Shown here one piece after another: positions 1-64,000 of a DNA stretch of 64,000 bases. How positions within the stretch are numbered: position 1 is the stretch's first letter; the number at the start of each line of letters is the position of its first letter. A model generated the notes under the pieces. It was not told where the DNA came from, did no database searches, and was given only the letters and a program-made list of their open reading frames with translations. The stretch covers positions 62,001-126,000 of the forward strand of contig JAUICH010000015.1 in assembly GCA_030427505.1 (NCBI GenBank), read 5' to 3'. Made by a program: the position numbers and the translations under genes. The stretch comes from Verrucomicrobiia bacterium. Lineage in GTDB: Bacteria > Verrucomicrobiota > Verrucomicrobiia > Verrucomicrobiales > DEV007.

Positions 1-13
1 CTGGGACGCCGTC

Positions 14-934
14 ATGAAACCGCAGGGGTATCCCCCCTACTTCGAGCACCCTGACCCACCGCCCTTTCACCCGGCTTCGCTGAAGTTCGATCCTGGCACG
101 GCCTGGTGGCTGAGCGAGCTCTGCCGCCTGGTTTACACACCGGACCATCGCGAAGGCACCCGCCCATGGAGCCCCAGCGTCCGCCACGACTATCTGGAGG
201 ACTCCGTTTTTCGCGAAACGGCCTCCTTTCATCGAACGGGTTGCCACGCCGCGATCTTCGAAGCGCGCGATCCCTCCCCCGGGACGGAGAAGTTCAGCGT
301 GGTCTGCTTTCGCGGTACCAGCAAGATCCGCCAATGGCTCTTAAACCTGACCGCTCTGCCGGAGCCCTTTCAGGAAGATAAGCCGGACGCCTATGTGCAC
401 AAAGGCTTCAAGCTGCTGTTCGACTCTCTCTGGCCCGAGGTAGAGGCGGCTTTGGAGGAGGTTCAAGAACCCCTCCTATACACGGGACACAGCCTCGGCG
501 CGGCCTTCGCCACCCTGGCCGCCGCGCGGCGACGGCCCTATGCCATGTACACCTTTGGCTCTCCCAGGGTGGGAAATAATAAGTTCCTTCAACCCCTGGA
601 AGACCTGCTTTACTTCCGCGTGGTGAATCATCACGACCTGGTGACCCTGGTACCGGATGTCATCACCACCGACCGCGTCTATCCTTTTCATCACCTGAAG
701 CGGTTCATTTACCTGGATGAGAACGGCGGCTTTCACGAAAACCCCACCCTGGAGGAACTGGGCCCGGACGGCTGGCAACCGCGCGACCCGCTGAAGTTTC
801 TCACGCAGTCCTTCCGCACGCCGCACCCGCCGGACTGCATCATGGATCATTCGCCCATTCGCTATGTCCGCCACCTGGCGATGCTGAGTCAGAAAGGCAA
901 GTCCGGGACAGAAAGCTCGAACATCAAGGCGTGA
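14..934 (+). CDS. Class 3 lipase family protein
   Basis: Predicted alpha/beta-hydrolase of the fungal-lipase-like class 3 family, acting on ester bonds of lipids or similar substrates. The nucleophile elbow GHSLG places Ser160. Asp208 in NHHDLVTLVP and His279 in MDHSP are the likely remaining triad members, and the spacing suits the family. I see no signal peptide or membrane segment, so it is probably cytoplasmic. The frame stays open to the window edge, so the true start could lie upstream. The FtsB-like gene downstream is convergent. The substrate cannot be deduced from sequence. Confidence 0.85.
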   Translation: MKPQGYPPYFEHPDPPPFHPASLKFDPGTAWWLSELCRLVYTPDHREGTRPWSPSVRHDYLEDSVFRETASFHRTGCHAAIFEARDPSPGTEKFSVVCFRGTSKIRQWLLNLTALPEPFQEDKPDAYVHKGFKLLFDSLWPEVEAALEEVQEPLLYTGHSLGAAFATLAAARRRPYAMYTFGSPRVGNNKFLQPLEDLLYFRVVNHHDLVTLVPDVITTDRVYPFHHLKRFIYLDENGGFHENPTLEELGPDGWQPRDPLKFLTQSFRTPHPPDCIMDHSPIRYVRHLAMLSQKGKSGTESSNIKA

Positions 935-1027
935 GGACCCACCTCACCTGAGAGTCAGCAGGTCACTTCATTTGGCGGACGAATCCGTCACAAGCTTACC
1001 TTCTTCGCGACCGGTAAAGGCCGTCCG

Positions 1028-1396
1028 CTACGGCCGGTCTTCCCGCTGAATGCGGAAGATGAACTCGCCCTCGCGCTGCTTGTCCAGCTTGTCTCGGGCC
1101 ACGGCTTCGAGAAATTCGGGATCGCTACGGAGCCATTCCAGCTCGTTTCGGAGCCGGTCGCGCTCGGCGGCCTTTTCGTCCCGGATGGCCGTTAGATCCT
1201 GCACGTCCGCGTTCAGTTCGCGGGCGCGCTGCACTTCGGGCCAAAAGAAACGCAGGATGACCCCGAGAGCCCCCAGGAACAGAATCACCAGCATGAGCTG
1301 GCTGAGCCGCTGCCAGACGCAGGGGCGCAGATCCAGCTCATCGTCGTCGCCGGTGAAATGGGGATCTTCGAGTATGGGTACGTTTCTTTTTCCCAT
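1028..1396 (-). CDS. Septum formation initiator, FtsB/DivIC-like
   Basis: Small bitopic division protein of 122 residues. It has a short acidic cytoplasmic N-terminus, one membrane helix (about residues 33-52, LMLVILFLGALGVILRF) and a periplasmic coiled coil (about 55-95, rich in Glu, Arg and Leu). The C-terminal segment with YARDKL-like text (VARDKLDKQREGE) is typical of the family. Members bridge FtsL and FtsQ in the divisome. It lies just downstream of enolase on the same strand with about a 50-bp gap. The enolase-DivIC order is common in bacteria and suggests co-transcription. Confidence 0.85.
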   Translation of the reverse strand: MGKRNVPILEDPHFTGDDDELDLRPCVWQRLSQLMLVILFLGALGVILRFFWPEVQRARELNADVQDLTAIRDEKAAERDRLRNELEWLRSDPEFLEAVARDKLDKQREGEFIFRIQREDRP

Positions 1397-1445
1397 GGCA
1401 GCGCGCTACTCAGGCGGCGCCGCGGTCTTTCCGGAAGTTTGCCTT

Positions 1446-2784
<1,339 letters not shown>

Positions 2785-2858
2785 AGGTTCCTAAAAAAGG
2801 AACAACGGGAACATGACAAGCTGGTCACGTCCGCCAGCCACAGCAAGTGACGTTCCCT

Positions 2859-4712
2859 TCAGGAAGCGTAGGCTCTGATGCCTGTGATCTTGTATTCGTG
2901 GGGCTCGCCCGTCTCGGTCAGCTTTAGGATGACGGTGTCTCCCACCTTGGTTGTCAGCAAAGACTTACCGACTTCGGAAAGATAGGATATGACGCCGTTG
3001 GCGGGATCGCTGTCCCACGCACCGAGGATGGTGAAATTCTGCTTCCGGCCGTCGGCGGTTTCGAGATCCACTACCGAGCCGATGGACACTTCAGCCGTGT
3101 CCGCGCCTTTAAAGTCCGTGGGTTTGGCGACGTTCAGGTCGTTCTCCCACTCCGCTTTCCGGCGCATCAGCACGCGCTGCTGCTCCTTGGCGGACTTATA
3201 TTCGAAGTTTTCCCGAAGGTCCCCATAGGAGCGGGCAATCTGGATGTCCTTGCGGTTTTCCGGAATTCGCTTGTTGACGAGTTCGTCGTAGTCGCGCTTA
3301 CGCTTCTGGAAGCTGTCCCAGGAGACGATCAGCGTAATGTCTTCGCGCTCATCCGGTTTGCCGGTAATGAGTTCCTGAATCTCAGGATGAATTTTGACGA
3401 TTCGCGCCAAGAGGGAACGGCGGTTGAGCTCCTCGAAAACGGGAGTCATCAGAAGCCGGCGGGCAAAGTGGCGGACGGTATTCAGGTTGGCACCGCGCAC
3501 GAGATCGGGAATCAGCTCGCGGTCGTCGATCAGCAAATCGTGAATCCGGTTACTCTTCTTGCCCTCTTCGTCGTAGTGCTCCGCCTCCAGAATGTTCATG
3601 AGGGAAGCGGCCAGCTCCGAATCGAACACCGGTTGCGCGGCGCCGGAGCGCTCTTTGCAGATCCAGGCGAGCGCTTCGGAACTCAGGCTGCGCTGTTGCA
3701 GGCTCTTGACGAGAAATTCTTCAAACTCCGCCGTCTTGCCCTGCTCGATGAGAAGGTGAGCGATTTCGCTGATGGTCCGGGCGGTGCATTCATTCAAAAG
3801 CCGGTAGGCTTCGTCCATCCACTCGTCTCCGAAAGCGGACGGAAACTCCTTGAAGACTTCGCGCTGCTTCGACACCGCCAAGGCGTTCAGCATTTCCGCA
3901 AGCCTTTCGCGCTGCGTCTTTAGCACTTCCTCCAGCGTGATCTGGCTTTCGTCGAACTTCAGTTCGGGAACTTTTTCCTGAAGTTCGTTCCGGGCCAGCA
4001 TGAGTTCCACCGAAGGCCCGAGATTGAGCTTCAGGCCCTTGCGGGCGGCGTCGTTGATGGTTTCAACCACTTCGAGGAGGTCTTCCGCCGGTTTGTCGAA
4101 AATGGACAGATCCTTGATGATGGCCTCGACTCGTTTGGCCTTCTCCTTTAAGTCGCGGGTGCCTTTAAAGTCGTCCAGCAGTGCTTCCGAAGGAGAAAAA
4201 TCCGCGGCACGCAGCTCCAACGGCTCGGACCTTTTCGAAGGCACCACAAACTGCCGGTCCGCGCGAAGTTTCTTTTTCGCGCCATCCCACCAGTTTTTAT
4301 ACCGGCCCTCGGGGATGATGCGGCCCTTCAGCATGTCATCCAGGCTGTCGAGTTTCAACGTTCCCCCGCTGCTTTCCAGGGCCAGGCGGACCAGATTGGC
4401 CGGTTCGTCTTTCGCCAAGGCCTGCAGGCCCTCCAGATCCGTCAACCGGCGGGTCAAAAAGTGGTCGTCCGGCAGTATCTCCAGGGAACTGGCGGCAAAC
4501 TTCAAGGCCATGAAGTGTCCGGGTTTGTCCTCGAAGTCGACCTTCAGCTTAAGACCCAGCAGGTCCCACTCCTTGATTCGGCCTACGCCCCAACTTTTGT
4601 GGATGCAGAACACCCCGGGCCGGAGTTGATCGATCTTTTCGGCGGAGGTTCGGTCTATCTTCCCTACAGCAACTAAATTTTCCAAGGTGGCATCCATTCG
4701 CGAACCGAACAT
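2859..4712 (-). CDS. GreA-type elongation factor with large N-terminal extension
   Basis: The last 160 or so residues are a GreA-family transcript-cleavage factor: the coiled coil with its acidic tip (GDLREN, residues 497-502, followed by EYKSAKEQQ) and the FKBP-like C-terminal domain (ending ITGIRAYAS). GreA enters the RNA polymerase secondary channel and stimulates cleavage of backtracked RNA. In ordinary GreA the protein is about 158 residues; here about 430 residues of mostly helical, charged sequence precede it. The N-terminus (WGVGRIKEWD, DFEDKPGHFMALKFA) looks like a small beta-barrel. A second in-frame ATG at 4697 is a possible start. The role of the extension is unknown. Confidence 0.8.
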   Translation of the reverse strand: MFGSRMDATLENLVAVGKIDRTSAEKIDQLRPGVFCIHKSWGVGRIKEWDLLGLKLKVDFEDKPGHFMALKFAASSLEILPDDHFLTRRLTDLEGLQALAKDEPANLVRLALESSGGTLKLDSLDDMLKGRIIPEGRYKNWWDGAKKKLRADRQFVVPSKRSEPLELRAADFSPSEALLDDFKGTRDLKEKAKRVEAIIKDLSIFDKPAEDLLEVVETINDAARKGLKLNLGPSVELMLARNELQEKVPELKFDESQITLEEVLKTQRERLAEMLNALAVSKQREVFKEFPSAFGDEWMDEAYRLLNECTARTISEIAHLLIEQGKTAEFEEFLVKSLQQRSLSSEALAWICKERSGAAQPVFDSELAASLMNILEAEHYDEEGKKSNRIHDLLIDDRELIPDLVRGANLNTVRHFARRLLMTPVFEELNRRSLLARIVKIHPEIQELITGKPDEREDITLIVSWDSFQKRKRDYDELVNKRIPENRKDIQIARSYGDLRENFEYKSAKEQQRVLMRRKAEWENDLNVAKPTDFKGADTAEVSIGSVVDLETADGRKQNFTILGAWDSDPANGVISYLSEVGKSLLTTKVGDTVILKLTETGEPHEYKITGIRAYAS

Positions 4713-4789
4713 AGGAGCAAAGTCTTAAGCGCCAAGTAAAAATTAGGGGTTGCCAGGGAAATGCCGATGTGTTTATCCTCACGCCCGAC

Positions 4790-5206
4790 ATGATGAAGAA
4801 GCTTCTTCCCCTCATTCTTTTGGCTGGCATGGTGACCACGGTTTCCGCGGATATCCAGGCTCCTCCGAAAGATCGTTACAATTCGGTCAGGAAACTGAGC
4901 CGTGGTCTTGCAAACATCGTCTATGGCCTGACGGAAGTTCCGGCTTCGATGGTGCGTGAGCATCAGATGCACGGACAATCGACCGAAATTGCCTTTTACG
5001 GTTTCATCAACGGCTTGGAGCGCGCTGGTAACCGCTTTGCCTACGGCTTCTACGAAGTCGTTAACTTCCGCAAACCGCTGTATAAGGACAGCTTCCGCGC
5101 GCCTTATAAGGGCTCTTACAAGGACCTGGAAAACGGTTACTCGGAATTCCCGCCCCAAATCGGGTACCTTTCCACTGCCGACTACGTCCGCAGCGTCTCC
5201 TACTAG
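4790..5206 (+). CDS. Exosortase system-associated protein, TIGR04073 family
   Basis: Small exported protein of 138 residues. The ATG start at 4790 gives MMKKLLPLILLAGMVTTVSA, a clear Sec signal peptide with cleavage after VSA. A GTG further upstream would also be in frame but adds residues before the signal. The mature part carries the family pattern RKLSRGLANIVYG, the PASM segment and GFINGLERAGNRFAYGFYEV. TIGR04073 proteins are found in genomes with PEP-CTERM/exosortase systems, mainly Verrucomicrobia and Lentisphaerae; their function is unknown. The gene is divergent from the GreA-like gene and followed by a strong terminator. Confidence 0.8.
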   Translation: MMKKLLPLILLAGMVTTVSADIQAPPKDRYNSVRKLSRGLANIVYGLTEVPASMVREHQMHGQSTEIAFYGFINGLERAGNRFAYGFYEVVNFRKPLYKDSFRAPYKGSYKDLENGYSEFPPQIGYLSTADYVRSVSY

Positions 5207-5240
5207 ACGGGAAGCTTTCCTCCGAAACTCGAAAAAAGCG

Positions 5241-5274
5241 AAAAGCACCCTCCCCGGGGTGCTTTTCCTTTTTC
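5241..5274 (+). terminator. Rho-independent terminator (probably bidirectional)
   Basis: AAAAGCACCC (5241-5250) pairs perfectly with GGGTGCTTTT (5257-5266) around a 6-base loop and is followed by CCTTTTTC. An A-run precedes the stem, so it could also end transcription of the convergent FolE2 gene. Confidence 0.85.
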
Positions 5275-5341
5275 TGGTGCTGAGCTTGGGCTCTTCGAAA
5301 TCTTCGAAAGGATCTGCGTCCCCCCCCGGCCACAAGCCACG

Positions 5342-6130
5342 CTACTGAGCCACGCTTTTTTCGATCACGGCGTAGGCATTGTGGTTGTGAATGGACTCGA
5401 AGTTCTCCGCTTCCACCCGGTACCACACGATATTTTCCTGCTCGTTCGAAAGCGCGGCGACGTTCCGGACGAGGTCTTCCACGAAAACGGGATTGTCGAA
5501 GGCGATTTCCGTGACGCGTTTTTCATCCGGCCGTTTCAGAACGCTATACAGCTCGCTGCTGGCACAGCGTTCCACCAGGCGGATGAGGTCCTCAATCCAA
5601 ATCGGTTCCGCAAACCTCACGGAAAACCGCACGATACCACGCTGATTGTGCGCCCCGCGTTCGCTGATGGCCTTGGAACAGGGACACAAAGTGGTCACGG
5701 GCACGCATACCGTGAGGACGAAATCTTCTGCTTTGTCCCGAAAGGCCTCGATCTCAAAGATCACCTCATAGTCCATCAAGCCGGGCGATTTTGAAACCGG
5801 CGCACGCTTTTGGAGGAAAAATGGAAACCGGACCTCCACATGTGCCCGCTGCGCGTTCAAGCGGTCGAGCAATTCCCGGGGAAGGTTTGAAATGCTGTGC
5901 ACGTCCAGCACGGGACCGTGGGAATTGAGCACTTCGATAAAGCGGCTCATGTGAGTGCCCTTGTACTGGTGAGGCAGATCCACCGCCAGCGAGACCGTGG
6001 CCACCGTGCCTTGCAGGTGTTCCTCCTTGTCCTGAATCTGCACGGGATAACGCAGATCCTTCACTCCCACCCGATCGATCGGCAGATTGCGCAAGTCCGG
6101 CTCGCTCTGTGTGTCTTTCAAACCCTGCAT
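5342..6130 (-). CDS. folE2: GTP cyclohydrolase FolE2 (type IB)
   Basis: Catalyses GTP to 7,8-dihydroneopterin triphosphate, the first step of tetrahydrofolate and queuosine-type pathways. The protein has 262 residues. It carries the FolE2 signature TTLCPCSKAISERGAHNQRG with the metal-binding Cys, the LDVHSISNLPRELLDRLNAQ segment and the C-terminal SIHNHNAYAVIE. FolE2 differs from zinc-dependent FolE and can use other divalent metals. It stands alone on this strand between two terminator regions. No zinc-responsive operator was recognised upstream. Confidence 0.95.
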   Translation of the reverse strand: MQGLKDTQSEPDLRNLPIDRVGVKDLRYPVQIQDKEEHLQGTVATVSLAVDLPHQYKGTHMSRFIEVLNSHGPVLDVHSISNLPRELLDRLNAQRAHVEVRFPFFLQKRAPVSKSPGLMDYEVIFEIEAFRDKAEDFVLTVCVPVTTLCPCSKAISERGAHNQRGIVRFSVRFAEPIWIEDLIRLVERCASSELYSVLKRPDEKRVTEIAFDNPVFVEDLVRNVAALSNEQENIVWYRVEAENFESIHNHNAYAVIEKSVAQ

Positions 6131-6165
6131 GGAAATGAAGATAGTACTCCCACCATTAACCCGCT

Positions 6166-6194
6166 TCTCCCAGCCTTGAGAAGGCTGGGAGAAA
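6166..6194 (-). other. Perfect hairpin upstream of folE2
   Basis: A 13-bp perfect stem, TTCTCCCAGCCTT (6166-6178) with AAGGCTGGGAGAA (6182-6194), around a 3-base loop, lies between the rpsR terminator and folE2. Its position allows either a second terminator for the ribosomal-protein unit or structure in the folE2 leader. No T-run follows on the minus strand, which weakens the terminator reading. Confidence 0.5.
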
Positions 6195-6225
6195 ACAAAT
6201 GAGCCACCGTTCCGGGTGGCTCATC
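6193..6225 (-). terminator. Terminator of the rpsR unit
   Basis: Read on the minus strand, a 10-bp perfect stem (6200-6209 with 6216-6225, ATGAGCCACC/GGTGGCTCAT) is followed by TTGTTTT (6199-6193). It lies about 45 bp after the rpsR stop codon. Confidence 0.75.
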
Positions 6226-6268
6226 ACTACAAATGCCATTCTCGCCCGAGGGGGCGGGAAGCAATGCT

Positions 6269-6508
6269 TTAGTACATCAAGTTCAGAGCCCGAGCCCGCT
6301 TGATCTCCCGCGTGATGCGGCGATGCAGCTTGGCCGACACGCCTGTCACGCGCCGGGGATAAATCTTGCCCGTCTCGCTGGTAAACTTTCTCAGCACATC
6401 CGGATTGAGATGGCTCACTTTTTCCGCTGGCAGATCCAGACGGCGGCGAGGCATCTTACGATTCGCGCGGCGCAGATTCGCCGCTCTTTCCTTGGTTTTC
6501 GGTCCCAT
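6269..6508 (-). CDS. rpsR: 30S ribosomal protein S18
   Basis: 79-residue basic protein of the small subunit platform. The S18 core is plain: DVLRKFTSETGKIYPRRVTG, then AKLHRRITREIKRARALNL. It follows rpmG (L33) on the same strand with a 13-bp gap, so the two are co-transcribed. The usual rpsF and rplI partners are not adjacent here. Confidence 0.96.
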   Translation of the reverse strand: MGPKTKERAANLRRANRKMPRRRLDLPAEKVSHLNPDVLRKFTSETGKIYPRRVTGVSAKLHRRITREIKRARALNLMY

Positions 6509-6521
6509 AAGATCAGTCCGT

Positions 6522-6695
6522 TTACTTTCTTTCCCGGTGCAGGGTACGCCGCTTAAGGAAGGGATTAAACTTCACCTTCTCCAAACGGCCGGGAGTCCGA
6601 AGGCTTTTCTTGTTCCTCGTGGTCACGTACCGCGAGGCCGTGGCGCCTTCTTCCTTCGCCTCGGTGCATTCCAGGATAATAACTTCGCGTGGCAT
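6522..6695 (-). CDS. rpmG: 50S ribosomal protein L33
   Basis: Short gene of 57 residues beginning [14 protein letters not shown] and ending RRTLHRERK. The segment [10 protein letters not shown] with [14 protein letters not shown] is the L33 pattern. Only one Cys is present (ILEC), so this is the zinc-free (C-minus) type of L33. It is directly upstream of rpsR, 13 bp away, and downstream of the DksA-like gene. Confidence 0.93.
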
Positions 6696-6750
6696 TTTGT
6701 TAGTGTTCTTAAAGGTTCCGTGAACCCAGGGGATTCACTTCGTGCTTACC

Positions 6751-7632
6751 TCAATCTTCCTCTTCATCGTCACCCCCGCCCTTGGCGTTGGAGTCCATCA
6801 GCCCGAAGAGAGAGGTCACGGGTTGACGAAAATTCCCCCCGAATTCCTGATTTTCAAGTTCTTCCTGACAGCGCACGGTCAAACGGGCAAAAGGAATGGC
6901 TTCCAGGCGCTCCACCGGAATCTTGTCTCCGGACACTTCGCAGATCCCGTAAGTGCCTTGTTCTATGCGTTTCAGGGCCTCTTCGATCTCGTAGAGAGCG
7001 TCTTGTTCTTTCGAAATGAGGTTCAGGGCAAAGTCGCGGTCGTAAGCATCGCTGCCCGCGTCGGCCTGGTGCATGCCAAAGGCGGAAGCCTCGCTTCCTT
7101 CCGCGCGGGAGCGCAGAGCGTCTTTCGCGACACCAGTCATTTGATCGAGTAGCAAGTCCCGAAGGTCCAGCAGCTTCTGCTGCTGACGCTTCAAGAAGGG
7201 AGTCATTTTCTGGGCGCTCTTTCCGCTGGCGGAAGCGGTGGCGGTTTTCGTGGTCCGGGCCGGTTTCTTATTCGGTTCTGGAGTGGGTTTGGCTTTAGAT
7301 TTGGGTGCGGACGGCTTTTTCACGGTGGTGGTGGTGGATCCGGCGGCTTTCTTCTTCACCGCGGGTTTGGAAATCGTTTTCTCTACAGCGGCCTTTTTCG
7401 TGGCGGCTTTCTTTGTGACGGTTTTTTTCGCCACTTTCTTCACGGCAGGTCTTGCCGCGGTCTTTGTCTTGGCTGTTGCCTTCTTTTTCACTGCGGCAGC
7501 CTTCTTCTTCGCCTTGGCGCTTCCAGCAGTTGCCGCGCCGCCCGCCTTCGTCTTCTCGCGGACAGCGGCTTTCTTTTTCACGGTAGCCGCCTTCGTCTTG
7601 GACGGCCCTTTCTTTGCGGCCTTCTTAGCCAT
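6751..7632 (-). CDS. DksA/TraR-like protein with histone-H1-like tail
   Basis: Residues 1-140 are a low-complexity Lys/Ala/Thr/Pro tail made of repeats such as VKKKA, KKAATKKA and TVKK, resembling eukaryotic H1 tails and likely to bind nucleic acid. Residues 145-265 match the DksA/TraR fold: a coiled coil (KRQQQKLLDLRDLLLDQM) with acidic tip DAGSDAYDRD, then the finger GICEVSGDKIPVERLEAIP. Two of the four zinc ligands are changed: C231-x2-S234 and C255-x2-E258. An acidic tail (GGGDDEEED) closes the protein. DksA proteins bind the RNA polymerase secondary channel; whether this one does is inference. It lies upstream of rpmG-rpsR. Confidence 0.8.
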   Translation of the reverse strand: MAKKAAKKGPSKTKAATVKKKAAVREKTKAGGAATAGSAKAKKKAAAVKKKATAKTKTAARPAVKKVAKKTVTKKAATKKAAVEKTISKPAVKKKAAGSTTTTVKKPSAPKSKAKPTPEPNKKPARTTKTATASASGKSAQKMTPFLKRQQQKLLDLRDLLLDQMTGVAKDALRSRAEGSEASAFGMHQADAGSDAYDRDFALNLISKEQDALYEIEEALKRIEQGTYGICEVSGDKIPVERLEAIPFARLTVRCQEELENQEFGGNFRQPVTSLFGLMDSNAKGGGDDEEED

Positions 7633-7828
7633 GACTCGGGGATTCGTTTGGGGGTTTCGTCAGGTTTGCAGACGACCCCAGCGATCTCCTTTTTCGCCAT
7701 TCTACACGTGAGCCGGGGTGCCGCCGGAAAAATGGAGCGGATTATTAGTTCGCTTTCTCCGAGTCCGCAAGGGAAAATCTCCCAATCGGCGTAAGCACCG
7801 CATGTTCCACTTTTTTCCGGGAAATCGC

Positions 7829-9616
7829 CTAGAACGCCCAGATTTTCGGGATCAATAAACTGGCCACCAGCCAGAGCAGCACCGCCAGGGGAAGTCCGAC
7901 CTTGGAAAAGTCCGAAAACCGGTAGCCTCCCGCCCCAAAGACGTAGGTGTTGGTTTGATATCCGATGGGGGTCACGAAACTGGCGCTCGCCGCGAACATG
8001 ACCGCCACGACAAAGGGACGCGGATCCACATTCAGCGACTGGGCCACGCCGATGGCGATGGGGGTCACCAGGGCCGCCACGGCGTTGTTGCTGATGAGTT
8101 CCGTGAGGATGGCCGTCAGCAAATAGACCATGCACAGCATCACGGGCGCGCCGTGCACGCCGAACCACTCCGTGCTTTTTTCCGCCATCAGCCGGGCGGT
8201 GCCGGTTTCTTTCAATGCCAGGCCCAGTCCCAGCATGCCGAAGATCATGAAGATCACCCGCCACTGAACGGCTTCGTAAGCTTCCGCTGGATCGATGCAC
8301 CGCGTGGCCATGACGACGAACACCGCGGCCAGGGCGAGGTATTGAACCGGAATGAACTGAAAAGATCCAAACACCATGAACGCCGCCAGGGCCGCCAGCG
8401 CGACCGGCGCTTTCGAGCGGCGCAGGGGCCGGTCCTTAGGCCGGCTCAGGTTGATGAAGTCTTTCTCCTCGAACAACTCGTTCATACGGTCCGCCGGACC
8501 TTCCACCAGCAGGGTATCGCCAAAGTTCAGCTTCACTTCCTCGAACCGTTCCCTCAGGTTTTCCCCCTGGCGGTGCACGGCGAGGATCAACACGCCATAG
8601 CGCTGGCGAAAGTTCAGGTCCCTCAGGCTGCGTCCTTCCAGGCTCGAACCGGGCCCCACAATGCCTTCCATGATGACGGCGGACTGGGTACTGACGGGGC
8701 TCAGGCCCAAATCGGACTCCGGCAGCAGGTCCAGTCCCCGCGTCTGACTGAGTTCCATGACTCCCGCGGCGCGGCTCTTTAGCAGCAGCAGATCCCCTCT
8801 CTCAAAGGTCACCAGATTCAAAGGCGTCTTCAGGGTCTCCCCGTTCCGGACAACTTCGATGATCCGAAGCTCCCGCATCTTGGCCAGGGGAGACTCGGGA
8901 AAAGGTTTGCCCACCAGGGGCGACGCTTCCGAAACGATGGCCTGGGTGAGAAACTCTTTCCCTTCTTCCGCTTCGAAGAGAGTGGAAAGGGTAATCCGGT
9001 TCGGCAGCAGTTTTCGTCCGAACAGGAGCAGATAGACGATCGTAACCGCCACGAACACGATCCCCAGCTTTCCGACTTCGAACATGGAGAAAGGCTCCAG
9101 CCCCACCTCCTCCGCCATGCCGCCCGCGATGAGGTTCGTGGAGGTGCCAATCATGGTGCAGGTGCCGCCCACGATGGCGGCATAGGACAGCGGGATGAGA
9201 TAGTGCGAAGCCTTCAGGTCGAACTTCCGGCAATGCCGCAGCACAATGGGCAGGAAGACCACCACCACGGGCGTGTTGTTCGCCACGGAAGACAAGGTAG
9301 CCACGATCAGGAGGAGCACCGCCAGCACCCGGAAAGGCGACTTTCCCGCCACTCTCTCGAAGAGACTACCCAGGGCTTCGATCAATCCGGTCCGCTCCAG
9401 CGCGGCGCTCATCACGAACATGCAAGCCACGGTGATGGGCGCGCCATTGGCAAAAACGGTCATGCCCGAGTCCGGGCCGATAACTCCCACCAGCACCAGC
9501 AAAACAAAGGCCCCCATGGCGGCGAGATCCGGCGAAAGCCACTCTTTCAGAAAGCAAAAAAAGACCGCCACCACGACGGCGCAGGTCAACAGTTGCTTCC
9601 ATATTTCCACTTCCAT
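7829..9616 (-). CDS. SLC13-family permease with RCK_C domains
   Basis: 595-residue polytopic membrane protein of the divalent anion:Na+ symporter type (citrate/sulfate/dicarboxylate group). Hydrophobic helices fill residues 1-190 and 395-595. Between them are two TrkA-C/RCK_C regulatory domains: EASPLVGKPFPESPL with LLLLKSRAAGVMEL, and PGSSLEGRSLRDLNFRQRYG with GDTLLVEGPADRMNELF. The membrane half contains ANNTPVVVVFLPIVL and GTCTMIGTSTNLIAGG, typical of SLC13 transport sites. The substrate cannot be assigned. It is divergent from cstA. Confidence 0.88.
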   Translation of the reverse strand: MEVEIWKQLLTCAVVVAVFFCFLKEWLSPDLAAMGAFVLLVLVGVIGPDSGMTVFANGAPITVACMFVMSAALERTGLIEALGSLFERVAGKSPFRVLAVLLLIVATLSSVANNTPVVVVFLPIVLRHCRKFDLKASHYLIPLSYAAIVGGTCTMIGTSTNLIAGGMAEEVGLEPFSMFEVGKLGIVFVAVTIVYLLLFGRKLLPNRITLSTLFEAEEGKEFLTQAIVSEASPLVGKPFPESPLAKMRELRIIEVVRNGETLKTPLNLVTFERGDLLLLKSRAAGVMELSQTRGLDLLPESDLGLSPVSTQSAVIMEGIVGPGSSLEGRSLRDLNFRQRYGVLILAVHRQGENLRERFEEVKLNFGDTLLVEGPADRMNELFEEKDFINLSRPKDRPLRRSKAPVALAALAAFMVFGSFQFIPVQYLALAAVFVVMATRCIDPAEAYEAVQWRVIFMIFGMLGLGLALKETGTARLMAEKSTEWFGVHGAPVMLCMVYLLTAILTELISNNAVAALVTPIAIGVAQSLNVDPRPFVVAVMFAASASFVTPIGYQTNTYVFGAGGYRFSDFSKVGLPLAVLLWLVASLLIPKIWAF

Positions 9617-9641
9617 CGAACGGGTCCAGGTGCTTATTTAG

Positions 9642-9655
9642 CGTTTGCGCAAACG
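9642..9655. promoter_or_regulatory. Candidate LacI-type operator between SLC13 gene and cstA
   Basis: CGTTTGCGCAAACG is a perfect 14-bp palindrome with a central CG, the shape of LacI/GalR-family operators. It sits in the 84-bp divergent gap, so one regulator could act on both the permease and cstA. No regulator gene is adjacent. Confidence 0.35.
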
Positions 9656-9700
9656 GGAAACGGACTCTTTACCCATAACCCCGGAAAAAGCCAACCGATC

Positions 9701-11644
9701 ATGGAAACCCTCGCAATCGCTCTCGGTGCTCTGATTCTATACATTGTAGCCTACAACACTTACGGAAAGTGGCTGGCACGGAAGATTTTCAAGCTGGATC
9801 CGGAGGCCAACGTCCCCAGCGTGGCGCTGAATGACAACCAGGACTACGTCCCCACGTCGAAGTCGGTCATTTTCGGTCACCACTTTACTTCCATCGCGGG
9901 CACGGGCCCGATCGTCGGTCCGGCGCTGGCGGTCATCTGGGGCTGGGTACCGGCACTGATCTGGGTTCTTTTTGGCTCGATTCTGATTGGCGCGGTGCAT
10001 GACTTTGGCTCGCTGGTGGTTTCCGTGCGCAATCGCGGCCAGACGGTGGGCGACATCGCGGGCCGCGTGCTGGCCCCGCGGACCCGCGTCCTTTTCCTGA
10101 CCATTCTATTCATGGCCCTGACGATCGTGCTGGCTATTTTCGGGCTGGTCATCGCGGCGGTGTTCCGGAGCTACCCGACCTCCATCTTTCCCTGCATGGT
10201 GCAGATCCCGATTGCGGTGATCATCGGCCTCTGGCTGCACCGCAAGGGGATGAACATCCTGATTCCATCGCTCATCACGCTGGCGATCATGTATCTGACG
10301 GTCCTATACGGAAACGTGGGCTTGCTGGGGCAGTTCAACCAAGCGCTGGCCGGATGGCCCACCATTGTGTGGGTGGCCGTGTTGCTGATCTACTCCTACG
10401 TGGCATCCGTCCTGCCGGTCTGGCTGCTCTTGCAGCCGCGGGACTACATCAACAGCCTGCAACTGCTCTCGGCCCTGGCGCTGGTGGTGGTGGGCCTTGT
10501 GGCCGCGGCCTTCATTGGCGGGGCTCCCGTGGTGGAAGGCGGCGCGCGAACCTCTCTGGAGATTGTGGCGCCGAGTTTCAACCTGCACCCAGCCGGCGCG
10601 CCGATGATCTTTCCCTTCCTCTTCATCACCATTGCCTGCGGCGCGATCAGCGGCTTTCACTGCCTGGTCTCCAGCGGCACGTCCAGCAAACAGCTCAAGT
10701 GCGAGACAGACGCTCAATTCGTGGGTTATGGCTCCATGCTGACGGAGGGCTTCCTGGCCGTGCTGGTGATCCTGGCCTGTGTGGCGGGCATCGGGCTGGG
10801 CAGCCACGATCCGGCAAACGCTGGAAACATGCTGACGGGCTCCGCGGCCTTTACGGCCCGCTACGCGGACTGGGCCTCGGCCGGCGGTCTGGCCGCGAAA
10901 GTGGGCGCCTTTGTGGAAGGGTCCGCCGCCTTTCTGCGCGCGCTCGGTTTGCCCGCCGGTTTTGGGGTGGCCTTGATGGGGGTCTTTGTGGCGTCCTTCG
11001 CGGCCACCACCCTGGACACGGCCTGCCGTTTGCAGCGTTATGTGGTTCAGGAACTGGCCTCCACCTTTGCTCCGAAAGTTTCCGCCACGGCCCTGGCTTC
11101 GGAGGCCTACGACCTGGACAACAATGTCAAAGGCGCGGACCGCGCCACCGGTGAAGCGGCGGACCACAAGCCGCACGCCGCGAATCCTCTGGTCTGGCTG
11201 ACGAACAAGCACGGCGCCACCATCTTCGCGATCGTGGTCGCGGGTTTTATCGCCTCCCTGAAGGCGAGTCCCACCGCGGACATGGGCACCGGCGGCATGA
11301 TTCTCTGGCCGCTCTTTGGCGCCACGAATCAACTCCTTGCCGGCCTGGCGTTTCTGGTCATCACCTTCTGGATGTGGCGGCGAAACATTCCCATATGGTT
11401 CGTTGCCATTCCAGCCGCCTTCATGCTGGTACTGCCAGGTATTGCCATGATGATGAACATCTTTGGCGAAGGCGGCTACATCGCGAAGGGCAACTACCTG
11501 CTGACCGGCATCGGTCTGGCCACCATGGTCTTGGAAGTCTGGATGATCGTGGAAGCCCTGGCCGCTTTCCCGAAGGCGAAGGGCGTTCTGGAACCTTCTC
11601 TTCCGCCGCTGCCTGCCGTGGCTCCCTCTAGCGAAAGCGCCTGA
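9701..11644 (+). CDS. cstA: Carbon starvation protein A (CstA family)
   Basis: 647-residue polytopic membrane protein of the CstA family, linked in other bacteria to peptide or pyruvate uptake during carbon limitation. The chosen ATG gives METLAIALGALILYIVAYNTYGKWLARKIF, the normal CstA start. The open frame extends upstream but that part overlaps the divergent permease and is not coding-like. Family segments visible are FGHHFTSIAGTGPIVGPALA, HDFGSLVVSVRNRGQTVGDI and ISGFHCLVSSGTSSKQL. The substrate here is not shown by sequence. Confidence 0.95.
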   Translation: METLAIALGALILYIVAYNTYGKWLARKIFKLDPEANVPSVALNDNQDYVPTSKSVIFGHHFTSIAGTGPIVGPALAVIWGWVPALIWVLFGSILIGAVHDFGSLVVSVRNRGQTVGDIAGRVLAPRTRVLFLTILFMALTIVLAIFGLVIAAVFRSYPTSIFPCMVQIPIAVIIGLWLHRKGMNILIPSLITLAIMYLTVLYGNVGLLGQFNQALAGWPTIVWVAVLLIYSYVASVLPVWLLLQPRDYINSLQLLSALALVVVGLVAAAFIGGAPVVEGGARTSLEIVAPSFNLHPAGAPMIFPFLFITIACGAISGFHCLVSSGTSSKQLKCETDAQFVGYGSMLTEGFLAVLVILACVAGIGLGSHDPANAGNMLTGSAAFTARYADWASAGGLAAKVGAFVEGSAAFLRALGLPAGFGVALMGVFVASFAATTLDTACRLQRYVVQELASTFAPKVSATALASEAYDLDNNVKGADRATGEAADHKPHAANPLVWLTNKHGATIFAIVVAGFIASLKASPTADMGTGGMILWPLFGATNQLLAGLAFLVITFWMWRRNIPIWFVAIPAAFMLVLPGIAMMMNIFGEGGYIAKGNYLLTGIGLATMVLEVWMIVEALAAFPKAKGVLEPSLPPLPAVAPSSESA

Positions 11645-11712
11645 AGTTCGCGGGGAGTTTTCTCCGCCCCGCCCGGGTCTGGATTTCTTACCGGAACCGG
11701 CGGCTCGCCCAC

Positions 11713-13371
11713 TCAGGAGGACGTCAGTTCGCGCCGCATGGACTCGTGCAGCTTCTGGGAGAGCTTCTCCACGGCGTAGGGTTTGGGCAAAATACCGGCG
11801 TACCCATCCAGGAGGAAACGTTCCTCGGCATCTTCGTCAAACCAGCCACTGGTGGCGATGATGCGGGCATTGGGATCGATCTTCCGGATTTCCTCCATCA
11901 CTTCGTCGCCACAGAGGCCGCCGGGCAGTGTCATGTCCAACAGCACCGCGGAAACGGGCTCTGAAGTGTGCGTCTTTTGGCGATAGAGATTGATGGCCTG
12001 CTGGCCGTCCGCGGCCGATACGGTCTGGTAACCCAGTTTTTCAAGCATGCGCTCCGCCGCCAGGCGGACGCTGTCCTGATCGTCCACGACCAGAATGCAG
12101 CCGTCCCCGCCGATCACGCTGGGATCGGACTTGGGCGGTTCCTGCCGGAACTGTTCGTCCACCGGGCAGGCCGGCAGATAGACCCGGAATACCGTGCCCA
12201 CATTCACTTTGGAGTGCACCGTGATCGAGCCGCCGTGGCGCTGCACAATGGTGCGGCAGGTCGCCAGGCCCAGGCCGGTGCCGTCTTCCTTGGTGGTAAA
12301 GTAGGGTTCGAAGATCTTCTCCAGGTTTTCCTCCGCAATGCCGCAGCCACGGTCGCGCACGGAAAGAACGACGTAGGGCCCCGGCCGGAGCCCGAGGTTC
12401 ATGGACTCATCCACCAGGATGTTTTCCACCGAGGCCTGGATGACGCCGCCCTGGTCCATCGCCTGACAGGCGTTGATCATGAGGTTGTGCAACACCTGGC
12501 GGATCTGGCGCAGATCGACTTCGATGCCCCAGATTTCATCCGAAGCGTGCACGTCGCACCGGACTCGCGAACCCATGGTGGAAAGCCGCGCCACTTGCCG
12601 GATGAGCCGGGAGGGATCCACGGTCTGAATGGTCGAGGTGCGGCCCTTGGTGAAATCCAAGATCTGCTGGGCCAGAGATTGCGCGTTCTGCGAGGCCTCG
12701 ATGGCGTCCTCGATGTGGTTCCGCACCGGCACGCCGGGCGGGGTCTCCAGCTTGGCCAGAGACAGATTGGAGATAATGGTGGTGAGAACGTTGTTAAAGT
12801 CGTGCGCGATGCCGCCCGCCAGCAGCGCCATGGATTCCAGGCGGCTTTTTTCCAAGCTTTGTTCGATGGAGCGTTCTTCGTCCGTCTCCAGGTCTTCACC
12901 AGCGCCCATGCGGGAGCCGGAAAGCTTGATCCCCTCCGTTCCTGGCCGGTGCGCGCCGTTGGTGGACTCGATATTCGCTGGCCGGAAGGTCACCACAAAG
13001 TTCACGGTGCGGCCCGCGGAGTCCCGCACGCCCCGGATGGTCCAGCGGAAGGCCTTCCGGTTGCCCCCCCGGCAGACGCACTGCTTTTGCATCTGGTAGG
13101 TTTTTCCCGTTTTGGCCACGGCGGGAAGCCGGACGAGAAGGGCGTCCAGACTCTCGGGTTCGTAGAGCAGACCGATGGGCTGCGAAATGATGTCGTCCGG
13201 CGCGTACCCGCAAAGGACACCCGCGGCCCGGTTGGCAAAAACAATACGCGGACCCAGTGAATGGGTCGCCTCTGCCTCCACGATGACAACGCCTTCACCG
13301 ACTTGGTCGATGGCGTAGCGAAGGTGGTGATTGATCGCGCGGATCTTTTCGACTTGGTCAATGGACTCCAT
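11713..13371 (-). CDS. PAS-containing hybrid histidine kinase with receiver domain
   Basis: 552-residue soluble two-component protein. Order: PAS domain (about 15-135, FANRAAGVLCGYAPDDIISQ), a HisKA domain with phospho-acceptor His190 in GGIAHDFNNVLTTI, a HATPase domain (N box NLMINACQAM, G1 DRGCGIAEENL, F box EPYFTT, G2 GTGLGLA), and a C-terminal receiver with VVDDQDS and phospho-acceptor Asp in VLLDMTLPGG. No membrane segment or DNA-binding domain, so it probably senses a cytoplasmic signal and relays phosphate to another protein. No partner regulator is adjacent. Confidence 0.92.
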   Translation of the reverse strand: MESIDQVEKIRAINHHLRYAIDQVGEGVVIVEAEATHSLGPRIVFANRAAGVLCGYAPDDIISQPIGLLYEPESLDALLVRLPAVAKTGKTYQMQKQCVCRGGNRKAFRWTIRGVRDSAGRTVNFVVTFRPANIESTNGAHRPGTEGIKLSGSRMGAGEDLETDEERSIEQSLEKSRLESMALLAGGIAHDFNNVLTTIISNLSLAKLETPPGVPVRNHIEDAIEASQNAQSLAQQILDFTKGRTSTIQTVDPSRLIRQVARLSTMGSRVRCDVHASDEIWGIEVDLRQIRQVLHNLMINACQAMDQGGVIQASVENILVDESMNLGLRPGPYVVLSVRDRGCGIAEENLEKIFEPYFTTKEDGTGLGLATCRTIVQRHGGSITVHSKVNVGTVFRVYLPACPVDEQFRQEPPKSDPSVIGGDGCILVVDDQDSVRLAAERMLEKLGYQTVSAADGQQAINLYRQKTHTSEPVSAVLLDMTLPGGLCGDEVMEEIRKIDPNARIIATSGWFDEDAEERFLLDGYAGILPKPYAVEKLSQKLHESMRRELTSS

Positions 13372-13649
13372 ACCGCCAGGTTCCGGTTACCTGAAGCACT
13401 AGATTAGTGGCATGTACCGTTTGGAAAAGTTTAAAATTCCAAAACACTAATAATATTCCAAAATTTGCCTCTCAAATTTGAGAAAATCCCTAATACACCA
13501 TAAGTATAGCAGTAAATTCCAGATAGAGAGTTACTACTTTCCATAAAGAAAGTCATCATCAATAAGGCGCCGAACCGGTTTGGCGGACCACCAAAGTCCT
13601 CAAAAAATCAATTGCGCTTCGGAAAGGCCCGGATATCTTCACCGCCCCT
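13372..13649. other. AT-rich divergent intergenic region
   Basis: About 280 bp between the hybrid kinase and rpmI with much lower GC than its neighbours (runs such as TTTAAAATTCC and TAATAATATTCC). It should hold the promoters of both units. No infC gene or fragment was seen before rpmI. Confidence 0.6.
13471..13506 (+). promoter_or_regulatory. Candidate rpmI-rplT promoter with overlapping palindrome
   Basis: TTGAGA (13478-13483) and TAAGTA (13501-13506) are separated by exactly 17 bp. The -35 overlaps a perfect 12-bp palindrome CTCAAATTTGAG (13471-13482) that could be an operator. The predicted leader before rpmI would be about 135 nt. Confidence 0.4.
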
Positions 13650-13859
13650 ATGGCAAGAGTCGGAGGTAAAGCAAAAACGCGTAAGTCAGTGGCGAAACGC
13701 TTCAAGGTGACCGGCAGTGGTAAACTGGTCCGCCGTCGCCAGGGCAAGCGTCACCTCTTGCGCCGTAAGAACTCAGGCCGCAGACGCCGCCTGGGTCAAG
13801 ACGCGGTCGTCGCCGAATGCGATCAGCCGCGGATGAAGGAATGCCTTCCGTTTTCCTGA
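13650..13859 (+). CDS. rpmI: 50S ribosomal protein L35
   Basis: 69-residue basic large-subunit protein. The L35 pattern is clear: ARVGGKAKTRKSVAKRFKVT, then KRHLLRRKNSGRRRRL. It precedes rplT by 179 bp and the pair is followed by pheS-pheT, a common bacterial order. The usual infC (IF3) gene in front is missing from this locus. Confidence 0.95.
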   Translation: MARVGGKAKTRKSVAKRFKVTGSGKLVRRRQGKRHLLRRKNSGRRRRLGQDAVVAECDQPRMKECLPFS

Positions 13860-13871
13860 ACCAGGATCCAT

Positions 13872-13889
13872 GGACCGCTTGAGCGGTCC
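13872..13889 (+). other. Strong hairpin between rpmI and rplT
   Basis: GGACCGC (13872-13878) pairs perfectly with GCGGTCC (13883-13889) around TTGA, just after rpmI. No T-run follows, so it is not a plain terminator. In other bacteria L20 represses its own operon through mRNA structure; this gap would be the place for such a site, but that is only inference. Confidence 0.4.
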
Positions 13890-14038
13890 GTCAGGATATT
13901 GGCTCGGAAATCCAAGAAGGAATCAGAAATTACGATTACGCCGGCTGGCTTCGCTGAACGAAAGATTAAGCGGGGCCTGAACTGAACGGGTGAGCCAGCG
14001 GATCGAACCAAAAATAACAGCCCGTTAGGAGATAGAAA

Positions 14039-14416
14039 ATGCCAAGAGCCACCAACGCGCCGGCCAGCCGGAAGCGGCGCAAACGTATCCTCAACCGGGC
14101 CAAAGGTTTCCGCGGCTCGCGTTCCAAACTGTTTCGTTACGCCAAGGACGCGGTTTACAAGGCCGAAACCTGGGCCTATCGCGACCGGAAAAACCGGAAG
14201 CGCAATTTCCGCCGCCTCTGGGTACAGCGGATCAACGCCGCCGTCCGCGCCCGCGGGCTGACCTACAGCCGCTTTGTGGAAGGCTTGCACAGCGCCGGCG
14301 TCGAGCTGGACCGCAAGGTCCTGGCCGATCTGGCCGTCAACAATGCCGCGGGCTTTGACGCCGTTTTCGCTCAAGCGAAGGCGGGTCTCGAAAACAAAGC
14401 TCAAGCCTCGGCTTGA
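14039..14416 (+). CDS. rplT: 50S ribosomal protein L20
   Basis: 125-residue large-subunit assembly protein. It shows the long basic N-terminal arm ([21 protein letters not shown]) and the folded part [22 protein letters not shown], then [26 protein letters not shown]. The ribosome-binding site AGGAGATAGAAA precedes the ATG. A terminator follows 40 bp after the stop. Confidence 0.97.
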
Positions 14417-14458
14417 GGCAGGCAGGTTTTCTCCCCTGAATAGGGAGAAATCTTTTCG

Positions 14459-14500
14459 AAGCCGGACTCGCCTCCGCAGGCGCGGTCCGGCTTTTTGTTT
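14459..14500 (+). terminator. Rho-independent terminator after rplT
   Basis: AAGCCGGAC (14459-14467) pairs with GTCCGGCTT (14485-14493); the loop holds a smaller GCCT/AGGC stem; TTTTTGTTTTTT follows. It separates rpmI-rplT from pheS-pheT. Confidence 0.88.
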
Positions 14501-14563
14501 TTTCACTTCCCATCCGAATTTCATTCCCCGCCCGAATGACGCCGTATTCAGTAGTGGAACCTT

Positions 14564-14826
14564 CCCCTGCCGCCGGGCTGAAAGCCCTGGCGCACAAGGC
14601 ACAGGTCTTTAGGCCTGAGTTTCTTGCCCGTTTGCTCATTGGCGGGCGGAAGGCCCGCGAGCGAGGGCTCGCTGGCGCCAAGGGTCCCCACGCGGCCCGT
14701 GCAATTGCGGCGCCTTGGAACGATTCGGACGTCCGCTCGCGGACCTTCAGCCCGCAAGGAGATTCGGTCGCTAACCCAGGGTTGAAACCCTGGGCTTTGT
14801 GCGGCAGGGCTTTCAGCCCTGAACGT
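14564..14826. repeat. Modular palindromic intergenic repeat, copy A
   Basis: A cluster of short palindromes fills most of the 657-bp gap between rplT and pheS. GGGCT-GAA-AGCCC (14575-14587) is followed by an inverted linker GGCGCACAAGG (14589-14599) and a CAGG/CCTG arm. GCGGGC/GCCCGC pairs lie at about 14642-14658. CCCAGGGTT-GA-AACCCTGGG (14775-14794) is followed by the linker CTTTGTGCGGC (14795-14805) and AGGGCTTTCAGCCCT (14806-14820). The same module recurs at 33.7, 44.0 and 47.7 kb. The last 250 bp before pheS contain no other recognised feature. Confidence 0.75.
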
Positions 14827-15073
14827 GAGGGAACGTTTTGGGATTTTCGGGCAACGTTTTGGGATTTCCCCGGACCTTTCCGGGGTCTTCCCGCAGCGTT
14901 CTGGATATTTCCGGCCGCTATCAAGGTCTTCGGAAACAAGGCATGCGGCCCCGTAGTGTCTAGCGGTAAAATGTCCGGCATCCCCGAAAGCAACCTCGCA
15001 TCCTAGTGCGGCTGTCCTAAAGGCTTTCCTTTTTCTTATCTAACTGTCTCACCCCTTCTCCCACCACACCACC

Positions 15074-16096
15074 ATGTCCCTGCTCACGGAACTAGACTCG
15101 ATCCAGGAAGAAGCCGTCGCCGCGTTGAACGGCGTGGCCACGGAAGCGGACCTCGAACAGTTCCGTCTGGCCTACCTGGGCAAGAAAGGAAAGGTCACCG
15201 CCGCCAGCGCCGGAATGCGTGACGTCCCAAAGGAAGACAAGCCCCTGGTAGGGCAAAAACTGAACGAAGTCCGCACGGCTATTTCCTCCGCCATTGACGA
15301 ACGGCAGTCGGCCCTGACCGCCGAACGGGACGCGCAAGCGGTGAAGGGCATTGATGTCACCCTGCCGGGGCGGCGTCCGCTGACGGGTTCGCTTCACCCC
15401 CTGACTCAGGTGCTGGACCAGGCGGTCAACACGCTGCGCCGCATGGGCTTCGCCTTGGCGGAAGGTCCGGAGATCGAAACGGAATGGCACTGCTTCGATG
15501 CCTTGAACACGCCACCGGATCACCCGGCCCGGAACGAGACAGACACTTTTTACTTCGAGAATGGCAAGCTGCTGCGGACCCATACCTCCACGGTGCAGAT
15601 CCGCACCATGGAAACCCAGGCGCCGCCGGTCCGGATCATCGCGCCGGGCAGCGCGTTTCGCCGGGACGAGATCGACGCCACTCACCTGACGGTGTTCAAC
15701 CAGTTGGAAGGGCTTTACGTGGATGAGAACGTCACCCTCGCCGACCTGAAGGGTACGCTGGAGTATTTCCTCCGCTGCGTGTTTGGCGACGATACCGAGG
15801 TACGGTTCCGTCCGCACTTCTTCCCCTTCACGGAGCCCAGCTTCGAAGTGGACATGAAACTGCACGCCACGGGCAAGGACGCGAAATGGATCGAGATCGC
15901 TGGCTGCGGCATGGTTGACCCCAACGTCTTCAAGGCGGTCAGCCAGACCCGCGGCGACGCGGCTTATGATCCTGAGAAGGTCACCGGCTTCGCCTTCGGT
16001 ATGGGCCTGGACCGTTTGGCCATGCTGATGTACGGCCTGCCGGACCTGCGGCTCCTCATCGAAAACGACACGCGTTTCCTGAAGCAGTTCGCCTGA
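15074..16096 (+). CDS. pheS: Phenylalanyl-tRNA synthetase alpha subunit
   Basis: 340-residue class II catalytic subunit of the alpha2-beta2 enzyme that charges tRNA-Phe. An N-terminal coiled coil (about 1-90, LDSIQEEAVAALNGV) precedes the catalytic domain. Visible class II motifs: HPLTQVLDQAVNTLRRMGF, GSAFRRDEIDATHLTVFNQLEG (motif 2), and GFAFGMGLDRLAMLMYGLPDLR (motif 3). The gene is followed 61 bp later by pheT. Confidence 0.98.
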   Translation: MSLLTELDSIQEEAVAALNGVATEADLEQFRLAYLGKKGKVTAASAGMRDVPKEDKPLVGQKLNEVRTAISSAIDERQSALTAERDAQAVKGIDVTLPGRRPLTGSLHPLTQVLDQAVNTLRRMGFALAEGPEIETEWHCFDALNTPPDHPARNETDTFYFENGKLLRTHTSTVQIRTMETQAPPVRIIAPGSAFRRDEIDATHLTVFNQLEGLYVDENVTLADLKGTLEYFLRCVFGDDTEVRFRPHFFPFTEPSFEVDMKLHATGKDAKWIEIAGCGMVDPNVFKAVSQTRGDAAYDPEKVTGFAFGMGLDRLAMLMYGLPDLRLLIENDTRFLKQFA

Positions 16097-16157
16097 CCCT
16101 TTTTGCCCTCCCTGCCCTGATTCGTCCTAACAGAATTCCTTTTATCCTCCCCTACCC

Positions 16158-18545
16158 GTGAAAGTTTCTCTCAACTGGCTGAGCGACCATCTGGATCTCT
16201 CCTCCTACACTACCGCCGAACTGGACGACCTCTTGACCTTTGCCGGCGTAGAGGTGGAAGGCATCGAAGACACCGGGGTCGATATCGATCACCTGGTGGT
16301 GGCGGAGGTGCTGAGTTCGGACAAGCACCCGGACGCCGACAAGCTGAGCGTATGTCAGGTGAATGATGGCTCCGGCAAACCCCGCCAGATCGTTTGCGGC
16401 GCCAAGAATTACAAGGCCGGCGACAAAGTGCCCCTGGCCCTTCCCGGTTGCGAACTGGGCGGCGGCTTCAAGATCAAGGAAGGCAAGCTGCGCGGTGTCC
16501 CGTCGCTCGGCATGCTGTGCAGCGCCAGCGAGTTAGGACTGGAAGCGGAATCTGATGGGCTGCTCATTCTTTCTCCTGACGCCACGCCCGGCCAACCCAT
16601 CCGCGAGCTCTTCGATCGCGACGTGATCTTCGACCTGGAGATCACGCCGAACCGGCCCGACCTGCTCAGCCACCTCGGCATGGCGCGGGAGCTGGCCGCC
16701 CTGAGCGGCAAGGAGTTGAAAGGCGTCAAGGATCATACGGGGTCCGAGACCCCAGTAAAGACAGCGGAGAGCAGCGAGATCCGTATCGAGGATGAAGCGG
16801 TTTGCCCTTTCTACACCGGGCGTTGGATCCGGGGCGTGAAGATTGGTCCCAGCCCGGAATGGCTGGCGGACAAATTGCGGGCCATTGGTCTGCGTCCGAT
16901 CAACAACGTGGTGGATATCACCAACTACGTGCTCATGGAAATGGGGCAGCCGCTCCATGCTTTTGATCTGGCGAAGCTGGACGGCGGCATCGTGGTCCGG
17001 CCCGCGAAGGAGGGCGAGACCTTCCTGGCGCTGGACGAAGAGACTTACACGCTGAAAGCGGGCGACCTGGTCATCGCGGATCAGTCCAAGGCCGTGGCTC
17101 TGGGCGGTGTGATGGGCGGCGAAGACAGCGGCGTCACGGACGAGACGACGGATATCCTGTTAGAGTCCGCTTACTTCAATCCGTCAGCCATTCGCCGCAC
17201 GGCCCGCCGCCTGGTGTTGCATTCGGACTCCAGCTACCGCTTCGAACGTGGCGTCGATCCAGCGCAGATCATCGGCGCGTCCGACCTGGCAACTCGCCTT
17301 ATCGTCGAACTGGCTGGTGGCACCCCTGACAAGGAACTCGTGGTCTGCGGCGAAGCTCCCTCGAATCCGGTTCCCGTTTCTCTCGATCCCAATCATTGCC
17401 GCCGCCTGATGGGTCACCATGTGAAAGACAGCGAGATTGACGGCATTCTTTCTTCGCTGGGACTTTCCAAACTGGACGGGAACGAATGGGAGATCCCTTC
17501 TTACCGCCGGGACCTGGAACGGCCCGCCGATCTGATCGAGGAAGTGGCCCGGGTCTATGGCTTGGAAAAAATTCCTTCCACCATTCAGGCCTGGTTTTCC
17601 TCCCCTTCCAAGACCGACGGAGACTACGACTTTTCCCGGACGCTGAAGCTGCGCCTCTCCGGCATGGGTTTACACGAGGCGGTAACGCTGAAGCTCATCT
17701 CGGACAACCAGCTTGCTGACGGCCTGGGCGTGGCGGGCAAAGGCCTGTCGCCCGTTCGCGTCAAAAACCCGCTGAATGACGAGCAGTCCATCCTCCGGCC
17801 CAGCCTCATCCCCGGGCTTCTCGCTTCCGCGGAGCGTAACCTCCGGATGGGCAACGCGGACCTGCGCCTCTTCGAGATCGGCCGCGTCTTTTCCGCGACG
17901 CCCAAGGGGCAGGAGATTGAAAAAGACCACCTCGGCGTCGTGATGACCGGTTACGGGCAACCGACCACCTGGCATCAGACCAAGCCCGCTGCGCTCGACA
18001 TTTTCGATCTGCGCGGCGTGCTGGAAGCCCTTTGCCCGGGAGAAGACCTGGTGCTTGCCCCCGTGGAAAACGAGGGACTCATCCTGGCCGCGGAAGTCAG
18101 CCTGGGCAAAGGCGCCAAAGCTGGTGTCGCGGGCATTCTGACCCCAGCACGGGCCCGGGACCTGGGACTGGAGGCCCCGGTTTTTGTGGCTGAGTTAGAC
18201 CTGAAGAAGCTGGCGTCCGTGCTGCGGAAGACGGTCCGATTTGAAGAACTGCCCCGCTTCCCCGCCGTGACGCGGGACGTGGCGATCGAGGCCCCCATGG
18301 ACCTCGACAACGGCAAGGTGGTTCAGTTCCTGAGGACCCGTCAGGAACCTCTGCTGACGGACTTCAGCCTGGTCAGCGTGTTCTCCGACCCCAGCGGCGA
18401 GAAGATCGCGGCGGACCGGAAGTCACTGGCTTATTCGTTGACTTATCGCTCGGCGGAAAAGACATTGGCCAGTGGCGAGGTAGACGGCGCTCACAGAAAA
18501 ATCCTAGAGGCCTTGAAAAAGGAATTGCCCGTCGAGTTTCGATAA
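16158..18545 (+). CDS. pheT: Phenylalanyl-tRNA synthetase beta subunit
   Basis: 795-residue partner of PheS. Starts with GTG (MKVSLNWLSDHLDL). Order: EMAP/OB tRNA-binding domain (about 40-150, KHPDADKLSVCQVN), the B3/B4 editing domain (about 210-400), B5 domain and catalytic-like core, and a C-terminal ferredoxin-fold anticodon-binding domain (FPAVTRDVAIEAP to the end). The editing domain hydrolyses mischarged Tyr-tRNA-Phe. Length is normal for the family. Confidence 0.98.
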   Translation: MKVSLNWLSDHLDLSSYTTAELDDLLTFAGVEVEGIEDTGVDIDHLVVAEVLSSDKHPDADKLSVCQVNDGSGKPRQIVCGAKNYKAGDKVPLALPGCELGGGFKIKEGKLRGVPSLGMLCSASELGLEAESDGLLILSPDATPGQPIRELFDRDVIFDLEITPNRPDLLSHLGMARELAALSGKELKGVKDHTGSETPVKTAESSEIRIEDEAVCPFYTGRWIRGVKIGPSPEWLADKLRAIGLRPINNVVDITNYVLMEMGQPLHAFDLAKLDGGIVVRPAKEGETFLALDEETYTLKAGDLVIADQSKAVALGGVMGGEDSGVTDETTDILLESAYFNPSAIRRTARRLVLHSDSSYRFERGVDPAQIIGASDLATRLIVELAGGTPDKELVVCGEAPSNPVPVSLDPNHCRRLMGHHVKDSEIDGILSSLGLSKLDGNEWEIPSYRRDLERPADLIEEVARVYGLEKIPSTIQAWFSSPSKTDGDYDFSRTLKLRLSGMGLHEAVTLKLISDNQLADGLGVAGKGLSPVRVKNPLNDEQSILRPSLIPGLLASAERNLRMGNADLRLFEIGRVFSATPKGQEIEKDHLGVVMTGYGQPTTWHQTKPAALDIFDLRGVLEALCPGEDLVLAPVENEGLILAAEVSLGKGAKAGVAGILTPARARDLGLEAPVFVAELDLKKLASVLRKTVRFEELPRFPAVTRDVAIEAPMDLDNGKVVQFLRTRQEPLLTDFSLVSVFSDPSGEKIAADRKSLAYSLTYRSAEKTLASGEVDGAHRKILEALKKELPVEFR

Positions 18546-18561
18546 CTACCATACCCACGAA

Positions 18562-18578
18562 ACCGGTCTTGGACCGGT
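18562..18578 (+). other. Hairpin after pheT
   Basis: ACCGGTC-TTG-GACCGGT, a perfect 7-bp stem 17 bp after the pheT stop codon. It has no following T-run; it may protect the 3' end or be part of a longer structure. Confidence 0.4.
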
Positions 18579-18639
18579 GACACGAATTCCGGAGGAGACT
18601 TTCGGTAAGTTTTCCTGCTGTGTTCGACCATTTTGGCAA

Positions 18640-18795
18640 GTTATGGGCCCGGACCGTACGTACGTTGACGGGGGCTTAGCCCGGCGGCGGCTGTCAGGCC
18701 TTGACTGGAAGGCAAAAGGCGCCACGGCGGCTCCCTCCCTGTTGAGAAACGGGAACGGTAGCCCCAAGCCAAGGACGGCACGAGTGGGACCTATC
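18640..18795 (+). ncRNA. Possible structured RNA or carA leader
   Basis: The 408-bp gap between pheT and carA has no open gene. Between about 18640 and 18795 the sequence holds several complementary segments, for example GGGGGCT near 18670 with AGCCCC near 18760, and CCTTG near 18700 with CAAGG near 18770. It ends in a strong terminator about 115 bp before carA. This is compatible with a free small RNA or an attenuating leader. I compared it by eye with common riboswitch, 6S, SRP and RNase P consensus cores and found no match. Confidence 0.3.
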
Positions 18796-18836
18796 AAAAA
18801 AGGCGTTTCGAGCAGGATTGCCGGGACGCCTTTTTT
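18796..18836 (+). terminator. Strong, probably bidirectional terminator upstream of carA
   Basis: AAAAAAGGCGT (18796-18806) pairs with ACGCCTTTTTT (18826-18836). The T-run on one arm and A-run on the other allow function in both directions. It stands about 115 bp before the carA start. Confidence 0.85.
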
Positions 18837-18953
18837 GCAATCCGGCACTGGCTCCTTTTCCGTAATTCACTCACAGGCCGAGCCTCCACTTGCAACCGGA
18901 GCGCTTTACGGCATGCTCACGGAACCTCTCGCCCGCAGCTAAAGACCAATCTT

Positions 18954-20138
18954 GTGAAAGCTATTCTCGCCCTGGAAGACGGCACCGTGTTTGAAGGCAC
19001 GGCATTCGGCGCCGCCACGACGGCCACTGGGGAGTCCTGTTTCAACACTTCCATGACCGGCTATCAGGAAGTGCTGACGGACCCTTCCTATCGCGGCCAG
19101 ATCGTGGCCATGACCTATCCTTTGATCGGAAATTACGGCATCAATGCCCTGGATTCCGAAAGCGACGCCCCGCACGTCCGCGGCTTTGTCATCGAAGAAC
19201 TCTGTGAGATTCCGAGCAGTTGGCGCAGCGAAGAAACGCTGGATGCCTACCTGAAGCGAAATAACATCCCCGGCATCCAGGGGATCGATACCCGCTCTCT
19301 CACGAAACGCCTGCGCACGGCGGGCGCCATGCGGTCCGCGCTGTGCACGGACGGCAGCCTGGACGCGGAAGGCGCGGTAAAGGCCGCCCAGGACAGCGAT
19401 TCCATGCAGGGCGCGGACTTCGTCAAGGAAGTGACCGCTCCGGCCTCCTACCGCTGGGACCCGGAAGACAAATTCAGCGGGGAATGGTCCATCGTGAATT
19501 ACGCGGTGCAGGAGTCGTATTCCGATGGCGCCGCCTCGGGCGACAAGCAGGTCTTTAGGCCCCTACCGGAACCGAAATACCGCATTGTAGCCTACGACTT
19601 GGGCATCAAGCGCAACATCCTCCGCAGTTTGCGGCAGCGTGGCTTCGTCGTGGAAGTGGTCACGGCCAACACCACCGCCGAAGAAGTTCTGGAGATGAAT
19701 CCGGACGGTGTGTTTCTCTCCAACGGACCCGGCGACCCGGGCGCCCTTCCGTATGTCCACAAGGAAGTGGAGAAGTTGATCCCGAAAAAACCCATGTTTG
19801 CCATTTGCCTGGGGCACCAGATGCTGGGCCACGCGATGGGCGGCAAGACCTATAAACTGAAATTCGGTCACCGGGGTGGCAATCAGCCCGTGAAGGATCT
19901 CCGTTCCGGGAAGGTGGCCATCACTTCACAGAACCACGGCTTCGCGGTGGACGCGGATTCCCTGCCGGCTCACGTGGAGGTGACCCACATCAACCTGAAC
20001 GACAATACCGTGGAAGGCCTGCGGCACCGCGACTACCCGGTATTCAGCGTTCAGTACCACCCGGAAGCCGCTCCCGGACCGCATGACGCGAGCTATTTCT
20101 TTGATGAATTCGCCAAACTGATTGATCAAAGCCGCTGA
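18954..20138 (+). CDS. carA: Carbamoyl-phosphate synthase small subunit
   Basis: 394-residue glutaminase subunit supplying ammonia for carbamoyl phosphate (arginine and pyrimidine pathways). GTG start (MKAILALEDGTVFEGTAFG). N-terminal CPSase small domain with FNTSMTGYQEVLTDPSYRGQ, then the class I amidotransferase domain: nucleophile Cys in FAICLGHQMLG and the His/Glu pair in VQYHPEAAPGPHD. The large subunit carB is not in this window. Confidence 0.98.
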   Translation: MKAILALEDGTVFEGTAFGAATTATGESCFNTSMTGYQEVLTDPSYRGQIVAMTYPLIGNYGINALDSESDAPHVRGFVIEELCEIPSSWRSEETLDAYLKRNNIPGIQGIDTRSLTKRLRTAGAMRSALCTDGSLDAEGAVKAAQDSDSMQGADFVKEVTAPASYRWDPEDKFSGEWSIVNYAVQESYSDGAASGDKQVFRPLPEPKYRIVAYDLGIKRNILRSLRQRGFVVEVVTANTTAEEVLEMNPDGVFLSNGPGDPGALPYVHKEVEKLIPKKPMFAICLGHQMLGHAMGGKTYKLKFGHRGGNQPVKDLRSGKVAITSQNHGFAVDADSLPAHVEVTHINLNDNTVEGLRHRDYPVFSVQYHPEAAPGPHDASYFFDEFAKLIDQSR

Positions 20139-20160
20139 ACTTTCTTAATATCTCCCCGTT

Positions 20161-20733
20161 ATGCCCAAATTGACCATTTTTGTGCCCGACCAAGAACCCC
20201 TGAAGGTCGCGTTTGAAGACGAAGCCGAAGTTTCCATCGGGCGCGCCGAGGACAACGATATTGCCGTGGATCACCCCTCCATCTCCAGCCACCATGCCAA
20301 GCTGGTGCTGGGAGCGGGGGGCTATACGCTGGTGGATCTGGATTCCACGAACGGCACCTTTGTAGATGGCGGACTGGCGGACAACACAGTCCTGGGTCAA
20401 GGTGCCAAGATTGTGTTCGGCCAGGTGGATGCCCTCTATGAAACCGAGGAAGCGGCCGCACCCGCTTCCAGCCCCGCGCCTGCCGCCGCCGCCGCGACCC
20501 GGCCAGCGCCCGCCGCCGCGGCTCCCTCCGATGAGGAGATTGTCCGTCCCATGGCGGTCCGCGCGGAAATTTCTTCCACTTCCAACCGTCCGGCCAATTT
20601 CAAGAACCTCTCCCCCATGCCGGCACGGAAGAAAAAAGACGCCGCCGCGCAGTTGATTGCTTTTGTCGGATTCATTGGCGCTTTGGCCTGCATTGCCCTG
20701 ATTGGAGCGGTTCTGACCATGAAGATCTCCTGA
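20161..20733 (+). CDS. FHA-domain membrane protein
   Basis: 190 residues. An N-terminal FHA domain (about 1-95) shows the phosphothreonine-binding pattern: IGRAEDNDIAVDHPSISSHHAKL, then DLDSTNGTFVDG. A Pro/Ala linker (about 100-125) leads to a C-terminal membrane helix (about 165-187, LIAFVGFIGALACIALIGAVL). This tail-anchored layout puts the FHA domain in the cytoplasm. It follows carA by 22 bp and may be co-transcribed. Its phosphorylated partner is unknown. Confidence 0.85.
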   Translation: MPKLTIFVPDQEPLKVAFEDEAEVSIGRAEDNDIAVDHPSISSHHAKLVLGAGGYTLVDLDSTNGTFVDGGLADNTVLGQGAKIVFGQVDALYETEEAAAPASSPAPAAAAATRPAPAAAAPSDEEIVRPMAVRAEISSTSNRPANFKNLSPMPARKKKDAAAQLIAFVGFIGALACIALIGAVLTMKIS

Positions 20734-20864
20734 CAGCGGGGAAACCGGCTTTATCGCCGCGAGTCATTCCGTCCCGATTTCGTTTGAATTGGCCCGAAGG
20801 CTAGTTCTTCTTTGCCGCTGGCCCGGCTCCGCCTTCCATTGAGATCCCGAATCGGTCTGGATGA

Positions 20865-22184
<1,320 letters not shown>

Positions 22185-22250
22185 GTAAAGGCGTCCGGCC
22201 TTTTCGCAGTGGCGTTATCTCGACGCTTACGCAAAAAGGAAAACAAGCCC

Positions 22251-22964
22251 ATGGCAGCCCCTCTCCAGACCGTCCCCAAGCACATTGCCGTGATCATGGA
22301 CGGCAATGGCCGCTGGGCCCGCGAACGCGGCCTGCCACGGCGGGAAGGCCACCGTGCCGGGGCGGAATCCGTCCGCGAATGCGTGGAAGCCTGCGAAGAA
22401 ATCGGAGTCGAATTTCTGACCCTGTATGCCTTTTCCTCGGAGAATTGGAACCGTCCTCAGAAGGAAATTGATGCGTTAATGCGCCTTTTGGAAAGTTTTC
22501 TACGGGAAAAAACCCCTGAAATTCACGAACGAAACGTGCGTCTTCAGGCTATCGGCCAGCTCAACCGCCTGCCGGACAGTTGCCAGAAACAACTCCATAA
22601 GGCCATCGAGCAGACCGCAGAGAATACGGGACTTACGCTGATTCTGGCCCTCAGTTACGGTGCGCGGGAAGAGATCGTGGACGGCGTGAAAAGCATCCTC
22701 CGCAATCTGGAAGAGGGCCACTTGGACAAGGCCATGATCACGCCAGAACTCTTTGGCAAACACCTCTACACAAGGTATTATCCCGACCCGGACCTTCTCA
22801 TCCGTACCTCGGGCGAGATGCGTCTCTCCAATTTTCTTCTTTGGCAAGTCAGTTACGCAGAGTTTTACATCACCAAGAAATTTTGGCCTGATTTCCGAAA
22901 AGAGGACCTGCACGCTGCCGTCGAAGAGTATTCTCGCCGTCAGCGACGCTATGGAGGACTGTAG
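22251..22964 (+). CDS. uppS: Undecaprenyl diphosphate synthase (cis-prenyltransferase)
   Basis: 237 residues from the ATG at 22251, chosen because it follows AAAAGGAAA and begins just before HIAVIMDGNGRWA. An in-frame GTG at 22209 would add 14 residues. It builds the C55 lipid carrier for peptidoglycan and surface polysaccharides. Family marks: catalytic Asp in MDGNGRWA, YAFSSENWNRP, and the C-terminal DLLIRTSGEMRLSNFLLWQ. It is followed 29 bp later by the NtrC-type gene. Confidence 0.96.
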   Translation: MAAPLQTVPKHIAVIMDGNGRWARERGLPRREGHRAGAESVRECVEACEEIGVEFLTLYAFSSENWNRPQKEIDALMRLLESFLREKTPEIHERNVRLQAIGQLNRLPDSCQKQLHKAIEQTAENTGLTLILALSYGAREEIVDGVKSILRNLEEGHLDKAMITPELFGKHLYTRYYPDPDLLIRTSGEMRLSNFLLWQVSYAEFYITKKFWPDFRKEDLHAAVEEYSRRQRRYGGL

Positions 22965-22993
22965 AGAGTCCGGCGCTGTATTCCCTCCCCTAA

Positions 22994-24487
22994 ATGACAT
23001 CTCCCAACAAACAGACGGTAGTCGTTGCTGACCCCGACTCGGACTTTTTGGCGTGGGTGGAAAAGCATCTCGCCGCCCCCAGCATCGAGATCCTGACCAC
23101 CAGCCGGAGCGACGAGGCTCTGTCGCTTTTCGAAAAGAAGCAGCCGGACGTACTCGTGTCGGAAATCCGGATCGCTCCTATTGACGGTCTGGAACTGTTG
23201 AAGCGCGTCCGCTCCAATCACCCGAATGCCGTGGTCCTGCTGAACACGGCTTTCCCCTCGACGAATGCCGTGATCGAGGCCACCCGCCTGGGCGCCTATG
23301 ACGTGCTGCGCAAGGAGTCGATGAACTTCGACCTCCGGCCCACCACGGAGGCCGCCCTCCAGGCCGCCGAGCAGATCAAGCGGGCCACGGTCTTGACCGA
23401 CCGGGAAAAGGGCAAGGAACGCCCGCCGAACCGCGACCTCATTGTGGGCGGCTCTCCCGCCATGCAGGACGTCTATAAGCTGATCGGCCGCGTGGCGCGC
23501 TCGGATGTGCCCGTCCTCATCACCGGGGAAAGTGGCAGCGGGAAAGAAGTCGTGGCCAACGCGGTGCACAAGTACAGCCAGCGGGCCAACGCGGACTACG
23601 TGGCCATCAACTGCGCGGCCATTCCCGGCAATCTCCTGGAAAGCGAACTCTTCGGACACGAAAAAGGCGCTTTCACCGGAGCCATCGCTCAGCGCATGGG
23701 CCGCTTCGAACAGTGCGACGGCGGCACTCTCTTCCTCGATGAAATCGGTGAGATGCCGCTGGAGGTGCAAAGCAAGCTGCTGCGCGTGCTGCAGTCCGGA
23801 GAATTTTCCCGGGTGGGCGGAAACCAGACGCAGCGCTCCAGCGTCCGCATCCTGGCCGCCACGAATAAGAACCTGGAAGACGAAGTGGTGCACAACCGCT
23901 TCCGGGAAGACCTCTTTTACCGCCTGAACGTGGTGCGCATCCACATTCCGCCACTGCGTCAGCGGCGGGAAGACATCCGGCTGCTGGCCGAGTTCTTCCT
24001 CCAACGCATTTCGGACAACGCCATGGGCCGGAAGGTCCGCCTTTCAGACGACGCCCACGAGATTCTGGAGGAATACGACTGGCCGGGCAACGTGCGGGAA
24101 CTGGAAAACACCATTCAGCGCGCCTGCGTGCTGGCCACCGGAAACGTGCTGCTGGCCAAGGACCTGCCGCTGGGACAATCCCCCCGCCGTTCTCCGGCGA
24201 AGGGAGCATCCAAGGAGGAGTCTTCTCAAGCAAGAGACGGCGCCTCACCCGCCGCGTCCTTGGAACAGGCTCTCGCCTCCGTCTATACGGCAGCAAAGAA
24301 AGGCGCGGGCACCGGTGGCGTCCTGTCTTGGGTGGAACGGCAACTGATCCGGCTGGCGATGGACGACTGTGGAGACAGCCAGGTCAAAGCCTCCAAGCAA
24401 CTCGGCATGACCCGCGCCACCCTGCGCAAGCGCCTCGAACAATTCGAGCTGGAAGAAGAAAAAGCAGAAGCGACCCAGGACGCCTGA
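22994..24487 (+). CDS. Sigma-54-dependent NtrC-family regulator with altered receiver
   Basis: 497 residues. The N-terminal receiver-like domain (1-125) keeps the acidic pocket (VADPD) and Lys107 but has Glu57 (LVSEIRI) where the phospho-acceptor Asp is expected. The AAA+ domain (about 150-390) has Walker A GESGSGKE (178-185) and the sigma-54 contact loop GAFTGA (225-230). A Fis-type helix-turn-helix ends the protein (VKASKQLGMTRATLRKRLEQF). It should activate RpoN promoters; the Glu may mimic constant phosphorylation. No histidine kinase gene is beside it. Confidence 0.9.
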   Translation: MTSPNKQTVVVADPDSDFLAWVEKHLAAPSIEILTTSRSDEALSLFEKKQPDVLVSEIRIAPIDGLELLKRVRSNHPNAVVLLNTAFPSTNAVIEATRLGAYDVLRKESMNFDLRPTTEAALQAAEQIKRATVLTDREKGKERPPNRDLIVGGSPAMQDVYKLIGRVARSDVPVLITGESGSGKEVVANAVHKYSQRANADYVAINCAAIPGNLLESELFGHEKGAFTGAIAQRMGRFEQCDGGTLFLDEIGEMPLEVQSKLLRVLQSGEFSRVGGNQTQRSSVRILAATNKNLEDEVVHNRFREDLFYRLNVVRIHIPPLRQRREDIRLLAEFFLQRISDNAMGRKVRLSDDAHEILEEYDWPGNVRELENTIQRACVLATGNVLLAKDLPLGQSPRRSPAKGASKEESSQARDGASPAASLEQALASVYTAAKKGAGTGGVLSWVERQLIRLAMDDCGDSQVKASKQLGMTRATLRKRLEQFELEEEKAEATQDA

Positions 24488-24546
24488 AAAACACACGTCC
24501 CCGCCCAGCTGCTCCGTGAAGAACGGATCTTCTCCCAGCGATTGCC

Positions 24547-27500
24547 ATGACTCCGGCAATCCTCCAGTCCTCTTTGGCTCCGGCTGAGCTGATTGACCGG
24601 CTCAGCGCGTCAGCGCGCGTACGGGAGAAACTGGCACTCCTTTCCGGCGGGGTCCCGGAGAACCCGGTGGTTTTCGGGCATGTAGCCGGGGCCGGACAGG
24701 CGTTCTACACCGCCGCCCTCTGCCGGGCGCTCATGGAGAGCCAGCCTTCCCGGCGCGTCTGGCTGGCCTGTCCCAATGTCAAAGTTCAGGAGCTGATCCA
24801 CGCGGAGCTGGATGTCTGGGGTGTGGAGTCCCGCCTGCTGCCGGAAGAAGATTTTCCGGATTTGGAAGGTGCCCTGCCCGACCCCGAATCGGCGGCGGAG
24901 CGCCTGGCGGTACTCCAGGCTCTGGAAGATCCTTCAGAAAAGGGAGAAATCGTGGCGCTCTGCGAGTCGAGTTTTGGCGACTCGGCCCCGAAGCCAGGTT
25001 CGCTAAGAAAACAAACGCTCACTTTATCCACGGGCGACCAACTGAACCTCGCGGAACTTTCCAAACGGCTCACCAAGGCGGGATTCGAAAAGGCGGCCCA
25101 AGTCTATCAACGCGGACAGTTCGCGGTCCGGGGGGGCATACTGGACGTCTTCGCCTGGCAGAGCAGCGCGCCCGTAAGGATCGAACTTTTCGACGAAGAC
25201 ATCGAGTCCATCCGCGAATTCAACGTGGACGACCAGGTGTCCTTCAATCGCCTGGAAACCTGCGAACTGCTCCTGGAAGCCGAACCCACCGGCACGGGCA
25301 CGGGCAAAGTGGCGGACTACGTGGGAAGCGAGGACTTCATCGTGGGGATTGAGTGCGAGCCCGCGAGCGCACGGGTATTGGTTCTTTCCGGACCCGATCC
25401 CTTCACGGAAAACGAAACGGCGGAAGAAGACGACTCGGGCGGGTGCTTCGACAATCCCCTCGGCACCTTCGACGCGGGCGACTTCATCCTTCAGCAAACC
25501 CGGCGGGACTCTTTCATTCGCCAAGTCAATGAGTGGAGCACGGCGGGCTGGCTGGTCAGCATGGGCTTCAACTCAGAGGGGGAAGTCGAACGCTTCGCCG
25601 AACTGGTGGATTCTCAATCGATCGCTGACGGGGTCTTGATTCCCTTGATTGGCCAGATCAACCGGGGGTTTACCGTGCCGGACGCGCGCCTGGCCGTTCT
25701 GTCCGACGCGGAGATCTTTGGCCGTTATCAGCACCAGCGCGCCCGGCGCATCCTGAAGCGGGAGCGCCAGCGCCGCATGGGCCGCGCCCCGGCGGACCTG
25801 AAAGAATACCAGGAGAGCGACCGAGTGGTACACGCTGACTACGGCATCGGCATCTTCCGAGGCATCGTGGAAAAACGGGCGTCCGCGGATGCCGAGCCAC
25901 AGGAGATGCTGGAGCTGGAATACGCGGAGGAGTCCCGGCTCTTCGTCCCTCTGGATCAGGCTCACCTGGTGTCCCGCTACGTGGGGGTGGGCAAAAAAGC
26001 GCCCAAGCTGGACAAGTTGGGCGGTACCCGCTGGGGCCGGACGAAGAAGCAGGCGGAACGCTCCATTCTGGACTACGCCGCCCAGCTCCTGTCCGTCCAG
26101 GCGGAGCGGCAGACGGACCGGGGCGTCGTCCACGAACCGGACAGCAAATGGCAGTGGGAATTCGAGAACTCCTTTCTCTACAAAGAAACGCCGGATCAGA
26201 TCTCCGCCATCGAAGACACCAAGCTGGACATGGAATCCACCCGCCCCATGGACCGGCTCATCTGCGGGGACGTGGGCTTTGGCAAGACGGAGGTGGCCAT
26301 CCGCGCGGCCTTCAAGGCGGTCATGAGCGGTTTCCAGGTGGCGGTGCTGACTCCCACCACGGTGCTGGCCCAGCAGCATTTCCAGACTTTCCGGGAACGG
26401 ATGTCGGAATACCCGGTCACCATCGACATGCTGAGCCGCTACCGGTCCGCCGCCGAGCAGCGAAAGACGGTCCAGAGCCTGTCCACGGGTAATGTGGATA
26501 TCGTAGTCGGCACCCACCGCCTGATTTCCAAGGACATTGTTTTCAAGCGCCTGGGCCTGGTGGTGGTGGATGAGGAGCAACGCTTCGGCGTGAAGCACAA
26601 GGAACGCTTCAAGGAACTCTTCCGCATGGTGGATGTGCTGACCCTGAGCGCCACGCCCATTCCGCGCACGCTCTACCTGTCCCTGATGGGGGCGCGGGAT
26701 ATGTCCACCATCGAAACGCCGCCCCCCAACCGCATTCCCGTGAAGACCACGGTGTGCGGGTATGACGAACGGGTCATCCGTTCCGCCATCGACCGGGAGC
26801 TGAAACGGCAGGGGCAGGTCTTTTTCCTGCACAACCGCGTGAAAACCATCGAGGGCATCAAGCGCAAGATCGAGACCCTCTGCCCGGGCGCGCGGGTCGG
26901 GATCGGCCACGGCCAGATGGACGAGGACACGCTGGAAGAGGTGATGACCCGCTTCATCAACGCCGAGCTGGACGTGCTGGTCTGCACCACCATCATCGAA
27001 AGCGGGGTGGACATCCCCAACGCCAACACCATCATCATCGACCGCGCGGACCGCTTCGGGCTGGCGGATCTCTACCAGTTGCGGGGGCGGGTGGGCCGCG
27101 CGGACCAGCGGGCCTATGCCATCCTGATGCTGCCCCGGGACATGATGACCGTGGGCGACGCCCGCAAACGCATTAACGCCATCAAACAATACGGCTCCCT
27201 GGGCGCGGGGTTCAAAATCGCCATGCGCGACCTGGAGATACGCGGCGCCGGTAACCTGCTGGGCACCCAGCAGAGCGGTCACATTGCTGCGGTGGGCTTC
27301 GACCTTTATTGCCAGTTGCTCAAACAATCCGTCGCCCGGCTGAAAGGCGAAACCGTGGGCCAGCGGGTGGATCTACCTTTTCATGTGGACTTCCTGGTTA
27401 CCAACGAGGCCGCTTTCCTGGACGGCCCGTCCCGTTCCGTTCCGGCCTATATTCCCGCCCTTTACATGCCGGAGGCTTCCCTGCGAATTACCGCTTACCG

Positions 27501-27786
27501 GCACGTCGCGGAAGCCACTTCGCTGAAAGAGTTACGAAAACTGGGCACCCAGTGGATAGACCGTTTCGGACGGCACCCCGAGCCCGTGCGGAATCTTCTC
27601 ATATGCGCGGAAATGAAGATCAGAGCCGCGAATCACGGAATTTCCTCTTTCGAGATCAAAGAAAATAAGCTAATGCTCACAAAGCGGGGCAAGTATCTGC
27701 AAATTAACGGGCGCTTTCCTCGTCTCACCCGTAAAACCGAATCCGAAAAGCTCCGTGAAGCCCTGGAGCTGCTGAAGATCCTTTAG
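24547..27786 (+). CDS. mfd: Transcription-repair coupling factor
   Basis: 1079 residues; translocase that removes stalled RNA polymerase and recruits UvrA. Order: UvrB-homology N-terminal module (1-330), the CarD-like RNA polymerase interaction domain (SDRVVHADYGIGIFRGI, about 420-490), the RecG-like helicase core with Walker A GDVGFGKTEVAIRAAF near residue 578 and DEEQ box VVDEEQRFGVKHKE, and a C-terminal regulatory domain. A little shorter than the E. coli protein but complete. A 13-bp gap separates it from the SurA-like gene. Confidence 0.97.
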   Translation: MTPAILQSSLAPAELIDRLSASARVREKLALLSGGVPENPVVFGHVAGAGQAFYTAALCRALMESQPSRRVWLACPNVKVQELIHAELDVWGVESRLLPEEDFPDLEGALPDPESAAERLAVLQALEDPSEKGEIVALCESSFGDSAPKPGSLRKQTLTLSTGDQLNLAELSKRLTKAGFEKAAQVYQRGQFAVRGGILDVFAWQSSAPVRIELFDEDIESIREFNVDDQVSFNRLETCELLLEAEPTGTGTGKVADYVGSEDFIVGIECEPASARVLVLSGPDPFTENETAEEDDSGGCFDNPLGTFDAGDFILQQTRRDSFIRQVNEWSTAGWLVSMGFNSEGEVERFAELVDSQSIADGVLIPLIGQINRGFTVPDARLAVLSDAEIFGRYQHQRARRILKRERQRRMGRAPADLKEYQESDRVVHADYGIGIFRGIVEKRASADAEPQEMLELEYAEESRLFVPLDQAHLVSRYVGVGKKAPKLDKLGGTRWGRTKKQAERSILDYAAQLLSVQAERQTDRGVVHEPDSKWQWEFENSFLYKETPDQISAIEDTKLDMESTRPMDRLICGDVGFGKTEVAIRAAFKAVMSGFQVAVLTPTTVLAQQHFQTFRERMSEYPVTIDMLSRYRSAAEQRKTVQSLSTGNVDIVVGTHRLISKDIVFKRLGLVVVDEEQRFGVKHKERFKELFRMVDVLTLSATPIPRTLYLSLMGARDMSTIETPPPNRIPVKTTVCGYDERVIRSAIDRELKRQGQVFFLHNRVKTIEGIKRKIETLCPGARVGIGHGQMDEDTLEEVMTRFINAELDVLVCTTIIESGVDIPNANTIIIDRADRFGLADLYQLRGRVGRADQRAYAILMLPRDMMTVGDARKRINAIKQYGSLGAGFKIAMRDLEIRGAGNLLGTQQSGHIAAVGFDLYCQLLKQSVARLKGETVGQRVDLPFHVDFLVTNEAAFLDGPSRSVPAYIPALYMPEASLRITAYRHVAEATSLKELRKLGTQWIDRFGRHPEPVRNLLICAEMKIRAANHGISSFEIKENKLMLTKRGKYLQINGRFPRLTRKTESEKLREALELLKIL

Positions 27787-27799
27787 TTACGATTCCGTC

Positions 27800-28813
27800 A
27801 TGAAGAGACTGATTCAACCCTTACTAGCCGCCGCCTTTTTCTGCGCTGTCTCCACTGCTCCCGCCGCCGATGAAGTGGCGAGCATCGCCGCGGTGGTAAA
27901 CGGAGAGGTCATCACCACTACCGAAAGGGACTCCGCCGTGCAGACCCAGATCCGGTTGCTGGTCCTGGAGAATCCGAACATGACCCAGGAAGAGGCCAAC
28001 AGCAAGATGGCGGAACTCAAACAGAAGGCTCTGGATGACCTGATCGACCGGAAGCTCATCATTGCCAGCTTTAAGGAAAAGGGAGGCACGATCCGCGCGC
28101 AATACATCGACCAGGCCATCGACCGCTTCGTCGAGCAGCGCTTCGACGGCAACAAGGAAGATTTCATGGCTGAATTGAAGAGCTCCGGCCTGACCTTTCC
28201 GCAGTTCCGGTCTATTCAGGAAGAACAGATCATCATCCAGGCGCTGCGTTCCCAAAACTCCGGTCCCAAGGAAATCATCAATACCCCCCGGGAGCGCCAG
28301 GAGTACTACAATGAGAACAAGGGAGTTTTCGAAGAAGAGGCCTACGTGAAACTGCGGATGATTTCCATTCCCATGCAGTCCAATGATGGGCCTTCCTCCG
28401 AACCGGCTCAAAAACAACTGGTGGAGGAAATTCGCCGCCAACTGGTGGAAGGCGCGGACTTCGCCACCATGGCGCAGACCTACTCCCAGGACAGCTTTGC
28501 TTCAGACGGAGGCAGCGTGGGCACCATCGGCAGCGGAACGCTCAACAAGACGCTGACGGAGATCGCCTTTGGCCTGAAGCCCCGCCAAGTCAGCGAGATC
28601 ATCGAGGACGGCACCTACTACCGCCTCCTTTATGTGGATGCGCGCCAGGGCGGCAAAGCACAACCTTTTGCTGAAGTGGAAAGCGTGATCGACAAATTGC
28701 TGAAGCAGGAAAAGCGCAAGCAGGCCGTCGACCAGTGGCTCAACAAGCTCCGCCAGGACGCCAACATTAAGGTCTTCGGCGAAACGCAGGCTTCTTCCAT
28801 CTCGCAGCGCTAG
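27800..28813 (+). CDS. SurA-like periplasmic peptidyl-prolyl isomerase
   Basis: 337 residues. Signal peptide MKRLIQPLLAAAFFCAVSTAPAA. A SurA-N-like helical chaperone domain (about 25-175, AAVVNGEVITTTERD) precedes one parvulin-type rotamase domain (about 185-285: YSQDSFASDGGSVGTIGSGTL, then YYRLLYVDARQGG). Expected to help fold outer-membrane proteins. One rotamase domain rather than the two of E. coli SurA. The TAG stop codon lies inside the left end of the MITE-like element, so the insertion may have set or trimmed the C-terminus. Confidence 0.88.
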   Translation: MKRLIQPLLAAAFFCAVSTAPAADEVASIAAVVNGEVITTTERDSAVQTQIRLLVLENPNMTQEEANSKMAELKQKALDDLIDRKLIIASFKEKGGTIRAQYIDQAIDRFVEQRFDGNKEDFMAELKSSGLTFPQFRSIQEEQIIIQALRSQNSGPKEIINTPRERQEYYNENKGVFEEEAYVKLRMISIPMQSNDGPSSEPAQKQLVEEIRRQLVEGADFATMAQTYSQDSFASDGGSVGTIGSGTLNKTLTEIAFGLKPRQVSEIIEDGTYYRLLYVDARQGGKAQPFAEVESVIDKLLKQEKRKQAVDQWLNKLRQDANIKVFGETQASSISQR

Positions 28814-29027
28814 TGCGGTGATTGCGAAATAGGTGGACGAAATTCGCGAGGATGCTTTTTCAAATTCAAGGCGCGAGGAGGGAGTTGAGCATACTCAACG
28901 ACTGATCGAGCCACGCGGAAATTGGAAAAGAAGACCGCGATTATCAAAATATCCGAGCGAAGCGAGCCAATTTCCGGCTCTAAAGCTTAATTGATTTCGT
29001 CTAGATATTTCGCAATCACCACACTAG
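28810..29027. mobile_element. MITE-like element with about 35-bp terminal inverted repeats
   Basis: Left end CTAGTGCGGTGATTGCGAAA and onward matches the reverse complement of the right end (CTAGTGTGGTGATTGCGAAA and onward) over about 35 bp with few mismatches, continuing through GACGAAAT on both sides. Both ends finish in CTAG, a possible target duplication. The 218-bp interior has no gene but further stems: TTGAG-CAT-ACTCAA and GGAAATTGG with CCAATTTCC. It has no transposase, so it would be moved in trans. Confidence 0.75.
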
Positions 29028-29037
29028 GCGTGCGGAC

Positions 29038-29064
29038 ACTCCAACGGCACTCCGTTGGGGTTTT
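29038..29064 (+). terminator. Terminator after the isomerase gene and MITE
   Basis: CCAACGG (29041-29047) pairs with CCGTTGG (29052-29058) around CACT, extended by three outer pairs, and is followed by TTTT. It probably once closed the isomerase unit and is now separated from it by the inserted element. The following 145 bp before the MOSC gene hold no clear feature. Confidence 0.6.
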
Positions 29065-29209
29065 CCGGTTGGGGGCGCTTGCCTTGGTTTCGCTCCTTCA
29101 AATGCCGGCCTGGGCGTGACCAGAGCCCGGTGCTGTGGTAGGGTAATCCTCCGGCTCGCTTCGGGTCCGTTTCGGGAACGCGAAGGGTCGCCGGGAAGAG
29201 GTTCCCGAC

Positions 29210-29683
29210 ATGCGCGTCCGTCATCTCTATATATCCCCCGACCACAATTTCTTCGGCCACCACGGGCAGCCTGCCGGCACCACGCCGATGCGGGAAGTGG
29301 ACGCAGTGGAATGCCTGGCGGGCCGGGGCATCCGGGGCGACCGCTTCTTTGACTACAAGGAGGACTACAAGGGCCAGATCACCTTTTTCGACTACCGGGT
29401 TTACGAGGAACTTTGCGAACGGTTTCAGGTTCACGACAAGCAACCGGATGTGTTCCGCCGAAACGTGATCCTGGAGGATACGGACCTGAACGCTCTGATT
29501 GGCAAGGAGTTCGAACTCCAAGGCATCCGCTTTCTCGGCACTCAGGAGTGTCGCCCCTGCTACTGGATGGATCAGGCCTTTGGCCCCGGAGCGGAGGAAG
29601 CCCTGAAAGGCCATGGCGGCCTGCGGGCCAAAATCCTGAGCAACGGCACTCTGCATTCACAACCTCAGTTCCAGGCGGCATGA
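29210..29683 (+). CDS. MOSC-domain protein
   Basis: 157 residues forming one MOSC beta-barrel, a fold used to carry sulfur or molybdenum cofactor. Typical text: VECLAGRGIRGDRFFDY, FRRNVILEDTDLNALIGKEFELQGIRFLGTQECRPCYWMDQAF with two Cys, and ALKGHGGLRAKILSNG. No signal peptide. The stop overlaps the start of mobA as ATGA, so the two are translationally coupled. Its neighbours support a role in molybdenum cofactor use. Confidence 0.9.
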   Translation: MRVRHLYISPDHNFFGHHGQPAGTTPMREVDAVECLAGRGIRGDRFFDYKEDYKGQITFFDYRVYEELCERFQVHDKQPDVFRRNVILEDTDLNALIGKEFELQGIRFLGTQECRPCYWMDQAFGPGAEEALKGHGGLRAKILSNGTLHSQPQFQAA

Positions 29684-30291
29684 AACGGCCGGATCTGACC
29701 ACCGCGCTGCTCGCCGGAGGCGAATCGGCCCGGATGGGCACGGACAAAGCCTTCCTCCATCTGCCGGGCCGGGAGGCCCCGCTCTACCAACTACAGCTTG
29801 AGAAACTGGCCCGGCTGGAGCCAAGGGCGGCCCTGCTATCGGCGCGGCCGGAGCAGGATCTTGACGTGGAGGACATGGAGGTCCACCTGGTGCCGGACCA
29901 GGACCGGGATCTCGGGCCTTTGGAAGGCCTGTGCCGCTGCCTGGAACGCTGCCCCACCCCCTGGCTCCTGGTGCTGGCGGTAGATCTTCCCTGCATGACT
30001 GCGGCTTTTCTCGAACGGCTAGCGGACCGGGCCCACGAACATGCCATTGGCTTGGTTCCGGAATCCGCCCACGGGGTCGAGCCACTCTGTGCCGTCTATC
30101 CCAAGTCTCTTTACTCCCTGGCGCGCCTGCGCCTGCGCCGGGAGCAACGTTCGCTCCGCGGCCTGACGGCGGAAGGAATCGAGCACGGCTTGCTCCAGGC
30201 AATGCCTTTGAAAGAAGAGGAAGAAGTGCTCATGACCAACGTGAATTGCCCCCGCGACCTGGAGCAGCTCACACAGTATTTTCCTTCATGA
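29680..30291 (+). CDS. mobA: Molybdenum cofactor guanylyltransferase MobA-like
   Basis: 203 residues from the ATG at 29680. Nucleotidyltransferase that adds GMP to molybdopterin to form the guanine dinucleotide cofactor. The N-terminal nucleotide loop LLAGGESARMGTDKAFL is clear, as is LVPDQDRDLGPLEGLCRCL and the metal-binding Asp in LAVDLPCM. A longer upstream frame exists but overlaps the MOSC gene. It overlaps fdhD by 4 bp (ATGA). Confidence 0.93.
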   Translation: MKRPDLTTALLAGGESARMGTDKAFLHLPGREAPLYQLQLEKLARLEPRAALLSARPEQDLDVEDMEVHLVPDQDRDLGPLEGLCRCLERCPTPWLLVLAVDLPCMTAAFLERLADRAHEHAIGLVPESAHGVEPLCAVYPKSLYSLARLRLRREQRSLRGLTAEGIEHGLLQAMPLKEEEEVLMTNVNCPRDLEQLTQYFPS

Positions 30292-31172
30292 GCCCGCACC
30301 CGGCCAGCCCCGCCCGCCCGGATTCGTCCGTCGCCACTGAGGCCGCAGTGGAAACCCGCCGCCTGAGAGTGGAAGCCGCCACCGGTTCCGGCGCCATGAA
30401 ACGGCGGAGCGACCTGGACCTGCTGGCCGCCGAAGAGCCCCTGGAAATCCGGGTGGAAGGCCGCAGCGTGGCCGTGGTCATGCGCACCCCGGGGCACGAG
30501 GAGGAACTGGCGGCGGGATTTCTCCTCACGGAAGGCGTCATCGCTTCAGCGGATGACTTTTTCGAAATGACGCAATGCCCTACCCTGGAAGGCAATGCCC
30601 GGGGCAACGTGCTGGAGGTTCTCCTGCGGCAAGGCCTGAACGCCAATCTGGACCGGCTGACGCGCCACGTCTTCAGCGCCTCCAGTTGCGGGATTTGTGG
30701 GAAGGCCACCATCGACTCTGTCTTTCAGTCCTTCCCTCCCCTGGCGAACGAGGGGAGCCGGATCTCCAGCGAAACGCTACTGTCGCTGCCTGGAACCCTG
30801 CGGAAGGCGCAGGAAACATTTCAACAAACCGGCGGGCTGCACGCCAGCGCCGTGTTCGATCCGGCGGGGAAGCTTCTCTGGCTCCGGGAAGACGTGGGAC
30901 GCCACAACGCGCTGGACAAGGCGATCGGCCACGCGGTGCTGAACCGCCGCCTGCCTCTGGAAGACACGGTACTGCTGGTCAGTGGCCGGATCAGTTTTGA
31001 GCTGATGCAGAAGGCGCTCGCCGCCCGCATCCCCATCGTGGCTGGGATCTCCGCGCCGAGCAGCCTGGCGGTGGAGTTCGCGGAAGCTTCCGGGCAGACC
31101 CTGGTGGGTTTTCTGCGGGAGCGGAGCTTCAACGTTTACGCCGGCGCGGGACGGGTTTACGATGCGGAGTGA
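30288..31172 (+). CDS. fdhD: Formate dehydrogenase accessory sulfurtransferase
   Basis: 294 residues from the ATG at 30288. FdhD passes sulfur from a cysteine desulfurase to the Mo-bisMGD cofactor of formate dehydrogenase. The sulfur-carrying Cys pair CGIC is at 134-137 (SSCGICGKATID); GGLHASAVFD, LREDVGRHNALDKAIG and SGRISFELMQKA are conserved segments. No formate dehydrogenase structural gene is in the window. Its stop overlaps the next start as GTGA. Confidence 0.95.
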   Translation: MSPHPASPARPDSSVATEAAVETRRLRVEAATGSGAMKRRSDLDLLAAEEPLEIRVEGRSVAVVMRTPGHEEELAAGFLLTEGVIASADDFFEMTQCPTLEGNARGNVLEVLLRQGLNANLDRLTRHVFSASSCGICGKATIDSVFQSFPPLANEGSRISSETLLSLPGTLRKAQETFQQTGGLHASAVFDPAGKLLWLREDVGRHNALDKAIGHAVLNRRLPLEDTVLLVSGRISFELMQKALAARIPIVAGISAPSSLAVEFAEASGQTLVGFLRERSFNVYAGAGRVYDAE

Positions 31173-32005
31173 CGCCACCAAGCTCTCTCGAAGATTTCTG
31201 CGAAGACATTCTAAACAAGGCCATGCGGGGCTTGAGCATGACGGAAGCCGCGCTGAGCCGCCGCACGGGAGTCCCGGAAAGCGACATCCGCGCCTTTCGC
31301 TCTGGCCGTTGCGATGACGACCAGCAACTGAGGAAAGTGGCCACCGCCCTGAATCTCGATCCTGAAGCCCTGGTGCATTCCGCTGCCAAGAGCTGGCTAC
31401 CCGCCCCAGTAAGCCTGAAGGGCTTAGCCATGTTCACCTCCCTGTACCGCTCGGACATGACGGTGAATGCGTACCTGATTTGGGACCCTGAAACGCACCT
31501 GGCGGCGGCCTTTGATACAGGAACGGATACGCGTCTCCTCACGGACTTCATCGGGAAACATGACCTGAAGCTGACGCACATCTTCCTGACCCACACGCAC
31601 GGCGACCACGTAGCGGGTCTGGACAATCTGCGGCATGCCGCACCCGACGCCACGGTGCATGCCAACAAAGCGGAGCCCTGGCCAGGCGCTCAGTCTTTTC
31701 TGGAGGGCACGGAATTTTCCCTGGGAAAACTGACCATCGGCACCCGCACCACCAGCGGCCATTCCCAGGGCGGCACGACCTATGTCATTCAGGGGCTCGC
31801 CCGGCCCGTCGCGGTGGTGGGAGACGCCCTCTTTGCCGGTTCCATGGGCGGGGGCATGGTGTCATACGCGGACGCGCTAAAGACGAATCGGGAAAAGATC
31901 TTTACCTTACCGGACAACACCGTGCTCTGCCCCGGCCATGGCCCCATGACGACCGTGGCTCAAGAGAAACAGCACAACCCGTTTTTCCCGGAGTTCAAAA
32001 ACTGA
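31169..32005 (+). CDS. HTH domain fused to metallo-beta-lactamase-fold hydrolase
   Basis: 278 residues, GTG start with 4-bp overlap to fdhD. Residues about 12-75 look like a Cro/CI-type helix-turn-helix (MTEAALSRRTGVPESDIRAF, LRKVATALNLDPEALV). Residues 88-278 form a glyoxalase-II-like metallo-beta-lactamase domain with HTHGDH (142-147), the SGHSQGGTTY loop, a metal-bridging Asp in VVGDALFAG and the last His in LCPGHGPMTT. It could be a thiolester hydrolase steered by or controlling DNA binding; substrate unknown. Its place behind MOSC-mobA-fdhD suggests a link to sulfur or molybdenum chemistry. Confidence 0.82.
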   Translation: MTPPSSLEDFCEDILNKAMRGLSMTEAALSRRTGVPESDIRAFRSGRCDDDQQLRKVATALNLDPEALVHSAAKSWLPAPVSLKGLAMFTSLYRSDMTVNAYLIWDPETHLAAAFDTGTDTRLLTDFIGKHDLKLTHIFLTHTHGDHVAGLDNLRHAAPDATVHANKAEPWPGAQSFLEGTEFSLGKLTIGTRTTSGHSQGGTTYVIQGLARPVAVVGDALFAGSMGGGMVSYADALKTNREKIFTLPDNTVLCPGHGPMTTVAQEKQHNPFFPEFKN

Positions 32006-32040
32006 CGCCTCCCAAGCCCCCCGAATAACCCACAGCACTG

Positions 32041-33546
32041 ATGACCCCCTCTTCCCCAAACCGCCTGAACCGCCGTCATTTCTTAAGAACCACCGCCGCC
32101 GCCACGGCGGGCGCCGCTTTGGGCGGGCCGCTCCGGGCGGCTGAAAATGGGAAGCAGCCGAACATTCTCTACGTCTTTTCCGACCAGTGGCGCGCCACGG
32201 ATCACGGCTACTCGGGAAACGCGGTAGTCATCACGCCGCACCTGGACGGGCTGGCCAAGCAGTGTGTGAACTTCACGCATGCCGTGTCCGGAATTCCCGT
32301 GTGCTGTCCGCACCGGGCCTCGCTCCTCACGGGCAAGCGGCCTTTGACCCACGGGTTGTTTCTGAACGATCTCTACCTGGCCCCCACGCACCGTAGCGTC
32401 GCCCATTGCCTGAATGACGCGGGTTATCAGACCGGTTATATCGGCAAGTGGCACATCGATGGGCATGGGCGCATGGACTACACGCCACCGGAGCGCCGCC
32501 AGGGTTTCCAGTTCTGGAAAGCCCTGGAGTGCACCCACGACTACAATCACTCGCACTACTACACCGGCAGCAATCCCAAGCGTATGCCCTGGGAAGGGTA
32601 CGAGCCCATGCCGCAGACGGACGCCGCGGATGCTTACTTAAAGAGTTATGCCCAATCCGGCCAGGAAAACCCCTTCGCGCTGTTCCTCTCCTGGGGGCCG
32701 CCGCACGCGCCTTACCAGACCGCGCCGGAAAAATATCACCAGATGTATCCGGACGGCAGCATCACCTTGCGCAAGAATGTGCCGGAAGAGCAACACAAGG
32801 CAGCCCTGGAAAACTACCGCGGCTATTACGCCCACATGACCGCGCTGGACGAGTGCATGGGCCAGCTCCTGAGAACCCTGGAGGAGACCGGTCTGGCGGA
32901 GAACACCATCCTGGTCTATACCTCGGACCACGGCGACATGCTGCACTCCCGGGGGTTCATGAAGAAACAGCAACCCTGGGACGAATCGCTTCGCGTGCCT
33001 TTCCTGGTCCGCTGGCCTTCCAAGCTGAAGAATCAGCCCCGGGAAATCGACTCCCCCATCGACACGCCGGACATCATGCCCACTTTGCTGGGCCTCGCTG
33101 GCGCTGCTATTCCCGGCGAAGTCGATGGGCGCGACCTGTCCGGCGTGGTGCTGGGTACAGAGACCGCGGACCCGGACTACGCGGCCCTTATCACCTGCCC
33201 TTCCCCCTTCGGCCAATGGAGCCGGGATCGTGGGGGCAGAGAGTACCGGGGCCTGCGCACGACCCGCTACACCTACTGCCGCGACCTGGACGGCCCGTGG
33301 CTGCTTTACGACAACGCCGAGGACCCCTTCCAGATGAACAACCTGGTGGGAAACGCCGATTTCGCGACGCTACAGAAGGAAATGGACGAACGCCTGAATG
33401 TCCAACTGGCGGAAACGCACGACGAATTTCTTCCCGGCCCCGAACTCATCCGCCGCTGCGGCTACGTGGTCAATCCCAAGAACGAAACGGTGGACTACCA
33501 CACGGCGTTCAATCCAGCCAATACCACGAAGAGTCCCCTGGGGTGA
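32041..33546 (+). CDS. Tat-exported sulfatase
   Basis: 501-residue type I sulfatase. The N-terminus NRRHFLRTTAAATAG is a twin-arginine signal, so it is exported folded. The catalytic Cys88 lies in CCPHRASLLTG (CxPxR), which is converted to formylglycine by a separate enzyme. Metal ligands are seen in YVFSDQWR at the start and TSDHGDML. It likely removes sulfate from polysaccharides or similar compounds. The convergent DUF1501 gene lies beyond a repeat-rich gap. Confidence 0.92.
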   Translation: MTPSSPNRLNRRHFLRTTAAATAGAALGGPLRAAENGKQPNILYVFSDQWRATDHGYSGNAVVITPHLDGLAKQCVNFTHAVSGIPVCCPHRASLLTGKRPLTHGLFLNDLYLAPTHRSVAHCLNDAGYQTGYIGKWHIDGHGRMDYTPPERRQGFQFWKALECTHDYNHSHYYTGSNPKRMPWEGYEPMPQTDAADAYLKSYAQSGQENPFALFLSWGPPHAPYQTAPEKYHQMYPDGSITLRKNVPEEQHKAALENYRGYYAHMTALDECMGQLLRTLEETGLAENTILVYTSDHGDMLHSRGFMKKQQPWDESLRVPFLVRWPSKLKNQPREIDSPIDTPDIMPTLLGLAGAAIPGEVDGRDLSGVVLGTETADPDYAALITCPSPFGQWSRDRGGREYRGLRTTRYTYCRDLDGPWLLYDNAEDPFQMNNLVGNADFATLQKEMDERLNVQLAETHDEFLPGPELIRRCGYVVNPKNETVDYHTAFNPANTTKSPLG

Positions 33547-33639
33547 GGCCGTCGCCTCTACCCGGTCCTTCCGCCACTTTCGGTGGCCATGGCCGATACA
33601 TGTTTCAGCTACAGTTTTTGAAAACTGCTCTAGCCCGCA

Positions 33640-33890
33640 TTTCGGGGGCCGAAAGCCTCATTTGCCGCAAAGCACAGGCTTTTCAAGCCTGTGTGGGTGG
33701 TTCGCGAACCTGAGTTGGCCCGAAGGGTCGCGTGAGGCGCCAGCCACCGTTCCAAGCCCTATTCCCTCCTCCGGCCTTTCCTTCACGCGCCCCTTCGGAT
33801 CGCAACCGAATTGTGTGGATCAACACAGGCCGCAATAGCCTGTGCTTTGTGACGCGCGGGCCGACGGCCCGCATGAGGGAGACCTCGTAT
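33640..33890. repeat. Modular palindromic intergenic repeat, copy B
   Basis: In the 388-bp gap between two convergent genes. Inverted module: linker TTGCCGCAAAG (33662-33672) next to CACAGGCTT-TTC-AAGCCTGTG (33673-33693). Direct module: CACAGGC/GCCTGTG (33824-33830 and 33838-33844), linker CTTTGTGACGC (33845-33855), then GCGGGCC-GAC-GGCCCGC (33856-33872). The two face each other across about 130 bp with no recognisable gene. Confidence 0.72.
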
Positions 33891-33934
33891 TCGATATTCG
33901 CATTTAGCGAAGGCAAAAGACTTCGCCGGACACT

Positions 33935-35386
33935 CTACGAAACAATGTCATGCACCACATGCCCGTGGACGTCGGTCAGGCGCATGTCGCGGCCGCCGTA
34001 GCGGTAGGTGCTGTGGGTGTGCTCCACGCCCAGGAGGTGCAGCATGGTGGCGTGCAGGTCATGGATTTCCATTTTGTTCTCGATGGCCTTGTAGCCCCAG
34101 TCGTCGGTCTGGCCGTAGCTGATACCGCCTTTCACGCCACCACCGGCCATCCACATGGAAAAGCCGAAGGGGTTATGATCGCGGCCATCGGCGCCTTGAG
34201 CAAAGGGGGTGCGGCCAAACTCGCCGCCCCAGACCACCAGCGTCTCGTCCAGGAGACCGCGGCTTTTCAGGTCCTTTAGCAATCCGGCGATAGGCTGGTC
34301 CACGGTCAGGCAGTTTTTTCCGTGACCCGCCACCAGGCCGCCATGCTGGTCCCAGCGGTCGCCATTGCCGGAGGGGCAGGTCAGTTCGATGAAACGCACG
34401 CCGCGTTCCACCAAGCGCCGGGCCAGCAGACACTCGAGACCAAATGTCCGCGTATTGTCAAAGCCCGCGTCCAGGCCGTAGAGCTTCTTCGTGGCCTCAC
34501 TCTCCCCGGAAAGGTCCATCAGTTCCGGCACCGCCGCCTGCATGCGGTAGGCGGTTTCGTAGTTCAGGATGGCGCTTTCCACCTGGGCTTCGTGCGCGTA
34601 GCGATCCAGCGAGGCTTCGTCCAGGTCATTGAGCAAATCCAGTTTCTTCCGCTGAGCCTCGCGTGAGGAATCGCCAGGCGTGAGATTTGCGATCGGCTCG
34701 CCGGAGGGCTTGAAAATGGAGCCCTGATAGGAGGCGGGGAGGAAACCGGAATTGAAGACGTCCATCCCGCCGGGAGGCACCAGGCCGCCATTGATGACGA
34801 CGAAACCCGGCAGGTTCTGGTTTACGCTGCCTAAGCCGTAGCCCACCCAGGCGCCCATGCTGGGCCTGCCCTGGATGCCGGAGCCTGTGTGCAGAAAGTA
34901 GTTCGCCGAAGTGTGCTCGGGAAATTTCGAGACCACGGACTTCAGCACGCAAATGTCATCGATAACCTTGGAAATTTCCGGAAACAGATCGCTCACCCAC
35001 AGGCCGCTCTGGCCGCGCTGCTTGAAGTTCCAGGGCGACTTCATCACGGTGCCGATGTTGTCGAACTGGGTGGGCTCCAGCCGGCCCATGGCCTTGTGGG
35101 GGTCCTGGCCGTTATACTTTTCCAGCAGCGGCTTATAATCAAAGGTATCCACCTGCGACGGTCCGCCGTCCATGTAGAGGAAGATCACGTTCTTCGCCCG
35201 GGCGGGAAAGTGCGGCGCTTTCGGCGCCAGGGGATTCCGCGTGGCGGAGGGCCGCCCGGTATCCACCGCGCCAAAGGCCCGGTCATTTAGCAGCGCCGTC
35301 AACGCTACCGCGCCAAAACCATTCGCGCACTGCCGCAGCATGTCGCGGCGTGAGAGAGAGGGCCTTCTGTAGTTCCGGCAGTGCAT
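33935..35386 (-). CDS. DUF1501 protein (Tat-exported, sulfatase-like fold)
   Basis: 483 residues. Tat signal SRRDMLRQCANGFGAVALTAL. The body is the DUF1501 family, related to the alkaline phosphatase/sulfatase fold: FLYMDGGPSQVDTFDYKP, GGEFGRTPFAQGADGRDHNPFGF and VHDIV at the end. These proteins are abundant in Planctomycetes and Verrucomicrobia, nearly always next to a PSD1-type protein, as here. The biochemical function is not known. It follows the PSD1 gene by 41 bp and is likely its operon partner. Confidence 0.93.
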   Translation of the reverse strand: MHCRNYRRPSLSRRDMLRQCANGFGAVALTALLNDRAFGAVDTGRPSATRNPLAPKAPHFPARAKNVIFLYMDGGPSQVDTFDYKPLLEKYNGQDPHKAMGRLEPTQFDNIGTVMKSPWNFKQRGQSGLWVSDLFPEISKVIDDICVLKSVVSKFPEHTSANYFLHTGSGIQGRPSMGAWVGYGLGSVNQNLPGFVVINGGLVPPGGMDVFNSGFLPASYQGSIFKPSGEPIANLTPGDSSREAQRKKLDLLNDLDEASLDRYAHEAQVESAILNYETAYRMQAAVPELMDLSGESEATKKLYGLDAGFDNTRTFGLECLLARRLVERGVRFIELTCPSGNGDRWDQHGGLVAGHGKNCLTVDQPIAGLLKDLKSRGLLDETLVVWGGEFGRTPFAQGADGRDHNPFGFSMWMAGGGVKGGISYGQTDDWGYKAIENKMEIHDLHATMLHLLGVEHTHSTYRYGGRDMRLTDVHGHVVHDIVS

Positions 35387-35427
35387 GATGCTTGAGGCGT
35401 AAAGATTCAGACCGCTTTCGGGGACGA

Positions 35428-38400
35428 TCAGTTCAGGAAGATGAATTCTTTTTTGTTAAACAGGACGTGACAGAGGTCGGTCCAGATGGCGGCCTCTTCG
35501 TCGCCGCCTTTGCGGCGGGCCGCCAGGTATTCCAGGGTACGGGTCACTTCCGCCGCCTCCGGTTCGCGGGAAAAAGCGCTTTCGAAAAGGGTATGCAGTT
35601 TGGCTTCGTCGGAGGCGTTACCCGAACCGGCATCGGCCAGGAGGTGTTCCGCCCAGGCCGCTGCTTGCTGGGACACCAGCGGATCGTTCATCAGCGCCAG
35701 GGATTGCGCGGGGACGTTGGAAACGCTGCGGCGGCCCATGGAACTGAAGGGGATGGGCATGTCGAAGGTCATCATGAAGGGCGGCAGGAAGTTCCGCCTG
35801 ATTTCCTGGTAAATGCTGCGCCGCCCGTCGCCGTCCAGCGGACCACTGCTCTTCGGCCGGCCCCGCCCTTCCATGAAACTGGTCAGGTGAACCGGCACGC
35901 TGGGCCCATACAGTTCGGGTTCCAAGTCGCCCGCCACTGACAGCAGGGCATCGCGAACGGCTTCAGCCTCCAACCGGCGCACCGGCGCGCAGTGAAGTAG
36001 AACATTGTCAGGGTCCGAAGCCGCGATCTGGGCTTCGGTCACACCATCGGCAGGCGTGACGGACATGCGGTAGGTGCGGCTCAGCACGATCTCTTTCAGG
36101 AGCGCTTTCTGGGACCAGCCCCGCGCCTGGTACTCCGACGCCAGCCAGTCCAGCAGTTCAGGATGCGAAGGCGGCAGGCCCATCACTCCGAAGTCATCCA
36201 CCGTGGGCACGATGCCCCGGCCAAAGAGGTGATGCCACATCCGGTTTACCGCCACGCGGGCCAGCAACGGATTTTCAGGGGCGGTCATCTGCCGGGCCAG
36301 ATCCAGCCGGCCACTGCCGGTGGCGGGAGGTTCCACATTGGTTCCGCCCAGGGCTTCCAGGAAGCGGCGCGGCACGGTCTCGCCCAGGGCTTTGTGGCTG
36401 CCCCGGATATGGACCTTCACGTTTTCCGGCGTGCCATCCAGCATGGCCGTGACGAACTCCGGCCGGGGTAAAGCGCGTCCCTGGTCTTTGATTTCTTTCT
36501 GCAAGGCGAGCAGGGCCTGAGACTGACCGGGCAGCAGTTCTTCCCGCCAGACAAGGTTCAGCAGGTTCGCGTCTGCTTCGCTGAGTTCCGCTCCTGTGGC
36601 AAGGCGGGACAGCGCGCGTTCCCAGATGGCTTGGTAGGCCTGGCTCAAGCTATCCGCGTCGCCGGTCTTGGCGGTTTGGAGAATTTCCAGGGCCACGGCG
36701 TTGGCGGGCTCTGGCGGCAGGGCTTCGTTCGCGCCCCGGATTTCGTCCAGCGCGATGTAGCCATCTTCATCGTCGGTAACTTCCAGGTAAACGCGGTGGC
36801 CGACATATTTTTCAACATCGCCCGCCATGGACTTCCAGCGGTTGTAGCCATCGGTGTTCGAGTCCTTTGGCTTCAGGATGGTGCCCTTCAGCAGCAGGGT
36901 GTGGAAGTTGTTCATGTAGTGGCTGTCGATCACCATGCGCACCGTGGCGCCGGTGGCGTTCAGCCGCAGGTGCAGTTGAGGATTCTTCAGAATGAAGGTG
37001 GGCGAGCGCAGCACGCCGTCCAGTTGACGGGTAAGCAGGCCGCTGTGCGCCGCGCCGGTTTCCAGCACCAGTTCGCCCGTGGCCAGAGCGGGCTCGCCCC
37101 GCCGGGCTGCGTCTCTTCCGGCAAAGGCGAATCCGGTGTTCGTCCAGCCGTCGAGGGACCCCCCCTCGAAATCCGCGATGAGGTCCATGCGATTGACCGC
37201 TGTTTCAAACGCTTCCGCTTCCTGGCTGAGCCGATTGGTCAGGCTCGCCTTCTTGTCCGGGTGATTCTCCAGCACCAGCGCGGCCCAGGGATACAGCGGA
37301 TGCCAAGGTTGACGAGTTTCCTCGTCGCGCAGCACGGTCACCCAGTGCCGGAGGAACTCCGGTGACAGGCCGCGCTCCGTCGCTACCTGGGTGATGAGCC
37401 CTTCCGGCACTTCATCCGACACAGTGCCGAAGCCGGGGCGTTCTGAATTCGAAAAGACGACGTGATCGAAGTTCACATGCCCCCAGCCACCCTGGGCCCG
37501 GTCCACGATCTGGATGCGGGCGCGTTTGCCTTTCAACTCCGTGACGTTCCACGTCTGGGCTTCCAAGATCTCTAAGTTCCGGCCCATGGCGGTGCGGACG
37601 ACGTCGCCATCCACCACCAGGTTCGCGCAGGTCTTTTCGGCATGGGCACCACCACCGATAAGGAAGTGGATAAAGGGATGCTGGATGACAAATTCTGGCG
37701 ATGTCAGGGTGCCTTCGTATTTGTCGCTGCCCTTGTAGCTGTTCACCAGGCCCTTCCCCAGGTAGCCGGTAACGGGCTGCTGGTGATTGAAGGTGCCGGC
37801 GGCGGGCATTTCGCCAAAGGCCTGGCCTTCCGGCTTCCAGTCCCCGTAGCTCGGCGCTTCGAAGTCGGCGAATATCTCCTGCTCGCTGTCCCCGGCTCCA
37901 CCTTTCGCGTGGGCTTCCAGAACGGCTTGAGACGCCATCAGATAAGGAAGAAACGCGCCCTTCGCCTCCGCGCCAAAGGCAGTTGAGAGAGCCGGAGCGG
38001 CTTGCTCACGAAGCTTTTCCAGCGCGGGAAGTTCTGCCGCGATCCGTCCTTCCGGATCCAGAGCCGCTTCCTGACGCCGAGAACTGTGCAGGTAGCCCGC
38101 AAGCGCGTAGTAGTCCTTCGTGGAGATGGCGTCGAACTTGTGATCGTGGCAGCGCGCGCAGGCGATGGTCATGCCCAGAAAGGTCTTTCCGAAGACATCG
38201 ATCTGGTTGTCCACGCGACCGGCTTCGTCGCCGACAATGTCCGTGGGCGCGTGGACGGCTTCGTGCAGAAACCAGAAGGCGGTGCCCTGGATGGATTCGT
38301 TCACGCCGGTCTTCGTCTCGCGGCGCGGCTGGGCCAGCAGATCGCCCGCGACGTGTTCGGTCACGAACTGGTCGTAGGGCAGGTCACTGTTGAAAGCGCG

Positions 38401-39351
38401 GATGAGGTAGTCGCGGTAGCGGTAGGCGTAGGGAATGGGGTAGTCGAACTCGTGGCCGCAGGTCTCGCCGTAACGCACCAGGTCCATCCAATGCCGCGCC
38501 CAGCGTTCGCCATAGTGGGGAGAGGCCAGCAGGGAATCCACCGTTTTCGCATAGGCGGCGTCTTTACCCTCCACCGCGATGTCCCGCAGGAACGCGTGCA
38601 GTTGCTCCACGCTGGGCGGCAGGCCGGTCAGATCAAAGCTCACCCGGCGCAGCCAGGCGCTCGATTCCGCCTCACCGGCGGGAGTCAGTCCGGCGGTTTC
38701 CAGCTTGGCGAGGATGAACTGATCGATCGGCGACTTTGGCCAGGCTTCGTCCTTCACCGCGGGCGGGTTTCGCTTTTCCACGGGCTGCCAGCTCCAGTGC
38801 TCGGCGCGGCGCTTCTCCAAATCAAAACTGCTTTTCTTAGCTGCCTGGGGAGGTTCTGGGGCGGCTTCTTTCGGCCAGGGAGCGCCCAGGCTGACCCATT
38901 CTTCAAAGCGGGCGATTTCCTCATCGCTCAGCTTGCCTTTCGGCGGCATTTCCAGATCCGGGTTTTTGTAGCGGATGGCCTCAATGATCAGACTGCCATC
39001 CACGTCGCCCGGCATGAGGGATGGGCCCGTGTCGCCTCCGTTCAATAGACCCTGGCGGCTATCGGCATAGAGGCTGGCTTTCAGCTTTTCCGCACCCACG
39101 CTATGGCAGTCATAGCAGCGCTCCGCCAGCACGGGGCGAATGTGCTTCTCAAAGAACTCGAGCTGTTCCGGCGGGAAGTCCGCTTCGGCCACGGCTGCCT
39201 CCGTGCCCGCTTCCGCCAAGCCCCGGCCTGACGCAAACACCAAAGCACCGAAGACCAGCGCGGAGGCCAGGTTACAATGGAGTCCGGCGCCTCCGGTTCT
39301 GAGGCCGGAGCCGTTCGTCACGGCTGGTTGTTGGGACAATGGGACACGCAT
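35428..39351 (-). CDS. PSD1/planctomycete cytochrome c-domain protein (DUF1549-DUF1553)
   Basis: 1307 residues, exported. A cytochrome c-like domain near the N-terminus has the haem motif CYDCH, with Met ligand candidate in LEMPPKGKL. Then DUF1549 (SPIDQFILAKLE, HWMDLVRYGETCGHEFD, CARCHDHKFDAIS with a second CxxCH) and, at the C-terminus, DUF1553 (NRMWHHLFGRGIVPTVDDFG, ARGWSQKALLKEIVLSRTYRMS). Two beta-sandwich-like segments are inserted between them (around 500-640 and 715-860); the first, with IHFLIGGGAHAEKTC and GGWGHVNFDHV, resembles domains appended to GH32 enzymes. Probable role in oxidative or carbohydrate degradation; function unproven. Confidence 0.9.
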   Translation of the reverse strand: MRVPLSQQPAVTNGSGLRTGGAGLHCNLASALVFGALVFASGRGLAEAGTEAAVAEADFPPEQLEFFEKHIRPVLAERCYDCHSVGAEKLKASLYADSRQGLLNGGDTGPSLMPGDVDGSLIIEAIRYKNPDLEMPPKGKLSDEEIARFEEWVSLGAPWPKEAAPEPPQAAKKSSFDLEKRRAEHWSWQPVEKRNPPAVKDEAWPKSPIDQFILAKLETAGLTPAGEAESSAWLRRVSFDLTGLPPSVEQLHAFLRDIAVEGKDAAYAKTVDSLLASPHYGERWARHWMDLVRYGETCGHEFDYPIPYAYRYRDYLIRAFNSDLPYDQFVTEHVAGDLLAQPRRETKTGVNESIQGTAFWFLHEAVHAPTDIVGDEAGRVDNQIDVFGKTFLGMTIACARCHDHKFDAISTKDYYALAGYLHSSRRQEAALDPEGRIAAELPALEKLREQAAPALSTAFGAEAKGAFLPYLMASQAVLEAHAKGGAGDSEQEIFADFEAPSYGDWKPEGQAFGEMPAAGTFNHQQPVTGYLGKGLVNSYKGSDKYEGTLTSPEFVIQHPFIHFLIGGGAHAEKTCANLVVDGDVVRTAMGRNLEILEAQTWNVTELKGKRARIQIVDRAQGGWGHVNFDHVVFSNSERPGFGTVSDEVPEGLITQVATERGLSPEFLRHWVTVLRDEETRQPWHPLYPWAALVLENHPDKKASLTNRLSQEAEAFETAVNRMDLIADFEGGSLDGWTNTGFAFAGRDAARRGEPALATGELVLETGAAHSGLLTRQLDGVLRSPTFILKNPQLHLRLNATGATVRMVIDSHYMNNFHTLLLKGTILKPKDSNTDGYNRWKSMAGDVEKYVGHRVYLEVTDDEDGYIALDEIRGANEALPPEPANAVALEILQTAKTGDADSLSQAYQAIWERALSRLATGAELSEADANLLNLVWREELLPGQSQALLALQKEIKDQGRALPRPEFVTAMLDGTPENVKVHIRGSHKALGETVPRRFLEALGGTNVEPPATGSGRLDLARQMTAPENPLLARVAVNRMWHHLFGRGIVPTVDDFGVMGLPPSHPELLDWLASEYQARGWSQKALLKEIVLSRTYRMSVTPADGVTEAQIAASDPDNVLLHCAPVRRLEAEAVRDALLSVAGDLEPELYGPSVPVHLTSFMEGRGRPKSSGPLDGDGRRSIYQEIRRNFLPPFMMTFDMPIPFSSMGRRSVSNVPAQSLALMNDPLVSQQAAAWAEHLLADAGSGNASDEAKLHTLFESAFSREPEAAEVTRTLEYLAARRKGGDEEAAIWTDLCHVLFNKKEFIFLN

Positions 39352-39372
39352 AGCCTATCGGGGCCACCGATT

Positions 39373-39384
39373 GAAAACGTTTTC
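39373..39384. promoter_or_regulatory. Candidate LacI-type operator upstream of the PSD1 gene
   Basis: GAAAACGTTTTC is a perfect 12-bp palindrome with a central CG, very close to LacI/CcpA-type sites. It sits 22 bp before the PSD1 start in the gap shared with the AraC-family gene. Confidence 0.4.
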
Positions 39385-39535
39385 TGGTTCGGGAGTTCCG
39401 AGTTGGGGTTTTGGAACGTAATAAAATACTTCTTCCCGCTCCGGCTTCCACCTCATACCGGACAAAAACCGATACTTTCCTGACAATCTGGCCGGTTTTC
39501 TTGCTCAAAAAGGGCTATTCTGGTATCGGCTGGGC

Positions 39536-40444
39536 ATGGCCCAACCCCTGTTTGAGCTGGTCCCGACCGGCGAAAATCGCGCCTTCATCTTCAAGATCGA
39601 CCGCGATCTGTGGCCGGTTTACCACTACCATCCGGAGTTCGACATCCTCCTTTCCCTGAAAGATCACGCCGGGGAATTCATCTCGGGGGATCACATCGGC
39701 CCGCTGGAGGACGGCACGCTGTTCATGAACGGGCCGAACATTCCCCATGTGGTTCACTCCGGGATTCCGGACGAAAAGGACTGGGCCCGACCCTCACTGG
39801 CGGTCATCCAGTTTTCCGCCGAATCGCTGGGGGATCAGCTTTTGGCGAAGCACGAACTTGCGCCCGTGAAGCAATTTCTCCACGACGCCCGCGACGGTTT
39901 CGAGTTCCATGGCGAGACCCGCGAACGCGCCCGTCAGATGATCCTGGCCATGCGGGACATGGACGAAATGGAGCGCTTCCTCCAGCTCCTGCGCCTGCTC
40001 CGTCTTTTTGCGGACTCCATAGAAAAGACCCGGCTCGCCAGCCCGGCCTACTCCCCTTCCCTGCGCGACCGCGACATCGACCGCATGGGCGCCGTCATTC
40101 AGTACCTGCGCGAACGAAAGACCGAAGAGGTGACTCTGGAGGAAGTAGCCTCACTCGTGAACATGTCGCCGCGCTCGTTTTGCCGATTCTTCAAAGCCAA
40201 CACCGGCAAGACTCTGACCCGCTACCTGAACGAACTGCGCGTCGGCGAAGCCTGCAAGCTCCTCCTGGAAACCGAACAGCCCGTCACGGAGATCGCGTTC
40301 GAAGCCGGGTTTAGCAACCTCTCCAACTTCAATCGCCGTTTTCGCGAGATCAAAGCGCTCTCCCCCCGCGAGTTTCGCGCCCTCCGCCGCATCGACGAGT
40401 CCCGGCAGTCCGAGCCGCTGCCCGCGCAGCAGACTTTTGCCTGA
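39536..40444 (+). CDS. AraC-family transcriptional regulator
   Basis: 302 residues. N-terminal cupin-like sensing domain (VYHYHPEFDILLSL, DGTLFMNGPNIPHVVHS) and a C-terminal AraC double helix-turn-helix (VTLEEVASLVNMSPRSFCRFF and ITEIAFEAGFSNLSNFNRRF-like text ending FRALRR). Family members bind sugars or related ligands and act near their own gene. It is divergent from the PSD1-DUF1501 pair, its most likely target. Confidence 0.93.
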   Translation: MAQPLFELVPTGENRAFIFKIDRDLWPVYHYHPEFDILLSLKDHAGEFISGDHIGPLEDGTLFMNGPNIPHVVHSGIPDEKDWARPSLAVIQFSAESLGDQLLAKHELAPVKQFLHDARDGFEFHGETRERARQMILAMRDMDEMERFLQLLRLLRLFADSIEKTRLASPAYSPSLRDRDIDRMGAVIQYLRERKTEEVTLEEVASLVNMSPRSFCRFFKANTGKTLTRYLNELRVGEACKLLLETEQPVTEIAFEAGFSNLSNFNRRFREIKALSPREFRALRRIDESRQSEPLPAQQTFA

Positions 40445-40516
40445 AGCTTTCCCTCCCCCCATTTGCCCGCAATCACGTCTTTGCCACCCGCCACCCTTTC
40501 TGTCACCCTGCCCGCC

Positions 40517-41800
40517 ATGAATCCCTTGCGACTTTTGCGCCTCTTCGCGGCTATCCCCTCCCTTCTTTGCCTATCTACCTTCCTAAGCTCATACGCTTTC
40601 GCCCAAACTACTCCCAGCCCGGACGACATCTGGCCCCGCTTTCGTGGCCCGAACGGCTCCGGGCTCATGGAAAGCGCCAACCTTCCCGCCGAGTGGACGG
40701 ACGCGGACTATAAGTGGAAGATCGACCTGCCCGGCATCGGCCATGGTTCGCCCGTGGTGTGGGGCGACCGGATCTTTCTCCTCTGCGCGGACGAAGCCAC
40801 CAACGACCGCCTGCCGGTCTGCGTGAGCACTGCCGACGGCAAGATTCTCTGGAGCCACACCCACCAGACTGGGAAGTTCAAAGGCCACCGCTTCAACAGC
40901 CCGGCGTCCACCACGCCCTGCGTGGATGAGCAGCGGGTGTATTTCACCTGGGGCACCGCCGAGAGCCTGACGGTCATCGCCTTCACTCACGAAGGCGAGA
41001 AGGTTTGGGAAGTCGATCTCGGCCCCGTGGTCGGCGGACACGGTTTCGCCGCTTCGCCCATGATCCAGGGCGACCTGCTCGTCCTCAATAACGACCAGGA
41101 AAAGGAAAACGGTTTCCTCATCGCGCTCGACAAAGCCACCGGCGAGCAGAAGTGGAAGGTTAGCCGGAAGAGTCAGCGCATCTCCTATTCCGTTCCTGTC
41201 GCTTATAACCCCACGGGCAATCAGGATCTCCTCGTCTTCACCAACTGGACCCACGGCTTCACGGCCATCGATCCCGCCGACGGCAGCGTGGTGGCCGAGA
41301 AAAGCGTCTTCGACACCTCCACCAACGAACGCGCCATCAGCTCCCCCATCGTCGCGGGCGACATCGTGGTCGGCACCTGCGGGTTCACCGGGTATCCGAA
41401 ACACTGTGTGGCCATGAAGCTCAACGGCGCGGATTGGCAGGAACTCTGGCGCGTCGAGAAATCCGTTCCCCACATCCCCAGCCCCATCATTGTCGGCGAC
41501 CTCATCTTCCTCTGGGACGACGCCGGCGTCGTTACCTGCCTGGAATACGCCACCGGCGAACAACTCTGGCGCGCCCGCGCCGAAAGCGAAGGCGAATTCT
41601 TCGGCTCCCCCGTCAGCGACGGCGAAAAGATCTTCTCCATCGACAAAGAAGGCAACGTCTCCGTCATCGCCGCCAGCCGCGAGTTTGAACAACTGGCGTT
41701 TAACCGCCTGGGCGAATTGTGCCGGACAACGCCCGCGATCGCGGATGGGGATCTGTATTTGCGGACGTTTTCGAAATTGTATGCGGTGAAGGGCCGGTGA
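40517..41800 (+). CDS. Exported PQQ-type beta-propeller protein
   Basis: 427 residues from the ATG at 40517; the frame is open to 40463 but the chosen start gives a normal signal peptide (MNPLRLLRLFAAIPSLLCLSTF, cut near YAFA). The rest is repeated blades of the PQQ/BamB type: FLLCADEATNDR, TADGKILWSHTHQTGKF, DKATGEQKWKV, DPADGSVVAEK, EYATGEQLWRA. Such proteins are often dehydrogenase-like or binding scaffolds. It begins 72 bp after the AraC gene on the same strand. Enzymatic activity cannot be inferred. Confidence 0.85.
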   Translation: MNPLRLLRLFAAIPSLLCLSTFLSSYAFAQTTPSPDDIWPRFRGPNGSGLMESANLPAEWTDADYKWKIDLPGIGHGSPVVWGDRIFLLCADEATNDRLPVCVSTADGKILWSHTHQTGKFKGHRFNSPASTTPCVDEQRVYFTWGTAESLTVIAFTHEGEKVWEVDLGPVVGGHGFAASPMIQGDLLVLNNDQEKENGFLIALDKATGEQKWKVSRKSQRISYSVPVAYNPTGNQDLLVFTNWTHGFTAIDPADGSVVAEKSVFDTSTNERAISSPIVAGDIVVGTCGFTGYPKHCVAMKLNGADWQELWRVEKSVPHIPSPIIVGDLIFLWDDAGVVTCLEYATGEQLWRARAESEGEFFGSPVSDGEKIFSIDKEGNVSVIAASREFEQLAFNRLGELCRTTPAIADGDLYLRTFSKLYAVKGR

Positions 41801-41825
41801 TCGACAGACAAATGGTTTCGAAATT

Positions 41826-42377
41826 CTATTCTTTCTCTCCGCTTTCGTCAGGCTCTTCACCAACGTTCGATCGGCTTCGAAAGTTGCTCTGCATTCTGCC
41901 GATATCGCTTAAACAATTCTTTGGATCGACAACGAAGCGAAGCGCTTTTGATGTCTTTGCTTTCTCTAGTACGTCGAGCATTTCGGGCTGAAGAACTTCC
42001 CCCGTTTCTTCCCATACCACCACACATTGAAATTTCCTGGCGATGCGAAGAACGGAATCCAATATTTCAAGATCCGGAGCTCGAACGTCCCACCGAAACT
42101 GCACGTCGTCTGATCTAACTACCAAACTATTTCCTGACTTTTGACCAAATACCTGTTCTTCGGGAAGCTCACAACATTCGGAGAAAACCTTCGCCGCTTC
42201 TTCACGTAATTCGCCTACAGCATTCTCACTGTCCCAATAGTCTATCCACTCAATCTCGTCGAAATTGGTCTCGAGAGTGGCAGGACGAAAGTCGTCCAAT
42301 TCATTCGGAACACTTCCATGTATTCGAATGAGCCCTTCTACAGGAAGCAATGTCAGTTTAATTTGCCAAATTGCCAT
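41826..42377 (-). CDS. Hypothetical acidic protein in lower-GC islet
   Basis: 183 residues, acidic, no signal peptide or membrane segment. Not recognised. It begins MAIWQIKLTLLPVEGL and has a possible ferredoxin-like alpha/beta layout, with RRSDD-like text (VVRSDDVQFRWDVRAPD) in the middle; the last 20 residues are polar and probably disordered. Its GC content is clearly lower than in flanking genes, as for recently acquired DNA. Size and acidity recall immunity-type proteins but there is no toxin beside it, so this is only a suggestion. Confidence 0.55.
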   Translation of the reverse strand: MAIWQIKLTLLPVEGLIRIHGSVPNELDDFRPATLETNFDEIEWIDYWDSENAVGELREEAAKVFSECCELPEEQVFGQKSGNSLVVRSDDVQFRWDVRAPDLEILDSVLRIARKFQCVVVWEETGEVLQPEMLDVLEKAKTSKALRFVVDPKNCLSDIGRMQSNFRSRSNVGEEPDESGEKE

Positions 42378-42400
42378 CTTCTCCGCAGCGGCCTTTCCGA

Positions 42401-42874
42401 CTATTCAAAAGCCTTGGGATCTTTCTCCAATTGGCGTAGGGCCATCACATCCAGCTGATCCTTTTCGCGCCCTGTCCGTTCTTTCCAGCGAATCAGTGTC
42501 TGCTTGGACGCAACCAAAATGGTACGCCCACCTACTTGGTGGCGATCCGCTTGTTCGATCACATCTGAGAAGCGAATGCCTCCCATTCGTGTGAAGATGT
42601 CGATTTGCATTTGCTCCGATTCTTCTACTACCCGGATCGCTCCTTCTTCATCCGTAAAGTCTTCGGGAGAGAGTTCTCGCGCCAGCCCCTCTCCATAACC
42701 GGCCAAGACCGCAAGCAAGCGCTCGATGTTTTCCCGGTTATCTTCCAACAGGATGTCCAGATCTTCCGTCAGCCGAACGTAGCCTTGGATTGTCACCGCA
42801 ACCCCTCCCACCACGAGGAACCTGACATCGCCTTCAGCGAGTCTTACCAACAACTTTACGAACGTAGGTTCCAT
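42401..42874 (-). CDS. Nucleotidyltransferase-fold protein (AbiEii/MNT-like)
   Basis: 157 residues from the ATG at 42874. The start FLVVGGVAVTIQGYVRLTEDLDILL shows the GG motif and the two metal-binding Asp of nucleotidyltransferase-fold toxins and antibiotic-adding enzymes (AbiEii, MNT and related). Then a helical C-terminal part ending in LIRWKERTGREKDQLDVMAL. Often one half of a toxin-antitoxin pair. A short frame overlaps its start by 41 bp and could be the partner. Confidence 0.75.
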   Translation of the reverse strand: MEPTFVKLLVRLAEGDVRFLVVGGVAVTIQGYVRLTEDLDILLEDNRENIERLLAVLAGYGEGLARELSPEDFTDEEGAIRVVEESEQMQIDIFTRMGGIRFSDVIEQADRHQVGGRTILVASKQTLIRWKERTGREKDQLDVMALRQLEKDPKAFE

Positions 42875-43013
42875 CGTCTTTCGGTGGCTCCCAGCAGCCA
42901 CCGCGGAGCGCGAGGGCATTGGCGCGAAGCATATCCAGCCGCTTCAGCGGGTCCAGGTTGGACAGGGAACCGCCTACCTTCTTCTTTACTGGTTCGCGCA
43001 GGGAATCCTTCAC
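42834..43013 (-). CDS. Possible 59-residue gene overlapping the nucleotidyltransferase start
   Basis: GTG at 43013, stop at 42834; 59 residues. The frame stays open upstream of the GTG as well, without an ATG. It contains a helix-like stretch LSNLDPLKRLDMLRANALAL followed by RGGCWEPP, and overlaps the downstream start by 41 bp, as coupled toxin-antitoxin genes do. No family was recognised, and no clear SD precedes it. Confidence 0.35.
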   Translation of the reverse strand: MKDSLREPVKKKVGGSLSNLDPLKRLDMLRANALALRGGCWEPPKDDGTYVRKVVGKTR

Positions 43014-43086
43014 GGTAGTGGAATCTATCGCTGTTTGATGAACATCGCTACCATTTGAATTCCAAACACCAGTCAGACGGCGGGGC

Positions 43087-43875
43087 TCAATACGCCCCCA
43101 CCATCCCGCCGTCGATAAGGATGTTCTGGCCGGTGAGATAAGAATTCGCCTGGCTGCAGAGGAAGACGGCGACGCGGCCGAAGTCGGCGGGCTGGCCGTA
43201 GGCGCCGAGGGGGATGGTGGATTGAGAGGCGGCGCGTTGTTGTTCGTAGGTGATGCCTTTTTGTTCGGCCCAGAGGGTGTCGAGCTTGGCGACGCGGTCG
43301 GTGTCGATGCGGCCGGGGCCGATGGTGTTGACGAGGATGCCGTCTTTGCCCAGCTCGCGGGCGAGGGTTTTGCCGAAGCCGACGAGGCCGGAGCGGAAGG
43401 TGTTGGAGAGGAGGAGGCCGTCGATGGCTTCCTTGGTGGAGGCGGAGGTGTTGTTCAGGATGCGGCCTCCGCCGCCGGCTTTCAGGTGCGGCAGGGCGGC
43501 GCGGATGGCGCGGACGTAGCCGAGCGTGGTGACCTCAAAGGCGCTTTGCCAGGCGGCGTCATCGAATTTCTCGAAGGCGCCGGGCGGCGGTCCGCCGGTG
43601 TTGTTGAAGAGGGCCCAGAGACCGCCGAAGGTTTCCACGGTTTTCGCGACCACGCCCGCCACGTCATCGGCGTTGGAGATGTCCCCAGCATAGTAAGCCG
43701 GTTCGTTCCCGGTTTCTTCGGCGATGGCAGCCTGAGTCGCTTTGAGCTTTTCTTCGGTGCGGGAAAAGAGCATGACCTTCGCGCCTTCACGGGCGAATTC
43801 CGTCGCCACCCCGCGGCCGAGGCCGCCGCTGGAGGCCATGACGAGCACGCCTTTGTCTTTGAGTCCTAGATCCAT
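43087..43875 (-). CDS. SDR-family oxidoreductase with atypical active site
   Basis: 262-residue Rossmann-fold protein. Nucleotide-binding ASSGGLGRGVATEFAREGA replaces the usual TGxxxGxG; NNTGGPPPG and NTIGPGRIDTDRV are family-like. Where the canonical YxxxK should be, the sequence is LLLSNTFRSGLVGFGKTLAR, so Tyr and Lys are replaced (Ser and Arg by simple alignment). Similar FabG-like SDRs of this variant exist, but activity is uncertain. No operon partner; the gene is flanked by the islet and a repeat. Confidence 0.88.
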   Translation of the reverse strand: MDLGLKDKGVLVMASSGGLGRGVATEFAREGAKVMLFSRTEEKLKATQAAIAEETGNEPAYYAGDISNADDVAGVVAKTVETFGGLWALFNNTGGPPPGAFEKFDDAAWQSAFEVTTLGYVRAIRAALPHLKAGGGGRILNNTSASTKEAIDGLLLSNTFRSGLVGFGKTLARELGKDGILVNTIGPGRIDTDRVAKLDTLWAEQKGITYEQQRAASQSTIPLGAYGQPADFGRVAVFLCSQANSYLTGQNILIDGGMVGAY

Positions 43876-43937
43876 GGTTGGGTATGTTGAATAGATTTGA
43901 GTTCTGTGTGTATGAGCGGAAGTGCCCTTCGAAATTC

Positions 43938-44190
43938 GTGACCGGGCTGAAAGCCCGGCCGCACAGAGCCCAGGTCTTCAGGCCTGGGTATTGCGCACTC
44001 TCTTGAAAAGCGGGCTGTAAGTCCGCGCGCAAGCATCCGATTGCTCGAGCGTATTGGATATGCCGATTCGATACCTGGTTGCCCCGCGATCGTCCGCGCT
44101 CGGGCCTTCAGCCCGCAACGGAGACGGGCCCGCAACCCAGGCCTGAAGGCCTGGGCTTTGCGCTTCAGGGCCTTCAGCCCTGATCTGAAT
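43938..44190. repeat. Modular palindromic intergenic repeat, copy C
   Basis: Fills most of the 433-bp gap between the SDR and FAH-family genes. Inverted module: CCGGGCT-GAA-AGCCCGG (43942-43958), linker CCGCACAGAG (43959-43968), CCCAGG/CCTGGG arms (43969-43988). Direct module: CCCAGGCCTGAAGGCCTGGG (44136-44155), linker CTTTGCGCTTC (44156-44166), AGGGCCTTCAGCCCT (44167-44181). CGGGCCTTCAGCCCG (44101-44115) lies between. Nothing else was recognised in the gap. Confidence 0.75.
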
Positions 44191-44308
44191 GGCTCGTGGG
44201 CTTGGCTCATCTAGGGCGATACCGGAGTGGTGGATTCGAGAGGAACAGGAAGCGTTTACTTACGCGAATTGGTTTGGGTTACGTAAAACGATCCTAACCT
44301 GACAAGCC

Positions 44309-45229
44309 TCAGGTCGCTGTCGCGGATTCTATTTTTTTCAGATCTACCACCGGATTGGCGAGGGTGAGACTGGTGGGCATGTCAGGGGTTTCCAAACCTT
44401 CGATGCGGCATTCGATGGTGTCTCCGTCTGACAGGGCGGCAGCGCCGGGGGTGCCGGTGAGGAGAAGGTCGCCGGCTTCGAAGGGGAAGATGCGGCTGTG
44501 GTATTCGATGAGGACGTCCGGGGTGAAGGTCATGTGGGCGGCGGTGTTTTCGGCTTTTACCTCGCCGTTCAGGACGGTCTGTACGTTCAGAGCTTTCACG
44601 TCGGGGACTTCGTCCGGAGTGACGAAGATGGAGCCGAGGCTGAGGAAGGTGGGAAAGCTCTTGGAGGCGGTCAGGTTGCGCACATTACGCCGGAGGAGGT
44701 CTTCGGCGCACATGTCGATGGCCGCGACGAAACCGGCCACGCCCTGGAGCCAGTTTTCGCGGGTGAGGTCGCCGGAATGTTCGCGGAGCACCAGGGTCAG
44801 TTCCCCTTCTCCGGTGGTCTTTTCGGAGGAACGCGGAATTTTGACTTCATCGCCGGGACCGATGAGGGAGTTCGCGGGGCGCATGAAGCTGCCGGGCTCC
44901 CCGGTGGGCGCGGCGGTATCCAGGTCGGCGGCGTGCTCGCGATAGTTCAGGCCGATGCACCAGATTTTGGGCGGGCGGCGAAACAGCGGGGCGTATTCCA
45001 CTTCGCTCTTGTGAAGGGAATATTCCGGCAGGCGGGACAGCCGGTGCGGACCCTCGGCGGCATACCATTTCCGCATGTCGTCCAGTTCGCCGCTTTGCAG
45101 CAGGGGCAGAAACTCGTCCGGGAAAAAGGTGCCGAAGACGGTGTTCACCGCCGCGACGGGGATGAAGTAGTCCCCGTCCTGGTAGTGCAGTTTTTCGCCA
45201 GAATCGGTGCGGAGGGTGGCCAGGCGCAT
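44309..45229 (-). CDS. Fumarylacetoacetate hydrolase family protein
   Basis: 306 residues from the ATG at 45229 (an in-frame TTG lies 36 bp upstream). FAH-family hydrolases or hydratases act on acyl-pyruvates and sugar-acid intermediates. Visible: CIGLNYREHAADL, the metal ligands in TTGEGELTLVL, the long SLGSIFVTPDEVPD region and HSRIFPFEAGDLLLTGTPG. Next on the same strand are TauE/SafE and MFS genes, so it may belong to a small uptake-and-catabolism unit. Substrate unknown. Confidence 0.9.
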   Translation of the reverse strand: MRLATLRTDSGEKLHYQDGDYFIPVAAVNTVFGTFFPDEFLPLLQSGELDDMRKWYAAEGPHRLSRLPEYSLHKSEVEYAPLFRRPPKIWCIGLNYREHAADLDTAAPTGEPGSFMRPANSLIGPGDEVKIPRSSEKTTGEGELTLVLREHSGDLTRENWLQGVAGFVAAIDMCAEDLLRRNVRNLTASKSFPTFLSLGSIFVTPDEVPDVKALNVQTVLNGEVKAENTAAHMTFTPDVLIEYHSRIFPFEAGDLLLTGTPGAAALSDGDTIECRIEGLETPDMPTSLTLANPVVDLKKIESATAT

Positions 45230-45313
45230 GAGAGGCAAGCTGAACGGATCGCGCTCTACAATCAATCTTAGAAATGGGGCACGAGACAGATCGAGCGTCG
45301 CTCCAAGACCCGC

Positions 45314-46048
45314 CTATCCCTCAGGCCACAGAATGTTCCGCAGGCCCACGATGAGAATGAAGACGAAGACACCGAGCTTCAGCGCGGGTTTGGGCAGGCG
45401 ATCGAGCAGCTTTCGCCCCAGGAAGATGCCGAGGAAGGCCGGCCCCGCCGCAATGGCGACCATGGTGAGGATGCGCGGGGTGTATTCCCCCGCCCCGGCC
45501 ATGAGCACGTTCCGCGTCAGCCCGGCGGACAGGAAAGTGACCTGGAGCACCGCCACGGTTTGCGTCTTGCTCCAGGGCTGGGCGTAGGCGTAGGCCACAA
45601 TGGGCGGGCCGCCGACATTAAAGGCGCCGCCCAGCACGCCGCCGAAGATGGAGAGTGGGAAGGCGGTCCATCGGGGAATTTTCTGACTCGCCGCCTCAGA
45701 CAGGCGCAATCCCAGCACGGCAATGAGCACGAGGGTCACACCCAGGCTCCGCACCAGCACCACGCGGTCCGCCGAATGCAGGAAGTAATACCCTATCGGA
45801 ATCCCCAAAGACATGCCCAGGGCCAGGGGCCAGGCGGACCGCCAGCAGAAGCCCAGCCGGTTGAACCACAGCGTCACCACGCAGACCAGGAGATTGAACA
45901 CCGCGATGAGCGCGATGGCTTCCCGGAGGTCGAGAACCAACTGAAGCGCGGCGACGGCCACCAGCGCCAGCCCGAAGCCGGTGGCGGACTGCACAAAGGC
46001 CGCCACCCCCAGCACGAGCGCGACCAGCAGGAATTGGGGCCAATCCAT
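45314..46048 (-). CDS. TauE/SafE-family membrane protein (anion exporter)
   Basis: 244 residues from the ATG at 46048. About seven to eight hydrophobic helices. The family start VQSATGFGLALVAVAALQLVLDLREA and the internal repeat FGGVLGGAFNVGGPPIVAY are typical of TauE/SafE sulfite or organosulfonate exporters. It lies between the FAH-family and MFS genes on the same strand with short gaps. Given the sulfatases nearby, export of sulfite or a related anion is plausible but inferred. Confidence 0.88.
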   Translation of the reverse strand: MDWPQFLLVALVLGVAAFVQSATGFGLALVAVAALQLVLDLREAIALIAVFNLLVCVVTLWFNRLGFCWRSAWPLALGMSLGIPIGYYFLHSADRVVLVRSLGVTLVLIAVLGLRLSEAASQKIPRWTAFPLSIFGGVLGGAFNVGGPPIVAYAYAQPWSKTQTVAVLQVTFLSAGLTRNVLMAGAGEYTPRILTMVAIAAGPAFLGIFLGRKLLDRLPKPALKLGVFVFILIVGLRNILWPEG

Positions 46049-46093
46049 GATGGTATGAGGAGCAGCCGCCACCGCCGTAGCCGCAACTTCGCG

Positions 46094-47485
46094 CTATTCC
46101 TCCAGCTCGATCCCGCGCGTTTCTTTCGCGAAGTAAACCACCGCCACGCCCACCAGGTAGAGGGGTGACAACAGCATGGCCTTTTCGCTGGGTCCCACAG
46201 GGAACATACCAAACAGGAAAAACGCCAGCGCCATGGCCAGGCGGCCCATGTTGAAACAGAAGCCCGAACCCGTGCCGCGCAACCGGGTGGGATACAGCTC
46301 GGGGAAATAGACAGCATAGCCCGCGTGCATGCCCAAGGTAAAAAAGCCGAAGACCGGCAGAGTGACGACTAATAGCCAGGCGGGCGCGTGATGAGGGATG
46401 AGTCCTTTGAACATGATCAGCACCATTACAAAGGCCACCGCGTGGTAGAGCACAAAAGCTCCTTTCCGTCCCAGACGGTTGGAGATGGCGCCGAACAGGA
46501 CGAGGCCGAGACCGCCGCCGATGGTGTTCAGTGTCATGCTCAACATTTCCGCATTCTTAATGCGTGACTTGTGCTTCTCAAAGGCCGCGGCTTTCTGCTC
46601 TTTGTATTCCTGGGTAGCGCTCAGGTCTTCTGGGGCGGGCGGCATGTTTGGCACGCCTTCTTCCACCATCACTTCAGCCTGCGCGTTACGCAGCAGGGCG
46701 TCTTTTCCGTAGATGTGAGCGCCCCAGAAAGTCACCAGGCCGATGGAGGCCAAGGTCACGCCCACCAGGGTGTTTCGCAGGTTCTTTGCATTGAACAGCT
46801 CGCTGATCCGGCCGGGTTTCAGATTGGTATCGGCTTTGGCTTTTTCCCGGGCCTTGGTCCACTGCTCCGGCTCTTTCATTTTCCAGCGGATCCACACCGT
46901 AAGCAGGGCGGGCAAGACACCGATGGCGAATCCCCATCGCCAGCCCAAGTCTTCATTCCCCACGATGAAAGCGCCCGCCGCCGCCGCGAGCAGAGTGCCG
47001 AAGACGCTGCTGGCGTGGAAGATGGAGCTCATGACCGGGCGCGCCCGCGTGGGCATGACCTCCGCCACCATGGCGGAAGCCACGGCCCATTCGCCACCCA
47101 CGCCCATGGCCACCACGAAACGCAGGGCGATGAGCTGCCAGGCCTCCTGCACAAAGGCCTGCATGAGGGTAAACACGGAATAAAAAAGGATGGTGATGAT
47201 GAGCGTTTTCGACCGGCCTATCTTGTCGCTAACGATCCCAAAGACCACGCCGCCCAGCGCTCCGCCGAGGGCAAAAGCGGCAAAGCCGTAATCCGCCCAG
47301 CTCAGAAATTTCGGGTGATCCGGCCCCACGCCGAGCAGGTCGGGAAAGACGTCCCGCATCGAAGAAACGAAGATTTGACCCTCGAAAATGTCGAAGATCC
47401 AGCCCAGGGACGCGATCAGGAGAACGAGCCATTGATACTTGGTGATGCCGCTGTACCAGGCCTGCTTATTGGGGTCGTTACTCAT
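46094..47485 (-). CDS. MFS transporter
   Basis: 463 residues from the ATG at 47485, which begins MSNDPNKQAWYSGITKYQWL; the frame continues upstream but that part covers a repeat and is not coding-like. Twelve membrane helices are expected. Typical MFS loop text: FGIVSDKIGRSKTLI between helices 2 and 3, and RLGRKGAF in the second half. A 50-residue polar loop (about 250-310) separates the halves. The start IFDIFEGQIFVSSM resembles aromatic-acid or sugar-acid symporters. Substrate unknown. Confidence 0.88.
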   Translation of the reverse strand: MSNDPNKQAWYSGITKYQWLVLLIASLGWIFDIFEGQIFVSSMRDVFPDLLGVGPDHPKFLSWADYGFAAFALGGALGGVVFGIVSDKIGRSKTLIITILFYSVFTLMQAFVQEAWQLIALRFVVAMGVGGEWAVASAMVAEVMPTRARPVMSSIFHASSVFGTLLAAAAGAFIVGNEDLGWRWGFAIGVLPALLTVWIRWKMKEPEQWTKAREKAKADTNLKPGRISELFNAKNLRNTLVGVTLASIGLVTFWGAHIYGKDALLRNAQAEVMVEEGVPNMPPAPEDLSATQEYKEQKAAAFEKHKSRIKNAEMLSMTLNTIGGGLGLVLFGAISNRLGRKGAFVLYHAVAFVMVLIMFKGLIPHHAPAWLLVVTLPVFGFFTLGMHAGYAVYFPELYPTRLRGTGSGFCFNMGRLAMALAFFLFGMFPVGPSEKAMLLSPLYLVGVAVVYFAKETRGIELEE

Positions 47486-47699
47486 CGTGGGTTCGCTGGG
47501 GTAGAGTTGGGGGTGTTTCGACAACGCGGGCAATCCGCCCACGGAAGGAGCCCTTTCATAGCCCAAGAGCCGGGCAGGGCCAAGGGCGCTTTCGCGTGAT
47601 CTTTGAGCCGGGGCGCGATTGGAAGGAAACAGCAGCTCTGATAGATAGAACCGCTGGCGAAAGATCAAAGGGGAGGCTTCCTGTATTTTGTTAGTTCGC

Positions 47700-47795
47700 G
47701 AGCGGGCTTCCAGCCCGCGAACCCTCATGGCGCCGGGATTCCAGGGCTGAAGCCCCTCGCTTTGTGCGGCCGGCCTTCCAGGCCGGTAAGACACA
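47700..47795. repeat. Modular palindromic intergenic repeat, copy D
   Basis: Within the 361-bp gap before the TolC-family gene. GCGGGCTTCCAGCCCGC (47702-47718), an imperfect AGGGCT/AGCCC palindrome near 47743-47756, linker CTTTGTGCGGC (47760-47770) and CGGCCT-TCC-AGGCCG (47771-47785). The linker is identical to that of copy A while both palindromes differ. No gene was recognised in the rest of the gap. Confidence 0.72.
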
Positions 47796-47846
47796 CGCGA
47801 AACCAACGGGGTTCACCCGGGGGCAATATCCGATGAGCCGAACCTT

Positions 47847-49811
47847 CTACCAGCCCAGCGGATTGCTGAAGGGATTCATGGATCCCCCACCGAAGCCACC
47901 ATTCCCGGCCGGGGCTGGCGTTGTTGGGGCAGTCTCCCATTGAGGGGTAAAGGCAGGGGCAGGTTCGCGACGTTGCTTGGTGGGGGCTTCATTGGAAGCG
48001 GCCTTTGCCTTCGGGGGCGCTGGCGGCGCGGGACGGGCCGGGGCGGTCACGTTCACGATTTGGACAGGGGTTTCCTGAGCCGGACGGGAAGGGCGGCGGA
48101 CGGCCGTCTGGGGGGCGGCATCGGCGCTCATCCAGGCCGGAGGACGGAGGGTCTTGGGCGTCGCCGGGACGAGGCGGGCCAGGTCGCTGCCTTCCAGGGT
48201 GTCCACCAGCTTGCCAGAGGCGGCCAGCATGGCGTATTCGCCGCGATAGAGGTTGAATTTTTCCACCACGAACAGGCTGCGGGCTTCAAAGAGTTCGTCC
48301 TTCAGGTCCAGGAGATTCAACACGGGCTGCTTGGTCGCTTCGTAGTCCGTTTCGAGAGCACGGATAGCGTCTTCCAGGGTATCCGCGTAGCGGCGATGGG
48401 TCCGCATGCGCTCGATGGCGCTGACGCGCAGTTCCTGGCCCTGGCTCCACAGTTGCTCGGCATCGAGCTGAGCCGCGCCGATCATTTCGTAGGCTTCGGC
48501 GGCTCCGGCCTGGGTGCGGTTGATTTCGGCCCGGCGGTAGCCGCCGTCCAGGATGTCATAACTGGCCACCACCAGGGCGGAGAACTCTTCGCGATCGTTT
48601 CTCAAGTCACCCGTCAGGGCATCACCAGTGCGGCCGCCGAGTTCCAGATCCACACGGGGCAGGCGCAGGGCTTTGGCGGCCTTTTGATCCAGCTCCAAGG
48701 CGGAGAGCAACTGGCTGGCGGCCAGCACTTCCCAGTTCCCACCGGTGTCCAAAGATTGAAGGTAGGCCGGATTGGCCCGCGGCGGACGCGCGGAAGCGCC
48801 GCCAGTGGCGCGGGCCACGGCCCGGTAGCGCGCCAGGGCATCGCGGGCCATCAGTTCCTGTCCCTGCAGGAGAGATTGTGCCCGGCTCAGGCGGCTGGCG
48901 ACGAGATCCACATCTGACTGGGAGCGCAGCCCGCGGTGTCGCTTGTCGCTGGTCTGATTGAGCAACGCTTTGTGAACAGCCACGTTTTCGCGGGCCAAAC
49001 CTGCGATTTCCTGGGCCTGCAGGAGATCCAGGTAGGCGGTGCTGAAATCAACGGCCACCAGCTGTGCCGTGGAGCGCGCTGAATATTCCGCCGCCCGGGC
49101 GCGGGCCTCCGCCGCCCGCTGGGTGTTCCGGGAACGGAAACCATCGAACAGTTGCTGGGTTAGCACCAGCCGCACCTCGTGGCGTTCCCTCCAGCCGTCG
49201 AAGGCGCTCGACCCCCTGCTGCCGCAGGAACCGGAAGACTTCCCGCAGGAGCCGTAGGACGAACTGTAGGAGTTCCCGCAGGAACCTCCGGAAGAGCCGC
49301 AAGAGCCCCCTGACGAACTACGGGAAGACCCGCCATACGACTGCCCGTAGGCGGCCTGGACATACAGGTGAGGCATCCGCTCCGAACGAATGGCCTGGGC
49401 CTCCTGATACAGGGCCTGGGAAGCGTAGCGAGCCGCATTCACCCGGGGGTGATTCAGGATCAAGCCGCTACCGCCGGTGGAGGCAAAGGAAACGGGAGCC
49501 AAAGAGACACGCGGGCTGGGCGCGGAAACCGGAGCCTTACCCGGCGAGCTGGGAGCCCGAAAGGAAGGGCTCTTCGCGGAATACACGACCTCCGCGCCCC
49601 GGATTTCTTCCGCCGTGTAGGACGCGCCCCGCATACCCCCAGGCAGCGAACAACTGGTGGCCAAGAGCAAGACCGGAAGCGTCAACAGCCAGCGGCATGG
49701 GAACCGGGACGGCGGAGCAACAGTAGCACCAGAGGCGTCTCGGGCCACGGCGCGGCCGGAGGGGGTGAGGCACAAGAACGGGCGTGGACGGGCAGGTGTC
49801 ATAGCAGGCAC
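47847..49811 (-). CDS. TolC-family outer-membrane protein with Cys/Gly/Ser loop
   Basis: 654 residues. After about 40 residues comes a signal region (WLLTLPVLLLATSCSLPGG) with a loose lipobox at Cys54, so it may be a lipoprotein. The TolC fold follows, with two repeats: NHPRVNAARYASQALYQEAQ and LTQQLFDGFRSRNTQRAAEARARA in the first, then long coiled coils. Between the first two beta strands is an insertion of about 45 Gly/Ser residues with four Cys (171, 178, 189, 196; two C-x6-C pairs), where TolC has its outer surface loop. A Pro/Ala-rich tail of about 100 residues ends the protein. It is divergent from the Alg8/HlyD-like genes, its probable partners. Confidence 0.85.
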   Translation of the reverse strand: MPAMTPARPRPFLCLTPSGRAVARDASGATVAPPSRFPCRWLLTLPVLLLATSCSLPGGMRGASYTAEEIRGAEVVYSAKSPSFRAPSSPGKAPVSAPSPRVSLAPVSFASTGGSGLILNHPRVNAARYASQALYQEAQAIRSERMPHLYVQAAYGQSYGGSSRSSSGGSCGSSGGSCGNSYSSSYGSCGKSSGSCGSRGSSAFDGWRERHEVRLVLTQQLFDGFRSRNTQRAAEARARAAEYSARSTAQLVAVDFSTAYLDLLQAQEIAGLARENVAVHKALLNQTSDKRHRGLRSQSDVDLVASRLSRAQSLLQGQELMARDALARYRAVARATGGASARPPRANPAYLQSLDTGGNWEVLAASQLLSALELDQKAAKALRLPRVDLELGGRTGDALTGDLRNDREEFSALVVASYDILDGGYRRAEINRTQAGAAEAYEMIGAAQLDAEQLWSQGQELRVSAIERMRTHRRYADTLEDAIRALETDYEATKQPVLNLLDLKDELFEARSLFVVEKFNLYRGEYAMLAASGKLVDTLEGSDLARLVPATPKTLRPPAWMSADAAPQTAVRRPSRPAQETPVQIVNVTAPARPAPPAPPKAKAASNEAPTKQRREPAPAFTPQWETAPTTPAPAGNGGFGGGSMNPFSNPLGW

Positions 49812-49952
49812 TAAGAATTATGGTAATTCAATTTAACTCAACCTTGAGAGGACTTGCAATGATAAAAATCAGAAATGAAATAAGTTTTGAATCTATCTGA
49901 AATTATCTTGTAATTTCTTGTATTTAGATTTAATGCGGTATTTTTCGCAGGC
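49812..49952. promoter_or_regulatory. AT-rich divergent promoter region of the TolC and Alg8-like genes
   Basis: 141 bp with strikingly low GC between GC-rich genes. It contains an inverted repeat CTCAA-CC-TTGAG (49837-49848), the same arms as the palindrome before rpmI. Several TTGTAA/TTGTAT and TTTAAT-like hexamers occur, but no pair is convincing enough to name. Confidence 0.45.
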
Positions 49953-51473
49953 ATGAGATTTAACTTTGCGAATTCAGGTTGGCTCGCCTCCGCGCTCTTC
50001 ACGACCGCGGTCTGCCTCTCCGTGCCAGCACTGGTGCTCCTGACCGTGCCGGATCGCATTTTCGCTCAGTATCGCGAGGCTCTGTTCGTCATCGGTTTCT
50101 TCGGCGCATGGCGCTACAGCTGGTTCTTGTTGAATGCGTTGCGCAGCGCGTTCTTCAACCTGGCGCGGTATCCCGCGCTGCGCCGGGCCTGCCTGAAGCT
50201 GCCGCGCCCCCTTCCCCAGCGGCTCTACGTGGTGGTGCTGTCCTACAAGGAACGGGCCGACACCTCGGAAGCCTGCTTCACCGCCATTACCCGGACGCTA
50301 CGGGAGGTGGACTGCGAAAAGGTGGTCGTCGTCAGCGTCGCCACCCCAGAGGAAGCCCACTTCATCCGGGGCGTGGTGGAGCGCAATGGCGGGCACGGCA
50401 TCGACCTCCGTTTCACCAAGCAGGCCCACGGAAAACGCTACGCCATCGGTCACGCCCTGCGCTTCCTGCGCGAACACCGGAAAAACCTGCCCCCCAGCAA
50501 TCCGCACGGAGACGTGGTGCTCCTGATGGATGGAGACAGCGTGCTGGGGGACGGCATTTTTTCCAAGTGCCTGCCGCATTTCAACCTGGACCCCGGCCTG
50601 GGCGCCCTGACCACCAACGAAACCGTGCGGCGCTCGCCCCGCTGGATCATCACGCAGTGGTTCCGGCTGAAGTTCGCGAAGCGGCATTTCTACATGTCCT
50701 CCCACGCGCTGTCTTACCGGGTCATGACGTTGACGGGACGGGGCTCCTTCGTCCGCGCCAGCATCGCGCTTTCGTCTGAGTTCATTCGGTACCTGGAACA
50801 GGACTACATCGACCACCCCCTGCACGGGCGCATCCGCTTCCTGCTGGGGGATGACAAGAGCACCCTCTTCTGCGTCCTGAAACAGGGCTGGCGCATGCTC
50901 TACGTGCCGGACGTGATGGTTTACGCAAACGAAGACCGGGAGGTTCCCTTCGGCCAACTGACCACCACGCTGATGGTGCGCTGGTATGGGAACATGCTGC
51001 GGAACAATGCCCGCTGCCTGAGCCTGGGCATCGGTCGGAGACGCCTGCCGCTGTTCATCTGGCTGGGATTTCTGGACCAGCGCCTCTCCATGTGGACGGG
51101 TCTGGTCGGCCCGCTGAGCGCGCTGCTGGCCGGTATATTCAAGAGCATCTACCTGATCCCCATTTACTTCGGCTGGGTGTTCTTTGTCCGCGCCATTCAG
51201 CTGTGGGTGTTCGCCAGCAGTGGCGTGCGCATGTCTCCCGTCATGATCCCGTTGATGCTCTACGATCAGATCGTGGGCTCAGTCATGAAGATCCACGGCA
51301 TCTTCCACCAAGGCGAGCAGCATTGGTCAAAGGGCGATCACAGCTCTTCGGAGATTTCCGGCGAAAGCGTTTACCAAGTGCTCCATTCCCGGCTGGCCAT
51401 GACGGCCAGTTGCCTCCTGTTCGTCGCTTTCCTGCTGATCGTCCTGAAGGTGGTCCCTTCCCCACTTGGCTAA
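49953..51473 (+). CDS. Alg8-like polysaccharide synthase (GT2 family)
   Basis: 506-residue membrane glycosyltransferase closely resembling Alg8, the alginate (mannuronan) synthase. N-terminal helices (about 10-35, 43-66), then cytoplasmic GT2 domain: LYVVVLSYKERADTSEA, metal-binding DGD at 193-195 (LLMDGDSVLGDG), TTNETV, LLGDDKSTLF with acidic pair at 300-301, and RW at 343-344 (MVRWYGNMLRNNAR). C-terminal helices follow (LFIWLGFLDQRLSMWTGLVGP onward). No AlgD, AlgG or AlgE-type gene is near, so the polymer may not be alginate. Followed by the HlyD-like gene. Confidence 0.9.
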   Translation: MRFNFANSGWLASALFTTAVCLSVPALVLLTVPDRIFAQYREALFVIGFFGAWRYSWFLLNALRSAFFNLARYPALRRACLKLPRPLPQRLYVVVLSYKERADTSEACFTAITRTLREVDCEKVVVVSVATPEEAHFIRGVVERNGGHGIDLRFTKQAHGKRYAIGHALRFLREHRKNLPPSNPHGDVVLLMDGDSVLGDGIFSKCLPHFNLDPGLGALTTNETVRRSPRWIITQWFRLKFAKRHFYMSSHALSYRVMTLTGRGSFVRASIALSSEFIRYLEQDYIDHPLHGRIRFLLGDDKSTLFCVLKQGWRMLYVPDVMVYANEDREVPFGQLTTTLMVRWYGNMLRNNARCLSLGIGRRRLPLFIWLGFLDQRLSMWTGLVGPLSALLAGIFKSIYLIPIYFGWVFFVRAIQLWVFASSGVRMSPVMIPLMLYDQIVGSVMKIHGIFHQGEQHWSKGDHSSSEISGESVYQVLHSRLAMTASCLLFVAFLLIVLKVVPSPLG

Positions 51474-51498
51474 GCCCCAAAAACCTTCCTCACCGCAC

Positions 51499-53085
51499 AT
51501 GCATTCCCGCATCCAACACGATACCCGCCACGAAAATGGCAATTCCAATGGCAACGGCCACGGCCGTGGGTTCGGCACGGCGACGCATTCCAACGGGCAC
51601 GGCCCGTTCGTGGATACCAGTCACTACCCGTTGCCCGGGGTGCGGAAGGACGACATCGGACGCGAACCGCAAAAGCCAAAGCCCCATGCCCTGACAGCGG
51701 TCTGGCTCATCCTGATCTGCGCGTTTTCCGTGGCGGCCATCTGGTTTGTTGGCCGGGAGTTTGGCAGCGCCACCAGCCTGCAAGCCGTCTCCATGGGTAA
51801 CCTGGTTCACGTCCGCGCCGAGGCGCCGGGCCTGGTGAAAGACGTCTTCACAGACACCCAGCGCCCCGTGAAACCCGGCGACCTGCTTCTGGAGTTGGAC
51901 CCCTCCAGCCTGCGGGAACAACTGGACCAATTGGAAACGGTGCGCGCGTTGAAAGAAGCCGAAGTGGCCCAGCTCAACCGGGGCATCACGGAGGAGAAAA
52001 AACGCATCGCGCTCCTGCACGACATTTCCGCCCGGGAAGAAAGAATGATCGGGCTGGAGATCGATCGCCTGAAACTCCAGTCCGAGCTGACCGCCGAACG
52101 CGCCGCGGAATTGAAAGGCAGTTTCGGCCATGGGAGCGCCAATCGCTTCGAGTTCATTGAGGCGGAAAGTCAGCGCCTGCAAGCCGCCAAGAACCTGGAG
52201 GAAAAGGAACACCAACTGGAACTCCAGAAGCTGATCACCCAGAATGCCGCCGAAGGGCGCTACTATCATGATGGGGAAGTACGTCGGGTGCTGGACGACC
52301 TGGAAGTGCAACAGGCCGCGATCGCCACGCAGCTGGGTGAAATCTCTCTACAGACCTCCGAACTCCGTTCCCGCCTTCAGCAGACGAGCATCCGCGCCAC
52401 GCGGGAAGGCGAGGTCTTTGCGGTGCACTACCTTCCCGGCGCCTCCGTGCAGGCCGGCGACCCATTGGTGACCCTGGAGACCGGCGACAAGCTGTGGGTA
52501 CTGGCCAGCTTTCAATACAACGAGGCGGAACAGATCGCCTACGGAGATCAGGCGGAGGTGACTTTTCCCTCCGTGGGCCGGACGCTGCACGGCGTGGTCC
52601 GGGCCATCGGCCATGAAGCGCTGGGCGCTCTGGACGCGAATTCTCCTTTCCTGCGCCTCACGCCGGAGGAGGTGCTCGTGAAAGTGGAACTTTCGGAACG
52701 TCCCTCCAATCTGCGGCCCGGCATGACCGCGCATGTCCGGATTGGCACCTTTCATTTCTTCAAACCGAAGTTCCCGGAAATCGAGGCGTCACAGCCCGTG
52801 CGGCAGACGGCCCCGGCGCCGCCGCGGCCGGAAGAAAGAGTCTCTCCTCTGCTGGAGCCGGAACCAACGCCGCCGGCCCAAACCCATCTGGACCTCACCT
52901 CTCTGGAGTCTACCGAGCCGGACGGCGGGCCAGCCTACAAGATCGACCCCAAGCCCAAACCCGAGGTGGAAGCGGAATGGGAGCCTCAGGATTCCACCAA
53001 GCAGACCGAGCCATTGGCCACGAGCAGCCATCCTCACGCCCCTTCCACTCCGTCTCCCCTGACCGGCCACATCGCCTGGGAATAG
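51499..53085 (+). CDS. HlyD/Alg44-like periplasmic adaptor
   Basis: 528 residues from the ATG at 51499 (a TTG at 51466 is also possible). A polar His/Asn/Gly-rich head, one membrane helix (about 60-85, ALTAVWLILICAFSVAAIWFVG), a split biotinyl-lipoyl domain (LVHVRAEAPGLVKDVF and TREGEVFAVHYLPGASVQAGDPL), a long coiled-coil hairpin, a beta-barrel domain and a Pro-rich tail. This is the HlyD architecture of Alg44 but without the N-terminal PilZ (cyclic-di-GMP) domain of Alg44. It should link the synthase to the TolC-family protein. Confidence 0.85.
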   Translation: MHSRIQHDTRHENGNSNGNGHGRGFGTATHSNGHGPFVDTSHYPLPGVRKDDIGREPQKPKPHALTAVWLILICAFSVAAIWFVGREFGSATSLQAVSMGNLVHVRAEAPGLVKDVFTDTQRPVKPGDLLLELDPSSLREQLDQLETVRALKEAEVAQLNRGITEEKKRIALLHDISAREERMIGLEIDRLKLQSELTAERAAELKGSFGHGSANRFEFIEAESQRLQAAKNLEEKEHQLELQKLITQNAAEGRYYHDGEVRRVLDDLEVQQAAIATQLGEISLQTSELRSRLQQTSIRATREGEVFAVHYLPGASVQAGDPLVTLETGDKLWVLASFQYNEAEQIAYGDQAEVTFPSVGRTLHGVVRAIGHEALGALDANSPFLRLTPEEVLVKVELSERPSNLRPGMTAHVRIGTFHFFKPKFPEIEASQPVRQTAPAPPRPEERVSPLLEPEPTPPAQTHLDLTSLESTEPDGGPAYKIDPKPKPEVEAEWEPQDSTKQTEPLATSSHPHAPSTPSPLTGHIAWE

Positions 53086-53129
53086 CTCACCTCCTTCTAC
53101 ACCACCAACAACCACCAGACTTACCCGCC

Positions 53130-54200
53130 ATGATCCGACTGGAAGAAATCTATAAGAACCGCCGTGTCCTCATCACGGGTGGCTTCGGCTTTGTGGGCAG
53201 CCACCTGGCCAAGCGCCTGGTCGAATGCGGCGCCGAGATCACCGTGCTGGACATTGCCACCGACCTGATGCGCCGCTCTCTGATCAATTGCCCGGTGAAC
53301 AACGTGAGAAGCGCCGTGCGAGTGATCAAAGCGGACGTCAACAACCGCGAGTTTCTCTGCGAACTGCTCGCCGACTACCAGTTTGACTACATTTTCAACT
53401 GCGCGGCGCACGCCGCCGTGATCGAAAAAGCGGTGGACGAACCCGCCGCCACCATCATGACCAACACGCTGGGCGTGGTTTCCCTGCTGGAAGCGGTGCG
53501 GGAAACGGGCTGCTACCCGCGCGGCATTTTCCACGCCTCCACGGACAAGGTTTATGGCGAACTTCAGGGCGCGGACTACGAAGAAGAAAAGACCCCGCTC
53601 CGGGCCATTGGGGTGTATGACGCCTCCAAGCTGGCGGCGGATCTCCTGACCCGCACCTATCATGAGGTCTTCGAGATCCCCGTGACGATCCTGCGGATGT
53701 GCAATCTCTTCGGTCCCTATGACTTCAATACCGAATACCGCCTGATTCCCAAGTCCTTCTCCAGCATCTTTACCGGCGAATGTCCGCAGCTCTACATGGA
53801 CTCGCTGGACCACTACCGGGAGTATCTCTACATCGACGACGCGGTGGAGGTGATTTTGGAAATGACGGTCCGGCAGAGTTGCGTGGGAGAAGCCTTCAAC
53901 CTGATGGGCAGCCAATACATTTCCACGGGATCGGTCATGCAGAAGATCGTGGATGCCGCTTCCCAAGTGATGAACTATCGCAACACCAAGGACGCGGAAA
54001 TGATCCGGAGCCGCCGCTATGTAGTGGTGGAACGGGTGGCTGCTGGGAAGAAGATCATTTCGTTGAAGAAGCAACGGCTGAACGCGGAGAAACTGAAGGG
54101 AGCCATTGAGTTCCGGCCCCGTGTCAGTTTCGAAGAAGGGCTGGCCCGCACGGCGGAATTTTACCGCTACTTTTACCACGACGTGTTGGCGGCGGCCTGA
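53130..54200 (+). CDS. NAD-dependent epimerase/dehydratase (extended SDR) 1
   Basis: 356 residues from the ATG at 53130. Rossmann motif VLITGGFGFVGSHLAKRL (TGGxGFxGxH), catalytic STDKVYGE with YDASK (Tyr and Lys of YxxxK), and a C-terminal substrate domain. Most like CDP-glucose or dTDP-glucose 4,6-dehydratases and related nucleotide-sugar epimerases. It follows the adaptor by 44 bp and is probably part of the exopolysaccharide operon, making or altering its nucleotide sugar. Confidence 0.9.
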   Translation: MIRLEEIYKNRRVLITGGFGFVGSHLAKRLVECGAEITVLDIATDLMRRSLINCPVNNVRSAVRVIKADVNNREFLCELLADYQFDYIFNCAAHAAVIEKAVDEPAATIMTNTLGVVSLLEAVRETGCYPRGIFHASTDKVYGELQGADYEEEKTPLRAIGVYDASKLAADLLTRTYHEVFEIPVTILRMCNLFGPYDFNTEYRLIPKSFSSIFTGECPQLYMDSLDHYREYLYIDDAVEVILEMTVRQSCVGEAFNLMGSQYISTGSVMQKIVDAASQVMNYRNTKDAEMIRSRRYVVVERVAAGKKIISLKKQRLNAEKLKGAIEFRPRVSFEEGLARTAEFYRYFYHDVLAAA

Positions 54201-54221
54201 GGCTCCCGCCCGCTACCCACT

Positions 54222-55334
54222 ATGTTAAACGGCGTGCACCAGTTCCAACTCGAGTTTCCAAAAGAGGCCGGGATTTCCTGGCGGGGGCGCTGTTGTCTGG
54301 TGACGGGCGGATGTGGCTTTGGCGGCGCGCACCTGGTCCGGCAACTCGTCGAACGTGGCGCGGAAGTGGTGGTGATCGACCGCTCGCCTCCAGAGGGCAG
54401 CAGCCTGGACCTGCTCGGCCTGTCCCGCGGCGTGGCCTACATCCGGGGCGACCTGTCTCAGCCCGGCCTCCTGCGCCATGTGCTTTTCGAGTTCCGGATC
54501 GATTACGTTTTTCACCTGGCGGCGCAGCCCCTGGTGCCGCTCAGCATCGAGCAGCCACGGGAAACCATGGAGTCGAACTTTCACGCCACGCTGGAACTGC
54601 TCGAAACTCTGCGGGACACGCGGCCACAGTGCGGGCTCGTCTATGCCTCCAGCGCCGCTTGCTACGGGGCGACCCGGGAGCGCCGCCCCATTCCCGAAGA
54701 CTACGCGCCGCAGGCGTTCGAGAATCCCTACGCCGCTTCCAAACTGGCCGCCGATGCCCTGGTGCGCACCTATGCCCGCTGCTATGGGCTGCGCGCCGTG
54801 GTCTGCCGCTTCATGAACACCTACGGGCCCGGCGACCGGAACTTCTCGCGGCTCGTTCCCGGCGCCATCCGCCGCCTGACCGAAGGAAGGCCCTATGATT
54901 TCGGGGACCGGGACGACGGCCAGACGGAGCTGGATTTCCTGCACGTATGCGACATGACCCGCGCCTACCTGTTGGCCGGTCTGTCCCTGGACACGGTTTC
55001 GGGACACGCCATCAACTTCGGCAGCGGCAGCCCCCTGAGCGTGGACTGGGTAACGCGCTGCGTCAGCCGCGCCTTTGACGGCAAGGAACGGACGCCACTT
55101 TTTCGCGGCAAGCGGCAACGCATTCCACGGCGGAAGTCCCTGGACATCGGCAAGGCGCGGGCCCTCCTGGGCTGGGCCCCGCAGATTGCTCCGGAGATGG
55201 GCTTGGCGGGTACCGTGGCGTGGTACTGTGAGAACTGGGAACGCGTGCAGGCCTTTGCGGAAGCTTCCAACGAAACCTCCCCTCACGAGGAAAGGCGGCT
55301 GGAACATTCCCGGCTCAACGGAATGGCACGGTAG
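54222..55334 (+). CDS. NAD-dependent epimerase/dehydratase (extended SDR) 2
   Basis: 370 residues. Rossmann motif LVTGGCGFGGAHLVRQLVERG, catalytic SSAACYG and YAASK, then TYGPGDRNFSRLVPGAIRRL and the C-terminal cap. A different nucleotide-sugar SDR from its neighbour, 21 bp downstream. Together the pair could carry out two steps (for example dehydration and epimerisation) on one sugar. Precise substrate cannot be read from sequence. Confidence 0.9.
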   Translation: MLNGVHQFQLEFPKEAGISWRGRCCLVTGGCGFGGAHLVRQLVERGAEVVVIDRSPPEGSSLDLLGLSRGVAYIRGDLSQPGLLRHVLFEFRIDYVFHLAAQPLVPLSIEQPRETMESNFHATLELLETLRDTRPQCGLVYASSAACYGATRERRPIPEDYAPQAFENPYAASKLAADALVRTYARCYGLRAVVCRFMNTYGPGDRNFSRLVPGAIRRLTEGRPYDFGDRDDGQTELDFLHVCDMTRAYLLAGLSLDTVSGHAINFGSGSPLSVDWVTRCVSRAFDGKERTPLFRGKRQRIPRRKSLDIGKARALLGWAPQIAPEMGLAGTVAWYCENWERVQAFAEASNETSPHEERRLEHSRLNGMAR

Positions 55335-55342
55335 CTTTTCTT

Positions 55343-56881
55343 TCAAGAACCGCCGATGGCCGAGATCGCCAGATAAAGTCCAAGCCCGGTGAAGCAAAGC
55401 ACGGAAAAGATAAGGAGCAGGTCCCACAGGCGGCCGGGTTTCAGACGCGAGTCGATGGTCTGGTAACGAAAATACAAAGCCGCGATTCCAAGCAACGGCA
55501 GAAGCAGGGCTTGCATGAGGCCGGACACCGCTATCAGGAACACCGGCCGGGGATAGAACAGGTAGATCGCCAGGCACAGCAGCGGAAAGCCAACGCTGAA
55601 CCCTTTCACAAACCGGCGGCGCCGGTCTTCATCCAATTTCACAAAGCCGAACACGTCCAGAGCGTCCGTCATGAGCCGGGACTTGGTGGCATTGGAAACG
55701 AAGAAAGTGGAAAACAGGACGGCAAAAGCGCCTATCAGCAGGATGGTCCGGCCCAGGGTACCAAAGACGGGCTCGTACATGACGGCCAGGGTGCGGACCA
55801 TTTCACTCTTCTCAGGCAGCAACCCGTTGGGGTGCAACACCGCCGCGCCAAGGAGGTAGAACGCCAGGGTGGAAGTGGTATAGATGACCATGGAACCCCA
55901 AGCGTCCCACTGCATGACGCGCATCCAGCCCCGGGCCCGAGACGCCCAGGCAGGAGATTCATCCCGTGGACCAGTCCAGCGGCCGTAGCCTTTTTCCAGA
56001 CACCAATAGGGATAGGCCACCAGTTCCGCCGCGCCCACGCCAATGATGCCAAAGGCCGCCATGGCCGTGACCAAGGACCAACTCCCCTTGACGCCCGGAG
56101 AGCCAGCCTCCGGACCACCCAGGCCGAAGCCCCTGAGCAAATCGGATCCGTGAATCGCCCAGTCACCCTGAAACTGGAGCGCCACCAGGTTTCCCACGGT
56201 GGTAAAGGTGAAGGTCCCCACCAGGAAGATGCAAAATACTTCGATAAATCCAAAGCCACCCCGGACCAGCATGACGATGGTCACGACGGTCAGGACGGCG
56301 GACCAAATGGCCGCATCCGGCGGGACGGGAGGGAGAGTGGGCTTGGCAAGCTGGCTACCTTCTGTGCTGGGATTAGATTTTCCAATGGCTTCCCCACTTT
56401 CCACGGCAGCGATCTTTTCCGCCAGAAGCTGGTCCGCCGCCGCGTTGTAGGTTCTCCCGGCTTCAGTGAGCGGAAAGCTGATGGCCAGCGCCTGGCCCAC
56501 GCCACCCACAATGCCGCCCAGCTGCCCCAGGCCGGTGAGGAAGGTGATCAGCCAGAAGATCGCCGTAATATGGCCCCCGGCTTTACCCCGCTTTCCCAGA
56601 GGCAGGAACAGCTTCGGGCCCGGCATGCGGTTCAGGGCAGAAACAGTGGTCTCCCCGTGGGTGATGCAGTGCCGGGCCAGTTCCACCTGGGTAAACACCT
56701 TGATCACGCAGCCCAGCAGGATCAGCCAGAGAAAAGAAAAGCCCGCCTCCGCGCCGGTCCGCGTGGTGGCGATCAGTTCGCCAGAACCCACAATGGAACC
56801 CGCGAGGATGAGGCCTGGGCCCAGGTGTTTGAGTATGCCGCTCAGGCGAGTGGGCGCGTCACGGGGGCCTTCGGGTTCCAT
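55343..56881 (-). CDS. Nramp-family transporter with non-canonical metal site
   Basis: 512 residues, about 11-12 hydrophobic helices. The start GPGLILAGSIVGSGELIATT aligns with Nramp helix 1, where metal transporters have DPGN; here it is GSGE (residues 32-35). Helix 6 lacks the usual MPH and reads GAAELVAYPYWCLEKG. An insertion of about 45 polar residues (about 143-188) occurs between helices. Such variants are common in Planctomycetes and Verrucomicrobia; the transported ion is uncertain. It is convergent with the epimerase gene and follows a sulfatase gene on the same strand. Confidence 0.85.
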   Translation of the reverse strand: MEPEGPRDAPTRLSGILKHLGPGLILAGSIVGSGELIATTRTGAEAGFSFLWLILLGCVIKVFTQVELARHCITHGETTVSALNRMPGPKLFLPLGKRGKAGGHITAIFWLITFLTGLGQLGGIVGGVGQALAISFPLTEAGRTYNAAADQLLAEKIAAVESGEAIGKSNPSTEGSQLAKPTLPPVPPDAAIWSAVLTVVTIVMLVRGGFGFIEVFCIFLVGTFTFTTVGNLVALQFQGDWAIHGSDLLRGFGLGGPEAGSPGVKGSWSLVTAMAAFGIIGVGAAELVAYPYWCLEKGYGRWTGPRDESPAWASRARGWMRVMQWDAWGSMVIYTTSTLAFYLLGAAVLHPNGLLPEKSEMVRTLAVMYEPVFGTLGRTILLIGAFAVLFSTFFVSNATKSRLMTDALDVFGFVKLDEDRRRRFVKGFSVGFPLLCLAIYLFYPRPVFLIAVSGLMQALLLPLLGIAALYFRYQTIDSRLKPGRLWDLLLIFSVLCFTGLGLYLAISAIGGS

Positions 56882-56899
56882 CCTCTCTTTCGAAATGGT

Positions 56900-58366
56900 T
56901 TAAAGATTTCCCCGCCGGAACGCGGCGGTCTTCCGGCCACTCTGGAGCCGCCACTCTAACAGAACCTCCAACAGCTCCGTCTTCTTCGCGGCGTGCTCCG
57001 GGGTATTCCAGAGGTTGGTGGTTTCTCCGGGGTCTTTTTTCAAATCAAAGAGCTGCCCCTCGCTGGCGCCATCCAGGGCATCGCTGCCGAGGACGTGGAC
57101 CAGTTTCCAGTCCCGCTCGCGCACCATGGTCAGATAATCGGCGGTGGTGAAGTTTCCGTCCCGGGTCTGCTCCGCAAAGACGTAGTCCCGCCCTTTCCAA
57201 TCCGGCTCCGCACGCAGAGCGGGCAGCAGCGACTCCGCCTGGAATGACTCGGGCACCTCCAAGCCCGCCAGTTCCAGGATGGTGGGGCCGAGGTCGAAGA
57301 GTTGGACCAATTCGTCCACCTGTCTCCCGCCCTGGAAACGTCCCGGCGTCCAGACGAGGCAGGGCACCCTGGTGACGGGCTCATACATGGTCCACTTTTG
57401 CGAATGCCCGTGATCGGTCAGACAATCTCCGTGATCGGAGGTGAACATGACCACGGAATTCTCCAGGTAACCCCGGCGTTCCAGGGAATCCATGAGTTGG
57501 CCCACCTGGGCGTCAATCATCGTCACGTTTGCCAGGTAATGAGCCCGCTGCCTTCGGCGCTGTTCTTCAGTAGGGTCTAACAGAAGTACCACCGAGTCGT
57601 GGTCCACCTCGTGGTTGTGAGCCCGCATGCCCTTGAAAGCTTCGGGCTGTCCGTCCATGTCCGGCTGGCTGACTTCCTGCAGCGGCAGGTCCGCGTCCGC
57701 GTATTCCGCGAGCGCTTCCGGCGTGGGATCGTAGGGTGGGTGCGGACCGGGAAAGCCGACTTGAAGAAAAAGCGGCTTCTCCAGAGGCGGCCGGGTGTCC
57801 AGCCACCAGCGGGCCAGGTTACCCACGAAGTTGTCCGACTGCGTGTCCGCCGGAAGATCCCAGGTAAAGGCCCCCAGGCTTTCGCGGTAGTCCGGACGCT
57901 GTCGGTAGAATTCCCGCTGCTGTTTCACCAGGCCGCGAGCCGCCAGGGCCTTGTCCCACTCGTCAAAAAACCAGCGTCCTTCCAGGTAGCGGTCCTTGTT
58001 TTCCACCACGTAGCGTTCGTGAAAGCCGCAGGGCGTGGTGAAAGGCCAGGTATGCATCTTGCCCACGTTCACACAGTGGTAGCCCGCCGCGGCCAGGCTG
58101 GAGACCCAGCTGTGTTCCCACTGGTCGGCATTCTTCAGCACGCCATTGGTATGCGGGTAGTAGCCGGTGAAAAGACTGGCGCGGGACGGCGCGCAGGACG
58201 GCGCGGTGACGTGGCAATTGGTAAAGGCCACCCCCTCCCGCGCGAGGCGGTCCAAGTTCGGCGTGCGGACGTGCGAGTGCCCCAGCGCCGCGATGGTGTC
58301 GAAACGCTGCTGATCCGTGAGGATCAGAATGATGTTTGGGGGAGTGCTGTTTCCGGTTCCGCTCAT
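56900..58366 (-). CDS. Sulfatase without visible signal peptide
   Basis: 488-residue type I sulfatase. Metal-binding IILILTDQQRFD, catalytic Cys58 in CAPSRASLFTGYYPHTNGV, TSDHGDCLTDHGHSQKW. No Sec or Tat signal is seen, so it may act inside the cell or on small imported compounds. The Nramp-like gene follows it by 18 bp, so they may share a transcript. Confidence 0.92.
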   Translation of the reverse strand: MSGTGNSTPPNIILILTDQQRFDTIAALGHSHVRTPNLDRLAREGVAFTNCHVTAPSCAPSRASLFTGYYPHTNGVLKNADQWEHSWVSSLAAAGYHCVNVGKMHTWPFTTPCGFHERYVVENKDRYLEGRWFFDEWDKALAARGLVKQQREFYRQRPDYRESLGAFTWDLPADTQSDNFVGNLARWWLDTRPPLEKPLFLQVGFPGPHPPYDPTPEALAEYADADLPLQEVSQPDMDGQPEAFKGMRAHNHEVDHDSVVLLLDPTEEQRRRQRAHYLANVTMIDAQVGQLMDSLERRGYLENSVVMFTSDHGDCLTDHGHSQKWTMYEPVTRVPCLVWTPGRFQGGRQVDELVQLFDLGPTILELAGLEVPESFQAESLLPALRAEPDWKGRDYVFAEQTRDGNFTTADYLTMVRERDWKLVHVLGSDALDGASEGQLFDLKKDPGETTNLWNTPEHAAKKTELLEVLLEWRLQSGRKTAAFRRGNL

Positions 58367-58420
58367 GCCGTCCGCCTCGGGGTAGAGCGGGGATCATAGC
58401 AGGCGATGACGGAGATGCGA

Positions 58421-61078
58421 TCAGGAATCCACGCCACCGGAAAGGCGGGCCTGGCTGGCGAGGATGGACTTGATCTCGGAGGCGATCTTCGGAATCGGGT
58501 CCTGGCGCTTGGGCAACACGGCGCGGGTGCTGTCCTTCAGGCGGGCGGCTTCTTCCAGCGTCAGTTCCTGACCGGACAGCACGATGATGGGCGGACGCTT
58601 CTCCACCGGCATTTCGCGAAGGTGATCCACAAACTGGAAGCCGTCCATCTGCGGCATGGAGAGGTCCAGCAAGACCAGGTTGATCTGATATTCTTTCAGG
58701 ATCTGAAGCGCGGCCTGACCGTCCGCCGCTTCGATGACCTGACAGTGATCGTCGCTGAGAAGCTTACGGATGACCATGCGGTAGCGTTCGTCGTCTTCCA
58801 CCAGCAGCACGTTGATCCCGCCCTCTGGGGCGGCAACGGGCTCGGATGAAGCCACCAGTTCCTTCGCCTCGACTCCAATGACCGGCAGGAAGAGGTCGAT
58901 GCGGGTGGGCTTCTCTTCGTCCGCTTCCGTGGCCAGGAAACCGCCCAGCCGCTTCGCTTCGGCTTCCGCCTTCTGGAGCGGGTGCGTGGCCTCCTCACCA
59001 GCCTGAGCATAGATATTGACGTGCTTATCCAGAATGAGGCGGAAGCAGTACCAGTCGTCCTTGGTTTCCGGGTGCTTGAAAACTTTCGCGGCCAGGGCAG
59101 CCTGAGCCCGCTGGGTGGAATTCGCCGCGTAGGTCAAAATACCCAGCAGGAGTCCGCGAATGCGATTCCGGTCGCCCGTCATGATGCCGAGATCGGGCGA
59201 CCAACTACGATTCAGGTGACTGCCGCGGCCATCAAAGATGGAATGAACGGAGTCACACAGCTGATTGAGCAGCTCTGGCACCACGATCGGTTTCAGCGAT
59301 GAGGTCTCTTGTTTCTTGGCTGGCTTCTCTGCCTGAGCAGGCTTTTTGGGAAGCCAGGCCACTCCACGGCCTTCCACGTTTTCCCGGAAAACGGTGACAT
59401 AGTGCGGACCATCTTTGAGCAGCGCTTTCGTGAAGCAGAAGGTGGCCTTGAAGTCCGTGCCGTTAGGGCGCACCACGCGGATTTCCACCGGGCCACCACT
59501 CTTGCAGCACCGGTCCAGCCACGTCACGGGTTCCACGGCTTCTCCATCGGGACCGGGAACGGATTTGAGGTCGATGAAGCGGGTGACTTCTCTTCCCGCG
59601 ATGCTCTCCGAAGGCGCTCCCAGGATGACGCCTGCCGCGGAGTTCAGCCGCGTGACGCGCAGGGTATCCACGGAAAAAGCGATCACGCCGTCCGGCACCG
59701 TGTTGAACAGCGCCCGGGCAAAGCCCGAGGAGTCCACCAGCGCATCCACCACGCGTTGGTAGGCAACAGCCAAATTTTGGATGCCATGGGCTTCAGCATT
59801 GGGAATGCCTTCGTCCAGCGACTTGTACTGGGCATGCAACTCCATGATCTCGATGATGTCGCTCATGGGGTCGGCCACGCCGTGTTCGGTCTCGTCGAGC
59901 CCCTCTCTCTGCGCTTGTTCCGACGCCCAGGGGTTCACAAACAGACTGACCACGCGCAGCAGCAGGTAAGGAATGCCAAAGGCCAGAATGCCCGTGGTAA
60001 ACACCCCCACGGCCTGAAGGGCGATGCGCTCTCCCACCGTGCGCTCCAGGCCGAGCACCTCGGGATCGCCATACAGCGCGACGGCGACCACCCCCCACGC
60101 TCCCCCCACCAGCAGCGCGGGAGTGATCAGAGTGGAATCTTCCACTTTGATGCGGATAAGGAAACGATCCACAAACGGCACCAGAATACCCGCCACGCCC
60201 CCGATGAGAGCCGCGCTACCCGCCGGCACAAGGTGGGCGGAGGCCGAGATAGCCGCCAGTCCCGCCAAGCAGCCCGCGATCATGTAATGCAGGGGCGCGG
60301 TCCGGCGGATGAGCAACGAAGGCAGGAGAGAGAGCACCAATCCCGCGCCACCGGCGAGGAACGTCACGGCCATCACCCGGCCCACGGACTCGTGCATCTC
60401 GAAAAACCGGCCGCCCGTCATCCCGGACCAGCCCAGCCAGAGCAGCAGCACGCCGCAGGCTTTCCAGGCCAGGCGCTGCCGGTCCACGATCAGGGCCTTG
60501 ATGTTCTTGGTATGAACGGGCTTGGAACGGCCCGCGCCCACCAAGAGCGCCAGCGCCGCGCAGGCAGCCACGAAGCAGACGGCCGAAGAGCCCCCAAAGT
60601 CAATGAATCCGCTGGTCAGAAGCCAGCCGCCGGGCAGTTCCTTGTCCACACCGTTCCACACCACATGGGCGCAGATGGGGTAAACCAGGCCAGCCATGAG
60701 GGCCGACCAGCAGAGGTGCGATCCAAAGCGCAAGCGGTTCGCCACCGGCGTGGAGGAAAGAAGGACGACGATGGCGGCCGTGAGGAACTGGTAGATGAAA
60801 AACGCCGGATACGTCGGCGCGGAGTCCATGAAGCTGGGAATGAACCCGGACCACCCAAAGACACCGCTGAAGCTCTTACCGAAACTGATCCCGAACCCAA
60901 CAAGCCAAAACGCCAAGACACCCACCGCCAGCCCGGCCAGGGTCCGGCTCACGGCATTGACCCGGTTTCCAAAAGACGCCTGCCCAAGAGTGAGGAACAG
61001 CAAACCGGCGATAACAAACACCAGCAGGCCGGAAGCCAACAACTGCCAAAACAGATCGACCTCGGTTTGAATGGACAT
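58421..61078 (-). CDS. Ammonium-transporter-like sensor fused to PAS, degenerate kinase and receiver domains
   Basis: 885 residues. Residues about 1-380 resemble Amt/MEP transporters (GWLLTSGFIDFGGSSAVCFV; GGVAGILVPFVDRFL; VEDSTLITPALLVGGAWG). The twin pore His are replaced: Cys168 and, in the second motif, Leu. Then a PAS domain (FNTVPDGVIAFSVDTLRVTR), a remnant histidine-kinase region (GDRNRIRGLLLGILTYAA) that lacks a phospho-acceptor box and G boxes, and a C-terminal receiver (VLLVEDDERYR, phospho-Asp in VLLDLSMPQMDG, Lys in VLPKRQD). Likely an ammonium or nutrient sensor rather than a transporter. It is divergent from the PhoD gene. Confidence 0.8.
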   Translation of the reverse strand: MSIQTEVDLFWQLLASGLLVFVIAGLLFLTLGQASFGNRVNAVSRTLAGLAVGVLAFWLVGFGISFGKSFSGVFGWSGFIPSFMDSAPTYPAFFIYQFLTAAIVVLLSSTPVANRLRFGSHLCWSALMAGLVYPICAHVVWNGVDKELPGGWLLTSGFIDFGGSSAVCFVAACAALALLVGAGRSKPVHTKNIKALIVDRQRLAWKACGVLLLWLGWSGMTGGRFFEMHESVGRVMAVTFLAGGAGLVLSLLPSLLIRRTAPLHYMIAGCLAGLAAISASAHLVPAGSAALIGGVAGILVPFVDRFLIRIKVEDSTLITPALLVGGAWGVVAVALYGDPEVLGLERTVGERIALQAVGVFTTGILAFGIPYLLLRVVSLFVNPWASEQAQREGLDETEHGVADPMSDIIEIMELHAQYKSLDEGIPNAEAHGIQNLAVAYQRVVDALVDSSGFARALFNTVPDGVIAFSVDTLRVTRLNSAAGVILGAPSESIAGREVTRFIDLKSVPGPDGEAVEPVTWLDRCCKSGGPVEIRVVRPNGTDFKATFCFTKALLKDGPHYVTVFRENVEGRGVAWLPKKPAQAEKPAKKQETSSLKPIVVPELLNQLCDSVHSIFDGRGSHLNRSWSPDLGIMTGDRNRIRGLLLGILTYAANSTQRAQAALAAKVFKHPETKDDWYCFRLILDKHVNIYAQAGEEATHPLQKAEAEAKRLGGFLATEADEEKPTRIDLFLPVIGVEAKELVASSEPVAAPEGGINVLLVEDDERYRMVIRKLLSDDHCQVIEAADGQAALQILKEYQINLVLLDLSMPQMDGFQFVDHLREMPVEKRPPIIVLSGQELTLEEAARLKDSTRAVLPKRQDPIPKIASEIKSILASQARLSGGVDS

Positions 61079-61248
61079 ATCGGGAGGTTCCGCGTTCGGT
61101 TACAACGGTAAAACCTAAAAATTATTCGTCGCGAAGCATAGCTGAAATTAGTAAAAATTTCAATTATTATAAAATTTCTAGTGAATTTAACACTCAAGGC
61201 CGTGCTTTCAGAGTTCTCAACGCTCTCCCAGCGTATTATGGTCGCCCC
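61079..61248. promoter_or_regulatory. AT-rich divergent promoter region
   Basis: 170 bp between the Amt-like sensor and the PhoD-type gene, with runs such as CAATTATTATAAAATTTC. TATTAT at 61234-61239 stands close to the PhoD start and could be a -10, but no matching -35 was found. Transcription from both sides probably starts here. Confidence 0.35.
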
Positions 61249-63108
61249 ATGATTCGCCTCCTTACCCCTCTCCGTCTGGCCATTTTCCTCAGCCTCTTCG
61301 CCACACGCGGTTTCGCTCAGGACGCGCCCATTCAAATCACCCACGGCCCCATCCTGGGCCGTCCGGCTCCGGACTCCATGAGTCTGTGGATGCGGTCCAG
61401 CCAGCCAGGGAAAGTCTGGGTCACCTACGGACGGTCCGCGGAAACCCTGGACCAGACCTCCGAACCCGCGGCCACCGCGCTGGAAGATGACAATACGGGC
61501 ATCGTCACCCTGAGTGGCCTGGAGCCTGACACCACCTACTACTACCAGGCGCAACCCGCCGGCCCCGCGGGCTCTTTCCGCACCCTGCCCTCTCCCGAAG
61601 CCTTCAAGCACCCCGAATTCAATCCCGACGGCCGCTTCAACCTGCGCTTCGAGTTCGCCTGCGGCAACAACCAGGCGGGCGGTGGCGACAGCGTGGGACC
61701 GGAACTGCCGGTCTATACCACGATGAACCGCGAGATTCGCGACACCATCCAGTTCGCGATTCTGAATGGCGACTGGCTTTATGAAGACAAGCGGGAGTTC
61801 ACCGCGCCTGAATGGTTTCAGCAGGTGGGAATCGAACAGGACGCCGCACCCGGGATTGTTGATCTCGATCCTTCTATTGTGGGAGTCTGGGAAAACTACA
61901 AAGTCTATCTGGAACGCGGTCAGAACCTCTCCGAATGGCACCGCCACGTCCCGTCTTTCTACACGTATGACGACCACGAAGCGCTGAATGACATCTATGG
62001 CACGGCGGAAGCGGGCTACGTAAACCGCCGCGCGGTGTTCCGCGACATCGGGGTGCGGGCTTGGTTCGACTACCTGGCCTGGGCCAACCCCGTGGAACAC
62101 AGCGTGCCCGCCCACTTCGGCCGGGCGACCCTGGAAGCGGGTAGCGACGTGCTGACGGATGAGTCCGCCGATTTCACCCAACTGAAGCTGGATGAAATGG
62201 CGAACCTGCACATCCATTGGGACACGCCCACCGCCGGGGTGAAAGACATGGATCTTGACCTCCAACCCGGCAATCCCAACTCAGCGGTCTATGACCTCGT
62301 GGAAGTGCTGGGCCCCCACCAGGTGCGCATCCATCCCGCCGCGAAAGCGGATGGAACCGCGCCCTACTCCATCGGCCGCCGCTGTTATGGAAAGTTCTCC
62401 GTTTCGAACTGCGACTTCTTCCTGCTGGATACCCGTTCCCACCGGGATCTGCACGACGTGAAGCACCCGGACAAACCGGGCGTGTCCATGCTGGGCAAAC
62501 AACAACTGGAATGGCTGAAGAAAGGTATCTCCGAAAGCCAGGCGGACTTCATCTTCGTGGTCTCCTCGGTGAACTTCATGGTGCCTCATGTGGGTAGCGG
62601 AGGCGGTGGAGACATCAACGCGGCCGTGGCCAAGGACGACGCCTGGACGGTCTTCCTGGAAGAACGCGAAGGCCTCATCGATTTCTGGGACGCCCTGGAG
62701 AAACCGGTCTTCGTCCTGACGGGCGACTTGCACAACAGCTTCGCCATCAAGATCACGGACAACGTCTGGGAGTTCGCCAGCGGTCCGCACAATTCCATCA
62801 ACCACGCCCCGGAGAAAGACGAAGGTAATCGCCCTCCGAACGGCACCTTCCAATATGGCCCACGCCCCTGCGAGATCCGCTGGTCCACCTATGTCCTGGC
62901 GGACATTCCCCGGGCCAACCGCACCTTCCCGCAGTACTGCGTGGTCCAGGTAAACAACGTGTTCGATAACCCGGTGGAAAAAGACGGCAGCCACCGCTGG
63001 GTGGCCTACTCCCGCCCGCAGGTCATCTTCCAATACTTCGATGCCTTTACCGGAAAGCTGAACTACAGCGAAACCATCCTGGGACCGGAGTCAGGGTGGA
63101 AGCCCTGA
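61249..63108 (+). CDS. PhoD-type alkaline phosphatase/phosphodiesterase
   Basis: 619 residues, exported (MIRLLTPLRLAIFLSLFATRGFA signal). An N-terminal fibronectin-like domain (ITHGPILGRPAPDSMSLWMR, LEPDTTYYYQAQPAG) precedes the metallophosphatase core (FEFACGNNQ, FAILNGDWLYED, TYDDHEALNDIYG, VLTGDLHNSFA). PhoD enzymes release phosphate from esters. The Asp/His ligands of the family appear conserved. The next gene overlaps its end. Confidence 0.9.
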   Translation: MIRLLTPLRLAIFLSLFATRGFAQDAPIQITHGPILGRPAPDSMSLWMRSSQPGKVWVTYGRSAETLDQTSEPAATALEDDNTGIVTLSGLEPDTTYYYQAQPAGPAGSFRTLPSPEAFKHPEFNPDGRFNLRFEFACGNNQAGGGDSVGPELPVYTTMNREIRDTIQFAILNGDWLYEDKREFTAPEWFQQVGIEQDAAPGIVDLDPSIVGVWENYKVYLERGQNLSEWHRHVPSFYTYDDHEALNDIYGTAEAGYVNRRAVFRDIGVRAWFDYLAWANPVEHSVPAHFGRATLEAGSDVLTDESADFTQLKLDEMANLHIHWDTPTAGVKDMDLDLQPGNPNSAVYDLVEVLGPHQVRIHPAAKADGTAPYSIGRRCYGKFSVSNCDFFLLDTRSHRDLHDVKHPDKPGVSMLGKQQLEWLKKGISESQADFIFVVSSVNFMVPHVGSGGGGDINAAVAKDDAWTVFLEEREGLIDFWDALEKPVFVLTGDLHNSFAIKITDNVWEFASGPHNSINHAPEKDEGNRPPNGTFQYGPRPCEIRWSTYVLADIPRANRTFPQYCVVQVNNVFDNPVEKDGSHRWVAYSRPQVIFQYFDAFTGKLNYSETILGPESGWKP

Positions 63109-63437
63109 AGCAATTAAGACAGACCTGCTTGCTAATGACGTTTCTCCTGTTCATTGCCGTCATTTTTTTCCTGGCCAGCACCTTGGCCGCCACTTGGTTT
63201 TCCGCCAGCTTGCGGATGTTTTTCGTCTATCCAAAGATTAAGCAAGTCCGGCCTTCCCGGCTCGGCCCGTTTTTCCGTCTGAATTGGGACGGAGATATTG
63301 AAGCCTATCGGGACACCCATCCCGATGGCAGGTTTGACCGGACTGTCGCTCTGATGCGGACGGCAGACCGGATTGGCAATGTTTGCTTAGCCTTCACCGC
63401 GATTCTGACGCCTTTGTTTTTGTGGATGGCTTCTTGA
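63096..63437 (+). CDS. Small hypothetical membrane protein
   Basis: 113 residues from a GTG overlapping the PhoD gene by 13 bp; an ATG at 63135 would give 100 residues. Two hydrophobic helices (about 12-38 and 93-112) flank a polar domain with IKQVRPSRLGPFFRLNWDGDIEAYRDTHPD. No family was recognised. The overlap suggests translation coupled to the phosphatase. Confidence 0.6.
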   Translation: MEALKQLRQTCLLMTFLLFIAVIFFLASTLAATWFSASLRMFFVYPKIKQVRPSRLGPFFRLNWDGDIEAYRDTHPDGRFDRTVALMRTADRIGNVCLAFTAILTPLFLWMAS

Positions 63438-63560
63438 ACCTGATGCCTGCGCGGCGGCGAAATCCTCTTTCCCCTCAACGGCAGAGTCTTTTCCTGGGCG
63501 AAACGCAAAGAATCGAATGTTCAGCCTTAAGATTTTTGATATCCTCAAGCTTGGCCAAAG

Positions 63561-63995
63561 ATGAGCGACTTTTGGGTTCGGAAGGCGAGATGGGACGAGG
63601 ACCACGCTGGACTGCGGGCGGTCCGGTATGAGGTGTTTGTGTCCGAGCAGAAGGTGCCTGAGGAAATCGAAGTCGACGAACAGGACGCACTGGCGCTGCA
63701 CGTTCTGGCGGAGGCGGAAGACGGCCAGGCCATCGGCACGGGACGGCTCTTGATGGACGAGGCGCGCATCGGGCGCATGGCGGTGCTGCTGCCGTGGCGG
63801 CGGCGCGGCGTGGGCGGAGCCATGCTGCGCTTTCTCCTGGAAGAAGCCCGCGCCCAGGGTCTGCGGGACGTGCGGCTGCATGCCCAAGTCTCCGCGATGC
63901 CTTTCTACGAACGCTTTGGATTCGCCGGAGAGGGCGAGGAATTCACGGAAGCCGGCATCCCGCACCGGACCATGCGGCTACGGTTGCGGAATTGA
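63561..63995 (+). CDS. GNAT-family N-acetyltransferase
   Basis: 144 residues. The acetyl-CoA-binding segment IGRMAVLLPWRRRGVGGAMLRFLLEEA (R-x-x-G-x-G/A) is clear, as are the N-terminal RYEVFVSEQKVPEEIEVDEQD and the C-terminal AMPFYERFGFAGEGEEF. This pattern is close to ElaA-like or general GNAT proteins. Substrate unknown. The gene ends within a few bases of the window edge. Confidence 0.88.
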   Translation: MSDFWVRKARWDEDHAGLRAVRYEVFVSEQKVPEEIEVDEQDALALHVLAEAEDGQAIGTGRLLMDEARIGRMAVLLPWRRRGVGGAMLRFLLEEARAQGLRDVRLHAQVSAMPFYERFGFAGEGEEFTEAGIPHRTMRLRLRN

Positions 63996-64000
63996 CCTGA

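Follow-up and report, generated by a model that had tools for sequence, protein, structure and literature searches.

Does the Alg8-family synthase encoded at this locus form a dedicated export system with the HlyD-type adaptor and the TolC-family protein encoded beside it, and by which route would its polymer leave the cell? The window (the whole stretch of 64,000 nucleotides that was analysed, C18:62001-126000) comes from a 6.4 Mb genome (G000) that is 96.5% complete. Five genes were confirmed, as the first-pass annotation had read them: a TolC-family outer-membrane factor on the minus strand (47847..49811; Pfam OEP, 2e-36) and, on the plus strand with no more than about 45 bp between genes, a putatively processive GT2 synthase of the Alg8 family (49953..51473; Pfam Glyco_tranf_2_3, 1e-29, together with alignment, AF2 and Foldseek), an HlyD/EmrA-type periplasmic adaptor without PilZ (51466..53085; Pfam HlyD_D23, 2e-13, and HlyD_3, 5e-11, together with AF2 and Foldseek), and two nucleotide-sugar SDRs, one sugar-nucleotide 4,6-dehydratase-like (SDR 1, 53130..54200) and one 4-epimerase-like (SDR 2, 54222..55334), both assigned by Pfam NAD-dependent epimerase/dehydratase (2e-53 and 4e-50, respectively) and by matches to solved structures. 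The AT-rich gap across which the TolC-family gene diverges, also described earlier, measures 141 bp (49812..49952) and is presumed to be the promoter region; no sigma-70 consensus was found in it, and promoter and repeat scans across the locus yielded nothing useful. The true start of the adaptor may be ATG 51499 instead of TTG 51466, and that of SDR 1 is probably ATG 53130, not 52977. Elsewhere in the window, an Acido-Lenti-1 RNA (RF01687) was matched at 14775-14820 on the plus strand with 37.5 bits, barely over the gathering score, and a minus-strand gene at 58421-61078 encodes PAS and response-regulator receiver domains fused to an ammonium transporter domain.

The synthase contains the motifs DGD (residues 193-195), GDDK (299-302) and RWYGN (343-347), with membrane helices at its N- and C-terminal ends. 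Nineteen loci were matched when 85,000 species genomes were scanned with it, and the alphaproteobacterial loci examined among these were alginate-type clusters, composed of an AlgD-like dehydrogenase, the synthase, an Alg44-like protein, a ManC-type pyrophosphorylase, a beta-helix (AlgG-like) protein and a possibly AlgK-like Sel1/TPR protein; the Rhizobium cluster also holds an alginate lyase. The window synthase is 32-40% identical to the synthases of such AlgD/Alg8/Alg44/ManC/AlgG/AlgL clusters (Rhizobium, Rhodobacterales), and it is on this identity that its assignment to Alg8 rests, as Pfam cannot give Alg8. DGD, GDDK and RWxGN were common to twelve aligned synthases, all three being retained in the window. 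No solved structure related by sequence was found; the AF2 model (pLDDT 82, pTM 0.83, from an alignment of 16 rows) resembled hyaluronan synthase and BcsA in Foldseek. Given the identity, the kept motifs and these fold matches, the protein is, by sequence and model, an Alg8-family synthase of the kind expected in an alginate-type system, and processive synthesis by it can soundly be expected. Two related synthases from Hydrogenothermaceae (L008, 1508-3608; L009, 1814-4099), encoded beside a PilZ-HlyD adaptor, carry a C-terminal beta-helix-like region (weak Pfam match) and are apparent synthase-epimerase-like fusions.

No PilZ domain was detected by Pfam in the window adaptor, and its N-terminal tail gave no match to a profile built from nine Alg44 PilZ regions, so that a PilZ hidden there was rejected; a genome-wide profile search likewise detected none anywhere in the window genome. 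The same nine-region profile does detect a degenerate PilZ in the adaptor of a second genome of the family (G003), where the NxSxxG turn is kept and RxxxR is missing. Among the three synthase-associated sets found in the family (see below), PilZ is thus absent from the window and G025 and degenerate in G003. The Alg44-like proteins of Hydrogenothermaceae, G425, G479, the G593 group and Rhizobium do have the domain; in some of them it scores under the Pfam cut-off, but its motifs can be seen. In place of the PilZ of its relatives, residues 1-74 of the window adaptor form a His/Asn/Gly-rich disordered cytoplasmic tail. A second HlyD adaptor in G003 (contig 35, L093 14462-16054), with no synthase nearby, shows the same degenerate PilZ; as the degenerate domain has been kept in both copies, it may have a new role.

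The window genome encodes one GAF-GGDEF protein, with a GGDEY motif, and c-di-GMP may therefore act elsewhere in the cell. No GGDEF protein was found in G003, and a GGDEF match in G025 resembled a class III cyclase and was not counted; GGDEF proteins are present in G425, G593 and G479. Loss of the PilZ receptor accompanies a thin or absent c-di-GMP network in these three family genomes, a number too small for a test.

In the AF2 model (pLDDT 62 overall, pTM 0.39; about 67-93 for the hairpin and lipoyl parts), the adaptor consists of the disordered N-terminal tail, one transmembrane helix, split lipoyl halves, an alpha-hairpin of about 160 residues (147-305) inserted between these halves, a beta-barrel and a disordered C-terminal tail, and it is nearest to EmrA by both sequence and fold (Foldseek best 8zar/4tko). 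HlyD-family adaptors, among them AcrA, MacA, EmrA and HlyD, meet TolC through such a hairpin. The tip of the window hairpin is RLS-like (R212-AAE-L216-KGSFGHG-S224), and presumably one residue longer than the RLS spacing of AcrA. The RLS motif has been named as such (PMC8277102). The hairpin is thus modelled as the kind that docks on TolC, docking itself being predicted. In the alignment it spans 145-160 residues in the adaptors of the window, G003, G025, G479 and Hydrogenothermaceae, and only 5-16 residues in seven alphaproteobacterial Alg44-like proteins, whose clusters carry the Sel1/TPR AlgK-like protein instead. Since some relatives have Alg44-like proteins with both PilZ and the long hairpin, PilZ loss and a TolC-docking hairpin are separable. 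Two further Alg44-like proteins (L045, 7536-8807; L033, 10731-12086), paired with Alg8-family synthases, are built of PilZ, a transmembrane helix and a long coiled coil; an HlyD barrel was not detected in them.

The product of the divergent gene matched the type_I_sec_TolC subfamily at 1e-34, under the cut-off, and TolC in the PDB at E 1e-3, and carries a lipoprotein-like signal (LLATSC). A Ser/Gly/Cys-rich insert at residues ~157-200, with four spaced cysteines (171, 178, 189 and 196), is probably a surface loop of the TolC-type barrel; the cysteines could be disulphide-linked, or the insert could serve as a surface anchor. The OEPs linked to the synthases in G003 and G025 showed no such insert. 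A test for conserved synteny of the set had been proposed, and linkage did recur, in three genomes; it is confined to those three of the 75 in the family, as the synthase itself is rare, intact Alg8-type synthases being present only in the window genome, G003 and G025, with few elsewhere in the phylum. A match in G011 was a fragment amid glycogen-type genes, probably a remnant or an assembly fault. A divergent OEP gene adjoins the set in all three (3/3), and separation of the two in relatives was therefore not observed: the gene lies beside the synthase in the window, beside the adaptor in G003 (L005, HlyD-Alg8) and beside AlgD in G025 (L006, AlgD-HlyD-Alg8). Chance adjacency of a TolC-family gene was estimated at ~0.5% per genome and ~2e-7 for three genomes, figures that derive from rough gene counts, are to be read against the tendency of HlyD and TolC genes to cluster, and measure linkage, not novelty.

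A tree was made of 42 TolC-type proteins, nearly all OEPs of the three genomes among the matches listed. The two OEPs that adjoin the sets of G003 and G025 paired in it (99/97) and were reciprocal best matches among the 42 (E 2e-29, the next being 1e-8 to 1e-10); the window OEP joined them (92/85, not starred) on a long branch, distant, with at most 21% identity to any OEP. This grouping according to linkage suggests that the TolC gene is dedicated and not borrowed at random. The best pairwise match of the window OEP, an RND-linked OEP of G003, was rejected as its orthologue, the tree giving the latter its own orthologue in G000. Three f15 genomes (G593, G610 and G672) with an OEP 2 kb from Alg8 were not counted as the same system, because the OEP is unlike in sequence (NodT/OprM-like start), a coiled-coil gene lies between, and the adaptor is without the HlyD barrel. 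The gene sets did not simply descend together, since the three family synthases do not form one clade (AU p 2e-67): G025 pairs with G479 in the synthase tree and with G003 in the adaptor tree (91/91). Shuffling or transfer of the parts may lie behind this, a history made uncertain by long branches.

No match to the AlgE-family porin (Alginate_exp, PF13372) was obtained in the window genome, extending genome-wide what had been noted at the locus, and no AlgK was found in the cluster; G025 has one strong PF13372 match, on a contig different from that of its cluster. In comparison with the Alg8-Alg44-AlgK-AlgE machine of Pseudomonas and Azotobacter (PMC8461298, PMC12350332), the window set likewise has a synthase of the Alg8 family whose single-pass partner is of the HlyD type, but it is without PilZ and the AlgE family, its partner has the long hairpin of the TolC-docking type, and its operon is without AlgD, AlgA, AlgG and AlgL. 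Atypical alginate operons without algKE have been seen in a survey (PMC7112194), and in cyanobacteria Alg8/BcsA-like proteins have been noted that lack the Alg44 architecture and AlgE/AlgK (PMC4594306).

As to sugar supply, SDR 1 (motifs STDK and YDASK) has dTDP-glucose 4,6-dehydratase as its nearest solved relative (4e-34), and SDR 2 (SSAACYG and YAASK) has UDP-glucose 4-epimerase 4zrm (4e-37). The G025 cluster includes AlgD, GDP-mannose pyrophosphorylase (ManC) and phosphomannose isomerase (PMI), which together point to GDP-mannuronate and make a mannuronate-type polymer likely there and possible in the window, where the operon is without AlgD and ManC. The genome-wide search proposed for AlgD did return a homologue, 50% identical to the AlgD of the G025 cluster and 42% to that of Rhizobium, but on another contig (53), where it adjoins Wza-/WbaP-like genes (named by eye from sequence) of another polysaccharide pathway. 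An alginate-like uronate polymer at the window is most likely but not secure.

The reading that we prefer, with fair confidence and on sequence and predicted structure, is that of a dedicated Alg8-type set for an exopolysaccharide, which would constitute a variant of synthase-dependent export in which the polymer leaves by an adaptor-TolC conduit, probably independently of c-di-GMP. Going by its family and fold, the synthase would polymerise a sugar nucleotide at the inner face and thread the chain through its own membrane helices. The HlyD/EmrA-type adaptor, single-pass and with its long hairpin, would substitute for Alg44 plus AlgK and, as the hairpin, the linkage and the TolC grouping suggest, would dock on the TolC-family protein encoded by the divergent gene and form with it a closed conduit out of the cell. 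The two SDRs would modify the sugar nucleotide, the polymer would probably be a relative of polymannuronate, its chain derived from a uronate or from mannose, and c-di-GMP control through the adaptor has probably been lost. A more far-reaching version is put forward tentatively, with confidence clearly short of even: that this is a third export way for Alg8-made polyuronate, independent of c-di-GMP, in which an EmrA-type adaptor replaces the Alg44 switch and the AlgK scaffold, a dedicated TolC-family tunnel replaces AlgE, and PilZ has been lost or has decayed more than once in the family.

Three other explanations bear on these readings. The closeness of the adaptor to EmrA in sequence and fold, and an MFS gene (46094-47806) that follows tolC immediately and in the same orientation, would fit an ordinary EmrAB-TolC-like drug or solute pump to which the synthase is adjacent by chance. 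We consider this very improbable, and a pump with the neighbouring MFS protein was ruled out, because that protein resembles aromatic-acid/sialate:H+ symporters, not EmrB (DHA2), and because neither of the further adaptor-Alg8-OEP sets, in G003 and in G025, includes an MFS gene; moreover, adaptors of the same family that bear PilZ have Alg8 as their partner in Aquificota and elsewhere. Alternatively, the adaptor could be an Alg44-like co-polymerase only, the tolC linkage being loose and the polymer leaving by an unrecognised porin or one of ~12 other OEPs. This appears unlikely in view of the divergent linkage in 3/3 family members, the grouping of the linked OEPs and the absence of an AlgE-family porin from the window genome, even though no same-contig OEP was found for the PilZ-bearing G425 and G479 among the matches listed, and the alphaproteobacterial Alg44-like proteins are without the hairpin, a linked TolC gene not being seen in their clusters.

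The third explanation concerns the product and would retain adaptor-TolC export: the synthase could make a non-alginate glycan, for example one with a deoxy- or amino-sugar from the two SDRs. The 4,6-dehydratase and 4-epimerase activities of these SDR types are not needed for alginate and would be superfluous for mannuronan, and the missing AlgD and ManC point the same way; the retained conserved columns of the Alg8 family, and the clustering of AlgD and ManC with the set in G025, speak against it, and we regard it as possible but on the unlikely side. The dedicated Alg8-type set with an adaptor-TolC conduit remains the preferred reading.

Its export logic has precedents. The combination of two secretion logics had been thought out of the ordinary, but that it is without precedent was not supported: according to a review (PMC12430437), an XcsA-XcsB-TolC conduit was proposed for cyanobacterial cellulose (Maeda 2018), in which a GT2 synthase, an HlyD-like adaptor and a TolC-like exit replace BcsB/BcsC, and a full gene trio of this kind (synthase, hairpin HlyD adaptor and TolC-type protein) is present in the window. 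In that same account, the model is unvalidated and XcsA, a cellulose synthase, contains PilZ, whereas the window synthase is of the Alg8 family and without PilZ; in Thermosynechococcus the genes of the system lie dispersed with no single operon, whereas those of the window lie in one divergent cluster. A synthase gene is similarly paired with an HlyD-like partner gene in Sinorhizobium/Rhizobium, where BgsB is the HlyD-type partner of the mixed-linkage beta-glucan synthase BgsA, a CESA-like enzyme with its own c-di-GMP-binding C-terminus, TolC not being mentioned there (PMC9495663). EmrAB-TolC shares the adaptor fold, the long hairpin and the TolC-type exit, but its inner-membrane partner is an MFS pump where that of the window is a polysaccharide synthase. 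Among open-licence papers, none was found that links an Alg8-family synthase with TolC; adaptor-TolC export as such is not new, but its use with a synthase of the Alg8 family is, as far as searched. The clustered synthase, adaptor and TolC-type genes offer a compact system for testing the adaptor-TolC route. The PilZ receptor for c-di-GMP is held essential in Pseudomonas alginate, and an Alg8-family synthase whose partner lacks this receptor raises the question of how its activity is switched on.
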